A DNA stretch of 42,406 nucleotides, taken from Pseudomonadota bacterium (GTDB taxonomy: Bacteria > Desulfobacterota > Desulfobulbia > Desulfobulbales > Desulfocapsaceae). Location: positions 1 through 42,406 of the forward strand of contig JAHJKP010000009.1 of the NCBI GenBank assembly GCA_018821985.1, read 5' to 3'. This document shows positions 1 to 42,406 of the stretch, piece by piece. Under the pieces are notes generated by a model. That model saw nothing but the letters and a program-made list of their open reading frames with translations. It ran no database searches and was not told the origin of the DNA. Numbering within the stretch: position 1 is the stretch's first letter; each line of letters starts with the position of its first letter. The position numbers and the translations under genes are program-made.

Positions 1-1077
1 CCCTGAAGATATTGTCTTCGCAAGCATTTTTGCCGATAATGTTTTGGCTATTCCCGGAACTCCTTCTAGAAGAATATGTCCGTTGGTTAATAGTCCTATT
101 ATCATAAAATCTATCATATCATCCTGACCAATAATAACTTTATTAAGTTCTGTTCTAATTCTTTCCGAGAAATTATAAATCTTGAGAATTTCAACTTTCC
201 TTGGCAAAAATTCTTTTTTATTTGGGTCAAGCTCTGTTGTAATAACGATATCAGCATGAACGCTTCGAGTACCATGTAGATCGTTTGGATTTATAGCTTC
301 ATTCAACTCGAATTTTATTCGTTTGTTGATCCTTCCAGGAACAATTCCCGCCCAAGACCGAGTGCTGCTATCTTTGTCACTTGCCCATATTTCAATCTCG
401 GTGTTCAGTAAAACTTCAGTGTCCTGTGTCTTTTCTGGTGGCTCGTATTTAGAAGGGGCCTCTTTAGCAAAAGCAGGTGTTATTGTTAGATCTTTCAGCT
501 GATTATCATTAAATTCTATTGCCGCACCTTCTTCCAATTGAGCCGGAGAAATGACTGCAATAGCCTCTTGGCTCAGTTTCTTTTTATCCTTTGTTTTATT
601 CAATATATCTGTGATTGCTTTTTCAGAGATGTTCATTTCACCTCCTGTTTGGACAATTGCACCACTGTATGCAACTATACTGGTTGATGGTGTGGTGACA
701 CCCTGATTGATCAAAGCGTTTCTCACCCCAAAGCCAATAAATGCCGCAACACCAATAACTACAGCTCCAGTCAGTACAGGGTTTGATTCAAACATTTTAC
801 CGGCGACCTCAATAGCTTGATCGTAGTTTGCTTTATCTTTAAAGACTATTCTAATTAAGAAATCTTCAAGAAGGCTTCCTGCTTCAACCTTGCAAACTAG
901 AACTTCAATATCGACAACTGTAGCGCCCTTGCAAGCTTCTTCAATAAAAGGGCTAACTCTTTTTAACAGTTTTTCATAAGCCAGTAAAGACTCTACAAGT
1001 TGGCCAATGGGGATAGCTCCCTTATTAGTATATTTTACTTTGTAAGGAACTTCAATGACATTTAGATCTGTCTTCAT
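1..1077 (-). CDS. Phage-type N-terminal domain fused in frame to start of MoxR AAA+ ATPase (partial)
   Basis: The frame is open from an ATG at 1077 (AAAGGA Shine-Dalgarno about 7 nt upstream) to the window edge, 359 codons with no stop. Residues 1 to about 300 start MKTDLNVIEVPYKVKY and include a hydrophobic glycine/valine-rich stretch near 115-135. I associate this type with uncharacterised proteins next to phage repressors; that is memory, not a search. From about residue 305 the sequence becomes a typical MoxR N-terminus: NKVIIGQDD, then NGHILLEGVPGIAKTLS, whose GVPGIAKT is the Walker A loop. MoxR ATPases are AAA+ chaperones that usually work with von Willebrand factor A partners. The gene lies 31 bp downstream of the repressor on the same strand, so the two may be co-transcribed. 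Both halves are equally AT-rich, unlike the phage body and the right-hand host flank. It is either a real two-domain cargo protein or a read-through across the prophage left end into an interrupted host moxR. Confidence 0.7.
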   Translation of the reverse strand, partial: MKTDLNVIEVPYKVKYTNKGAIPIGQLVESLLAYEKLLKRVSPFIEEACKGATVVDIEVLVCKVEAGSLLEDFLIRIVFKDKANYDQAIEVAGKMFESNPVLTGAVVIGVAAFIGFGVRNALINQGVTTPSTSIVAYSGAIVQTGGEMNISEKAITDILNKTKDKKKLSQEAIAVISPAQLEEGAAIEFNDNQLKDLTITPAFAKEAPSKYEPPEKTQDTEVLLNTEIEIWASDKDSSTRSWAGIVPGRINKRIKFELNEAINPNDLHGTRSVHADIVITTELDPNKKEFLPRKVEILKIYNFSERIRTELNKVIIGQDDMIDFMIIGLLTNGHILLEGVPGIAKTLSAKMLAKTISSG

Positions 1078-1108
1078 AAATAGTCCTTTAATATTTTATA
1101 CTTATTAG

Positions 1109-1768
1109 TTACCACACCTCGTGGCCGAGCCATACTACGCGGCCGATCAGGGAGAAGGTGGACATTTCTATAGGGGCATCGGGGCTTAGTTGTTTGTTAT
1201 CGCTGATGGCCCAGAGTTCGCCGGCTCCTTTGTAGATCAGGCGTTTTACCCGGATCAGATTCCCCTCGCTGAAGGCGTAGATTTTGCCTTCACGCACCTC
1301 TTGCAGATTGCTCTGCGCCATATCCACCAAGACCACATCACCATCCTGGATCATAGGGAACATTGAGTCTCCAGAGACATGGAAGACTGCGCACTGCTTC
1401 GGCTGGCACTTGCGATTGAGCCAGGATGTCCTGAAAGTGAAAAAACAAGGATCGTCGCCACCACCATTAACGATAAAGGTTCCTGCGCCAGCTGCCAGGC
1501 GGTCATGGTATAGCGGAACCCTGGTCCATTCCGAGCCTAATATAATAAGGTCATGATTTTCCAGCCGCATAGGGCCTGTGCCTGTAAGCAGCCAATTTGT
1601 ATTAAAACCCATATTGGCCAGTGATTCAAAAACATTACCACCTGGAACAGATCCGCCATCCTCGTAAACTTGCCATGTCCTAACCGCGACATTAAGAGCG
1701 ATAGCCATTTTTCTCTGACTTAGTCCCAGTTCAGCACGGATGATTTTTAAGCGCTCTGGAAGATTCAT
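1109..1768 (-). CDS. Phage repressor, XRE HTH plus S24/LexA-like peptidase
   Basis: 219 aa. Residues 5-65 form an XRE-type helix-turn-helix (LSQRKMAIALNVAVRTWQVYE). The C-terminal half is a LexA/UmuD/CI-type S24 domain with the nucleophile in HVSGDSMFP (Ser135) and general base in LIRVKRL (Lys175). Ala-Gly dipeptides at 93-96 (LAAGAGT) sit where LexA-family proteins self-cleave. This is the functional counterpart of the Mu c repressor and is likely RecA/SOS-inducible by autocleavage; that mechanism is inferred from the family. It is divergent from the Ner-like gene across a 312-bp control region. Copies of a GTGTGACG motif lie just upstream of its start, so autoregulation is likely. Confidence 0.93.
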   Translation of the reverse strand: MNLPERLKIIRAELGLSQRKMAIALNVAVRTWQVYEDGGSVPGGNVFESLANMGFNTNWLLTGTGPMRLENHDLIILGSEWTRVPLYHDRLAAGAGTFIVNGGGDDPCFFTFRTSWLNRKCQPKQCAVFHVSGDSMFPMIQDGDVVLVDMAQSNLQEVREGKIYAFSEGNLIRVKRLIYKGAGELWAISDNKQLSPDAPIEMSTFSLIGRVVWLGHEVW

Positions 1769-2080
1769 TTTTTATCTTTTTGGTCACACTTTAATAACCG
1801 AAAGCGTGACCGAAGTGTGACGCATAATTTTGCGTAGTTATTTTATGTTTTTTGTATATCAATCAGCACGTTAAACAATAAAATATAGAGATATCATATA
1901 AAATTAAGTGTGACGTAAAAAATAGGGTTCCCCAAATAAATTAAAAAAAAAGGCGTCACAGTAAAAAATACCGTTGACAGCAGTATAATTGTTCTGTAAT
2001 GATTACTTTATTAACTAATTGCAGTAAAAAAATAGTCATGGCCGATAGTCGGACATGATCAAAATAAAAGAGGTCAGACA
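1769..2080. promoter_or_regulatory. Repressor/early operator-promoter region
   Basis: A 312-bp AT-rich divergent intergenic region with no gene. Five copies of a GTGTGACG-like core are visible: GGTCACACTT 1782-1791 (inverted), AAGCGTGACC 1802-1811, AAGTGTGACG 1813-1822, AAGTGTGACG 1906-1915 and GGCGTCACAG 1952-1961 (inverted). These are the best candidates for operators of the repressor and/or the Ner-like protein. A rightward early promoter is likely: TTGACA at 1974-1979 and a weak -10, TAATGA, at 1997-2002 (17-bp spacer), about 80 bp upstream of the Ner-like gene. The last operator copy ends 12 bp before the -35, so a bound protein could block polymerase. Confidence 0.7.
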
Positions 2081-2275
2081 ATGACACCACGACAAATCAG
2101 AGGACTGCTGGTTACCGAGGGAATAACCCTCGTCTCAATTGCCAAAGATCTTCATGTTTCGGCTGCGGCGATATCACAGGCCATAAGTCATAAAACCGTG
2201 TCTAAAAGGATACGGGAAGAGATAGCCAGGCGACTGAACAAGAAGGCCTCTGATCTATGGAAGAAAGCCGCATAA
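2081..2275 (+). CDS. ner: Ner/Nlp-like DNA-binding regulator
   Basis: 64 aa, the size of the Mu Ner/Nlp family. Almost the whole protein is one helix-turn-helix (ITLVSIAKDLHVSAAAISQA), ending with a basic tail LNKKASDLWKK. In Mu, Ner is the first early gene and acts like Cro: it lowers transcription from the early and repressor promoters. First gene rightward from the control region and divergent from the S24 repressor, exactly the Ner position. RBS AAAGAGG lies upstream of the ATG. Name by family and position. Confidence 0.85.
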   Translation: MTPRQIRGLLVTEGITLVSIAKDLHVSAAAISQAISHKTVSKRIREEIARRLNKKASDLWKKAA

Positions 2276-2361
2276 TTGCGAAAATTAAAATCTAATAAAA
2301 AGAAAAAGCCGAGATGCCAACTACCGTCTATGTCCGAATGGACCCCAATGACCCTGAACAC

Positions 2362-2685
2362 CTATATCTCTACTCTGCCACCGGGGTGAATAGTAGCTTC
2401 TATGGAATTGCTGAGCGTGTTCATAACAATGGCAACCTCATTAAGAAATTCATAAATTCTATCCTTGTCCTGGGGCGGGACAGGCATCTCCAGTATAAAA
2501 TTGTCCCCATAAAAATTAAAGATCCAGTAGTGAGTTTTACCTGGAGATTCTTTTCTTATTTGCGGTTCGGAAAAAACAACAGGAGTGCGTCCTGATGCAG
2601 CATAAGACTCTAAAATTTTCCGAAATTTACCCAGATAGTATTCACCACACCCTATTACAATTTTATTTCCTGGTTGCATGACCAT
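2362..2685 (-). CDS. Hypothetical protein on the opposite strand of the early region
   Basis: 107 aa from an ATG at 2685 preceded by a strong GGAGGT Shine-Dalgarno (2691-2696). The protein looks like a genuine globular sequence (GNKIVIGCGEYYLGKFRKIL, then THYWIFNFYGDNFILEMPVP) with no membrane segment or known motif. I do not recognise the family. It points against the early operon, between the Ner-like gene and the next plus-strand gene, so it may be a lysogenically expressed accessory gene (moron) or an antisense brake on early transcription. A 93-codon plus-strand frame overlaps it, but that frame lacks a good RBS and looks less protein-like. Confidence 0.55.
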   Translation of the reverse strand: MVMQPGNKIVIGCGEYYLGKFRKILESYAASGRTPVVFSEPQIRKESPGKTHYWIFNFYGDNFILEMPVPPQDKDRIYEFLNEVAIVMNTLSNSIEATIHPGGRVEI

Positions 2686-2748
2686 AAGGGACCTCCATAC
2701 TGTGATTAATTCCTTAACTGAATGTATCAATAAAAAACAAGAATAACA

Positions 2749-3216
2749 ATGACTAATAGAAAACAAAAAATAGTCGGTAAATCGACACAGATGAGCCTGT
2801 TTGACCTGCTGATCGAGGCGAGGGAGGAGAAGGCGGCAGCAGCTCCTGGGCGGCTTAATATTGCGGTACGGATGGCACAGGCTGCCAAGGGTGCTATCCG
2901 CAATGCTCCCAAATCCCGCGAGGTGATCGCTGAGGAAATGAGCGAGTTGACCGGAGAGACGGTGACGGTTTCACAGATCAACAACTGGACGGCAGATAGC
3001 CATCCGCACCGAATGCCGGGGGAAATGATCCCGGCATTTTGCATTGCCTGCGGAGACAACGGCATGATCGAGGTGCAGGCCGAGGCGGCGGGTGTCTTTA
3101 CCCTGCCTGGTCCCGACGCCTTGCGGGCGGAGATCCAGAAGCTGGAAGAGCAGACGAAAAATTTGCATCGTGAGAAACATAAACGAGTTCTTTTACTGAG
3201 GGAGATAGAGAAATGA
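2749..3216 (+). CDS. Hypothetical early phage protein, possible DNA-binding
   Basis: 155 aa and soluble. The middle (NAPKSREVIAEEMSELTG then TVSQINNWTAD) reads like a helix-turn-helix segment. The C-terminal 35 residues (RAEIQKLEEQTKNLHREK) are a charged helix that could form a coiled coil. It lies between the regulatory switch and the transposase and overlaps the next gene by 4 bp (ATGA), so the two are translationally coupled. Probably an early regulator, but I cannot name the family. The start has only a weak RBS. Confidence 0.75.
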   Translation: MTNRKQKIVGKSTQMSLFDLLIEAREEKAAAAPGRLNIAVRMAQAAKGAIRNAPKSREVIAEEMSELTGETVTVSQINNWTADSHPHRMPGEMIPAFCIACGDNGMIEVQAEAAGVFTLPGPDALRAEIQKLEEQTKNLHREKHKRVLLLREIEK

Positions 3217-3866
3217 CGGAACCGGGAAAAGGTGAACTGGTAGAGGCGATGTTGATGCCTGATGTGTTTTCGGCGAATCAAGTCCAACGGTTAAAGGAAC
3301 TTGAAACCGTTATAAGAAGCGATTTACAGGCCTTTCTCAGGGTCGGGGCCGCACTGGCCGAAATCAGGAATAACGGGCTTTATATGGTGAATAGCCATGT
3401 ATCTTTTGAGCGATATCTCCGGGATAAATGGGGAATGGGACAATCACAAGGGTATCGATTAATTGACGCCCATACGGTTGTGCAAAGTTTGAAAAGTTCC
3501 CCAATTGGGGAACTTTTGCCCGATAACGAGTCCCAGATCAGGCCATTGACTAAATACAAGGATAAGCCGGAGATGCTGGCCAATGTGTGGCAGATGGCTG
3601 TTAATGCTGCCCATAACGGCAAGATCACGGCTAAATTAGTGAAGAATGCCCTGACCTACGTCACCGGGGAAGAAGTGGACCGCAAGATCCGCAAGGCGTC
3701 TGCGGTAGCCGAAAAAGCCCCTCATGGTATTTCGGAGTTTACCACTACCTATCAACTGCTTTTGGATGCGATCAGTCGGGAGGTGGCGTCAGGATTTGCC
3801 ACCACTGACAAGGAGACTATCCTTATGTGTCTGGAGGCGGCCCTGGGGGTCGTTGACGAGATATGA
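3213..3866 (+). CDS. Putative early DNA-binding protein
   Basis: 217 aa. The N-terminal half has a helical region followed by SFERYLRDKWGMGQSQGYRL, a pattern seen in plasmid/phage proteins carried next to ParB-like or methylase genes (resembling DUF3102-like DNA-binding proteins). Residues ~100-150 (NESQIRPLTKYKDKPEML, GKITAKLVKNAL) are also typical of that group. The function is probably DNA binding during replication or regulation; the family assignment is from memory and tentative. It overlaps its neighbours by 4 bp on both sides (ATGA at 3213 and 3863), so it belongs to one early operon leading into the transposase. Confidence 0.75.
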   Translation: MTEPGKGELVEAMLMPDVFSANQVQRLKELETVIRSDLQAFLRVGAALAEIRNNGLYMVNSHVSFERYLRDKWGMGQSQGYRLIDAHTVVQSLKSSPIGELLPDNESQIRPLTKYKDKPEMLANVWQMAVNAAHNGKITAKLVKNALTYVTGEEVDRKIRKASAVAEKAPHGISEFTTTYQLLLDAISREVASGFATTDKETILMCLEAALGVVDEI

Positions 3867-6124
3867 AAAGGCCGGGAAAGGCCGTCAAGACCAATTACAG
3901 CGCTGAGGAATTGGCTGAGATGGCTATTCCCGGATTACCTGCGACAAAGAGCGGAATATTGAGGATGGCCAAAAACAAAAAATGGACCGCCATCACCATG
4001 CCCAGTCGCGGAGGGTCTGTAAAAAAATATCTAACCCTGCTCCTGCCCGAGGCCGTGCGCATAGGGATTGCGGCCAAGGTGACGGCGGCAAGTATTGGCA
4101 ACCACTCCAGCGCCGGGGCGCAGGCAGGGGCTAATCTGGCGCAAAGGCTGCTGGCCCGTGATTCCCGCGAGGATACGCAGGAGGCCATCGCCAAAGAGCG
4201 CGGACTGGCTGCCTATAACATCCTGGCCGCCGATAAAAAGGCGATCGCCGATGCCCGGCGCGAGATCCTGTGCGCCCGTAACGCCTTTATCAGGTCGGCT
4301 GGAGTTACGGTCAAGGCCGGGACGCAGGCTTTCTGCGATCATTACCTGACCGGGGCGATACAGCTGCCTGAGAGTGTTGTCGACATCATCGGAAAGACGC
4401 TGTCCTGGTCGACGCTGAACCGTTGGCAGAAGGCCTATGATACCCTCGGCATGATCGGGCTGGCCCCCGGTTATCATAATCCGAAGAAGGGCAGCACTAC
4501 CGTGCCGGAGCCGATGCGCGATCTGATTATCGGGCTGGTGGTGGCCTATCCGCATATTGAAATGACGAGGGTTATGGACGCACTGGCTGCCCGGTTTCAT
4601 GATCAGGATCTGCCATCCGAGTCCGTGGCCCGGAGATATACCAACCAGTACAAAGCAAATAACGCCGGGCTGCTGCTGGCCATTAAAAACCCGGACAAGT
4701 GGCGGAGCTACCGGCAACTGGCCTTCGGGTCGGTGTCGGAGAATGTCGAGCGCCTCAACCAGATGTGGGAATACGATTCCACCATCGGCGATGTCATGCT
4801 CAAAGAGGGCAGGCACTGCGTGATCGGAGTGATCGACCTCTTTACCCGGCGGCTCAAGCTGCTGGTGTCGAAGACATCGCGGTCCACGGCGGTGGCGGCG
4901 ATCACCAGGGCGGCGGTGCTCGACTGGGGCGTGCCGGAGTGTATCCGCACAGACAACGGCGCGGATTATACCAGCGCCCATATGGTGCGGGTAATCGAAG
5001 GGCTGGGCGTGGGCTGGGACCTGTGTACCCCTTTCCAGCCGCAACAGAAACCGCATATAGAGCGGGCCTTTCAGACCTTTACCGGCGGCCTGTTCGAGCT
5101 GCTGCCCGGTTATGTCGGCCATTCGGTTGCCGATCGTAAGGATATCGAGGCACGTCGCAGTTTTTCCCAACGGTTGATGGGCAAGGGCGGACAGGTGGAT
5201 ATCGATCTCACCGCCGCCGAGTTTCAGGCCCTGTGCGACGACTGGCTGAATGCCATCTATCATCAGGATAAACATGCCGGGCTGGGCGACAAGAGCCCGG
5301 CTGAGGTGGCCAGGAGCTGGCGGAAGCCGGTGCGGATGATCAGCGACGAGCGGGCGCTGGACTGTCTGCTGGCCGAGGCCCCAGGAGGAGGCGGGCTGCG
5401 GACGGTGACCAAGAAGGGCATCCACATCGACAACATCACCTATCAGGCCCCGGAGTTCGGCGCGATTATCGATAAGGCCCGCCAGGTGCGGGTGCTGATC
5501 GACGCCGCCGATCTGGGCCAGGTACATTGTTACGATCCGGAGTCAGGAGTGTTTCTGTGCGTGGCGGTTGACCCGATGCGCAAAGGGATCGACCGGGCGG
5601 AGATGGCGGGCAAGTCCCATGCCATCCAGAAGCAGGTCATGGCAGACGGCATCAAGAAATTGAAGAAGATCGCCCGCGATACGGCAGCCGATGGGATTCA
5701 CCAGGAGATCCTGGCCCACCGCAAGGGGCTGATCGCCAATACGGTGGAGCTGCCGAGGTTGACCATGGAGTACACCACTCCGGCCCTGGAAGAGGCGGGG
5801 CTGGCGGCTGTGGCGTTGGCTGGGAAGAGGCGCGAGCCGCTGGAGATGAGTGTGGCAGAGATCGCCCAGAGCGAAGCGATACTGGCGGAGCTGGAGCGGA
5901 AGAGCGGGATCAGGATGGCGATGCCGGCCACTGAGACCGAGGCCTATGATATGCTGCTGGATGAGCGGGACAGCCAGGGTTTGGAGCTGTCGGATCGCGA
6001 GGAGCGCTGGGTTTTGGAGTATGAAATTTATCTGGAGACCGGCAGGAGGAAGGGGTTGATGGCCGAGGGATGGCAGCCGTATGCGGAGCGGGCGCGGATC
6101 GCGCGGGAAGCGACGGGGAAATAA
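3863..6124 (+). CDS. MuA-type DDE transposase
   Basis: 753 aa, slightly longer than Mu transposase (663 aa). Residues 1-75 form a Mu-type DNA-binding domain (GLPATKSGILRMAKNKKW). The RNase H-like catalytic core follows, with acidic residues in MWEYDST (Asp305), RTDNGADY (Asp364) and PHIERAFQTF (Glu400). Asp364 and Glu400 are 35 residues apart. The C-terminal part corresponds to the Mu transposase beta-barrel and MuB-interaction region, ending in a charged helix. It inserts phage DNA into the host and replicates it by transposition, with the MuB-like ATPase as partner. It overlaps the upstream gene by 4 bp. No tyrosine or serine integrase is visible, so this is the sole integration enzyme. Confidence 0.95.
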   Translation: MKRPGKAVKTNYSAEELAEMAIPGLPATKSGILRMAKNKKWTAITMPSRGGSVKKYLTLLLPEAVRIGIAAKVTAASIGNHSSAGAQAGANLAQRLLARDSREDTQEAIAKERGLAAYNILAADKKAIADARREILCARNAFIRSAGVTVKAGTQAFCDHYLTGAIQLPESVVDIIGKTLSWSTLNRWQKAYDTLGMIGLAPGYHNPKKGSTTVPEPMRDLIIGLVVAYPHIEMTRVMDALAARFHDQDLPSESVARRYTNQYKANNAGLLLAIKNPDKWRSYRQLAFGSVSENVERLNQMWEYDSTIGDVMLKEGRHCVIGVIDLFTRRLKLLVSKTSRSTAVAAITRAAVLDWGVPECIRTDNGADYTSAHMVRVIEGLGVGWDLCTPFQPQQKPHIERAFQTFTGGLFELLPGYVGHSVADRKDIEARRSFSQRLMGKGGQVDIDLTAAEFQALCDDWLNAIYHQDKHAGLGDKSPAEVARSWRKPVRMISDERALDCLLAEAPGGGGLRTVTKKGIHIDNITYQAPEFGAIIDKARQVRVLIDAADLGQVHCYDPESGVFLCVAVDPMRKGIDRAEMAGKSHAIQKQVMADGIKKLKKIARDTAADGIHQEILAHRKGLIANTVELPRLTMEYTTPALEEAGLAAVALAGKRREPLEMSVAEIAQSEAILAELERKSGIRMAMPATETEAYDMLLDERDSQGLELSDREERWVLEYEIYLETGRRKGLMAEGWQPYAERARIAREATGK

Positions 6125-6154
6125 TTACGAATTACGAATTGAGAATTACGAATT
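6123..6154 (+). repeat. Heptanucleotide repeat cluster 1 (ATTACGA)
   Basis: Begins AATTACGAATTACGAATT and continues with one GAGAATT variant unit. It overlaps the transposase stop codon and ends 22 bp before the next start codon. First of about a dozen clusters of the same 7-bp repeat in the prophage. Confidence 0.9.
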
Positions 6155-6175
6155 CAAACTCAAAAAGGAGATACC

Positions 6176-6472
6176 ATGAAGATCGATAGAAAATTTAAGT
6201 TTGTGGCAACCAACCCTTGTAAAGGGAATGTCTACACTGAGCAAAATGCCATGATCTTTTGCGCTAAAGACAAGGCGCTGATCCCAACACTTCAGGCTTA
6301 TTATGTCGAGTGTGCGAGGCTTGGATGTGGGAACGAGCACCTAGAAAGCATTGAGTTGCTAATGGAAAGAGTCAAGATTTTCCAGGCTGTGGGAGATGAA
6401 GAACACCGGCACATACCTGACACCGAAACAGATTGCGAGATTGACCGCTGCATAGGTGGCAAAGGTTTATAA
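6176..6472 (+). CDS. Hypothetical Mu-like phage protein
   Basis: 98 aa, with a good AAAGGAG RBS 7 nt upstream. It begins KFKFVATNPCKGNVYTE and contains FCAKDKALIPTLQAYYVEC, a combination I associate with small conserved proteins between transposase and MuB-like genes in transposable phages. Five cysteines are present but not in a clear zinc-binding pattern. Function unknown; presumably an early accessory protein. Confidence 0.75.
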   Translation: MKIDRKFKFVATNPCKGNVYTEQNAMIFCAKDKALIPTLQAYYVECARLGCGNEHLESIELLMERVKIFQAVGDEEHRHIPDTETDCEIDRCIGGKGL

Positions 6473-6514
6473 CAGCAAACCACCCGCGCAACCAAGCGGA
6501 TCATAAATACAAAA

Positions 6515-6566
6515 GAAGGCCGGGAGATGATGCTCCTGGCCTTCAAACTGCCCCCGGTACGCGGGG
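6515..6566 (+). other. Two adjacent hairpins upstream of the MuB-like gene
   Basis: GAAGGCCGGGAG (6515-6526) pairs with CTCCTGGCCTTC (6533-6544), one mismatch and a 6-nt loop. It is followed by CCCCG/CGGGG around GTACG (6552-6566). There is no T-run, so this is not a classical terminator. It ends 13 bp before the MuB RBS, so it could affect mRNA processing or transposase/MuB stoichiometry. Confidence 0.55.
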
Positions 6567-6591
6567 TTAAACACTGAAAGGAGGATACACA

Positions 6592-7323
6592 TTGAAACAT
6601 GAGATGGCAATGACAAAAAACGTGCGGCGCTTTGTGGGAGCGGTGCGTGAGCTGTCCCAGCGCGGGCCGGGGCTGGAGGGTATGGGTCTGCTCGGCGGTG
6701 AGCCGGGCGAGGGCAAGACGACCACCCTGGCCTATGTCAGCAACCTGGTCAACGGGGTCTATGTGCGGGCCAACGCCTGCTGGACCGTCACCGCGATGCT
6801 GGCCGAGATCAGCCATGAGCTGGGTCTTCCCCGCCAGCGCTTCAAGCACCCGATGATAAACGGCATCATCGGCGCCATGCTGATGGATCCCCGGCCGATC
6901 TTTGTTGATGAGGCAGATTATCTGCTGCGCTCCACCGATATGCTGGACACCTTGCGCGATATCTATGACATGGTGCCGGGTGCCTGCGTCATCCTGGTGG
7001 GCATGGAGGAGCTGGCCGCCAAGGTGCGGGCCAATGGCCGATTCGCCCGGCGCGTTACCCAGTGGGTAGAGTTTTCCGGGCTTGATGTGGCCGATGCGGT
7101 AACGCTGGCCTCAACCGTCTGCGAGATCCCGGTGGGACGCGACCTGGTCGAGCACCTGCACAAGGAGACGCGGGGCAATGTGGGGCGCATGGTGGTAGGC
7201 CTGACCCGCATAGAGTCCCTGGGACGCTCCCAGGGACTGGAGGCCGTGGATCTGGCCGCCTGGGGAGACCGGCAGCTCTTTTTCGATCAGCAAGCCGGAA
7301 GGAGGAAGAACGGTGGCCGGTAA
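6592..7323 (+). CDS. MuB-type AAA+ target-selection ATPase
   Basis: 243 aa from a TTG start, chosen because GGAGG lies 7 nt upstream. Walker A is GGEPGEGKTTT (Lys42) and Walker B is PIFVDEADY (103-110). A sensor/arginine-rich region follows (NGRFARRVTQWVEF). MuB binds target DNA as an ATP-dependent filament, delivers targets to the transposase and gives target immunity. Shorter than Mu MuB (312 aa), mainly at the N-terminus. It overlaps the next gene by 11 bp. Confidence 0.92.
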   Translation: MKHEMAMTKNVRRFVGAVRELSQRGPGLEGMGLLGGEPGEGKTTTLAYVSNLVNGVYVRANACWTVTAMLAEISHELGLPRQRFKHPMINGIIGAMLMDPRPIFVDEADYLLRSTDMLDTLRDIYDMVPGACVILVGMEELAAKVRANGRFARRVTQWVEFSGLDVADAVTLASTVCEIPVGRDLVEHLHKETRGNVGRMVVGLTRIESLGRSQGLEAVDLAAWGDRQLFFDQQAGRRKNGGR

Positions 7324-7651
7324 AAAGGGGCAGATCGTGACCAGGCGCCGCGCCGATACCGCCCGCAAGCGGCTGTGGCAGTCCATGCGCATCCTGCGGC
7401 AGTTCACCCTGCCCGACCTGATGCGCACCGCAACAGCCAAGCTCGACAACACCCGCAAGATGGTGGTGCAGCTGACGATCCACGGCTACCTGCGGGAAGT
7501 ACCAGGCTATGTCAGCGGCCGGAAAGGGGCTTTGAAGTCCTGGTCCATCGCTATCAATCCGGGGCCTGATTATCCCATGGTCTGCGGGCAGTGCGGCTGT
7601 CCGGTCACGGCGAAGGAATGCAAGAAAGCGGAGGTGAACCATGACCAATAA
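7313..7651 (+). CDS. Small early phage protein with zinc-ribbon end
   Basis: 112 aa from a GTG start with GGAGG about 8 nt upstream. The N-terminal two thirds are basic and look like a winged helix (MRILRQFTLPDLMRTATAK ... VVQLTIHGYLREVPGY). The end carries CGQCGCPVTAKEC, a likely zinc site. It resembles early DNA-binding proteins next to MuB in transposable phages. Function unknown. Overlaps both neighbours, so it is in the same operon. Confidence 0.75.
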   Translation: MAGKKGQIVTRRRADTARKRLWQSMRILRQFTLPDLMRTATAKLDNTRKMVVQLTIHGYLREVPGYVSGRKGALKSWSIAINPGPDYPMVCGQCGCPVTAKECKKAEVNHDQ

Positions 7652-7955
7652 TGACCTGCTGATCCTGCTGCAGAACACCATTGCCGAGGGAGTCAGTCAA
7701 TCGGAGATCGCTAAACGCATCGGCTGTTCGCCGGCGACGATCTCGCAGATCAACTCCGAGAAATACGGCGGTGATCCGTCCATTATCCTGTCGCTGTTCG
7801 AGGAGATCTACGGAAACAGGGAGGTGTCCTGTCCGATTCTGGGAACGATCTCGATTACCCGCTGCGCCACCAACCGGCGGATGAAGTTTTCCGGATCCAA
7901 TCCGGTGCGGGTCAGGCTATGCAAGGCCTGCCCGAGCTGTGACAATAACCGCTGA
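7641..7955 (+). CDS. HTH protein with C-terminal cysteines
   Basis: 104 aa with an ideal GGAGGTGAACC leader before ATG. Residues 5-45 are an XRE/Cro-like helix-turn-helix (VSQSEIAKRIGCSPATISQI). The C-terminus has spaced cysteines (SCPILG ... TRCATNRR ... LCKACPSC), a plausible metal-binding module. Probably a small early transcription regulator that overlaps the preceding gene. Exact target unknown. Confidence 0.8.
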   Translation: MTNNDLLILLQNTIAEGVSQSEIAKRIGCSPATISQINSEKYGGDPSIILSLFEEIYGNREVSCPILGTISITRCATNRRMKFSGSNPVRVRLCKACPSCDNNR

Positions 7956-8001
7956 TTATCAGACTATTAACCGCCCGTTAAAAGGGCAAAGGATATACAA
8001 A

Positions 8002-8406
8002 ATGCAAAGCCAGAAAATTCAACCAGACCCGCTCGATATCGTCAACAGGATCGATGACGATATCGTGAAGATTTTGAACAGTGCCCAGAGGCCGGACGTT
8101 ACCGCCGGGCTCAACGCCATTCTGCGTAACACCAGGCAACTGCGTCTCCGTTGCCTGCCGCGTCCGCGTGAGGTGGAGATCGCCGCCGGGTATCACCGGG
8201 AGATGGTGAACCGGATGGAGGCCCTTTCCGTACTGCTCGGAGATGAGGGAGAGGACTTTATCAGGACCACTGACACCCTTGTGCTGATCGAGACGATGAT
8301 GAGCCTGAGCGCCAAGACCATGCAAAAATACAGCCGGGCCGCGATCGCCGCTACTATGATCGAGGCCATAGCCATCAAAGACACGGAGGAAACCAATGGC
8401 CAATAA
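8002..8406 (+). CDS. Hypothetical early phage protein
   Basis: 134 aa. I prefer the ATG at 8002, which has AAAGGA about 10 nt upstream, over an in-frame GTG at 7939 that would overlap the previous gene. Mostly helical and soluble (PREVEIAAGYHREMVNRM, TLVLIETMMSLSAKTMQKY). No motif recognised. It overlaps the DUF3164 gene by 11 bp and is part of the early operon. Confidence 0.72.
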   Translation: MQSQKIQPDPLDIVNRIDDDIVKILNSAQRPDVTAGLNAILRNTRQLRLRCLPRPREVEIAAGYHREMVNRMEALSVLLGDEGEDFIRTTDTLVLIETMMSLSAKTMQKYSRAAIAATMIEAIAIKDTEETNGQ

Positions 8407-9004
8407 AAACACGAAGGGACACTGGCTCAATGCCAGCGGCGATGCGGTTCCGGTCAAGTACGTGCCGGTGATCGACAAGAAGCGGGATATGATGATCGAG
8501 CGGCTGTTCAAGCGGGCGGAGGAGGCCAGCAAGCGTCTGGGCGAACTGCGGGCCGAGGTGGATCGCGAGGTGGCCGAGTTTCTGACCATGGCTGCAGCCG
8601 AGCACAACCTGGTACCCAACGACGGCGGCAACTACTGGTTCACCGGCTTCTCCGGCGACAAGCGGCTGGAGATCAAGGTCGGCAAGCTGATCGACTTTGA
8701 CGAGCACTTGAAGTGGGCAAAGCAGAAGATCGATCAGTGCATCGAGAAGTGGTCCGAGGGGGCCAATGATAAGCTGCGGTTGATCGTCTTCGACGCCTTC
8801 AAGGCTGATTCTAAAGGCCGTCTGGACACCAAGCGGATCCTGGGGCTGAAGAAGTTGAAGATCAAGGACCCGGTGTGGGAGGAGGCCATGGAGCTGATCG
8901 GTAAGGCGCTGGTGGTCACCGGTACCAAGACCTATGTTAATTTTTACAGGCGGGGGGCGCATGATGCGTGGGTGGGGATTTGTCTGGATATGGCGCGGGT
9001 GTGA
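8396..9004 (+). CDS. DUF3164 family phage protein
   Basis: 202 aa, GGAGG 8 nt before ATG. Typical DUF3164 layout: GHWLNASGDAVPVKYVP at the start, a coiled region with EVAEFLTMAAAEHN, and a C-terminal helix-rich block (RILGLKKLKIKDPVWEEAM then TYVNFYRR). These proteins are conserved in the early region of Mu-like phages. Their biochemical role is not established. Confidence 0.88.
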   Translation: MANKNTKGHWLNASGDAVPVKYVPVIDKKRDMMIERLFKRAEEASKRLGELRAEVDREVAEFLTMAAAEHNLVPNDGGNYWFTGFSGDKRLEIKVGKLIDFDEHLKWAKQKIDQCIEKWSEGANDKLRLIVFDAFKADSKGRLDTKRILGLKKLKIKDPVWEEAMELIGKALVVTGTKTYVNFYRRGAHDAWVGICLDMARV

Positions 9005-9006
9005 TT

Positions 9007-9234
9007 ATGACTCCAGAATTTGCAGAGTATATCGAACGCAGGGATGAAGCATTGCTTTCATTAAACCGGGATGTACTTGTGAAACTTTTTGAAGAAAATG
9101 GCGTTGAAATTCCAGCTGATGAGACAATGTTTTGGGCAGGAATCCACATGGCACGGTTGCAGGTAGTAAGTTTTCCTGATGGAATTAAAGCTGAAAGTTT
9201 AGGCTGGCTTCATGCAAACGGTTTTTGCGTTTGA
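9007..9234 (+). CDS. Hypothetical small phage protein
   Basis: 75 aa from the ATG at 9007, just after the DUF3164 stop; an in-frame GTG at 8968 would overlap that gene. Contains ETMFWAGIHMARLQ and an acidic N-terminus. I recall similar small proteins in transposable-phage early operons but cannot name the family. Slightly lower GC than its neighbours. Confidence 0.7.
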   Translation: MTPEFAEYIERRDEALLSLNRDVLVKLFEENGVEIPADETMFWAGIHMARLQVVSFPDGIKAESLGWLHANGFCV

Positions 9235-9251
9235 ATAAGGGGGTGTGAGTG

Positions 9252-9410
9252 ATGAAATGTCCTGGATGTAGTGGAGTGATCAATCCGGCAGAGATTGACG
9301 TGGAGGTGGATGCGGACGAGGACGGCATTGAGCTTAATTTCAGTTGTCCTGCATGCTGTGAAGATTTTTTTGCAATACTCAAATCAGAGGATTTTATACC
9401 GGTTGATTAA
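9252..9410 (+). CDS. 52-aa zinc-ribbon microprotein
   Basis: The frame starts MKCPGCSGVINPAEIDV and ends before TAA at 9408. Two cysteine knuckles (CPGC and CPACC) separated by about 25 acidic residues form a plausible zinc ribbon. The leader GGGGGTGTGAGTG supplies a fair RBS. Last gene of the early block, upstream of a structured non-coding stretch. Function unknown; small zinc ribbons in phages often bind host RNA polymerase or nucleic acids, which is only a suggestion here. Confidence 0.6.
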   Translation: MKCPGCSGVINPAEIDVEVDADEDGIELNFSCPACCEDFFAILKSEDFIPVD

Positions 9411-9417
9411 AAGCGAA

Positions 9418-9501
9418 ACCGCACACTATCGGTGGACCACGCAGGGTCCCTCCTTCCCCTGCTCCTCCGGTGTGCGGTCTGTCGGACGTGGCTGTCCGGC
9501 A
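9418..9501 (+). other. Structured intergenic RNA/DNA segment before gemA
   Basis: Three inverted repeats in 84 bp: ACCGCACAC (9418-9426) with GTGTGCGGT (9470-9478); inside it GGACC (9434-9438) with GGTCC (9445-9449); then TGTCGGAC (9480-9487) with GTCCGGCA (9494-9501). No T-tract follows, so it is not a simple intrinsic terminator. It separates the early block from gemA/mor and may control that transition. Confidence 0.5.
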
Positions 9502-9543
9502 CCGATGAGCCAGCCAAACAACAATCATCATTGAGGGAATCAT

Positions 9544-9969
9544 ATGCCGACCAGTGCAAATTTAGCAAAAATACACATCGCCAAGAAGGAACTGGGCCTG
9601 AGCGACGAGGATTATCGCGGCATTCTGGCCTATCATTTTCAGGTGGATTCTGCCGCCAAGCTCAATGATCGGCAGTGCGTGGTCATGATCAACCATCTCA
9701 AATCCAAGGGATGGAAGCCGAAGAGCCGGGACAAGAAGCGCGGCAAGCCATTCGCCGGGACCAGACCGGCCCCTGGCCGCGCGGCCCTGCTGGCCAAAAT
9801 CGAGGCGCAGCTGACCGTGCGCCAGCTTCCCTGGTCTTATGCGGCCTCCATGGCTAAACGGATCTGCAAGGTCGATGCCCTGGAGTTCTGCGATGTTGAG
9901 GGCTTGCGCAAGATCGTCGCCGCCTTTGCCTACGATGCCAAGCGCCGCAAGGGGCTGGTGCAGAAATGA
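9544..9969 (+). CDS. gemA: GemA family regulatory protein (Mu gp16-like, DUF1018)
   Basis: 141 aa. The family signature is clear: KIHIAKKELGLSDEDYRGIL at residues 9-28, then KGWKPK and a C-terminal LPWSYAASMAKRIC helix region. Mu GemA is an early protein that alters host gene expression and DNA supercoiling. It overlaps the Mor-like gene by 4 bp, the same order as the gemA-mor pair in Mu. Confidence 0.9.
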   Translation: MPTSANLAKIHIAKKELGLSDEDYRGILAYHFQVDSAAKLNDRQCVVMINHLKSKGWKPKSRDKKRGKPFAGTRPAPGRAALLAKIEAQLTVRQLPWSYAASMAKRICKVDALEFCDVEGLRKIVAAFAYDAKRRKGLVQK

Positions 9970-10319
9970 AAGGTGATCATGACCACGCCTTCCGCCTGCC
10001 GGATGACGCCTTGCCGGCCCTTGTTGAGCTGCCAGGAGACATGCGCCGGGTGGCTGAGATCATCAGGCCGTTCATGGCTTCGGACCGGGCGGCAGTTCAG
10101 GCCATCTTCCTGCTGTCTTCCGAGTTCCGTGGTACGAACATCTATTGCAGGGGCCTGGAGGAGTGGCGGCGCACCTGGCGCGATCGGCAGATCCGTGCCG
10201 AGTACGATCGCGGCGATAAGGTGCCTGAGATCGCCAGACGCTGGGAGCTGTCGGAGCGCTGGATCTGGGATATTCTGGGCAGGTTGCCGGAGGATGATAA
10301 ACAACTGAAGTTGTTTTAA
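9966..10319 (+). CDS. mor: Mor-type middle transcription activator
   Basis: 117 aa. Matches the Mor/C family: an acidic N-terminus with ELPGDMRRVAEIIRPF, a dimerisation segment, then RDRQIRAEYDRGDKVPEIAR and a helix-turn-helix WELSERWIWDILGRL. In Mu, Mor activates the middle promoter, which makes C, the late activator. No separate C gene is evident here, so this protein may be the main switch to middle/late expression. Translationally coupled to gemA. Confidence 0.88.
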   Translation: MKGDHDHAFRLPDDALPALVELPGDMRRVAEIIRPFMASDRAAVQAIFLLSSEFRGTNIYCRGLEEWRRTWRDRQIRAEYDRGDKVPEIARRWELSERWIWDILGRLPEDDKQLKLF

Positions 10320-10349
10320 TTACGAATTACGAATTAGGAATTACGAATT
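10318..10349 (+). repeat. Heptanucleotide repeat cluster 2
   Basis: Two ATTACGA units, one GAATTAG variant and one more ATTACGA. It starts inside the stop codon of the mor-like gene and ends just before the RBS of the 44-aa membrane protein gene. Confidence 0.9.
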
Positions 10350-10364
10350 TAAGGGGAGCGCAAA

Positions 10365-10499
10365 ATGTATGAAGAAAAACCACTGACCGCAGTTGAAATT
10401 TGTATTTGTTTATCTCTTATGGGCATCCTTATATCGTCCGTGGGCATTGTGATAGTGGCCACCATTGGCCTTATACAGTATGTGCTGAGCTGGTTTTAA
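10365..10499 (+). CDS. 44-aa single-pass membrane protein
   Basis: AAGGGGAG RBS 6 nt upstream of ATG. A short charged N-terminus (MYEEKPLTAVE) is followed by a continuous hydrophobic segment of about 30 residues (ICLSLMGILISSVGIVIVAT) and ends YVLSWF. The next gene starts 1 bp after its stop codon. It could be a small holin or other membrane-active peptide, but size and one membrane helix are the only evidence. Confidence 0.6.
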   Translation: MYEEKPLTAVEICICLSLMGILISSVGIVIVATIGLIQYVLSWF

Positions 10500-11093
10500 A
10501 TGAAACTTGTCTGCCCATCCTGCGGCCTGACCGCTTCGGCGGAGGCCTGGCTCAATGATGCCGCTGCCCGTGAGCTTTTGCTGGCAGTGGCCATGCTGCC
10601 CGCTCCCCTGCCAAAAACCTGTCTTCCTTATCTGGGCTTGTTCCGGCCGGAGACGCGGGCCTTGTCCTGGGCGAAGGCGGGGAAGATCGTGGGCGAGCTG
10701 GCGCGGCTGGCGGCTGAGGGGCATGTGCAGGTGCAGGGCAAGGTGGCCCGTCCCTGCCCGCCCCGGATCCTGTCGGCGGCCATGGAGCAGATGGTCGAGC
10801 GCCGCGATTCGATCAGGCGGCCGCTGCCCAATCACAACTATCTGCGCCAGGTGGCGTGGCAGCTGGCCGATGAGGCGGACGCGAAGGATGAATTACGAAT
10901 TAAGAATTACGAATTACGAGGAGGGAGGCCGGCAGGCCGGGAGGTGTCCGGGAACAGGGTCGGCGATGGCGAGATGAGAGGCGTGTTGAAGCCCGGAGAG
11001 ATGTCACCCATGGACGCCTATGTCCAGGGGCACAGGGACGATAAGCCGACCCAGGAAGAAATGAACGAATGGTCAATGAGGAGACTTTTATAA
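10500..11093 (+). CDS. Hypothetical phage protein with zinc-finger start and in-frame repeat
   Basis: 197 aa. The start (KLVCPSCGLTASAEAWLND) has a CPSCG knuckle. Residues 35-125 contain YLGLFRPETRALSWAKAGKI, a pattern I associate with conserved proteins in many prophages. At 10891-10920 a heptanucleotide repeat cluster lies in frame and encodes DELRIKNYELR, so the protein carries a low-complexity insertion before its C-terminal tail (SPMDAYVQGH). The reading frame survives because the repeat has no stop codon on this strand. Function unknown. Confidence 0.75.
   Translation: MKLVCPSCGLTASAEAWLNDAAARELLLAVAMLPAPLPKTCLPYLGLFRPETRALSWAKAGKIVGELARLAAEGHVQVQGKVARPCPPRILSAAMEQMVERRDSIRRPLPNHNYLRQVAWQLADEADAKDELRIKNYELRGGRPAGREVSGNRVGDGEMRGVLKPGEMSPMDAYVQGHRDDKPTQEEMNEWSMRRLL
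10891..10920 (+). repeat. Heptanucleotide repeat cluster 3, inside a gene
   Basis: About four units (ATTACGA with one TTAAGAA variant) within the preceding CDS, translated in frame. Same family as the intergenic clusters. Confidence 0.9.
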
Positions 11094-11425
11094 TGACAGA
11101 CGTAAAGATACCGACACGCATCGTCAAGGATTTGGGATTGCGGAAGAATGCCAACAACATTTTCGTCCGCTGGTTTCTCTGCGATGATGATCGAGAATAC
11201 ACCATCAAGGACATGGCCAAGGTCATTGGCCTGGCTGGTAGCACGATCCATAATCGGCTGTCGCTTTACGGCTGGGAGTCGGAGCGGATACTGGATAACA
11301 CAGGGAAGCCGGTACCCAAGAAGGTAGATGATGGGGACTTGGCGAGACTGGGAACAAGCAGCAGGAAAGAAAACATGAGCAAGCTCAGGCCGCTGGGCAC
11401 CTTTGAGCGGCAGGGGCTGGTGTGA
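11093..11425 (+). CDS. Small HTH-like phage protein
   Basis: 110 aa; start ATG overlaps the previous stop (TAATG) with GAGGAG upstream. IRVV-type basic start followed by YTIKDMAKVIGLAGSTIHNR, a helix-turn-helix, then WESERILDNTG. Probably a DNA-binding regulator. The C-terminus is basic and probably disordered. Not assigned to a family. Confidence 0.72.
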   Translation: MTDVKIPTRIVKDLGLRKNANNIFVRWFLCDDDREYTIKDMAKVIGLAGSTIHNRLSLYGWESERILDNTGKPVPKKVDDGDLARLGTSSRKENMSKLRPLGTFERQGLV

Positions 11426-11435
11426 ATAAAAAATC

Positions 11436-11460
11436 TTGACAACGTCCGCCTTCAAGGGCC
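11436..11460 (+). promoter_or_regulatory. C4-type target/promoter element, copy 1
   Basis: TTGACA (11436-11441) followed by CGTCCGCCT (11443-11451) and AAGGGC (11454-11459). It is nearly the same block as at 11771-11795. CGTCCGCCT is complementary to AGGCGGACG at 11854-11862. A weak -10 (CATAAA) is present at 11460-11465. It lies 60 bp upstream of the 84-aa membrane protein gene. Confidence 0.6.
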
Positions 11461-11519
11461 ATAAAAAAGAGTGCAAGGAAGGAATCAACCTTCAAAAATT
11501 AAACCGGGAGGGTAAAAAA

Positions 11520-11774
11520 ATGTTTGGAATGGATAGTGGCGGTCTCGTTTTTATGCTGGTGGTGCTGGGGGTGATCTTCCTGCCTTTTTTCATCAATGAC
11601 AGCCTGGCCAGGAGCCGGGGCAAGAACCCGTGGCTGATCCTGCTGCTGACCTGCATTTTCTCCTGGATCGTGACCCTGATCCTGGTCATGCTGCCGGTGC
11701 AGAATGTGCCCCCTAAGACAATCACCAGGACAACCACCCGCCCGGAAGAGAAAAAACGCTATATAATTCCTTGA
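11520..11774 (+). CDS. Two-helix small membrane protein
   Basis: 84 aa from the ATG at 11520 with GGGAGGG 7 nt upstream; an earlier in-frame start lacks this RBS. Two hydrophobic helices are evident (FMLVVLGVIFLPFFI and WLILLLTCIFSWIVTLILVM), separated by NDSLARSRGKNP, with a hydrophilic basic tail. Topology is consistent with a holin or a superinfection-exclusion protein, but neither is shown. Placement between two copies of a C4-type target element suggests control by the downstream antisense RNA. Confidence 0.68.
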   Translation: MFGMDSGGLVFMLVVLGVIFLPFFINDSLARSRGKNPWLILLLTCIFSWIVTLILVMLPVQNVPPKTITRTTTRPEEKKRYIIP

Positions 11775-11800
11775 CAAGCGTCCGCCTTTAGGGCTATTCT
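11771..11800 (+). promoter_or_regulatory. C4-type target/promoter element, copy 2
   Basis: TTGACA (11771-11776) and TATTCT (11795-11800) with an 18-bp spacer form a credible sigma-70 promoter for the short RNA that follows. The spacer holds GCGTCCGCCT (11778-11787) and GGGCT (11791-11795), complementary to AGGCGGACGC (11854-11863) and AGCCC (11839-11843). Both pairs are in correct antiparallel order. Confidence 0.65.
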
Positions 11801-11804
11801 ACCC

Positions 11805-12029
11805 ATGCATCCGGAGAAAACGGTTGTCTGGGATTGGAAGCCCGGAATTAAACAGGCGGACGCACCGCCGCATAGACATTTTATTGGCGGTTTTTTTGCG
11901 TCCACTTCACAGCAAAACCCACTTTGGGCGGGCTGTGTGGGGGAGCCCTCGGGCTCGCCGGTGCCTGTTTCCGGTCTTCCAACCCTGCACAGTCCGCCCT
12001 TTTTGCGTTTGGAAGCGCGGGGGCGGTAA
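11805..12029 (+). CDS. Ash/Icd-like reading frame
   Basis: 74 codons. The second half (GGFFAS, CVGEPSGSPVPVSGLP, LHSPPFLRLEARGR) has the composition and motifs of the Ash / 'host cell division inhibitor Icd-like' family found downstream of C4/CI RNAs. An overlapping +1 frame (11824-12060) ends NFHPLTGEQP and stops inside the ATGA that starts the next small frame, so it is an alternative true product. In P1, icd must be translated for the antirepressor gene behind it to be expressed. Which frame is used cannot be settled from sequence alone. Confidence 0.4.
   Translation: MHPEKTVVWDWKPGIKQADAPPHRHFIGGFFASTSQQNPLWAGCVGEPSGSPVPVSGLPTLHSPPFLRLEARGR
11806..11897 (+). ncRNA. C4-like antisense RNA with intrinsic terminator
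   Basis: Predicted RNA of about 90 nt; the 5' end is inferred from the promoter. It has an internal hairpin UCUGGG/CCCGGA (11827-11846), the exposed segment AGGCGGACGC (11854-11863), and a clear Rho-independent terminator: ACCGCC (11864-11869), GGCGGT (11886-11891), then seven T. Two regions complementary to upstream sites, a terminal hairpin, and an Ash/Icd-like frame plus antirepressor gene downstream match the layout of the C4 RNA of phages P1/P7 and the CI RNA of P4. There the small RNA pairs with the leader of the icd-ant mRNA and blocks its expression. The assignment is structural; no covariance-model search was possible. Confidence 0.68.
11864..11897 (+). terminator. Rho-independent terminator of the C4-like RNA
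   Basis: Six-bp GC-rich stem ACCGCC/GGCGGT with a 16-nt loop and a run of seven T (11891-11897). The best intrinsic terminator in the prophage. Confidence 0.75.
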
Positions 12030-12056
12030 CTTCCATCCCTTAACAGGAGAACAGCC

Positions 12057-12134
12057 ATGAACAACACCCCAACTATTACCGTCAACACAACCGCCTCCGG
12101 GAAAAGGAGGTGCGCTAATGTCCAGGCTCATTAA
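12057..12134 (+). CDS. 25-aa leader peptide coupled to the antirepressor gene
   Basis: ATG with GGAG 7 nt upstream encodes MNNTPTITVNTTASGKRRCA plus a few residues and stops at 12134, inside the antirepressor gene. It contains that gene's own RBS (AAAAGGAGG). Likely a coupling leader. Its sequence resembles the ends of some Ash-like proteins. Confidence 0.45.
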   Translation: MNNTPTITVNTTASGKRRCANVQAH

Positions 12135-12780
12135 TATTGAAGGCCGGAAAATTCCGCCCATGTTCTACCAGAAGCGCCCGGTAGTGACGTTCCAGCAGGT
12201 GGATGAGCTGCATCAGCGCAAAACGAACAGCGCCAAACAAAGTTTTTATCGACACCGTGACAAACTGATTGAGGGGCGGGATTTTTTCGAAGTGCCGTTT
12301 CAGGAATGGTCTTCTTTGGTAGTCTCTCAAAAGGACCACCAAAATGTCTCTTTGGTTAGTGCTCAAAACACTAACCAAAAGTCCTCTTTGATAGTCGCTC
12401 AAAACGATCATCAAAAGGCCTCTTTGGTAGTCGCTCAAAACGACCACCAAAGGAGAGAAAAAGGCGGTCATCGGGGCAGCATGATCTTCCTGACCGAGAC
12501 TGGATACGTGATGGTGATCAAGCCGTTCACCGATGACCTATCATGGGCCATTTACCGAACCATGGCAGAGGCCTATTTTAATAAGCATGTGCCCAACAAG
12601 CCGGTGAGCACTGCGGAGATCTTCGAAATGCAAGATTGCATCAACAATGGTCTGGGCGTCAGCGAGACCGCGAGGCTGGTAAACAGAGCCCGCTCCACCG
12701 TCAAGGCCTATACCAGGGCCGAACGAGCCGAACGGCGGATAGTTGCCGTGCAGCTCTCTCTGCCGGGCATGGAGGGATGA
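12118..12780 (+). CDS. ORF6N-domain phage antirepressor
   Basis: 220 aa, with AAAAGGAGG 7 nt before ATG. Residues 8-60 are an ORF6N domain (RPVVTFQQVDELHQR, then DKLIEGRDFFEV), the DNA-binding module of phage antirepressors. Residues 66-113 are four tandem 12-residue repeats of the type SLVVAQNDHQKA. The core resumes with GSMIFLTETGYVMVIKPFTD, followed by a C-terminal helix-turn-helix (NNGLGVSETARLVNRARS). Antirepressors inactivate phage repressors to trigger or bias induction. Position downstream of the C4-like RNA matches the P1 ant gene. Confidence 0.85.
   Translation: MSRLINIEGRKIPPMFYQKRPVVTFQQVDELHQRKTNSAKQSFYRHRDKLIEGRDFFEVPFQEWSSLVVSQKDHQNVSLVSAQNTNQKSSLIVAQNDHQKASLVVAQNDHQRREKGGHRGSMIFLTETGYVMVIKPFTDDLSWAIYRTMAEAYFNKHVPNKPVSTAEIFEMQDCINNGLGVSETARLVNRARSTVKAYTRAERAERRIVAVQLSLPGMEG
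12313..12456 (+). repeat. Four tandem 36-bp repeats inside the antirepressor gene
   Basis: Four consecutive 36-bp units encoding SLVVSQKDHQNV, SLVSAQNTNQKS, SLIVAQNDHQKA and SLVVAQNDHQRR. The units have diverged moderately and keep the frame. They separate the ORF6N domain from the conserved core. Confidence 0.9.
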
Positions 12781-12783
12781 TCC

Positions 12784-12978
12784 ATGGCTCCGCAAACCAC
12801 CAACCCAGCCGACCTGCTGGACAATGCCGCCGCCATGGTCCACTTCCTGGCCGAGTGCGCCCCCTGCTTCGCCGTGGGCAGCCAGAACATCGGCCTGTCC
12901 GACGAGGGCAGCTTCGGCCTGATCTTGATTTTAAGGGATATTGAAGGTACATTGAAGGAAGTATCAAACCTGCTTTAA
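12784..12978 (+). CDS. Hypothetical small protein
   Basis: 64 aa, GGAGGGATGATCC before ATG, 3 bp after the antirepressor gene. Soluble, alanine-rich start (NPADLLDNAAAMVHFLAECA), then DEGSFGLILILRDIEGTL. No family recognised. Co-transcription with the antirepressor is likely. Confidence 0.65.
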   Translation: MAPQTTNPADLLDNAAAMVHFLAECAPCFAVGSQNIGLSDEGSFGLILILRDIEGTLKEVSNLL

Positions 12979-12982
12979 CCCG

Positions 12983-13016
12983 CAATTCGTAATTCTCAAT
13001 TCGTAATTCCTAATTG
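12983..13016 (-). repeat. Heptanucleotide repeat cluster 4 (reverse orientation)
   Basis: About four TCGTAAT-type units, i.e. the repeat on the minus strand, 5 bp after the preceding stop codon and directly before a strong hairpin. Confidence 0.9.
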
Positions 13017-13020
13017 AATG

Positions 13021-13060
13021 CAAAGCGCCTCGTCCCGGATCTCCGGAACGGGGCGCTTTG
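13021..13060 (+). terminator. Long GC-rich hairpin, probable terminator
   Basis: CAAAGCGCC (13021-13029) pairs with GGCGCTTTG (13052-13060). The inner part CGTCCCGG pairs with CCGGAACG, giving a stem of about 17 bp with few mismatches. No long T-run on the plus strand; the flanking AAAG/CTTT could work on either strand. It closes the antirepressor operon before the lysis/head operon. Confidence 0.55.
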
Positions 13061-13198
13061 TATTGAAGCCACTGAAGTCCCTCAGCTTTACCCCCATCCC
13101 AGAACCCCTGTAGTATCACATCAAATCTACCATATTTCTCGACCGCGCGGCCCGGATTCTGTCTGTGGCCGCTAAACTCAGATCCGGAGTTATGAGTC
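13061..13198 (+). promoter_or_regulatory. Leader of the lysis/late operon
   Basis: A 138-bp non-coding stretch upstream of the endolysin. CCGGATTCTG (13152-13161) and CAGATCCGG (13179-13187) form an imperfect dyad that could be the site of a Mor/C-type activator. No convincing sigma-70 -35 box is visible, consistent with an activated late promoter. GGAG (13186-13189) serves the endolysin ATG. Confidence 0.4.
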
Positions 13199-13675
13199 AT
13201 GCCAGAAACGCAAGAGAGCCAGGACGATGATATGCGGCGGGAGCTGAAGCGCCAGCTCACTAAAGACGAGGGAGTGCGGCTCAAGCCGTATCTCGACTGC
13301 TGCGGCAAATACTGGCGAGACTGTACCTGCCGCAAGAAGGGCAAGCTGACAGTCGGCATCGGCCGCAACCTGGACGATGTCGGCATCAGCCTGGACGAGG
13401 CCAACACCATGGTCGACAATGACATCCGTAAGGCGCGGATGAGCCTGGAGAAGGTACTGCCCGGCTTTCTGGGCCTGTCCGTCAATCGGCGCATGGTCCT
13501 GATCAATATGACATTCAATCTGGGGCTTTCCGGCCTGCTTGAATTTAAAAAGATGCTGGCTGCCTGCTATGCCGGGGACTGGCAGCGGGCCAGTGATGAG
13601 ATGCTCGATTCCCAGTGGGCCTTTCAGGTAGGACGCAGGGCCACGGATCTGGCCGCGATGATGCGGAAAGGATAA
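13199..13675 (+). CDS. Endolysin, GH24 (T4-type) lysozyme
   Basis: 158 aa. The catalytic Glu is in TKDEGVRLKPYLD (Glu24), followed by LTVGIGRNLDDVGIS, the T4-lysozyme active-site pair, and the family motif MVLINMTFNLGLSGLLEF. It cleaves peptidoglycan glycan strands at lysis. There is no signal peptide or signal-anchor, so it needs a holin. A short cysteine-rich insert (CCGKYWRDCTC) sits between the catalytic motifs. First gene of the late block. Confidence 0.92.
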   Translation: MPETQESQDDDMRRELKRQLTKDEGVRLKPYLDCCGKYWRDCTCRKKGKLTVGIGRNLDDVGISLDEANTMVDNDIRKARMSLEKVLPGFLGLSVNRRMVLINMTFNLGLSGLLEFKKMLAACYAGDWQRASDEMLDSQWAFQVGRRATDLAAMMRKG

Positions 13676-13683
13676 AGCCGATT

Positions 13684-14064
13684 ATGCACCTGTTTGCCCC
13701 AGAATTGTATTGGAGCCTTACTCCCGAAATAAGAACAGAAATTTGCAACGGGTGCGGTTTGGCGCTGGCAAAATTTGATTTTGTGCCCAACCACATCTAT
13801 GGCCTTTGTATCTCAGATGCCTGCAATATCCACGATTACATGTACCACGTTGGCGAGACCCTGGCCGACAAAGAAGAGGCCGACCGGGTATTTTTGAACA
13901 ACATGCTGCGGCTGATAGAAGCCGGAACCGGGTGGCTAAAAATATTCAGAAGGCGCAGGGCATTAAAATACTACGAGGCAGTCACTGCCTTTGGCGGCCC
14001 CGCCTTTTGGAGCGGGAAGAACGCAGCCTCGGAGTTTAGGGAAGTTGAAGCAATTACGAATTAG
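13684..14064 (+). CDS. Phospholipase A2-like phage protein
   Basis: 126 aa from the ATG at 13684; a longer frame would overlap the endolysin. DACNIHDYMYHVGET resembles the CCxxHDxCY active-site helix of phospholipase A2 with its His-Asp pair, preceded by a CNGCGL knuckle. The middle (EEADRVFLNNMLRLIEAG) and end (ALKYYEAVTAFGGPAFW) match a conserved group I recall from Mu-like phages. Possible role in lysis or host-envelope damage, inferred from the motif and the place after the endolysin. Its stop codon TAG is supplied by a heptanucleotide repeat cluster. Confidence 0.72.
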   Translation: MHLFAPELYWSLTPEIRTEICNGCGLALAKFDFVPNHIYGLCISDACNIHDYMYHVGETLADKEEADRVFLNNMLRLIEAGTGWLKIFRRRRALKYYEAVTAFGGPAFWSGKNAASEFREVEAITN

Positions 14065-14084
14065 CAATTACGAATTAGGAATTG
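14051..14084 (+). repeat. Heptanucleotide repeat cluster 5
   Basis: ATTACGA units with AATTAGC and GAATTAG variants. The TAG in the first variant is the stop codon of the preceding gene; the cluster ends 8 bp before the next ATG. Confidence 0.9.
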
Positions 14085-14091
14085 ATTAAAG

Positions 14092-14304
14092 ATGGACGTA
14101 TTCGACAAGGCCCAGGAGATTGATGCCCAATTCACCAGGCAGGCTATTGAGGCCGCTTTGCCGCCGAAGGCTGCGGGCGAATCGGCGGAGATCTGCTCCT
14201 GGTGCGATCGGGTTATTCCAGAGAAGAGGCGGGAGGCGATGCCGGGGTGTCAACTCTGCGCCGAGTGTCAGGAGATTAAAGAACGATTACCGGGAGGACG
14301 TTAG
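14092..14304 (+). CDS. DksA/TraR-type zinc finger protein
   Basis: 70 aa. Short helical start (DVFDKAQEIDAQFTRQAIE) then CSWCDRVIPEKRREAMPGC and CAECQ, the C4 zinc finger of TraR/DksA proteins. These bind the secondary channel of RNA polymerase and alter promoter choice. The coiled-coil tip region is very short, as in TraR. It overlaps the next gene's GTG by 1 bp. Confidence 0.88.
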   Translation: MDVFDKAQEIDAQFTRQAIEAALPPKAAGESAEICSWCDRVIPEKRREAMPGCQLCAECQEIKERLPGGR

Positions 14305-14666
14305 TGGATAATTACACCCCATCATTCTGGTTGTCGGCATCGCAGCTGGCGGGCAACATCGGCCTGGGCGTCTATGTCTGGTTTGTGAACCGGCAGAAGG
14401 CAACGCGGGCCGAGATCAAAGCCATTGAGGACGGGCTGCAGTCAATGAAAGAGAGCCAGAGCCAGTCCTGCAGTACTCATATGAGCAGGACAACCACCCT
14501 GGAGACCAAGATCACGCAGGTTCCCAGTCATGCCGATATGGGCCAGATCCATGACCGGATAACAGGAGTCAATGGCGCTATTGAGAATATCAACGGCATG
14601 ATGAAGGGGATGCGAGACAACGTCAATCTGCTGGTTGACTTCCATTTGCGAGGACCGAAAGGATGA
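14304..14666 (+). CDS. DUF2730 family membrane protein (Mu gp25-like)
   Basis: 120 aa from a GTG start with GGGAGG upstream. One N-terminal membrane segment (WLSASQLAGNIGLGVYVWFV) followed by a long charged region that looks coiled coil (KAIEDGLQSMKESQ ... IENINGMMKGMRDNV). This layout and position, just before the gp26- and gp27-like genes, are those of the DUF2730 family of Mu-like phages. Possibly lysis-related (spanin-like); not established. Confidence 0.8.
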   Translation: MDNYTPSFWLSASQLAGNIGLGVYVWFVNRQKATRAEIKAIEDGLQSMKESQSQSCSTHMSRTTTLETKITQVPSHADMGQIHDRITGVNGAIENINGMMKGMRDNVNLLVDFHLRGPKG

Positions 14667-14968
14667 CTTTTACCGAAATGAAAAACGGCCAGATCCGCCT
14701 GCGCATCCTGCAACTGCTGGCCCAGGCCCCCGGTTACCAGGCCAATGACGGCGAGCTGTCCGGCATGCTGAAGATGTGCGGCCATCAGGTGTCCCACGAT
14801 CTGCTCAATACTCAGCTGTCCTGGATGACCGAGCAGGGGCTGCTGTCCGAGAACACCATTGTCGGCTCGCTGCAGGTGGTGAAACTGACCGCCCGGGGCG
14901 AGGATGTAGCCCATGGCGTGGTCCAGGTGCCTGGGGTTCAACGGCCCGGTCCAGAGGACTCCATCTGA
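14663..14968 (+). CDS. Mu gp26-like winged-helix protein (VpaChn25_0724 family)
   Basis: 101 aa; overlaps both neighbours by 1-4 bp. A winged-helix pattern is visible: IRLRILQLLAQAPGYQAND, then HDLLNTQLSWMTEQGLL and KLTARGEDVAHG. Members of this family precede the gp27/gp28-like genes in Mu-like phages. It probably helps packaging or regulates late genes; the exact role is unknown. Confidence 0.82.
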   Translation: MTFTEMKNGQIRLRILQLLAQAPGYQANDGELSGMLKMCGHQVSHDLLNTQLSWMTEQGLLSENTIVGSLQVVKLTARGEDVAHGVVQVPGVQRPGPEDSI

Positions 14969-15534
14969 TGGGCACCGCATCCACTATAGCAAAGCTGCCG
15001 GATGATATCCGGGAGCAGCTCAACGAGCTGCTGCGCGATCCGCGCTGCTCCCAGCTGGAGGTTACGGCCCGGATCAACGAGATGCTGGAAGAGCAAGGTG
15101 TCGATGACCGCGTCTCGAAGAGCGCCGTCAACCGCTACTCGCTGAGTATGGCCGAAGCCGGAAAGCGTCTGACCCAGAGCCGCGAGGTCGCCAATATGTG
15201 GATCGGCAAGCTGGGCGCCACTCCCCAGGGCCAGCTCGGCCACCTTGTCAACGAGATTTTAAGGACCCTGGCCTTTGATATCAGCCTGAAACTGCAGGAC
15301 ATGGACCTCACCGAGGAGACCATGCCCGAGGTGGTGGGCCAGCTCCGGCACCTGTCTCTGGTTGCCATGCGTTTGGAGAAGGCCAGCAGCGAGAACGTCA
15401 AGCGCGAGGCCGAGATCAAAAAGCAGGTCCTGGCCCAGGCAGCCGCGATGGTGACTACCGCCGGGAAGCAAAGCGGCATATCTGCCGATACAGTGGACTT
15501 AATCCGCAAGCAGATCCTGGGTATTGGCCAATGA
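14968..15534 (+). CDS. DUF3486 protein, probable small terminase subunit (Mu gp27-like)
   Basis: 188 aa from the ATG at 14968 (TGATG overlap). N-terminal helix-turn-helix (LPDDIREQLNELLRDP, SQLEVTARINEMLEE) and SKSAVNRYSLSMAEAGKR typical of DUF3486, then a long helical C-terminus. It is thought to recognise phage DNA for packaging. Overlaps the large terminase gene by 4 bp. Confidence 0.88.
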   Translation: MGTASTIAKLPDDIREQLNELLRDPRCSQLEVTARINEMLEEQGVDDRVSKSAVNRYSLSMAEAGKRLTQSREVANMWIGKLGATPQGQLGHLVNEILRTLAFDISLKLQDMDLTEETMPEVVGQLRHLSLVAMRLEKASSENVKREAEIKKQVLAQAAAMVTTAGKQSGISADTVDLIRKQILGIGQ

Positions 15535-17081
15535 CAGAAATCGGTACCCGTATCCCTAATACTGCTCAGGCCTCGGCCCCTCCGGTGTTGTTGCCCTATC
15601 AGCAAGCCTGGATCGCCGATGATTCTCAGCTCAAAGTGGGAGAGAAATCCAGGCGCATCGGGCTGACCTGGGCCGAAGCGGCAGACGATGTGCTGATAGC
15701 TGCGGAAAGCGGCGGCCGCAACGTCTACTATATCGGCTACAACCAGGACATGGCCATCGAGTATATTGAGGCTTGCGCCATGTGGGCCAAGGCCTTCAAC
15801 CGGGCAGCCGACGAGATGGAAGAGGGAATTTGGGAAGAAGAAAAAGAGGATAAGCACATCAAGACCTACACCATCCGCTTTCCGGGATCCGGACGCCGGA
15901 TTGTTGCCCTCTCCAGCCGTCCCGCTAACCTGCGCGGCAAGCAGGGTGTGGTGGTGGTCGATGAGGCTGCATTCCATGACCGTCTCGGGGAGCTGATCAA
16001 GGCGGCCCTGGCTCTCCTGATCTGGGGCGGCATGGTGCGGATCATTTCGACCCATGATGGCGTAACCAACGAATTCAACCAGCTCATCAACGATATCAGG
16101 GCCAAACGCCGTAAGGGTTCGGTGTTCAAATGCACCTTCCGCGAGGCGGTGGCACAGGGACTCTATCGGCGGGTCTGTCTGCGGCTGGGTAAGGATTGGT
16201 GCCAGGAGGAAGAGGACGCCTGGATCGAGGAGGTCTATTCCTTTTACGGCGCCGACGCCGAAGAAGAGCTCGATGTAATCCCCAGCCTGTCAGCCGGGGC
16301 TTATCTGCCGGGCGTGTTGATCGAGAGTCGCATGGTCTCCGGGATTCCCATTATCCGCCTGACGCGTGATAATAACTGGGGCAAGTATCCTGAGCACCTG
16401 CGCCGGGCCGAGATCGCCGACTGGTGCAAAGAGGAGCTTCTGCCGCTGCTGGAGAAACTCGACCCCCAGCGCGAGCACGTATTTGGCGAGGACTTTGCCC
16501 GTTCGGGTGACTTGACGGTTCTGCCTGCAGGCGAGATCGGGCAGGATATGGTGCGGCGGGTGAAGTTTGCGGTAGAGCTGCAGAATATCCCTTTTGCCCA
16601 GCAACAGCAGATCGTCTTTTTCATCCTCGATCGTCTGCCCAGACTACGCGGAGCAGCCTTCGACGCACGGGGCAATGGCCAGCAACTGGCAGAGGCTGCT
16701 GCCGACAGGTACGGCTCCGTCATCCACATGATTATGCTCTCGGACAAATGGTACGGCGAGAATCTGCCGCAATTTAAGGCAGCCTTTGAGGACGCCATGA
16801 TTGAGATAGCCATGGACGCCGATTGGGCCAGTGATCTCCGGGCCTTAAAGGTAATCGAGGGCGTGCCCAAGCTGCCCAAGGGAAAGACCAACGAGAAGGG
16901 CCAGGAACAGCGTCATGGCGATGCCGCCATTGCCCTGGTCATGCTCTGGTTTGCCTCCCAGCAGGATGTTGCAGAATACGCCTATTATCCGGTGGCCAGA
17001 CACGACAACCGTCACAATCACGATCGCGATAGGGATATCCAGACCACGGCCGGTTTCAGCCGCATGCAGGGGGCAATGTGA
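15531..17081 (+). CDS. Large terminase subunit (Mu gp28-like)
   Basis: 516 aa. N-terminal ATPase with a Walker A-like EKSRRIGLTWAEA (38-50) and Walker B GVVVVDEAAF (139-148, Asp144/Glu145), preceded by LPYQQAWIADD, the adenine-binding Q motif. The nuclease domain starts near residue 317 with HVFGEDFARSGD, Asp321 being a metal ligand. It pumps DNA into the prohead and cuts it; in Mu-type phages this happens headful-wise from integrated copies. Confidence 0.93.
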   Translation: MTEIGTRIPNTAQASAPPVLLPYQQAWIADDSQLKVGEKSRRIGLTWAEAADDVLIAAESGGRNVYYIGYNQDMAIEYIEACAMWAKAFNRAADEMEEGIWEEEKEDKHIKTYTIRFPGSGRRIVALSSRPANLRGKQGVVVVDEAAFHDRLGELIKAALALLIWGGMVRIISTHDGVTNEFNQLINDIRAKRRKGSVFKCTFREAVAQGLYRRVCLRLGKDWCQEEEDAWIEEVYSFYGADAEEELDVIPSLSAGAYLPGVLIESRMVSGIPIIRLTRDNNWGKYPEHLRRAEIADWCKEELLPLLEKLDPQREHVFGEDFARSGDLTVLPAGEIGQDMVRRVKFAVELQNIPFAQQQQIVFFILDRLPRLRGAAFDARGNGQQLAEAAADRYGSVIHMIMLSDKWYGENLPQFKAAFEDAMIEIAMDADWASDLRALKVIEGVPKLPKGKTNEKGQEQRHGDAAIALVMLWFASQQDVAEYAYYPVARHDNRHNHDRDRDIQTTAGFSRMQGAM

Positions 17082-17087
17082 TGGGGC

Positions 17088-17120
17088 AATTACGAATTGA
17101 GAATTACGAATTACGAATTG
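17088..17120 (+). repeat. Heptanucleotide repeat cluster 6
   Basis: ATTACGA-type units with one GAATTGA variant, between the terminase stop and the portal start (10 bp before the ATG). Confidence 0.9.
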
Positions 17121-17130
17121 GGGCAAGGCA

Positions 17131-18717
17131 ATGACTCAAGATGTGACCTTATACGACCACCGGAACCAGCCCATCAAGCGCCAGGCCCTGACTAAGGAGC
17201 TGGCCTCTGCCTCGCTTACCGGGGTGCGTTCCATCTGGGAGGATTCCGTGGCCTCGGGGCTCACGCCCATGGGGATGGCAGTTCTGCTGCAGAATGCGGC
17301 CAGCGGCGATGCGCATGCCTACCTGACCCTGGCCGAGGAGATGGAGGAGCGCGATCTCCACTATGCCTGCGAGCTGGGCAAACGCAAACTGGCTGTGGCC
17401 GGTCTGCCGGTCAAGGTTGAGTCCTACAGCGATTCGCCCTTTGACGTGCAGCTGGCAGACGAGGTGCGGGCGCTGGTGCGCAGGCCTAATTTCAAGGGGC
17501 TGTGCAAGGATCTGCTCGACGGGCTGGGCAAGGGCTATGCGGCAGTCGAGATCATCTGGGACCGGAGCCGGAGCTGGCAGCCGAAGGAATACAAGTGGCG
17601 GGATCCCCGCTTCTTCCGCTTCGACATGGAGACCCGCAGCGAACTGCGCCTGCTCGATGAAGCGGACACCTTTGAGGGCATTCCGCTGGCCCCCTACAAG
17701 TTCATGGTCCACCACCCCAAGATCAAGAGCGGCCTGCCCATCCGTGGCGGACTCGCAAGGCTGGCGGCCTGGTCCTGGCTGTGCAAGAACTACACGATCA
17801 AGGACTGGATGGCCTTTGCCGAGGTCTACGGCATGCCGCTCAGGATCGGCAAATACCAGGCAGGGGCGCTGACCGAGGACATCAACGTCCTGAAGATGGC
17901 AGTAGCCAACCTCGGCACCGACGCAGCGGCAGTGATCCCCGAGTCGATGCTGATTGAGCTGATCGAGCGCAAATCAACGGGCGGCGAGACCGTCTTCCAG
18001 GTCCTTGCTGACTGGTTCGACGCCCAGATCTCGCGCGGCATCCTCGGCCAGACCGCCACCACCCAGGGTACGCCGGGAAAGTTGGGATCCGACGAGGCCC
18101 AGAGCGAGGTCCGCAAAGATATCCGCGACGACGACGCCGGGCAGCTGGCAGAGACCATCGGCCGGGATCTTATCAAGCCCTTTATCGACCTGAACTACGG
18201 CCCCCAGGAGAACTACCCGCAGCTGATCCTGTCCGAGATTGAGTCGGTTGATATTGCCGCCATCTCGGATTCACTGGCCAAGCTGATCCCGCTGGGATTG
18301 AAGGTCGAGCAGAGCGTGGTCCGCGACAGGCTGGGCTGGCCTGATCCGGCGGAGGGTGCTGAGTTGTTGGAATTACGAATGACGAATGACGAATCAGGAA
18401 TGAAGGGCGGAACAGGGGAAAATCCTGGCGTTGCCGCGAATAGGGAGCTGCCTGCGGGCCAGGGGGAGACGGTTGATGAAATCTCCGCCCTATTCGAGCT
18501 GGCTAAAACCTTGACTGCAGGTCCGGCCTCTGAGCTGATCGATGCCGCCGAAGAGCTGCTGAACACTGTGGAGTCTCTGGAGGAATTCCGGGACCGTTTG
18601 ATCGACCTCTACGCCGCCAGTGATCCCGAGCGGCTGGCGGAGATTATGGCCCGGCTGGAGATGCTGGGCAATATGCAGGGACGGATGGAAGTAAAAGATG
18701 AATCCGCAAGAATTTAA
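17131..18717 (+). CDS. Portal protein, DUF935 (Mu gp29-like)
   Basis: 528 aa. Family features: MAVLLQNAASGDAHAYLTLA near the start, ERDLHYACELGKRKLAV, then the portal core with IIWDRSRSWQPKEYKWRDPR and WLCKNYTIKDWMAFAEVYG. It forms the ring through which DNA enters the head. At 18370-18404 a heptanucleotide cluster is translated in frame (ELRMTNDESGMK), adding a low-complexity linker before the C-terminal helical tail. It overlaps the next gene by 20 bp. Confidence 0.93.
   Translation: MTQDVTLYDHRNQPIKRQALTKELASASLTGVRSIWEDSVASGLTPMGMAVLLQNAASGDAHAYLTLAEEMEERDLHYACELGKRKLAVAGLPVKVESYSDSPFDVQLADEVRALVRRPNFKGLCKDLLDGLGKGYAAVEIIWDRSRSWQPKEYKWRDPRFFRFDMETRSELRLLDEADTFEGIPLAPYKFMVHHPKIKSGLPIRGGLARLAAWSWLCKNYTIKDWMAFAEVYGMPLRIGKYQAGALTEDINVLKMAVANLGTDAAAVIPESMLIELIERKSTGGETVFQVLADWFDAQISRGILGQTATTQGTPGKLGSDEAQSEVRKDIRDDDAGQLAETIGRDLIKPFIDLNYGPQENYPQLILSEIESVDIAAISDSLAKLIPLGLKVEQSVVRDRLGWPDPAEGAELLELRMTNDESGMKGGTGENPGVAANRELPAGQGETVDEISALFELAKTLTAGPASELIDAAEELLNTVESLEEFRDRLIDLYAASDPERLAEIMARLEMLGNMQGRMEVKDESARI
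18370..18404 (+). repeat. Heptanucleotide repeat cluster 7, inside the portal gene
   Basis: One ATTACGA followed by GAATGAC-type units, in frame and without stop codons, encoding ELRMTNDESGM. Confidence 0.88.
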
Positions 18718-19498
18718 AAAGATCTTCAATCTGCCCTTTGTGGAGGCAGAGAGCTTCTTCAGGGATAAACTCAACATCCCGACGCTGAGATGGGATGAAC
18801 TGGACGGGGCGGCGCATGCTCGGGGCTTCATGAGCGCCGGTGCCTATCAGGCCGATCTGCTGGCAGATCTGCGCAAGATGACCGACAAGGCCATCGCCGG
18901 GGGCATGGATATCCGGGAATTTAGAAAGCAGTTTCTGCCCCTGGTGGAGCGTTACGGCTGGCAGCTCAAGGGGGGCGGCCCGGCGTGGCGCAGCGATCTG
19001 ATCTGGCGAACCAATATATCAACGGCCAATGCCGCCGGCCGCTGGCAGCAGTTTGAAGACGCGAAGATTGATTACCTGATGTACCGCCATAACGATTCGG
19101 TGATGCATCCGAGACCACTGCATGTGGCCCTTGACGGCAAGGTTTTGCCCAGGACTGACCCATTCTGGTCGCGGAACTACCCGCCCCAGGGCTTCGGTTG
19201 CCGGTGCCGGGCGGTGGCGGCAACAGAGCAGGAGTTCAACGAAGGCGACAACTACCGGCCGGAAGGCTGGGAGAGCATGGCGGATCCTGGCTGGGATTAC
19301 AATGTGGGGCTGGAATCGGATCGCGGCCTGAGCACCATGGCGGCCAAGCTAAATAGCCTGCCGTCTGATATCGGAGCCGAGCTGCTGAAGAAGCTGGCCG
19401 GAAAACCGGCGGTCGCCGAAGTGATGCCCAAGATTATCGATGAGTATGAAGGCAGTTATATCCCGGTACCGGGATTGGAGCCAGACAATGTGTCCTGA
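18698..19498 (+). CDS. Minor head protein, SPP1 gp7 / Mu gp30 (gpF) type
   Basis: 266 aa. Starts FKKIFNLPFVEAESFFRDK and has the conserved block RPLHVALDGKVLPRTDPFW and NYPPQGFGCRCRAVAATEQE, the GxxCRC signature of the phage minor head family. In Mu the protein is needed for head assembly and may be injected with DNA. It overlaps the portal gene and the next gene. Confidence 0.92.
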   Translation: MNPQEFKKIFNLPFVEAESFFRDKLNIPTLRWDELDGAAHARGFMSAGAYQADLLADLRKMTDKAIAGGMDIREFRKQFLPLVERYGWQLKGGGPAWRSDLIWRTNISTANAAGRWQQFEDAKIDYLMYRHNDSVMHPRPLHVALDGKVLPRTDPFWSRNYPPQGFGCRCRAVAATEQEFNEGDNYRPEGWESMADPGWDYNVGLESDRGLSTMAAKLNSLPSDIGAELLKKLAGKPAVAEVMPKIIDEYEGSYIPVPGLEPDNVS

Positions 19499-20027
19499 TA
19501 TCTCGGTGAGGATTGACGACAAGCAGGTGCAGGCGATGCTGCTGCAATTACAGAAGCGCTGCGCTGATATGTCGGTGCCCATGGGGCAGATCGGGGCCTT
19601 TTACGAACGCTCGGTGCTGGAGAATTTTAAAGCCCAGGCCGCACCGGACGGCACTCCCTGGGCCAGGCTGTCGCTGACGACGATGATGATGGGCTTGAAT
19701 AAAAAGGGCAGGATCGGCAAGAAAGGCGGCCTGACCAGCAAGGGTAAGGGTTACATCCAGGGTAAGCGCATACTTTACGAGAAAGGCGACCTGATGGAAT
19801 CCGTACATCACCAGGCCACAAGAAACAGCGTCACCATTGGCTCCAGCGGCTCAATCCCTTATGCGGCCATCCACCAGTTCGGCGGCAAGGCAGGACGGGG
19901 CCTGAAAGTCAATATCCCGGCCCGGCCATATCTGGCCATGAACAGGGGGACGGGAATGGAGCTGGCGGAGAAGGACCGGAAGATGATCCTGGAGATTTTA
20001 AAGGGGCATCTGAGCAATTACGAATGA
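19488..20027 (+). CDS. Virion morphogenesis protein (Mu gpG-like)
   Basis: 179 aa from the ATG at 19488 with GGAG 8 nt upstream, overlapping the previous gene by 11 bp. Features of the family: ISVRIDDKQVQAMLLQLQKR, FKAQAAPDGTPWARLS, a YIQGKRILYEKGDLMES block, then SIPYAAIHQFGGKAGRG and IPARPYLAMN. It acts in head completion or tail joining. Confidence 0.9.
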   Translation: MCPDISVRIDDKQVQAMLLQLQKRCADMSVPMGQIGAFYERSVLENFKAQAAPDGTPWARLSLTTMMMGLNKKGRIGKKGGLTSKGKGYIQGKRILYEKGDLMESVHHQATRNSVTIGSSGSIPYAAIHQFGGKAGRGLKVNIPARPYLAMNRGTGMELAEKDRKMILEILKGHLSNYE

Positions 20028-20099
20028 GGAATTACGAATGAGGAATGAACAGCCCAAAGAACAACAATCTCGTAATTCTTATTTCGTAATTCGTAATTG
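20015..20099. repeat. Heptanucleotide repeat cluster 8, inverted pair
   Basis: Plus-orientation units (20015-20047, ATTACGA/GAATGAG) followed 22 bp later by minus-orientation units (20070-20099, TCGTAAT type). CAATTACGAATGAGGAATTA can pair with the downstream arm to make an AU-rich stem of about 28 bp with mismatches. The first arm contains the end of the gpG-like gene. Confidence 0.88.
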
Positions 20100-20167
20100 T
20101 CTCTAAATTGCCCAAATTTGATGTTTTCGACTCTTTTCGCACTCACTGACGCGGGGAGGGGATACCG

Positions 20168-21292
20168 GTGGACAGTGGAAATTTTAAAGATGGTTTAAAG
20201 ATACATTCGGACAGCGGGAGACAAGCCAAAATGCAGAGACGGGAAATCAGGCACAAACAGGCAAGAATGACCTTGATGTCAGGTCTGGCCTTGAATGCTG
20301 AAAACTTAACGACCGATCACGTCCTGGCCCTCAATGTGGCCCTGGGCGATGGTGCCCCTCCGGAGTGGGTTGAGCTGATCCCGGCCGGCAGAACCGTCAC
20401 CGGTATCGACGGCCGGAGCTGGATCAACGATCAGCCCCAGGGCATCCTCGATCATTTCGCCAGGTATAAGGCCCATAACCGCGAGCTGCCCATCGACTAC
20501 GAGCACGCCTCGGAGCTCAAGGCCCCGAACGGCGAGCAGGCCCCGGCGGCAGCCTGGGGAACAGAACTGGCGATCAGGGAGGGAGGATCGATCTGGGCGC
20601 GAGTCGAATGGACGCCCAAGGGGCTGGAGGCGGTGGCAAACCGCGAATACCGCTATCTCTCCCCGGTCCTGATATACGAGAAGAAGTCCAGCCGCATCGT
20701 CGGCATCGCCTCGGTGGGCCTGACCAATAAGCCCAACCTTACCCTAACCGCCCTCAACCAGGAGGGCGACAACACCCAACAGGAGACAGATATGTTGAAA
20801 AGAATTTGCGCCAAACTCGGGCTGGCCGAGACCGCCAGCGAGGACGATGTTATGGCCGCCATCGGCGACATGCAGCAGGGATTGGCTACTGCCAAAAATC
20901 GGGCGGAGAGTCCCAGCCTCGAAAAGTTCGTGCCTCGAGGCGATTATGACGCCGCCCTGACACGGGCCAACAATGCCGAGCAGGCCGTGGCCGCTCAGAA
21001 AAAGGCGGAGCTGGAGACAGCCATCAATACCGAGATCGCTTCCGCCCTCAAGCTCGGTAAGATCACCCCGGCGACGGTGGACTACCACAAGGCGGCATGT
21101 AAGGAGAACGGAGGCCTGGAGCGCTTCAAGAAGTTCGTGGGAGTGGCTCCGGAACTGGGAGCTGAAAGCGGCCTGGATGGCAAGAAGACCCCGGACGGCA
21201 CCGATACGGCCCTCAATGGCGATCAGGCCAAGATCGCCGCAATGTTCGGCAATACGGCGGAGGATCTGAAGCAGTACGGGTCTGTCAATTAA
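20168..21292 (+). CDS. Prohead protease with scaffold tail (Mu gp32-like)
   Basis: 374 aa from a GTG, supported by the GGGGAGGGG RBS 6 nt upstream; later ATGs (20231, 20276) are possible. The protease domain has APPEWVELIPAGRTVTGIDG and LPIDYEHASE, the signature of Mu I-type proteases with the catalytic His in EHAS. After about residue 200 it becomes charged and helical (RANNAEQAVAAQKKAELETA), the scaffold part. It guides head assembly and then cleaves itself and the scaffold. In Mu an internal start makes a separate scaffold protein Z; ATG at 20791 (MLKRICAKLGLAE) could do so here. Confidence 0.9.
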   Translation: MDSGNFKDGLKIHSDSGRQAKMQRREIRHKQARMTLMSGLALNAENLTTDHVLALNVALGDGAPPEWVELIPAGRTVTGIDGRSWINDQPQGILDHFARYKAHNRELPIDYEHASELKAPNGEQAPAAAWGTELAIREGGSIWARVEWTPKGLEAVANREYRYLSPVLIYEKKSSRIVGIASVGLTNKPNLTLTALNQEGDNTQQETDMLKRICAKLGLAETASEDDVMAAIGDMQQGLATAKNRAESPSLEKFVPRGDYDAALTRANNAEQAVAAQKKAELETAINTEIASALKLGKITPATVDYHKAACKENGGLERFKKFVGVAPELGAESGLDGKKTPDGTDTALNGDQAKIAAMFGNTAEDLKQYGSVN

Positions 21293-21306
21293 GAATTTAG
21301 GGGATG

Positions 21307-21340
21307 TTGAAAGCAGGAAGTCTTTTTCGACTGCTTTCAA
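21307..21340 (+). terminator. Hairpin between protease and decoration genes
   Basis: TTGAAAGCAG (21307-21316) and CTGCTTTCAA (21331-21340) form a perfect 10-bp stem. The loop contains TCTTTTTCGA, and GGGG/CCCC outside can extend it. No T-run follows, so it may act as an mRNA stability or processing element that raises capsid mRNA. Confidence 0.55.
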
Positions 21341-21363
21341 TACAACCCCTTATGCTTTAGCGA

Positions 21364-21384
21364 ACGAATTACGAATTACGAAAT
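21364..21384 (+). repeat. Heptanucleotide repeat cluster 9
   Basis: Three ATTACGA-type units immediately upstream of the RBS of the decoration protein gene. Confidence 0.88.
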
Positions 21385-21410
21385 AACCACGCAAGAGGAG
21401 AAAAAACATC

Positions 21411-21812
21411 ATGCCATTAGCAGCAGATAGAAACACCCCTATGAAGGACGGAGAAGTGATCTCCGTACCGGTCGCCGCCAACGTCAAGATCTATGCCGGT
21501 TCCCTGGTGGCCGCCAGCGCCACCGGCCTTGCCACCCCCGGCGCGGTCGCCACTACGCTTACCTATCTCGGCCGGGCCGAGGAGCAGGCGGACAATACCG
21601 GAGGAGCCGCCAGCGCCATCAACGTGCTGGTCAAGCGAGGCAAGGCCTTCAAGTTCAAGAACTATGCCACCGACCCGGTGGTCCAGGCCGACCTGGGAAA
21701 GGTCTGCTACATCTTCGATGATGAGCAGGTGGCCCATACCGACGGCACCGGCGCCCGTTCGGCTGCCGGCAAGGTGATCGGGGTGGAGGCCGACGGCGTC
21801 TGGGTTCAGTAG
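21411..21812 (+). CDS. Capsid cement/decoration protein (DUF2190-like)
   Basis: 133 aa, AGAGGAG RBS. Begins PLAADRNTPMKDGEVISVPV and has an all-beta, alanine/glycine-rich composition with VKIYAGSLVAASATGLATP and TYLGRAEEQADNTGGAAS, typical of small capsid-stabilising proteins encoded before the major head protein. It binds the outside or vertices of the mature head. Confidence 0.82.
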   Translation: MPLAADRNTPMKDGEVISVPVAANVKIYAGSLVAASATGLATPGAVATTLTYLGRAEEQADNTGGAASAINVLVKRGKAFKFKNYATDPVVQADLGKVCYIFDDEQVAHTDGTGARSAAGKVIGVEADGVWVQ

Positions 21813-21815
21813 GGC

Positions 21816-21849
21816 GATTACGAATTAGGAATTACGAATTAGGAATTTT
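21816..21849 (+). repeat. Heptanucleotide repeat cluster 10
   Basis: ATTACGA units alternating with GAATTAG variants, 3 bp after the decoration gene stop and upstream of the major capsid RBS. Confidence 0.9.
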
Positions 21850-21872
21850 AAAAATCAACAGGAGATTAAACA

Positions 21873-22793
21873 ATGTTAGTCAACAAATCCAATCTGGAGG
21901 CGGTTTTTCTCAACATCAAAACCATCTTCAACAAGGCCTTCGACGCGGCCCCGTCCGACTGGCAGATGACCACCATGCTGGTGCCGTCCGGCAGCTCCCA
22001 GAACAATTACAACTGGCTGTCCCGCTTCCCCAAGATGCGGCGCTGGCTCGGCGACAAGGTCATCAAGTCCCTGGCCGCCTTCAAGTACACCATCGTCAAC
22101 GAGGATTGGGAGGCCACGATCTCCGTCGATCGCAATGACATCGATGACGATACCCTGGGCATCTACGGCATTCAGGCCCAGGAAGCGGCCTACAGCGCCA
22201 AGCAGCTTCCGGATGAGATCGATTCCGAGCTGAAGAACGGGGCATTCACCAACCTCTGCTTCGATGGCCAGATCTTCTATGACACCGATCATCCGGTGGG
22301 CGACGGCACGGGCGATACCGCCAGCGTCTCCAACAAGATCACGGCGGCACTGTCCGCCGCCACCCTGGCAGGAGTCGAGGCCAGTTACGGGGCTCTGCGC
22401 CATGCGATCATGAACTTTACCGACGACGAAGGGCGCAAGCTCGGCCTGGTGCCCAACCTCCTGGAGGTTCCGCCGGCGCTCGAAGGTATCGCCAACATCA
22501 TCGCCACCGCTGACAAGCTGCAGGACAACTCGCCCAATCCGTACAAAGGCACCTGTACGGTCAAGGTCAATACCCGCCTGACTTCCGCCACCGCTTACAT
22601 GCTCCACGTCACCAACCGTCCGCTCAAGCCGTTCGTGTACCAGGAGCGGAAAAAGCCGGTCTTCGTGCAGGCCATTGATCCTTCGAGCGACGATGTCTTC
22701 ATGCGCAAAGAGTTCAAGTACGGAGCTGAGGCTCGGGCGGCAGGCGGTTACGGCCTGTGGCAGTTGTCCGCAGCTTCCACCGGATTGGGTTAA
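21873..22793 (+). CDS. Major capsid protein (Mu gpT-like)
   Basis: 306 aa, matching Mu gpT length (305). Diagnostic stretches: FLNIKTIFNKAFDAAPSDW, YNWLSRFPKMRRWLGDK, VNEDWEATISVDRNDIDDDT and CFDGQIFYDTDHPVG. It forms the icosahedral shell with an HK97 fold. CAGGAGATTAAACAATG gives a good start. Confidence 0.94.
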   Translation: MLVNKSNLEAVFLNIKTIFNKAFDAAPSDWQMTTMLVPSGSSQNNYNWLSRFPKMRRWLGDKVIKSLAAFKYTIVNEDWEATISVDRNDIDDDTLGIYGIQAQEAAYSAKQLPDEIDSELKNGAFTNLCFDGQIFYDTDHPVGDGTGDTASVSNKITAALSAATLAGVEASYGALRHAIMNFTDDEGRKLGLVPNLLEVPPALEGIANIIATADKLQDNSPNPYKGTCTVKVNTRLTSATAYMLHVTNRPLKPFVYQERKKPVFVQAIDPSSDDVFMRKEFKYGAEARAAGGYGLWQLSAASTGLG

Positions 22794-22799
22794 TAAGGG

Positions 22800-22830
22800 C
22801 AATTACGAATTACGAATTACGAATTACGAG
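22800..22830 (+). repeat. Heptanucleotide repeat cluster 11
   Basis: Four uninterrupted ATTACGA units, the purest array in the window, 6 bp after the capsid stop. Degenerate TTCGTAGT/TTCGTGAC copies follow to about 22865. Confidence 0.92.
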
Positions 22831-22896
22831 GCGGTGCCTTTTGATTCGTAGTTCGTGACTTCGAGATCATAAATTCAGATTAAAGGACCGTTAAAC

Positions 22897-23202
22897 ATGA
22901 TCAAAATAAAGAGCACACGTGAGGGGTACAGGCGCTGCGGCATGGCGCACCCGGCCACCGAAACCGACTATCCGGACGAACGTTTTACCCCGGATGAGCT
23001 GGTCATCCTCCAGGAGGATCCGCGCCTGACCGTTGTGGTCACCAAAGAGGAACCGACGCGGCCGAATGCCAAGGATTCAATCGACCTGGTCAAGGCGGCG
23101 ATGCTTATTAAAGAGCTGGATGAGCTGGCCGTGGGCGAAGAGCGGAAAAGCGTACTGTCCGCCATTGCCGCCAGACGCGCCGAACTGACCCCGGACGCAT
23201 AA
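22897..23202 (+). CDS. Mu gp35-like (HI1506-related) protein
   Basis: 101 aa. Starts IKIKSTREGYRRCGMAHPA and has YPDERFTPDELVILQEDPRL and VVTKEE, the pattern of small proteins encoded right after the major head gene in Mu-like phages (HI1506 family). The C-terminal half is a charged helix. The function is unknown; a head or connector accessory. Its stop codon lies in the next repeat cluster. Confidence 0.85.
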   Translation: MIKIKSTREGYRRCGMAHPATETDYPDERFTPDELVILQEDPRLTVVVTKEEPTRPNAKDSIDLVKAAMLIKELDELAVGEERKSVLSAIAARRAELTPDA

Positions 23203-23240
23203 TTCGTAATTCGTAATTCGTAATTCATAATTCGTAATTG
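23201..23240 (-). repeat. Heptanucleotide repeat cluster 12 (reverse orientation)
   Basis: Five to six TCGTAAT-type units with one TCATAAT variant, starting within the stop codon of the gp35-like gene and ending 8 bp before the next ATG. Confidence 0.9.
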
Positions 23241-23248
23241 GAGTCAAA

Positions 23249-23674
23249 ATGTACGCCACCCTGGACGATCTCAAAAAGCAGCTGCCCGAGGATCTGCTGA
23301 TTCAGCTCACTGATGACGGAGGTGCCGGCATTATTGATACCACTGTCACCGATGCCGCCCTGGAGACTGCCGATGTCGAGATCGACGGGTACCTCGGGGC
23401 TCGTTACGACCTGCCCCTTGCCTCGCCGGTACCGACCATCGTCGACAAGATGGCGGTGGATATCGCGATTTATAACCTGTACGCCAGGCGGCAGGGTCCG
23501 CCAGAGCACTGGCAGAAACGGTACGACAACACTATCCGCTTCCTGGAGCGGCTCGCCGACGGCAGGATCACACTGGGAAAGGATGATCCGGTCGAAGTGG
23601 TAACCACTTCCGGCAGCATGCTGTCGACAACATCGCCCCGGCTCTTCACCAGAACGACCATGAAGGGCTTATGA
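23249..23674 (+). CDS. DUF1320 head-tail connector protein (Mu gp36-like)
   Basis: 141 aa. DUF1320 features: YATLDDLKKQLPEDLLIQLT, DAALETADVEIDGYLGARYD and MAVDIAIYNLYARRQGPPE. The protein joins the portal/head to the tail. Overlaps the next gene by 4 bp. Confidence 0.9.
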   Translation: MYATLDDLKKQLPEDLLIQLTDDGGAGIIDTTVTDAALETADVEIDGYLGARYDLPLASPVPTIVDKMAVDIAIYNLYARRQGPPEHWQKRYDNTIRFLERLADGRITLGKDDPVEVVTTSGSMLSTTSPRLFTRTTMKGL

Positions 23675-24108
23675 AAGCAGAAATCAGTGCCATCAAGGCG
23701 GTCCTGCAGGCTGGCCTGTCCGGGATCAAGAGCCGGGATATCTATGTCACCGAGGATATCAGGCTCATCCGGGCCACCGGCGGTTATCCGGCTATCGGCA
23801 TCAAGGATGGGACCACCAACTTTGACACCGAGGTCAGCGACCAGGTGGAGGTGGTGCAGACGGTCACCCTGGCCGTCTATGTCCAGCTTTTCAAGCCCGA
23901 AGCCGGGATCATGGGTGACACCATCCAGAAAGGGGTGCTCGAACTGGCTGCGGATATCATCGTCCTGCTGCGCAACAACGATCTGGGCGGTCTGGCTGAT
24001 TCGTCCCTGCCGCTCTCCATCGGGGCCTCGGAGCTGCTGACGGACGGCAATCTGGTCATCCAGATGGCACCGGTGGTTATGCAGTACACGAAATACGATG
24101 ATCTCTAA
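23671..24108 (+). CDS. DUF1834/gp37-like minor tail or tail-completion protein
   Basis: 145 aa. Contains ISAIKAVLQAGLSGIKSRDI, a GGYPAIGIKDG turn and a beta strand VEVVQTVTLAVYVQLFKP, matching Mu gp37-type tail-completion proteins by position and pattern. It probably caps the tail tube at the head-proximal end. Confidence 0.78.
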   Translation: MKAEISAIKAVLQAGLSGIKSRDIYVTEDIRLIRATGGYPAIGIKDGTTNFDTEVSDQVEVVQTVTLAVYVQLFKPEAGIMGDTIQKGVLELAADIIVLLRNNDLGGLADSSLPLSIGASELLTDGNLVIQMAPVVMQYTKYDDL

Positions 24109-24134
24109 AAAAAACTTTTTAACGGAGTAAGAAA

Positions 24135-25184
24135 ATGGCTGGAGAAATGACAGGAAGGGAATTTATCATCGGGGTCAGGAAGGCGACGGCCTGGCATACG
24201 CCTCTGGCCTGTGCGGCCGGGCATGGGATTTTAATCCTGTCCGACGGCGTCAAAGTATCCATTGCCTCCGAGCCGGATGATTCCGCCGGGCAGCCGTGGA
24301 TCCAGGAGGCTGATGCCGGGCTGCAGACCGTGGCCGGTAATCTGGAGGCCTATATGCGTTACGAGGGCTTTGACACCATCCTGGCCCTGCTCATGGGCAC
24401 AGCCGGAGCCCCGACCCGCGTGGACCTGACCGCTGCCTATGCCAACAGCTATCTGCTGGCCTCCAAAATCGACGGCCTGTTCGCCACCCTGGCCATGAAA
24501 AAACTGACATCGGCGGTCTGGGAATTTCCGAGCGTCAAGATCAACTCGATCAAGATCAGCGGCGAGATGAACAAACCGCTGAAGATCTCCATCGGCCTGA
24601 TCGGCGACAAGCTGGACCGGGCCTCGTCGGTCAACACCACCACCACCATCGCCACGATCACGGTTCCGGATGCCAAGAACCGCATCTTCATGGACAAAAA
24701 CACGGTTTTCCGGATGAACGACCAGAGCGCGATCGCGCTGGCCGATGGCGACAAGATCTATCCATCTTCTTTCGAGCTGACATTCAGCCGGCCCATGGAT
24801 TCCGAGCCGGTTGCCGGCCAGGACGGGGTGGACGAACCGGCAGACAACGGTTTTCCGGTCTCGACCCTGATGCTCAAGTTCCCGCGCTACAACGAGGCCA
24901 ACAACGCCTTCTTCAGCGACTGGGAGGCCTATACCTCGAAGAAGATTGACATCACATTTACCGGCGCCACCATTGAGGACACCAATAAGTATTTGTTCCG
25001 AATCGTGGCCCCGCACCTGAAGATAGAGGATCCGGAAGCGCCGATGTCCGGGCCAGGAAAAATACCCATGTCGATGAAATGCACTCTCATGGGCGCATCT
25101 GCGGCCCCGGCAGGGATGACGGCTTTAACCGCGCCGCTGAAGATCGACGTGGTGAATACCAGGACCACTGATCCGCTGGCTTAA
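24135..25184 (+). CDS. Tail tube protein (siphovirus-type)
   Basis: 349 aa. Starts GREFIIGVRKATAWHTPLAC and contains EVSIKISGEMNKPL-like beta strands (SIKISGEMNKPLKISIGLIG) and FELTFSRPMDSE, the pattern of long-tail tube proteins. No sheath gene lies beside it, so the tail is non-contractile. The length suggests two tube-like domains or an Ig-like extension. Confidence 0.82.
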   Translation: MAGEMTGREFIIGVRKATAWHTPLACAAGHGILILSDGVKVSIASEPDDSAGQPWIQEADAGLQTVAGNLEAYMRYEGFDTILALLMGTAGAPTRVDLTAAYANSYLLASKIDGLFATLAMKKLTSAVWEFPSVKINSIKISGEMNKPLKISIGLIGDKLDRASSVNTTTTIATITVPDAKNRIFMDKNTVFRMNDQSAIALADGDKIYPSSFELTFSRPMDSEPVAGQDGVDEPADNGFPVSTLMLKFPRYNEANNAFFSDWEAYTSKKIDITFTGATIEDTNKYLFRIVAPHLKIEDPEAPMSGPGKIPMSMKCTLMGASAAPAGMTALTAPLKIDVVNTRTTDPLA

Positions 25185-25203
25185 GCAATTAGGAATTACG
25201 AAT
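25185..25203 (+). repeat. Heptanucleotide repeat cluster 13 (short)
   Basis: CAATTAGGAATTACGAAT, starting at the end of the tail tube gene; its last bases (GAATG) include the ATG of the tail chaperone gene. Confidence 0.85.
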
Positions 25204-25651
25204 GGATATGCAACTGCAGGACATCATCGATACCAGGGAAGAACAGCCGCCGATCTGGGTGGCCTGGCCGGGACCGGGAAACTTCAAGGTGCTGGTGCGG
25301 CCTCTGGGACGTCGGCAGGCCGAGTTTGTCGAGGCCGCCACTGAACCTCAGTGGGACCTGGGAACCATGATCAAGCGCCAGGTCCTAAACCATGACAAAT
25401 ATCTGGAGCTGTTCCTGGACTGGGTGGTGATGGACTGGCAGGGGTTGACGGTGGATGTCCTGCGGCGGCTGGTGCTGCTGCAGATTTCGAAGCAGCTTCT
25501 CTTGTTCAAGGGCGAGATCGGCTTTGACTCCCAGGCCAGGACCCTGCTCACCCGTTTTTCCCCGGCCTTTTCGATATGGGTCAACCGGGTCTGTCTCGAT
25601 GTGGAGCGCTTTAACGCCGAGCGGGAGGAAGAGGCTGAAAAAAAGCCCTAG
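25202..25651 (+). CDS. Tail assembly chaperone gpG-like
   Basis: 149 aa. N-terminal beta part (WVAWPGPGNFKVLVRPLGR) then helical (KYLELFLDWVVMDWQGLT), typical of the short form of siphophage tail chaperones. It ends with AEKKP at a slippery A AAA AAG site (25639-25645). It coats the tape measure protein during tail assembly. No recognised RBS; the ATG arises at the edge of a repeat cluster. Confidence 0.82.
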   Translation: MDMQLQDIIDTREEQPPIWVAWPGPGNFKVLVRPLGRRQAEFVEAATEPQWDLGTMIKRQVLNHDKYLELFLDWVVMDWQGLTVDVLRRLVLLQISKQLLLFKGEIGFDSQARTLLTRFSPAFSIWVNRVCLDVERFNAEREEEAEKKP

Positions 25652-25956
25652 AGGCGGTCAGGTTTTGCCTGGATTATCCGGGCATCAACTGCCGCCAGTG
25701 CGGTGACAACCTGAAAAAAGATGAGATTGAGCCGGAGTGTGATGTTTGTCCGGTGGCCACATGGGACAGCGACACCAGGAGGGCTATGGCAGTGTATGAG
25801 CGGGCCTGCCCCTGGGGCGAATTTGATTACACGGGTCTTAATGTTGCTTTAAACGACCTGGAAATACCGCGAACCAAGCACCGTTTGATGCGCAGGATCA
25901 TTCCCGCCATCCACCGGGAGATCAAGGAATTTCATAGACCGAAGGTTGAAGGCTAA
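25202..25956 (+). CDS. Tail chaperone frameshift product gpG-T
   Basis: A -1 shift at A AAA AAG (25639-25645) moves ribosomes from codon 148 into the -1 frame. That frame is open without a stop to 25956, giving a fused protein of about 251 aa. The extension (LDYPGINCRQCGD, ECDVCPV, then TWDSDTRRAMAVYERACPWG) carries two CxxC pairs and a helical tail. Lambda-type phages need both the short and frameshifted forms in a fixed ratio to build the tail. The extension frame has no convincing start of its own (the first ATG is 25786), supporting the frameshift. Confidence 0.82.
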
Positions 25957-25963
25957 AAAAAAC

Positions 25964-27916
25964 ATGGCAGGAAACAACAGGGTTGTCATCGAGCTGTACG
26001 TGGATGACAAAGGCACCGCCAAAATCAAGCAGTTTGCCGGGGAATCCGAGGCCAACTTTAAAAAGGTGGAGGCTGCCGGGACCAAATCGGCGGCGAGCCT
26101 CTCTACCGGATGGCAGAGACTGAGCGCGGTGCTGGGTCCGGCAATGGCCGCCTATTTCGGGGTGCAGGCGGTGAAGGATGTCATGATGCTGGCCGACAGC
26201 TACACCCTGCTCGATTCCCGGCTGGCCCTGATCACGGATTCCGCATCCGAGCTGACCATGGTCCAGGACGAGCTGTTCCGCATCTCCCAGGAGACCGGGA
26301 CTGCCTACGCCGCCAACGCCGCCACCGTTTCCAAATTGGGGATTGCCATGGAGGCGGCCGGTGCGTCTTCGACGGAGCTGCTGGCCATTAACGAGCTGGT
26401 CAACAAATCGCTGATCGTTTCCGGGGCCTCCACCGCTGAGCAATCAAGTTTCCTCCTGCAGTTCGGCCAGGCCATGGGTTCAGGCGTCCTCCAGGGCGAA
26501 GAATTTAGGGCGATGATGGAGGCCAACTCCTATTTCGGTTCCCAGTTGGCCAAGGCCCTGGATACCGATATCGCCGGGCTGCGGAAGATGTCCAAGGAGG
26601 GCAAGCTGACCAGTGATGTCCTGCGGGGAGCCTTCCCGAAGATGGCCACCGAGATCAACGAGTCTTTCGACAAGATGCCGATCACCATCGGCCGGGCCAT
26701 GACTATGGTCCAAAATTCCTTCGGCAAAGTCGTCAGCGAGGCCAATAAAAGCAGCGACGGAACCAGCGAATTCGCCAGCGCCATTGCGGGGCTATCTGCA
26801 ACTATTGAGCAGCATAAAGACATTTTGGGCGGCGTTTTTGTCGGGATGGCAAAGGGAGCAGAGTGGGCTATCAGGGCAGCTGTCGGCGTAGTCAGTACGT
26901 TTCAACTGGTGGCCGCTGGTAGCCTTGCGCTTGCCGGTGGAATACTCAAAGTCCAGCAGCAGTGGCTAAAGCTCACCGACATGATTCACTTGACCTCGGG
27001 GGCGGCGGAGGCATGGCAACAAAATGCGGATGCTGCCTTTGGTTCAGCAGATGAGCTGGCAAACAAGGCCCTGCATAATTTTGATAAAATGGCGGTTTCA
27101 ACGAAGAACGCCACAAAAGAACTTGATACGCTCACTAAGAGTCAGGGCGAGAATAAAAAAGCAATCGACGAGACTACTGCAGCCCAAATTAAGCTTACTG
27201 ATGGGCAGGTTAAAGAGGCGGAACGGATCCTCGCCGCCGAAAAGAAAAAGGCTGAGGATATCGCGGCCGCTCAAGAGGAGATGTTCAAAGAGACCGGGGC
27301 CATGGCGGACCAGCATTACGCCGCCGAGCAGCAGAAGCTGGTGGAGAAGGCTGTCCGCTGGAAGGAGGCAAACGGCAATATCGTTGAAATCGAGAATTGG
27401 CTATATGACCAGATCGGCGCTCTGGAGGCCGAGGCCGATGCAAAGGGCCAGATCACCGCCGCCGCTGCCATGGACCGGGCGCAGGGCAATTACCGCACCC
27501 TAATCGAGCAGATGGCGGCGACCGTCCAGACTACTACCGATCAGACGGACCTGATTCAAAATAATATCAAGGGGCTGGACGGCACCTCTTTTACTATCAC
27601 CGCCAATCTGGACGGCTCCGGATTCGAGAGCTCCATCGATACCCTGATCGGCAGGTTCCGGGATCTGGCCGCCGCCGCTTCCTCGGCCCAGGCCGCCGCT
27701 GCCGGGGCGAGCCCCTCCGGATCTTCCTCCGGCTCCGGGTCATCGACTCGTTTCTCCACCCCGGCGTACGGTGACGACGACTATCAGAGAGCAGCCGACG
27801 CCCAGACCGGCCGCGACGGCAATTCCACCACCAACATCAACATCAATCAGCAGGTCTCCCGCTCCGATGTCAACTCCATCATCAGCGAGCAGAGACGGGT
27901 GGAGGCCCGTAAATAA
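25964..27916 (+). CDS. Tail tape measure protein
   Basis: 650 aa from the ATG at 25964; an in-frame TTG at 25946 would overlap the chaperone. Tape-measure domain: DSYTLLDSRLALITDSASEL, ETGTAYAANAATVSKLGIAM and LQGEEFRAMMEANSYFGSQL. Two hydrophobic segments at about 290-330 are expected to be ejected with DNA into the membrane, followed by a coiled coil (QIKLTDGQVKEAERILAAEK) and a low-complexity SSGSGSS stretch. Sets tail length; this size predicts roughly 100 nm. GC falls in 26.8-27.2 kb. Confidence 0.9.
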   Translation: MAGNNRVVIELYVDDKGTAKIKQFAGESEANFKKVEAAGTKSAASLSTGWQRLSAVLGPAMAAYFGVQAVKDVMMLADSYTLLDSRLALITDSASELTMVQDELFRISQETGTAYAANAATVSKLGIAMEAAGASSTELLAINELVNKSLIVSGASTAEQSSFLLQFGQAMGSGVLQGEEFRAMMEANSYFGSQLAKALDTDIAGLRKMSKEGKLTSDVLRGAFPKMATEINESFDKMPITIGRAMTMVQNSFGKVVSEANKSSDGTSEFASAIAGLSATIEQHKDILGGVFVGMAKGAEWAIRAAVGVVSTFQLVAAGSLALAGGILKVQQQWLKLTDMIHLTSGAAEAWQQNADAAFGSADELANKALHNFDKMAVSTKNATKELDTLTKSQGENKKAIDETTAAQIKLTDGQVKEAERILAAEKKKAEDIAAAQEEMFKETGAMADQHYAAEQQKLVEKAVRWKEANGNIVEIENWLYDQIGALEAEADAKGQITAAAAMDRAQGNYRTLIEQMAATVQTTTDQTDLIQNNIKGLDGTSFTITANLDGSGFESSIDTLIGRFRDLAAAASSAQAAAAGASPSGSSSGSGSSTRFSTPAYGDDDYQRAADAQTGRDGNSTTNININQQVSRSDVNSIISEQRRVEARK

Positions 27917-28284
27917 TGCCGGCAATCCGATTCGTCCTCGGGGGCAACAGCCTCACCTTTTCGCGCGGCATCCAGTACCCGGTGGCCAAGCCGGTGGAGA
28001 AGATACAGGTCATGGACCGCACCGCCTCGGGTGCGCTGCAGGTGGAAGAGCTGGGCGTCACCATCCGCTCCTTTCCCATCGTCTTTAAGGGTTTGCCGTT
28101 GGCCGATTATCAGGCGCTGGTCACCTGGCACGACTCCATCGCCAACGGGGCCGAGAACAACTTTACCTATTACGATGAGGACGGCGTTGCCCACACCGTC
28201 AAGATGCTGACCCTTGTCCTCAACTTTAAGCAGACCTCCTACCAGCGCTATGCCGGTGAGCTGCTCCTGGAGGTGGTGGGGTGA
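27916..28284 (+). CDS. Distal tail / minor tail protein
   Basis: 122 aa, beginning within the tape measure stop. All-beta (IRFVLGGNSLTFSRGIQYPV, SFPIVFKGLPLADYQALVTW, FTYYDEDGVAHTVKML), resembling distal tail proteins or small minor tail proteins after the tape measure. Its 3' end overlaps the hub gene by 4 bp. Confidence 0.75.
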   Translation: MPAIRFVLGGNSLTFSRGIQYPVAKPVEKIQVMDRTASGALQVEELGVTIRSFPIVFKGLPLADYQALVTWHDSIANGAENNFTYYDEDGVAHTVKMLTLVLNFKQTSYQRYAGELLLEVVG

Positions 28285-31200
28285 GAACCGGCCTGCCAGC
28301 CGCCTTCGTAGCGGCCAAGGACGCCGCGTTCCGGCGGCCGCGCCAGCTGCTGGTCTTTAAGTTTCCGGAGGCCGGATCGGTCTATCTTTCCGATCAGGCC
28401 CTGGGGACTGCCGACGGCCTGGCCCATAACTACCTGCCCCTGGTCATGGATTGGGGCGAGCTGGCCGATACGGTAGGCGACGCCACCACCGTTGATGCCG
28501 GCGAGATCAGGCAGATGAGCATTACCCTATGGAACGGCGGGGACCAGCCTTTCTCCGATTACTTCCTGGCCGAGTTCCCCGAAAACGTGGAGGTGGAGCT
28601 CTACCAGTGGTTTGTCGGCCTGGGCGAAGCCGGCAAGGTGCTGATCGACCGCTTTGTGGTTGCCGATCCCATCTCCTTTGATGAGGCATCCCGCCTCCTC
28701 AACCTCGATCTGGTGTCGCTGACCGTCCGTTACGACCAGCCCTGCGGCGAACTGCTGACCCGCGAGGCCTGGCCCTATGCCGCCGATGGCGATATCGGCA
28801 AGGGGATTCCCCTGGCCGTTGGCAAATGCGGCCGCATCCCCACCATCAAGGCCAAGACCAGCCACACCCTGACCCTCAAGGGCTCGATCCTGGCCGGGAC
28901 TATGGTCCTGCAGGTCTACGAGGACCTGACTGCCCTCGCCTTTCCCACGGTCGGCACGGTGATGATCGATGAGGAAAAGATCCGCTACTCCGGCCGCACC
29001 GCGCAGGCCCTGACCGTCATCCAGCGCGGCTATCTGACGGAGGCATCCGAGCATCTGGATAGGCGGGAGGTGATCGAGGTCATTACCGACCACACCTTTT
29101 TGCTTTGCGCCGGAACGGTGGCATCCATTACCGAGGTCCAGATAGACGGTTTCCCGGCCCCGAGCACCATCTACACCGTGCGGCCCGACCTCAACCCCGC
29201 CCGCATCATTTTCAACGAATCACCCTGGGTCAAAAAATACGCCGAGGCCACCCGCTTCCTGCAGATGCAGTTCGACGGCGTCGCCTCCGGCAACACCGCC
29301 CTGCAGGCATACAATGCCTATGATGCCGCCGATCTAGCCACCGCTGCCGAAATCAAGCAGGGCAACAATGTCCTGGCCATCGCCCAGACGACCGTAAACG
29401 CGCCGCGCGGCGAGATCATGAAAGCCTACCTGGCCGTTGAACACTGGGAATCCGGCAATTTCCTCTCCGACCGGGTCAAGGTCTCCGTCTCCGGGTTGGG
29501 CGATGTCGGCTGGCTGTCGCGGCCCAATCCGGCCGATGTGGTTTCACTCGATGCCGACGTTGATGTCGATCATGGCCATGTCCATGAAATCGGGGGCGAG
29601 CATGTCCATGATTTTACCCAGCCGACTGTGGCCGTGTCCGTGGCCACCCAGGTGGCGACAACCAATCCCGCGCATACCCATACCGGATCCGGCGGGACTG
29701 AGGTGTTATCGCAGACCAGCGAAAGCAACTCGACAATATGGACCGACAATAGCGGTTCTTTTGCCGTGTGGCGCGGGCTGTCGAGATATTTTACATCCTA
29801 TCCCGATGCGACGCTGAAAAAGGTCAAGATCTGGTGTCAGGGGCTTGGTTATCACTGCCGGCTGAAAGTCGATGGGGCAATTTATGGAGATTATCCCTAC
29901 GGCATAAATTGGAACGGGGCAGAGGCTATCATCACCGCCTATGTCGCCCATGAGATACGGCTGGAAATCGCCCCGAATCAAGGCGGAGGCGGGGACGGAA
30001 TGCAGTTTATCCGCGCGACTGTGGAAAACACGGTCGAATCCGCAGTCGGGGTCACCACCACCTCGGTCACGGCCTCAGCCTCCAACGCCGTGAACAGCTC
30101 CGCCAACTCCGGCGCCGTCAGGAATACGGGCATCGGGACTCAAGTCGTAAAAAGCCCCACCGATGTGCGAACCCTGGCCGAAGCCAACCGGGGCGTCAAC
30201 ATCAACGATCAGGAAAATCCATCGCGCACCGTGGTCAACCTCTTCGACCTGACCGCCGCCGTCAATTTCGATTGGGCCTGGTTCACCGGCCGCACCATCC
30301 AGCTCACCTATGTCAATACCGCCGGGGAGGCGCGCTCCGTTTTCATTTTGCACGCTTTTTTCGATATCGAGTATGTGCCGACCGAGGTCGTATGGTCGGA
30401 TAAGGTCACCGCTGTGGTCATCGGACACGACCAGGTATCGAGTCCCGAGCTGCTCATCACGCACCTGCTGACCACACGGGCGGGAGCGGCTGCCTCCGAT
30501 CTGGATGCGGTTTCTTTTGCCGCTATTAAGGCGCGTTATACCGCCATGGGCTACCGGATCGACGGCCTTATCGATGCCGGGTTCACCGTCCGCGAGGCCC
30601 TGGCCTCAATCTGCCGCCAGTGCCATTCCCGGCTTTTTCCATCCGGCGGCAAGCTGAAGATGGCCCTGCGCGAAGGGCACCCGGTCACCAAGCCGGTGGT
30701 CAGGCAGCTCGATGCAAGCGATCTCCAGCTGCGCTCCATTGCCGCCGCCCGCCAGCCCCTGGCCGATATCAGCAACCGGGTGCAGCTCTTCTATCAGCGC
30801 GACTGGACTGCCGATGCCAGCGATGCCAGCGGCTATCTGCAGTCGGTGACCAAAGAGGACGCCAAGTCCATCGCCCGCTTCGGCCTCAAGACCCGCGCCG
30901 ATGCCTACTGCTTCGACCTGGTCCGCTCCAGTACCATGGCCGCCGCCGTCGCTGATTTTTATATCAAAACCACGGCCTGGCCGTCCACCTTCTATACATT
31001 TATGGCCTACCTCAGCCAGTTCGATTTGGAAAAAGAGGACGTGCTGGGAGTCACCGCCAATTTCAACTTCATGGCCAAGGTGCCGATGGTTGTACGGGCC
31101 ATGGACCGGATCTTCGGCTCCGGCAAAAACGGCCAGATCAACCTGTTCCGGATCGTGGCCGAGAACCTCTATTACCTGCTGACCAAGGTCACCCTGGCCG

Positions 31201-31691
31201 ACCAGGTGCTGATCCTGGAGTCGCTGTCATTTATGATGACCGAGATCGGCGAATTTGCCGACCATGCCCAGATCCTGGATGAGCTGCTGATCCTGCTCAA
31301 CCTGAATAAAGAAGAGACCGTCCTGCTGACCGATACCGTCGAGCTGCTCATGGACTGGCGGCCCGAACTGCTGGCGCTGGTGACGGCGACGGCCCAGGTG
31401 CTGGGCGCCATGGACTGCCGGCAGGAGGACACGGTTGAGGTCTCCGACGTGCCGTGGGTCTGGTCCACCTACGGTTTCGGCTCCGGAGGGTTCGGCACGC
31501 AGAAGTTCGGCGGCGGCCGCATCGAATGGCAGCAGAAATCGCCGGACCAGGTCTATGCCTTCCTGCAGCTGCTGGTGGAGATGGCGGCGCTGCGTCAGGA
31601 CACGGTGCTGGTGTCCGACAGCCTGACGATCGGCGGCGGTTTCGGCGGCCATCTCAGCTCCGGTCTCGGGCTGTCGGCCTTCGGATTATGA
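28281..31691 (+). CDS. Tail hub/tip protein with His-rich collar
   Basis: 1136 aa from a GTG. The N-terminal 300 residues (LLVFKFPEAGSVYLSDQALG, VDEKIRYSGRTAQALTVIQR-type beta domains) resemble siphophage hub/tip modules. Residues about 428-468 form a histidine motif, DHGHVHEIGGEHVHDF then AHTHTG, like the metal-binding HxH collars of phage fibres. A second large domain follows, with DQVSSPELLITHLLTTRAG. The C-terminus has repeats of the type EDTVEVSD / QDTVLVSDSL. Probably the host-contact tip and possibly DNA-ejection trigger. Function from position and composition; no close relative was identified. Confidence 0.7.
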   Translation: MRTGLPAAFVAAKDAAFRRPRQLLVFKFPEAGSVYLSDQALGTADGLAHNYLPLVMDWGELADTVGDATTVDAGEIRQMSITLWNGGDQPFSDYFLAEFPENVEVELYQWFVGLGEAGKVLIDRFVVADPISFDEASRLLNLDLVSLTVRYDQPCGELLTREAWPYAADGDIGKGIPLAVGKCGRIPTIKAKTSHTLTLKGSILAGTMVLQVYEDLTALAFPTVGTVMIDEEKIRYSGRTAQALTVIQRGYLTEASEHLDRREVIEVITDHTFLLCAGTVASITEVQIDGFPAPSTIYTVRPDLNPARIIFNESPWVKKYAEATRFLQMQFDGVASGNTALQAYNAYDAADLATAAEIKQGNNVLAIAQTTVNAPRGEIMKAYLAVEHWESGNFLSDRVKVSVSGLGDVGWLSRPNPADVVSLDADVDVDHGHVHEIGGEHVHDFTQPTVAVSVATQVATTNPAHTHTGSGGTEVLSQTSESNSTIWTDNSGSFAVWRGLSRYFTSYPDATLKKVKIWCQGLGYHCRLKVDGAIYGDYPYGINWNGAEAIITAYVAHEIRLEIAPNQGGGGDGMQFIRATVENTVESAVGVTTTSVTASASNAVNSSANSGAVRNTGIGTQVVKSPTDVRTLAEANRGVNINDQENPSRTVVNLFDLTAAVNFDWAWFTGRTIQLTYVNTAGEARSVFILHAFFDIEYVPTEVVWSDKVTAVVIGHDQVSSPELLITHLLTTRAGAAASDLDAVSFAAIKARYTAMGYRIDGLIDAGFTVREALASICRQCHSRLFPSGGKLKMALREGHPVTKPVVRQLDASDLQLRSIAAARQPLADISNRVQLFYQRDWTADASDASGYLQSVTKEDAKSIARFGLKTRADAYCFDLVRSSTMAAAVADFYIKTTAWPSTFYTFMAYLSQFDLEKEDVLGVTANFNFMAKVPMVVRAMDRIFGSGKNGQINLFRIVAENLYYLLTKVTLADQVLILESLSFMMTEIGEFADHAQILDELLILLNLNKEETVLLTDTVELLMDWRPELLALVTATAQVLGAMDCRQEDTVEVSDVPWVWSTYGFGSGGFGTQKFGGGRIEWQQKSPDQVYAFLQLLVEMAALRQDTVLVSDSLTIGGGFGGHLSSGLGLSAFGL

Positions 31692-31993
31692 GATTCGCAC
31701 TGGCCGATCTCACCGCTTTTTTCGGGGCCGTTGCCGGGATGAACGACCAGGTGAAGCCGACCGAGGAAATATTTATCACCACCTGCCCGGCCCCGGTGGC
31801 GATCTGTTACCGCTGCCATGGGCAGGTTGGCTATGTAAAGGATGCCGGGAGGCCTGCCGACCTGCATAATCTGGCGCCGCTGGCAGGGGGAAAAAAACCG
31901 GCCTGGAGCTGCCCGCACTGCGATCAGGATATACGAGTCTGGCTCCCGACCGGGGCTGCAATCAAAACCACCATAGGAGTGTTGCCATGTTAA
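31688..31993 (+). CDS. Small zinc-ribbon tail-region protein
   Basis: 101 aa from the ATG at 31688 (ATGAG overlap with the hub gene). Two CxxC pairs: CYRCHGQVGY and CPHCDQDI, a zinc ribbon, with a hydrophobic start. I do not recognise the family. Its place between hub and fibre genes suggests a structural or assembly role. Confidence 0.7.
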   Translation: MRFALADLTAFFGAVAGMNDQVKPTEEIFITTCPAPVAICYRCHGQVGYVKDAGRPADLHNLAPLAGGKKPAWSCPHCDQDIRVWLPTGAAIKTTIGVLPC

Positions 31994-32556
31994 AGACGAT
32001 TTCAAGGATGATTAAAAAAACCGGGGCTGCCGGTATGTACTGGATCCGGGCCATCCTGCTGGCCTGCGCCTCGCCGGCCAATCTGCGGACGGTGGCACTC
32101 GCCTTGCGGGACGGGGTCCGGCCTTTCGGCCGCGTCCATTTCCTCATCACCCGCGCGGACGGCACCATCAAGTGCGACTGCTGGCACCCGAATCTAGTGG
32201 TGACCACCGGCAAAAACCACATTGCCGACCAGCTGTCTGACAAAGGCGAAGCCGCCATGTCGCATATGGCCGTCGGCACCGGCACCACGGCGGCTGTCGC
32301 CACCGATACCGCCCTGGAGACCGAGATCGACCGCAACGCCCTGGCCAGCAAAACTCAAGGGTCCGGCACCGATGCCAACAAGGTCACCTATGTCTGCACC
32401 TGGGCGGCCGGAGACGGCACCGGGGCCATCACCGAATCCGGACTCTTTAATTCGGCTTCGGCGGGCCAGATGCTGTGCCGCTCGGTTTTTGCGGTGAAGA
32501 ACAAAGAGGCGGGCGAGGCTATGACCATGACGTGGATCCTCACCATTTCGGCATAA
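31987..32556 (+). CDS. Phage tail-fibre-module protein
   Basis: 189 aa. Contains NLVVTTGKNHIADQLSDKGE and MSHMAVGTGTTAAVATDTAL, a pattern common in phage tail-fibre region proteins. Threonine/alanine-rich beta structure is predicted. It overlaps the preceding gene by 7 bp. Exact role unknown; possibly fibre attachment or baseplate. Confidence 0.75.
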   Translation: MLKTISRMIKKTGAAGMYWIRAILLACASPANLRTVALALRDGVRPFGRVHFLITRADGTIKCDCWHPNLVVTTGKNHIADQLSDKGEAAMSHMAVGTGTTAAVATDTALETEIDRNALASKTQGSGTDANKVTYVCTWAAGDGTGAITESGLFNSASAGQMLCRSVFAVKNKEAGEAMTMTWILTISA

Positions 32557-32598
32557 AAAAACGAAGGCTGAAGGGCTAAAGGATAACAGGGAGAAAAA

Positions 32599-33492
32599 AT
32601 GAATACCTATACCAGCAGACTAAAAAAAAGAATGCCGGCGTCCGGGGACGTGGACTGGGACGACGAATGGCACGACAACGAGAAAATTAATGATGTGGTC
32701 ATGGGGGCGCTGCTGACCACTAACAGGGTGCTCAGCGGCGGTGAAGTGACCGATGGCACCGGCCTGACCGCCGACTATGCCGCTTTGACGGTACTGCTGG
32801 CCGGCGTCAGCTATGTCATTGCCGGGGGCAGTCTGGCCCTCACCGAAGCCGCTGCCGGAGCCGAGCAGGCCAACTGGGTTTTTATATCGGATTCCGGTGA
32901 GGCTGCGGTGTCGATTAACCCTCCAATCGGTGAGTATGTGCCCTTGGCGCGGGTGGATGTAAGCGACACGGCGGTGATCCGGATCGCCGATCTGCGGCCG
33001 ATGATGACCGATCTGGCCGGTGCGATCCATGGCGCTACGTCAAAAGCGACGCCGGTTGATGCCGATGAAGTCAGCCTGTGGGACAGTGTAACGTCTACAA
33101 TAAAGAACCTGACATGGGCCAATCTCAAGGCGACGCTGAAGACCTATTTTGACACGCTTTATGTCAGCGTTACCGATGGGGGGTGGATTGCCGCGACTCT
33201 GGTTAATAGTTGGGTAACACACACTGCAGGGTATGAATTGTCCTACAAAAAGCTGGCAAATAATATCGTTTTTGTAACCGGGATGATAAAAAATGGCACT
33301 GCTACGGCAGGGACAACGATATTCACACTGCCTGTGGGGTATCGCCCAGGCAGGGAAACAATCGCCGTCGTCCGTGACAACGCCACAATCTCAAATATAA
33401 ATATTACAGTCTTAGGGGCCGTAAATATCGCCACCACATTTTCAGGGAACAGTGTAATAAAAATATCGTTTTCCTTTAAAGCAGAGGCATAA
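32599..33492 (+). CDS. Tail fibre protein
   Basis: 297 aa, GGGAGAAAAA RBS. The N-terminus (WDDEWHDNEKINDVVMGALL) attaches fibres in many phages; then beta repeats (GEVTDGTGLTADYAALTVLL). The C-terminal ~90 residues (GYELSYKKLANNIVFVTGMI to the end) are a separate module of lower GC, as expected for an exchangeable receptor-binding tip. Confidence 0.78.
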   Translation: MNTYTSRLKKRMPASGDVDWDDEWHDNEKINDVVMGALLTTNRVLSGGEVTDGTGLTADYAALTVLLAGVSYVIAGGSLALTEAAAGAEQANWVFISDSGEAAVSINPPIGEYVPLARVDVSDTAVIRIADLRPMMTDLAGAIHGATSKATPVDADEVSLWDSVTSTIKNLTWANLKATLKTYFDTLYVSVTDGGWIAATLVNSWVTHTAGYELSYKKLANNIVFVTGMIKNGTATAGTTIFTLPVGYRPGRETIAVVRDNATISNINITVLGAVNIATTFSGNSVIKISFSFKAEA

Positions 33493-33498
33493 CAAATC

Positions 33499-34011
33499 AT
33501 GAGACAAATATTCAGAATAGACCAAAGCGGCCTTTATCTTGAAGATGTAATCCTTGCCCCCGGCGTAGCGACGCCTGCTGATTGCGTAGAGATCCAGCCG
33601 CAGGGATTCAATCAACCGAAATGGAACGGGACGACGTGGGTTGAAGGCGTGGAGCCAGAGGAAATTATTCTTCAGTTCCAGTTAAAGAAAAAGGCAGAGA
33701 TCGAGGCTGCCCGTGATGCCGCCTGCTACGCCGACGTTACCGCCCTGGGTCACACCTGGCAGGCGGACATCCGCAGTCAGGATCTGCTGAATAAAACAAT
33801 CTCCCTCTGTGCTTTGGGTCTGCCCCTGCCGCCTACCTGGAGGACGCTGGACAATATCGATGTACCGATCACCGGAATGGCCGACCTGCTGGCCATAGCC
33901 GGGGCCATGGCCTACCAGACGCAGTTTGCCTACAGCACCTCGTGGGCATTGAAGGCCCAAGGCCTCGCAGCCACCAGAGTTCAACAAATTGAGACCATCG
34001 TCTGGCCATAA
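33499..34011 (+). CDS. DUF4376-like tail fibre assembly protein
   Basis: 170 aa. Starts with a beta segment and PKWNGTTWVEGVEP, and ends with the DUF4376 pattern: KKAEIEAARDAACYADVTAL, TWQADIRSQDLLNKTISL and a helical tail. Such proteins follow tail fibres and are thought to help them fold or attach. Confidence 0.8.
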   Translation: MRQIFRIDQSGLYLEDVILAPGVATPADCVEIQPQGFNQPKWNGTTWVEGVEPEEIILQFQLKKKAEIEAARDAACYADVTALGHTWQADIRSQDLLNKTISLCALGLPLPPTWRTLDNIDVPITGMADLLAIAGAMAYQTQFAYSTSWALKAQGLAATRVQQIETIVWP

Positions 34012-34059
34012 ACGGCCTGCATGGATAATATCAAAAATCAACACAAGAGAGGTCTGGAA

Positions 34060-34752
34060 ATGAAAAAAAATTCTTTTGTACTGCTGACCCTGGCCGTGGG
34101 ATTGCTGCTGCCCGGCTGCGCCGGGAAAGGTGGCTTGATGCCGGTGACCGATACTATGGTCACCGAGAGCGGTTCCGTGTTTAAGACCACAGCGGGGTAT
34201 ACCGCTGATGCCTCAGTCTTAAAAGAACGTGAGGTACATGAGACCCTACGTAATCGGGACGAGGCTATAAAAGCTGCGCATGCGGTATCGGGTATGACTA
34301 TGAGCTGGCAAGCAGTGGTTAAAACTGTTCAGTATCCCGGCATGCCAGATGCTGTAATAGTCACTGAGTATCTGCCGGTTATAGCATTCAAAGAACAGGC
34401 GCGGTTTGACCAGCCGTTGCCCACAGCCCCCAGCGAACATCCGGTGTGGAAGACGGTCCGGGGAGTGGTCAGTGATATTAAGGACGGCACACTCATCGGC
34501 TTGGGTATTAATGCCGCTGATAATGTCCTGTCGGCAGCGGTCGGCAAAAAAGATGCAACTTATGAAGGCGACGTTCAGTTTAATCAGTCGCACAACGGCA
34601 ATGACGGCGCCGGCCCGGTGACCACCAGCGCCGTCTCGACCGCAGGCGAATCTTCGCCGATTGGCAGCGGCCCAGTCATTCCGGGAGAAGATTCGGTCGT
34701 TGAACCGGTACCGACCGCCCCAATTCCAGAGCCGGAAACCATCAATCCCTGA
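34060..34752 (+). CDS. Phage-encoded lipoprotein
   Basis: 230 aa from the ATG at 34060 (GAGAGGTCTGG upstream; an in-frame ATG at 34021 is less likely). A lipoprotein signal is clear: MKKNSFVLLTLAVGLL then the lipobox LLPGC with Cys at about 19. The mature part has FKEQARFDQPLPTAPSEHPV and a Pro/Thr-rich tail (PTAPIPEPETINP). Probably outer-membrane-anchored: it could mask the receptor (superinfection exclusion) or act in lysis. It overlaps the HNH gene by 1 bp. Confidence 0.78.
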   Translation: MKKNSFVLLTLAVGLLLPGCAGKGGLMPVTDTMVTESGSVFKTTAGYTADASVLKEREVHETLRNRDEAIKAAHAVSGMTMSWQAVVKTVQYPGMPDAVIVTEYLPVIAFKEQARFDQPLPTAPSEHPVWKTVRGVVSDIKDGTLIGLGINAADNVLSAAVGKKDATYEGDVQFNQSHNGNDGAGPVTTSAVSTAGESSPIGSGPVIPGEDSVVEPVPTAPIPEPETINP

Positions 34753-35060
34753 TGGCCGGAGCCTGGCGGGAATTGACCAAGCTGGCGACGCGATCGCCCG
34801 GCTGGAAAAAGGTCCGGGAAGGGAGAATTAAGATAGACGGCAAACGGTGCCGGGCCTGCACTAAAAAATTCAACCTGCAGGTCCACCACATCCAACCCTT
34901 TCACCTGCAGCCTGAGCTGGAGCTCGACCTTGACAACACCCTGACCCTGTGCGGCCGCTGCCATCTCCTGATCGGGCACCTGGATTGCTGGCAGTCGGCT
35001 AATCAGAATGTGCTGGTGGATGTCACAACTATCTCTTTACGGATAAAAGAGCGCAAATAA
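34752..35060 (+). CDS. HNH endonuclease
   Basis: 102 aa. HNH core: CRACTKKFNLQVHHIQPF, then LDNTLTLCGRCHLLIGH, with zinc-binding CxxC pairs and catalytic HH. Last gene before the phage right end. HNH proteins in phages help terminase cutting or act as free-standing nucleases; no sign of homing context. Confidence 0.88.
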   Translation: MAGAWRELTKLATRSPGWKKVREGRIKIDGKRCRACTKKFNLQVHHIQPFHLQPELELDLDNTLTLCGRCHLLIGHLDCWQSANQNVLVDVTTISLRIKERK

Positions 35061-35267
35061 CGCAAGGTTTGGAACCTCTGAAAAAGCTATTAATTAGCTA
35101 TTAACGAGGGTTCAAACCTTGCAACATTTGGTTCCAAACCTTGCGCCGCTTTACACCTCGCGCAAACTGGTTTCAAGGCACGCGCAAGACTACAGACAGA
35201 CGGGGGACAAAACACTGCAAACGAAAAAAGGCTTTACAACGAAAACGCTGCAAAGCCTTGCAATTAG
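35061..35267 (+). other. Probable prophage right end with transposase-binding-type repeats
   Basis: 207 bp without a gene. GGTTCCAAACCTTGCG occurs on the minus strand at 35061-35076 and on the plus strand at 35130-35145, a perfect 16-bp inverted pair. Related copies are GGTTCAAACCTTGCAACA (35109-35126), GGTTTCAAGGCACGCGCAAG (35169-35188) and GCAAAGCCTTGCA (35250-35262). Such site clusters are expected at the ends of Mu-type phages, where the transposase binds. The exact end, probably a CA dinucleotide such as 35261-35262, cannot be fixed, because the matching left end was not found. Confidence 0.6.
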
Positions 35268-35343
<76 letters not shown>

Positions 35344-35363
35344 ACATCATTAACAACGGTGGT

Positions 35364-35392
35364 TAATTACACGACATCTTTTTTCTTGTCAA
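35364..35392 (-). promoter_or_regulatory. Promoter of tRNA-Phe
   Basis: Minus strand: TTGACA (35387-35392) and TAATTA (35364-35369) with a 17-bp spacer, about 20 bp upstream of the tRNA 5' end. A strong sigma-70-type promoter. Confidence 0.8.
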
Positions 35393-35583
35393 TCAATTTC
35401 TCTTTCAACACCATAATCATCACCACACAGCTTCTGCCCCCCAAGCAAGAGTGACTCTTCCTGAGTTCCCATGAAAATATGGGGAGGAGCAACAGTTGTC
35501 AGGTCCCTACTAAACAACCATTCCCTTCCTGACCATTTAGTATTTTTCCCGTCCAGACAAGAACGTTCTTTTGTAACAAGGAC

Positions 35584-36411
35584 CTAATCTAAAGAGAGTG
35601 AAAGATCGGCAAGATCGTCGGATCCTTTCTTCTCCGATGTATCGTGCCCTTCACCCACATCTCCCAGATCAAGGTCGAAGTTCAGGTCATCATCGGCAGG
35701 AAGAGAAGACGATTGCGGAGGAGGAGGGGGGGCTTGCAGGGCACCAGAAAGATCCAGGTCATCAAGAGACAGAGTGGCCAGATCGCCCTCATCAGCTGAG
35801 GAATCTACGTCACTGCCTTTCTCTCCACCAAAGGACAGATCCAGATCATCGAGATCAAAGTCAGTATCAAGATCATTTTTCACCGCCGCTCCAGAAGCCG
35901 GACGCGCAAGATCGGAAATATCGGCCAACCCTTCCGGGATTTCAAACGGTGCAGGTCCTGTAGTTTGTGCTGCTTGCACCGCCTGAACATTAATCGGCAC
36001 ATCTTCAAAACGGCTGGTATCTAAAAACAAGTCTTCTTCATCAAAAGACAGATCGTGATCTTTATTGTCAGGACTAAATTCAATCTCAAAGTCATCATCA
36101 GAAGAGATATCACTGGTGCCAGATGACTGCATATCGTCCTTCATCACGATTTCCTGACTATCAACCTCGCTGTCCTCAAATTCGATCACATCCTCATTCT
36201 CGACAGCAAGCAGATCCAGATCGGGATCAAGAACATCAACCAAATCTTCTTCATGCTCACTGACATCCATTTCAGAAGAAAACTGCAGAAAGAGAGGAAC
36301 GACAACGTCATATGTTGTTCCCTTTAAGTCACCACCAGCCATTGGCTTATGACATTTTCGACAACTCTCCTGATGATCAAACGAGATATATCCACATTTA
36401 GAACAACGCAT
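35584..36411 (-). CDS. Zinc-ribbon protein with long acidic tail
   Basis: 275 aa from the ATG at 36411 (AGAAAGGA upstream; a GTG at 36417 is possible). N-terminal zinc ribbon: MRCSKCGYISFDHQESCRKC. The rest is disordered and highly acidic, with repeats such as DLDLGDVGEG, DFDLDDLDLSFGG and LDDLDLSG. No membrane segment. The family seems common in delta-type genomes; function unknown, perhaps a scaffold or nucleic-acid mimic. Host gene, first on the right of the prophage after tRNA-Phe. Confidence 0.78.
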   Translation of the reverse strand: MRCSKCGYISFDHQESCRKCHKPMAGGDLKGTTYDVVVPLFLQFSSEMDVSEHEEDLVDVLDPDLDLLAVENEDVIEFEDSEVDSQEIVMKDDMQSSGTSDISSDDDFEIEFSPDNKDHDLSFDEEDLFLDTSRFEDVPINVQAVQAAQTTGPAPFEIPEGLADISDLARPASGAAVKNDLDTDFDLDDLDLSFGGEKGSDVDSSADEGDLATLSLDDLDLSGALQAPPPPPQSSSLPADDDLNFDLDLGDVGEGHDTSEKKGSDDLADLSLSLD

Positions 36412-36542
36412 AATCACTTTTCCTTTCTAAAAAGAACCCTGCTCTTCACAATTCCCTTTAACTATTCAGACCATACAAACTTAAGCCTTCAACTAGTTCC
36501 ATTCAGTATTGCACATTCACCCCTCGAGAATCAAGAAATAAT

Positions 36543-37427
36543 TCAAGGAATCCAATCCATACCGATATCACACGATGGGGCCGAATGGGTAAGGGCACCA
36601 ATAGAAACAATATCAACACCGCATCGGGCCACAGCCAGCACCGACTCGAGGGTAACACCTCCCGAAGCCTCAACCAGGGCACGATGATCGACAAGGCGAA
36701 CCGCTTCCTGCATCATGGAAGGATTCATATTATCCAGCATAATAATATCCACCCCACAAGCCAGACACTCATGAACCTGTTCCAGAGTATCGGTTTCCAC
36801 TTCAATACGCAGGGTATGAGGGATTTTCTGGCGCAGCAGAGACACCGCTTTGGCGATGGATCCGCAGGCCGCGATATGATTATCTTTGACCAGGATACCG
36901 TCGGCAAGATTAAAACGGTGATTATAACCGCCGCCAACCTGAACCGCATATTTTTCGAGCATGCGCAGTCCTGGAGTGGTCTTGCGGGTATCCGTGATCC
37001 GGACCGGGCAAGATTGCACCTGCTCCACAAACTGGGCGGTGAAGGTGGCAATACCCGAAAGTCGCTGCAAAAGATTGAGCGCCACCCGTTCGGCCTTCAA
37101 CAGATCGACCACCGAACCTGATACCGTAAACAGGATATCACCTTCATCAACCCTGACACCATCTGCTACCAGTACCTCGACCACAATGGTTGGATTCTGC
37201 ACCAGAAAAACCTCAGCGGCCACCGAATCACCACCAGCCACGACAAAAGACTCTCTGGCCACAATCCGGGCGCAACCTGTCTCGCCCTTATCAAAGATCG
37301 ATTCGCTGGTGAGATCACCGCGCCCGATGTCTTCGGCCAGAAAAGAGCGGATAAGGGCATGGAGGGCCGCCTTATCCAAGATCTTGTAACCGTTGTTCAG
37401 CTTCAGAAATCTTGACCAGAGTGGCAT
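36543..37427 (-). CDS. nadC: Nicotinate-nucleotide pyrophosphorylase (carboxylating)
   Basis: 294 aa. Converts quinolinate and PRPP to nicotinate mononucleotide, PPi and CO2 in NAD synthesis. Diagnostic sequence: RGDLTSESIF near the start, the catalytic TRKTTPGLRMLEKYAVQVGG, NHRFNLADGILVKDNHI, then MLDNM and EASGGV. It overlaps the end of valS by 56 bp. The start is uncertain because the conserved domain begins near KILDKAAL, so a shorter start is possible. Confidence 0.93.
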   Translation of the reverse strand: MPLWSRFLKLNNGYKILDKAALHALIRSFLAEDIGRGDLTSESIFDKGETGCARIVARESFVVAGGDSVAAEVFLVQNPTIVVEVLVADGVRVDEGDILFTVSGSVVDLLKAERVALNLLQRLSGIATFTAQFVEQVQSCPVRITDTRKTTPGLRMLEKYAVQVGGGYNHRFNLADGILVKDNHIAACGSIAKAVSLLRQKIPHTLRIEVETDTLEQVHECLACGVDIIMLDNMNPSMMQEAVRLVDHRALVEASGGVTLESVLAVARCGVDIVSIGALTHSAPSCDIGMDWIP

Positions 37428-40029
37428 CCAGTTCCTCTTTTTTCTCTCTTTCCTTCATCACCACATCTGCTGGAGCATTAGTGAGAAATTTTTCGCTGAC
37501 CAGTTTGGCATTGATCTGAGCAAGCTTTGCCTCAACTTTCTGCCGCTCCTTAGCAAGCTTTGCCGTCTCTTTTTCCACATCGACCAGCCCCTTGAGGGGG
37601 ACATAAATCTCCATATCTTTATAGAGATAAGTGGCGGCGTCTGCCGGTTTTTCCCCTTCGCCTGAGACCACCAGAGAACTGAGCCGGGTCATGTCGGCAA
37701 TGGTGGCCGCAAAAGACTGAAGAAAGGTAATCTGCGCAGGAGTTGGGCAGAGGATAAAGGCCTCAATCTGCATGGAGGGATGAACATCAGCCTCCGCCCG
37801 GATATTACGGATCCCGGTAATAATCCCCATCAACAGCTCTACCTGCCCTTCAGCTTCGCTATTCAGCCAGCTCTCGTTGACCTCAGGATAGGCACTGACC
37901 ATCAAGGTCTTGCGCGCACCGGGCAGGACGCTCCAGATTTCCTCGGTAACAAAGGGGGTGATGGGATGAATCAGCTTGAGAATAGTTTCCAGGACCAGCA
38001 AGAGCACCTCACGGGCCTGATCCCGGACGCTCTCATCCTTGCTGAACAGGTCCGGCTTGATCCACTCCAGATACCAGTCACAGAACTCATGCCAGACGAA
38101 CTGATAGAGGGCAGAGGCCGCATCATTGAACCGATAGCTGTCGAGTGCAGCCCTCACCTCGGCCGTGGTTGCAGCGGTACGGCTGAGGATCCACTGATGA
38201 ACAAGGGACAGCTCACGAACATTGCCAGCCACCCCTTTAACAGATTCCTCACCATCGACCACATGCATCAGGGCAAAACGGGCCGCATTCCAGATCTTGT
38301 TGATAAAGAAACGATAGCCCTCAATCCGCTCCTCATCAAGCTTGATCTCCCGCCCCTGAGCGGCAAAGGCGGTCAGGGTGAAGCGTAGGGCGTCGGTCCC
38401 GTATTTATCGATCACCTCGAGGGGATCAATCACGTTGCCCGTGGACTTCGACATCTTCTTGCCATGCTTGTCACGCACCAGAGCATGGAGATAAACATCG
38501 CGGAATGGCACCTCATCCTTAAAGTGCAGCCCCATCATCATCATCCGGGCCACCCAGAAAAAGAGGATGTCAAAACTGGTGATCAGCACTGAGGTGGGAT
38601 AAAACATAGCGAGCTCTTTGGTCTGCTCCGGCCAGCCCAGGGTGGAAAATGGCCAGAGGGCCGAAGAAAACCAGGTATCGAGCACGTCTGTTTCCTGGAG
38701 TAGCTCCGTTGAACCGCATTTCGGACAACTGGTGGGATCAACCGAGGCGACAATCATCTCAGTGCATGCCTGACAGGTCCAGGCCGGAACCCGATGGCCC
38801 CACCAGATCTGCCGTGAGATACACCAGTCCCGGATATTATCCATCCAGTTGTAAAAGGTGTTATACCAGGTTTTGGGATAGATATTGATCCGCCCGTCAC
38901 GTACCGCCTCCACCGCCTTTGCCGCCAGGGGTTTTACCGAGACAAACCACTGCAGGGAGGTGGTGGCCTCGACCACGGTTTGACAGCGGTAACATTGACC
39001 CACCGCGTGATCATGTTCCTCGATCCGGTCAAGAATACCTTGAGACTCCAGGTCCTCAACAATCTTCTTCCGGCAGGCGAAACGGTCAAGACCGGCATAG
39101 ATCCCAGCATTTTCGTTCATATGACCACTGCTGTCCATGACCTTGAGGATCTCAAGATCATGGCGACGGCCGATCTCATAATCATCCCGATCATGGGCCG
39201 GCGTTACCTTCAAGGCGCCGGTGCCGAAATCCTTCTGTACATGATGATCAAAGACAATGGGAATGACTCGGTCACTTAGGGGCAGTTTTATGCCGACGCC
39301 TACCAGATGGGCATAACGTTCATCATCAGGATGGACCGCCACCGCTGTGTCGCCAAGCATGGTCTCCGGCCTGGTGGTGGCCACCACCACATGACCGCTA
39401 CCGTCGGCAAAGGGATAGCGAAGATGATAGAGTTTACCCTTCTTCTCCTCGTGCTCCACCTCATCATCGGCCAGGGCCGTCTGGCAGCGGGGGCACCAGT
39501 TGACAATATAATCCCCTTTATAGATCAGCCCCTCATGATAAAGACGGACAAAGACCTCGCGTACGGCCGTGGACAGACCTTCATCCATGGTGAACCGTTC
39601 CCGGTCCCAATCACAGGAGGCACCCAGCCGTTTGAGCTGGCGGATAATCGTCCCGCCCTTCTCCGCCCGCCAGGTCCAGACCTTTTTAATAAACTCCTCA
39701 CGACCAATGTCATGCCGGCTCAGACCTTCTGCTGCCAACTGCCGTTCCACCACGTTCTGAGTGGCAATACCTGCATGATCAGTGCCCGGTACCCATACCG
39801 TATTGTCTCCACACATCCGGTGATAGCGTACCAGCACATCCTGCATAGTATTATTCAGGGCATGGCCCACATGCAGGACTCCAGTCACATTGGGCGGCGG
39901 AATTACTATAGAGAAGGAAGGCCTGCCCTCTACCATGGTGGCCTGAAAACATTTTTCCTCGCTCCAGCGTTGAAGCCACTTTTCCTCGACGCCGGCAAAC
40001 TCATAGCCCTTGCTCAATATATCGTTCAT
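37372..40029 (-). CDS. valS: Valyl-tRNA synthetase
   Basis: 885 aa, normal length. Class I signatures: PPPNVTGVLHVGHALNNT (HIGH box HVGH, residues 53-56) and KHGKKMSKSTGN (KMSKS near residue 525). Editing domain with TTRPETMLGDTAVAVHPDD, a CP1 zinc-like region CPRCQTALADDE and CPKCGS, and the C-terminal valyl arm coiled coil (LVDVEKETAKLAKERQKVEA). Charges tRNA-Val. Its 3' end overlaps nadC; the two are probably co-transcribed. Confidence 0.97.
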   Translation of the reverse strand: MNDILSKGYEFAGVEEKWLQRWSEEKCFQATMVEGRPSFSIVIPPPNVTGVLHVGHALNNTMQDVLVRYHRMCGDNTVWVPGTDHAGIATQNVVERQLAAEGLSRHDIGREEFIKKVWTWRAEKGGTIIRQLKRLGASCDWDRERFTMDEGLSTAVREVFVRLYHEGLIYKGDYIVNWCPRCQTALADDEVEHEEKKGKLYHLRYPFADGSGHVVVATTRPETMLGDTAVAVHPDDERYAHLVGVGIKLPLSDRVIPIVFDHHVQKDFGTGALKVTPAHDRDDYEIGRRHDLEILKVMDSSGHMNENAGIYAGLDRFACRKKIVEDLESQGILDRIEEHDHAVGQCYRCQTVVEATTSLQWFVSVKPLAAKAVEAVRDGRINIYPKTWYNTFYNWMDNIRDWCISRQIWWGHRVPAWTCQACTEMIVASVDPTSCPKCGSTELLQETDVLDTWFSSALWPFSTLGWPEQTKELAMFYPTSVLITSFDILFFWVARMMMMGLHFKDEVPFRDVYLHALVRDKHGKKMSKSTGNVIDPLEVIDKYGTDALRFTLTAFAAQGREIKLDEERIEGYRFFINKIWNAARFALMHVVDGEESVKGVAGNVRELSLVHQWILSRTAATTAEVRAALDSYRFNDAASALYQFVWHEFCDWYLEWIKPDLFSKDESVRDQAREVLLLVLETILKLIHPITPFVTEEIWSVLPGARKTLMVSAYPEVNESWLNSEAEGQVELLMGIITGIRNIRAEADVHPSMQIEAFILCPTPAQITFLQSFAATIADMTRLSSLVVSGEGEKPADAATYLYKDMEIYVPLKGLVDVEKETAKLAKERQKVEAKLAQINAKLVSEKFLTNAPADVVMKEREKKEELDATLVKISEAEQRLQDLG

Positions 40030-40040
40030 ACGTTTTACAA

Positions 40041-40074
40041 TTTTAGATTTTAGATTTTAGATTTTAAATTTTGA
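40041..40074 (+). repeat. TTTTAGA heptanucleotide repeat upstream of valS
   Basis: Three to four units of TTTTAGA and a TTTTAAA variant in the valS-dgt intergenic region (66 bp). Same period as the prophage repeats but a different sequence. Confidence 0.8.
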
Positions 40075-40095
40075 CAATACAACTTTAGCAGTCTT

Positions 40096-41190
40096 CTATC
40101 GTACATTCCAGGGCTTGGGTAAAAATATATGCTCATAGAGACTCAAGGCATAACGATCGGTCATCCCGGCAATAAAATCACAAACCCTTCTATGCGCTAT
40201 CTTTTCACTGCCCCAGACATGCTTCTGCCTCCTCGGTTCCCAAGAGGCCCCATTGCGCTCCATCAAGCCATTTTCAAGAAAATAATGATACAGATCACGG
40301 ATAACCCTCTGGGCCTTCTCAAATTCGTTATGCACCTTGTAAAATCGATACACATTTTCATAAAGAAACATACGCAGATCACTAATCGCCTTGAGCATTT
40401 TATGGCTGAGATGCAACCTGCCATCCCCGGCAGCCAGAGTCTCGACGATAAGATCCCGGACCATGGCGCCGGTTCTCTTGGAATGACGATCTCCGACCAC
40501 TGCTTTTATATCTGCGGGCAGATCATCTTCGTGAATAATGCCGGCACGCAGGGCATCATCCATATCATGATTGACATAGGCGATGATATCCGCCACCCGC
40601 ACCACCTGCCCTTCCAGAGTTACCGGAAGCTCCGAACTCTCATCCGGCAGGATATCATTGCGGCCCTTGGAGTGTTTAACAATCCCGTTTCTGACCTCAA
40701 AGGTAAGATTCAAGCCCTTGCCCCGATTCTCCAGGAAATCAACCACCCTCAGACTGTGCACATAATGGCGGAAGCCGCTTGGATGCAGTTCGTTCAGGGT
40801 CGCTTCACCGGCATGACCAAAGGGGGTATGCCCAAGATCATGACCAAGGGCAATGGCCTCAGTCAATGCCTCGTTAAGACAGAGGGCTGCAGAAATGGTC
40901 CGCGCAATCTGCGAGACCTCAAGGACATGGGTCAAGCGGGTCCGATAATGGTCACCAGCCGGGGCCAGAAAGACCTGGGTCTTATGCTTCAAGCGCCGAA
41001 AAGTCTTGGAATGGGTAATACGGTCTCGATCCCGCTGAAATGGCATCCGGATATCACAGCCATCATCCTCTTCCTCAGACCGGCGCCCCAGGGTATTTTT
41101 ATTAAGGGCAGCATAAGGGGAAAGGATTTCTTCTTCCCTGTCCTCTAACTGGTACCGGATCGAGATTCCTACAACTGGTGCATAAGCCAT
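40096..41190 (-). CDS. dgt: dGTPase-like dNTP triphosphohydrolase (HD domain)
   Basis: 364 aa from the ATG at 41190; an in-frame TTG at 41211 is less likely. HD-domain residues: His in [16 protein letters not shown], the HD pair in [18 protein letters not shown] and the later Asp in [16 protein letters not shown]. Starts [20 protein letters not shown], diagnostic of dGTPases. Hydrolyses dGTP (or other dNTPs) to nucleoside plus triphosphate; the C-terminal part resembles the shorter, type 2 enzymes. Upstream of valS on the same strand. Confidence 0.93.
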
Positions 41191-41232
41191 GACGCATCTC
41201 TTTGAACACAAGGAACCAACTCACAGGACACG

Positions 41233-41291
41233 AACGCCCCAAGGATACTTCCATGAATGAATGCACCCCAAGAGAGTATCCTTGGGGTGTT
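41233..41291 (-). other. Perfect long inverted repeat between dgt and the Fe-S gene
   Basis: CCCCAAGGATACT (41237-41249) and AGTATCCTTGGGG (41275-41287) pair perfectly; AAC/GTT extends the stem to about 17 bp. A third CCCCAAG copy lies in the loop (41267-41273). No T-run. It may end the Fe-S gene transcript or serve as an operator for dgt. Confidence 0.6.
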
Positions 41292-41461
41292 AAGCGTGAC
41301 TTTTTTCAGCCTTCTCTTTACACATCCCGCCTTGTTCCTGCAAGAGGGAAAGAAATCACCATTACAGATTTTTTCACGATAACCACCTAAAACTACTAAC
41401 TATATATTTGTCTGTCTTGACTAGCAAGGTTTTCGACAAATAGTAAAAATTTATTCCATGA

Positions 41462-42406
41462 TCAATCGCTGCCGCAAACGGGGGAAGACGTTAGCAGTTC
41501 AGCCAGATGCAGCACTCTCACCGGCACTCCCGAGGCCTCTATTGCCAGACGCCACTGCATGAGACAACCGGAGCAGGTGCTGGTAATCACATCAGGGGCC
41601 AAGGCCAACACCTTTGCCGCCAGAGCGTCACGAATCAGTACCGAGATATCTGGAGCACCAATATGAAACAGCCCACCCTGACCACAGCACTCCGGACCAT
41701 CAGGAAGTTCAAGTAAGTCGAGATCCGGATTCCGGCCAAGCGCCTTGCGCGGCTCTGTCATGATCTTCATCCCCTCTAAGCCATGACGAAAATGGCAGGG
41801 ATCATGATAATACACACGCAGCTTTCTTTTTCCAGACTCCTGAGTCGCAAATCCTTGCGGCAGATGCTGGTCAAGAAAACAGCTGAGCTCCACCAGACGC
41901 AGCCCCAAGGTCTCAGCTTTGATCCGCCAAACTAAATCATCCTTAAACAGCTCTCTATACCTGCGTAAATGCGCATAGCAGGAGGCACAGGAAATCAAAA
42001 CAGGTCCACTACTCTGTTCAAGTACAGTAATATTCTTCCGAGCACAGTTCTGTGCCTCCCGCTTATCTCCTGCGGACAGGGCCGCCAATCCACAACAGGA
42101 CAAGCCTTCAGGGACATGCAAGGCATAGCCGAGAGAAGCAGAAAGAGACTGACAGGAAGAGACAATTTCAGGAAAAAGATAGCGGCCAGTGCATCCGGGG
42201 AAAAAGCTCAGCACCTCTTTTTGCGGAGGGACTGCAGAGGCTACAACATCCTGCTGAGCCGACGGTCCTTCCACCTCCTGCTGAAACAGGGCCAGGTGCA
42301 ATCTGAGCCCACTCTCTTCCGGAAGATATTTCGACACAAACTCGGCACCGGCCCGGCCAAGCACCCGTAATGGTGCGAGAAGCTCAGGATGAGCAAGAGC
42401 CTTGCG
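41462..42406 (-). CDS. CCG-domain Fe-S oxidoreductase subunit, GlcF/HdrB type (partial)
   Basis: 314 residues visible; the frame stays open to the right edge, so the N-terminus is missing. Two cysteine-rich CCG modules: FFPGCTGRYLFPEIV ... LSCCGLAALSAGD ... ISCASCYAHLRRY, and YHDPCHFRHGLEGM ... ECCGQGGLFHIG ... STCSGCLMQW. CCG modules bind noncubane or 4Fe-4S clusters in heterodisulfide reductase HdrB, glycolate oxidase GlcF and lactate utilisation LutA. The N-terminal 4Fe-4S domain expected for GlcF would lie outside the window. Role: electron transfer, perhaps lactate/glycolate oxidation; the partner is not visible. Confidence 0.88.
   Translation of the reverse strand, partial: RKALAHPELLAPLRVLGRAGAEFVSKYLPEESGLRLHLALFQQEVEGPSAQQDVVASAVPPQKEVLSFFPGCTGRYLFPEIVSSCQSLSASLGYALHVPEGLSCCGLAALSAGDKREAQNCARKNITVLEQSSGPVLISCASCYAHLRRYRELFKDDLVWRIKAETLGLRLVELSCFLDQHLPQGFATQESGKRKLRVYYHDPCHFRHGLEGMKIMTEPRKALGRNPDLDLLELPDGPECCGQGGLFHIGAPDISVLIRDALAAKVLALAPDVITSTCSGCLMQWRLAIEASGVPVRVLHLAELLTSSPVCGSD

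What the first reader, a model, noticed from the sequence alone, without database searches (positions are those of the whole stretch)
1..1077. In-frame joining of a repressor-linked phage protein to a MoxR AAA+ ATPase
One open frame links a ~300-residue phage-type protein to the MoxR start (NKVIIGQDD, then the GVPGIAKT Walker A loop). Either this is an undescribed two-domain cargo/defence protein beside the repressor (both halves are equally AT-rich), or it marks the prophage left end having landed just inside a host moxR, creating a read-through hybrid. The first case could belong to MoxR-VWA type conflict systems.
Basis: partly seen in the sequence, partly recalled or inferred. Interest (0 to 1): 0.62.

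Follow-up and report, generated by a model that had tools for sequence, protein, structure and literature searches.

The report
Prophage cargo protein fused to MoxR
At the left side of a Mu-like virus sleeping in a bacterial genome, a gene of the kind such viruses often carry next to their repressor runs without a break into the start of a MoxR-type ATP-powered protein; it looks like accessory cargo of the virus rather than a damaged host gene, but the assembly stops before the gene ends.

Summary
One minus-strand frame (1077..1, 359 codons, open at the contig edge) joins a complete phrog_4506 protein (residues 7-300) in frame to the first 58 residues of a MoxR AAA+ ATPase, Walker A included. 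The window is the whole contig C1, so the rest of MoxR and any partner cannot be read; model searches did not find it elsewhere in the genome.

"Prophage landed in a host moxR" is not supported. In 7 of 7 relatives read, the stretch beside tRNA-Phe holds no moxR. The MoxR piece is AT-rich (34% GC; host moxR 56%) and 55% identical to the host's. A Mu-like left end of this phage type lies at the end of contig C38, upstream of fusA, so MoxR probably sits inside the prophage, between left end and repressor; no matching target duplication was found. In one related prophage with both ends defined, this slot holds the defence gene PD-Lambda-1/SNIPE.

All ten phrog_4506 relatives read are unfused; the window is the only fusion seen. 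Best reading: a repressor-linked accessory protein with a fused MoxR motor, probably for exclusion or defence. Membership in MoxR-vWA conflict systems is unproven. A recombinational pseudo-fusion or contig-end chimera remains possible.

The parts
175..1077 (-). N-terminal part (residues 1-301): phrog_4506 protein, with one hydrophobic segment about residues 100-123 and a beta-rich C-terminal region, residues 217-301
1..174 (-). C-terminal part (residues 302-359): start of a MoxR-type AAA+ ATPase with Walker A GVPGIAKT, cut by the contig edge
1109..1768 (-). S24-type phage repressor (HTH plus Peptidase_S24), same strand, ends 31 bp before the cargo ATG
2081..2275 (+). small protein divergent from the repressor with weak HTH matches below cut-off (Ner-like by position; inference)
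3863..6124 (+). Mu-type DDE transposase (rve plus Mu-transpos_C)
6592..7323 (+). AAA ATPase in MuB position
35061..35194 (+). right end of the prophage: inverted and direct copies of GCAAGGTTTGGAACC-like sites and terminus ...GACTACA at 35194
35268..35343 (-). host tRNA-Phe, its 3' end 73 bp from the prophage right end
35584..36417 (-). host gene (zinc-ribbon-like by eye) used to find the site in relatives

Best explanation
The window holds a Mu-like prophage inserted beside tRNA-Phe. Between its repressor gene and its left end it carries an accessory gene, transcribed with the repressor in the lysogen (inferred from strand, 31-bp spacing and the Fc02 precedent). In this phage the accessory protein is a membrane-anchored phrog_4506 protein whose C-terminus continues, with no intervening common start codon, into a MoxR AAA+ ATPase domain. 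Most likely the phrog_4506 part sits at the inner membrane as sensor or effector and the MoxR part supplies ATP-driven remodelling of it or of a partner (perhaps a VWA protein in the assembly gap), giving exclusion of other phages or another benefit to the lysogen. Shown: the open fused frame, domain boundaries, repressor linkage, absence of moxR at the site in the relatives read, and a left end of this phage type on another contig. Inferred: that the two contigs belong together, that the fusion is made as one protein, its membrane placement, its expression and its function.
For: In-frame joint at both domain boundaries: the relatives' aligned ends fall just past residue 301 and the MoxR profile starts at residue 307 at its position 6. 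9 of 9 intact relatives match phrog_4506 over nearly the whole profile. The gene follows the repressor in 6 of ten relatives: directly in L048, L067, L068, L008 and L076, after one more gene in L049. Host site: 7 of 7 loci read have tRNA-Phe and no tblastn match to the MoxR piece, while the positive control L001 is hit. The genome holds exactly 3 matches to the terminus pattern (reversed-pattern control 0): the window right end, a mini-element on C9, and C38:199-234, which lies at a contig end upstream of fusA; fusA is the gene next to tRNA-Phe in G002 and G008. MoxR piece 34% GC against 56% for the host moxR. Slot precedent: G430, with both ends and a 5-bp duplication AAGAA, carries PD-Lambda-1 in the same slot (E 1.5e-165). 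RNA-Seq of the B3-like (Mu-like) phage Fc02 shows an accessory gene downstream of the repressor transcribed in the lysogen (PMC9936078, passages).
Against: Only one fused example was found; all ten relatives read are unfused. The MoxR part is 174 bp at a contig edge and the rest was not found in the assembly. No tblastn match to the MoxR piece lies near any of the ten phrog_4506 relatives, two of which (L008, L076) stop at the gene end. In 4 of ten relatives (L069, L070, L073, L077) no repressor was seen directly before the gene. The left end on C38 and the right end do not share a 5-bp duplication, and the link of C38 to this site rests on the gene order of G002 and G008; in G003 five ORFs lie between fusA and tRNA-Phe, and four of the seven relatives have other genes there. 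phrog_4506 has no known function, and PADLOC gave no match below E 0.004 for the seven family members scanned. The structure model is poor (mean pLDDT 48.7).
Confidence: 0.55

Rival explanations
1. Pseudo-fusion: the phrog_4506 gene and a separate downstream moxR-like cargo gene were joined by a deletion or recombination in this prophage or strain; the hybrid frame exists but has no selected function.
For: All ten relatives read are unfused, the nine intact ones with 299-332 residues; the MoxR genes looked at start 20 or more residues before the shared helix, and the hybrid lacks that stretch (by eye); the left end on C38 shows, by eye, a 10-bp tandem duplication and has no matching target duplication, as an ageing prophage might.
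Against: The joint is in frame and respects both domain boundaries; no MoxR match is seen near any of the eight relatives whose 3' flank can be read.
Confidence: 0.27
2. Assembly chimera: the last 174 bp of the contig belong to another molecule in the sample.
For: The joint is close to a contig edge; the rest of MoxR was not found in the genome; the two contigs of related phages in G427 stop within, or about 100 bp past, the repressor-like ORF, so this spot may be hard to assemble.
Against: A random joint would rarely be on the same strand, in frame and at both domain boundaries; both halves are AT-rich.
Confidence: 0.13
3. The prophage left end landed in a host moxR and the frame reads out of the phage.
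For: The frame does pass from a phage-type protein into a MoxR; MoxR-like genes are common in the order (183 of 257 genomes).
Against: No moxR at the site in 7 of 7 relatives read; no terminus-like pattern at or near the joint; a left end of this phage type is on C38; composition unlike host moxR.
Confidence: 0.05

Closest known systems
PHROG family phrog_4506 (unknown function), found behind the repressor in 6 of ten relatives read, in lambda-like and Mu-like phages
   Same: Full-length profile match (6-298 of 300), place beside the repressor, a hydrophobic segment near residue 100
   Different: The nine intact members read here end at 299-332 aa; this one runs on into MoxR
MoxR-type AAA+ ATPases (Pfam AAA_3 / bpMoxR)
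   Same: N-terminal helix, VIIGQ motif and canonical Walker A GVPGIAKT; the best 20 matches in the order are 54-63% identical over about 50-55 residues
   Different: No MoxR N-terminus of its own; fused behind a phage protein; AT-rich; catalytic remainder unseen
MoxR-vWA ternary conflict systems (Kaur et al. 2020, PMC7159879; passages and section 22 read)
   Same: A MoxR ATPase coupled to a membrane-associated protein in a mobile, possibly defensive setting (likeness by inference)
   Different: No vWA or third component seen; P-loop is not the GXXXTAKS form said to be frequent in the FtsH and beta-propeller systems; fusion on one chain
Repressor-linked accessory genes of Mu-like phages (Fc02 e4, PMC9936078, passages read) and PD-Lambda-1/SNIPE (PMC13190303, passages read), the latter found here in the same slot of a relative (G430)
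   Same: Same slot between repressor and left end (G430), same strand; SNIPE is membrane-anchored, as is proposed here
   Different: Unrelated protein families; no nuclease domain recognised here; e4 has no assigned function

Membership tests
phrog_4506 | profile match over the whole family length | tested here: met
   positions 6-298 of 300, E 6.1e-65
phrog_4506 | stand-alone protein of about 300 residues (seen in all ten relatives read) | tested here: not met
   frame open to residue 359 and the contig edge; nine intact relatives 299-332 aa, the tenth 5'-truncated and unfused
MoxR AAA+ ATPase | N-terminal MoxR helix, VIxGQ motif and Walker A (motif names recalled) | tested here: met
MoxR AAA+ ATPase | Walker B, sensor motifs, arginine finger and C-terminal lid | not testable with these tools
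   beyond the contig edge; remainder not found elsewhere in the genome
MoxR-vWA ternary conflict system | adjacent vWA partner | not testable with these tools
   sequence left of the window is not in the assembly
MoxR-vWA ternary conflict system | third component (VMAP, iSTAND, FtsH or beta-propeller protein) | not testable with these tools
   same gap
MoxR-vWA beta-propeller/FtsH type | P-loop of form GXXXTAKS (often present, PMC7159879 section 22) | tested here: not met
   window has GVPGIAKT; the bpMoxR model also rings in 12 of 14 control genomes, so that name is not specific
Mu-like transposable prophage | DDE transposase with Mu C-terminal domain and a MuB-position AAA ATPase | tested here: met
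Mu-like transposable prophage | paired termini with transposase-site-like repeats | tested here: met
   right end 35061-35194; left end C38:1-234, joined to this prophage by inference
Mu-like transposable prophage | 5-bp target duplication at this copy | tested here: not met
   GACAG right, TGTAA left; the pattern GACAGTGTAGNC has 31 one-mismatch matches and no exact one in the genome (control 52); relative G430 has AAGAA on both sides

The most novel reading that the evidence does not exclude
A phage-borne exclusion or defence protein in which a membrane-anchored phrog_4506 sensor/effector and its MoxR chaperone ATPase are one polypeptide, carried in a repressor-linked defence slot of Mu-like prophages: a single-chain form of MoxR-dependent immunity not seen in the paper searches made here.
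Probability: 0.22. Interest if true: 0.65.

Novelty: new variant of a known kind. Interest (0 to 1): 0.38.

Why it matters
If the fusion is real, it ties an uncharacterised phage family, often repressor-linked (its E. coli member is in 148 of 5426 genomes), to a MoxR ATPase and so suggests that phrog_4506 proteins act with an ATP-driven remodelling step. It also points to the stretch between repressor and left end of this Mu-like family as a place where accessory defence genes are kept (PD-Lambda-1/SNIPE in G430; two further cases by gene order only).

Tried and rejected
Host moxR hypothesis: rejected from the site in relatives, composition and the left end on C38. Searching the genome for the rest of MoxR with the AAA_3 and bpMoxR models: matches on C1 itself, the complete moxR on C7 and other AAA-type frames of 466-817 aa. 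Searching for a second fusion: 20 phage records and 94 plasmid records matched; in the rows shown (20 of 20 and 40 of 94) no match covers most of both parts; some MoxR rows reach 10-35 residues left of the joint (for example H17 from 285, H26 from 268), and of these I looked at H17 only, without deciding. A target duplication with GACAG was not found. Structure: the model is poor; its better part (residues 217-301) has OB-fold-like PDB hits (IF-1, SSB) with best E 0.018 and none at 0.001; the viral library gave 4 hits at E <= 0.001, all with TM-score 0.34 or less; I rely on neither. Solved-structure sequence search: nothing below E 0.47. PADLOC: a weak IetA match to the MoxR part (E 0.0077) and a weak ApeA match to L067 (E 0.0046), not relied on. 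Left termini of G020 and G470 were not found, so their slot assignment rests on gene order only. A possible alignment of the L008 tail with the MoxR start in another frame was dropped as likely chance in AT-rich sequence.

Full report
What is there. The window is the whole contig C1 of its genome (42,406 bases). On the minus strand one frame runs from an ATG at 1077 to the contig edge at base 1 without a stop. Residues 7-300 match the phage family phrog_4506 from profile position 6 to 298 of 300 (E 6.1e-65); residues 307-357 match the start of a MoxR ATPase (bpMoxR E 5.1e-6, slightly under its cut-off and over it in the six-frame search; AAA_3 E 0.0017, under its cut-off). The MoxR part is 174 bases long and then the assembly ends. 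The frame is coding: against the 84%-identical relative L008 third positions change most (32/19/65). No ATG, GTG or TTG occurs in frame between residues 291 and 321. The gene lies 31 bp behind an S24-type repressor on the same strand and AAAGGA stands shortly before its ATG.

What surrounds it. The element is a Mu-like prophage: DDE transposase with Mu C-terminal domain at 3863-6124 and an AAA ATPase in the MuB position. Its right end, with repeated GCAAGGTTTGGAACC-like sites, finishes with ...GACTACA at 35194, 73 bp from the 3' end of tRNA-Phe. In the related prophage of G430 the ends are TGTAGGG... and ...GGCTACA, flanked on both sides by AAGAA, which fixes the form of the termini and the 5-bp duplication for this kind of phage.

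Is MoxR host DNA? I took the host gene right of the prophage (35584-36417) and found it in 29 of 38 genomes searched, own genome included; I fetched the neighbouring stretch (6.9-14.5 kb) in 7 of the others. All 7 have tRNA-Phe there; none has a match to the MoxR piece by tblastn (L001, the host's own moxR, was the positive control). The gene next to tRNA-Phe is fusA in G002 and G008; in G003 fusA lies further left with five ORFs between; the other four relatives have other genes, so the site is variable. In this genome the fusA block lies at the start of contig C38, 92% identical to G002, and the first 234 bases of that contig, read outwards from fusA, begin TGTAGCCTCGTG... and hold three GGAACC sites; the G430 left end shows GAACC sites at two like positions in the script and, by eye, a third. 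A terminus pattern has exactly three matches in the 3.3-Mb genome (control, reversed pattern: none): the window's right end, a mini-element on C9, and this place on C38. So the prophage most likely runs from C38 across an assembly gap into C1, and MoxR lies inside it, between left end and repressor. Against this stands one result: the 5 bp before the C38 end (TGTAA) and after the right end (GACAG) differ, and no exact GACAG-flanked left end was found (31 one-mismatch matches against 52 in the control). By eye the C38 end carries a 10-bp tandem duplication, so it may have decayed. Composition agrees with cargo: MoxR part 33.9% GC, phrog part 38.8%, repressor 50.5%, phage body 57.2%, host stretch 51.4%, host moxR open frame 56.1%. 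The host's own moxR on C7 is complete and 55% identical.

What the N-terminal protein is. Ten relatives were read. Nine have an intact start and end: L008 305, L076 308, L073 299, L048 299, L067 306, L068 306, L049 304, L069 305, L070 332 residues; L077, which reads as the same gene as that of G088 and is counted once with it, lacks its start and ends likewise unfused. All nine intact ones match phrog_4506 nearly end to end. In L048, L067, L068, L008 and L076 the gene follows the repressor directly, in L049 after one more gene (the L008 repressor is judged by eye); in the other four (L069, L070, L073, L077) no repressor was seen directly before it. Nine of the ten proteins in the hydropathy run (window and nine relatives) have their most hydrophobic segment starting at residue 100-119; L069 has it at 61. 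A DNA search with the E. coli member found it in 148 of 5426 E. coli genomes; of the 15 rows shown all are named hypothetical protein, one with an IS1 element in it. PADLOC gave no match below E 0.004 for the seven family members scanned, and a paper search for phrog_4506 gave none.

What sits in the same slot elsewhere. In the family, 93 genomes were searched with the transposase; five near-complete matches lie in four other genomes. In G430, with both ends defined, the gene between repressor-like ORF and left end is PD-Lambda-1 (E 1.5e-165; DUF4041 plus T5orf172 domains), now called SNIPE, a membrane-bound nuclease (PMC13190303, passages read). In G470 genes there match SoFic (E 3.3e-46), RmrA (E 1.4e-18) and, weakly, PDC-S70 (E 1e-4); in G020 a STAND-like ATPase (PDC-S01, E 2.2e-4) and an IS transposase; their left termini were not found, so these two rest on gene order. 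The two G427 contigs stop within, or about 100 bp past, the repressor-like ORF. In the B3-like phage Fc02 the accessory gene behind the repressor is transcribed in the lysogen; it has no assigned function (PMC9936078, passages read).

How it probably works. [quoted passage not shown] the beta-rich end of the phrog part passes into a MoxR ring-forming ATPase that remodels it or a partner. MoxR proteins often act with a VWA protein (PMC7159879, passages); none can be seen because of the gap. Exclusion or defence is suggested by place and by the neighbours in the slot of relatives, not shown.

Known systems. The MoxR-vWA conflict systems (PMC7159879, passages and section 22 read) have a vWA partner and a third component, which cannot be tested here; the P-loop form GXXXTAKS reported as frequent in two of them is not present (GVPGIAKT). 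The Pfam name bpMoxR is no evidence for them, since that model also rings in 12 of 14 control genomes. I therefore do not file it there. Searches for MoxR with conflict, prophage, anti-phage or vWA terms (listings only, apart from PMC7159879) showed no title or abstract start describing such a fusion; the bodies of the other papers were not read.

Verdict. Real observation; most likely phage cargo and not a landing in host moxR; a single example at a contig edge, so the fusion as a working protein is likely but unproven.

Noticed in passing
window 35169-35194 and 35268-35343; L116 9235/9346; L109 (reverse) 15426/15796; L114 8378: Right ends of these Mu-like prophages lie near the 3' end of a tRNA gene, right end facing it, in 3 of 4 cases read: 73 bp (tRNA-Phe), 110 bp (tRNA-Arg) and 369 bp (tRNA-Phe); the fourth (G470) has no tRNA in the 12 kb fetched. 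This suggests non-random, perhaps Tn7-like targeting. Two paper searches listed no title on it; passages of PMC11656645 tell of Tn7-like homing beside tRNA genes, and passages of PMC5977238 of hotspots near BIME repeats for two Pseudomonas transposable phages.
   Followed up: partly
L036 about 1502-1566 (G000:C9:22088 on): A mini-element of about 65 bp with both termini of this phage type (TGTAGCC... and ...GCTACA), 80 bp behind tRNA-Arg; a related one in L037 about 1476-1540 beside a tRNA-like fragment and an integrase-like gene (both judged by eye; ARAGORN reports no tRNA in L037).
   Followed up: partly
L115 10739-12244: PD-Lambda-1/SNIPE gene in the repressor-to-left-end slot of a related Mu-like prophage with a clear 5-bp duplication.
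   Followed up: partly
L066 (G000:C38) about 790-860, reverse strand: Sequence that by eye resembles a decayed tRNA-Phe between fusA and the prophage left end, suggesting earlier insertions at this site; ARAGORN does not call it.
   Followed up: no
L073 2511-8234: In an Alkalimonas MAG the phrog_4506 gene stands before an ORF with a DNA-methylase-like NPPY motif and a 920-aa ORF, a possible defence neighbourhood with no repressor directly before it (motif recalled, no family search).
   Followed up: no
L008 6890-6918: Shortly before the stop of the L008 relative stands a run of seven A; in another frame the tail gives KKLN, like the MoxR start of the window. Probably chance.
   Followed up: no
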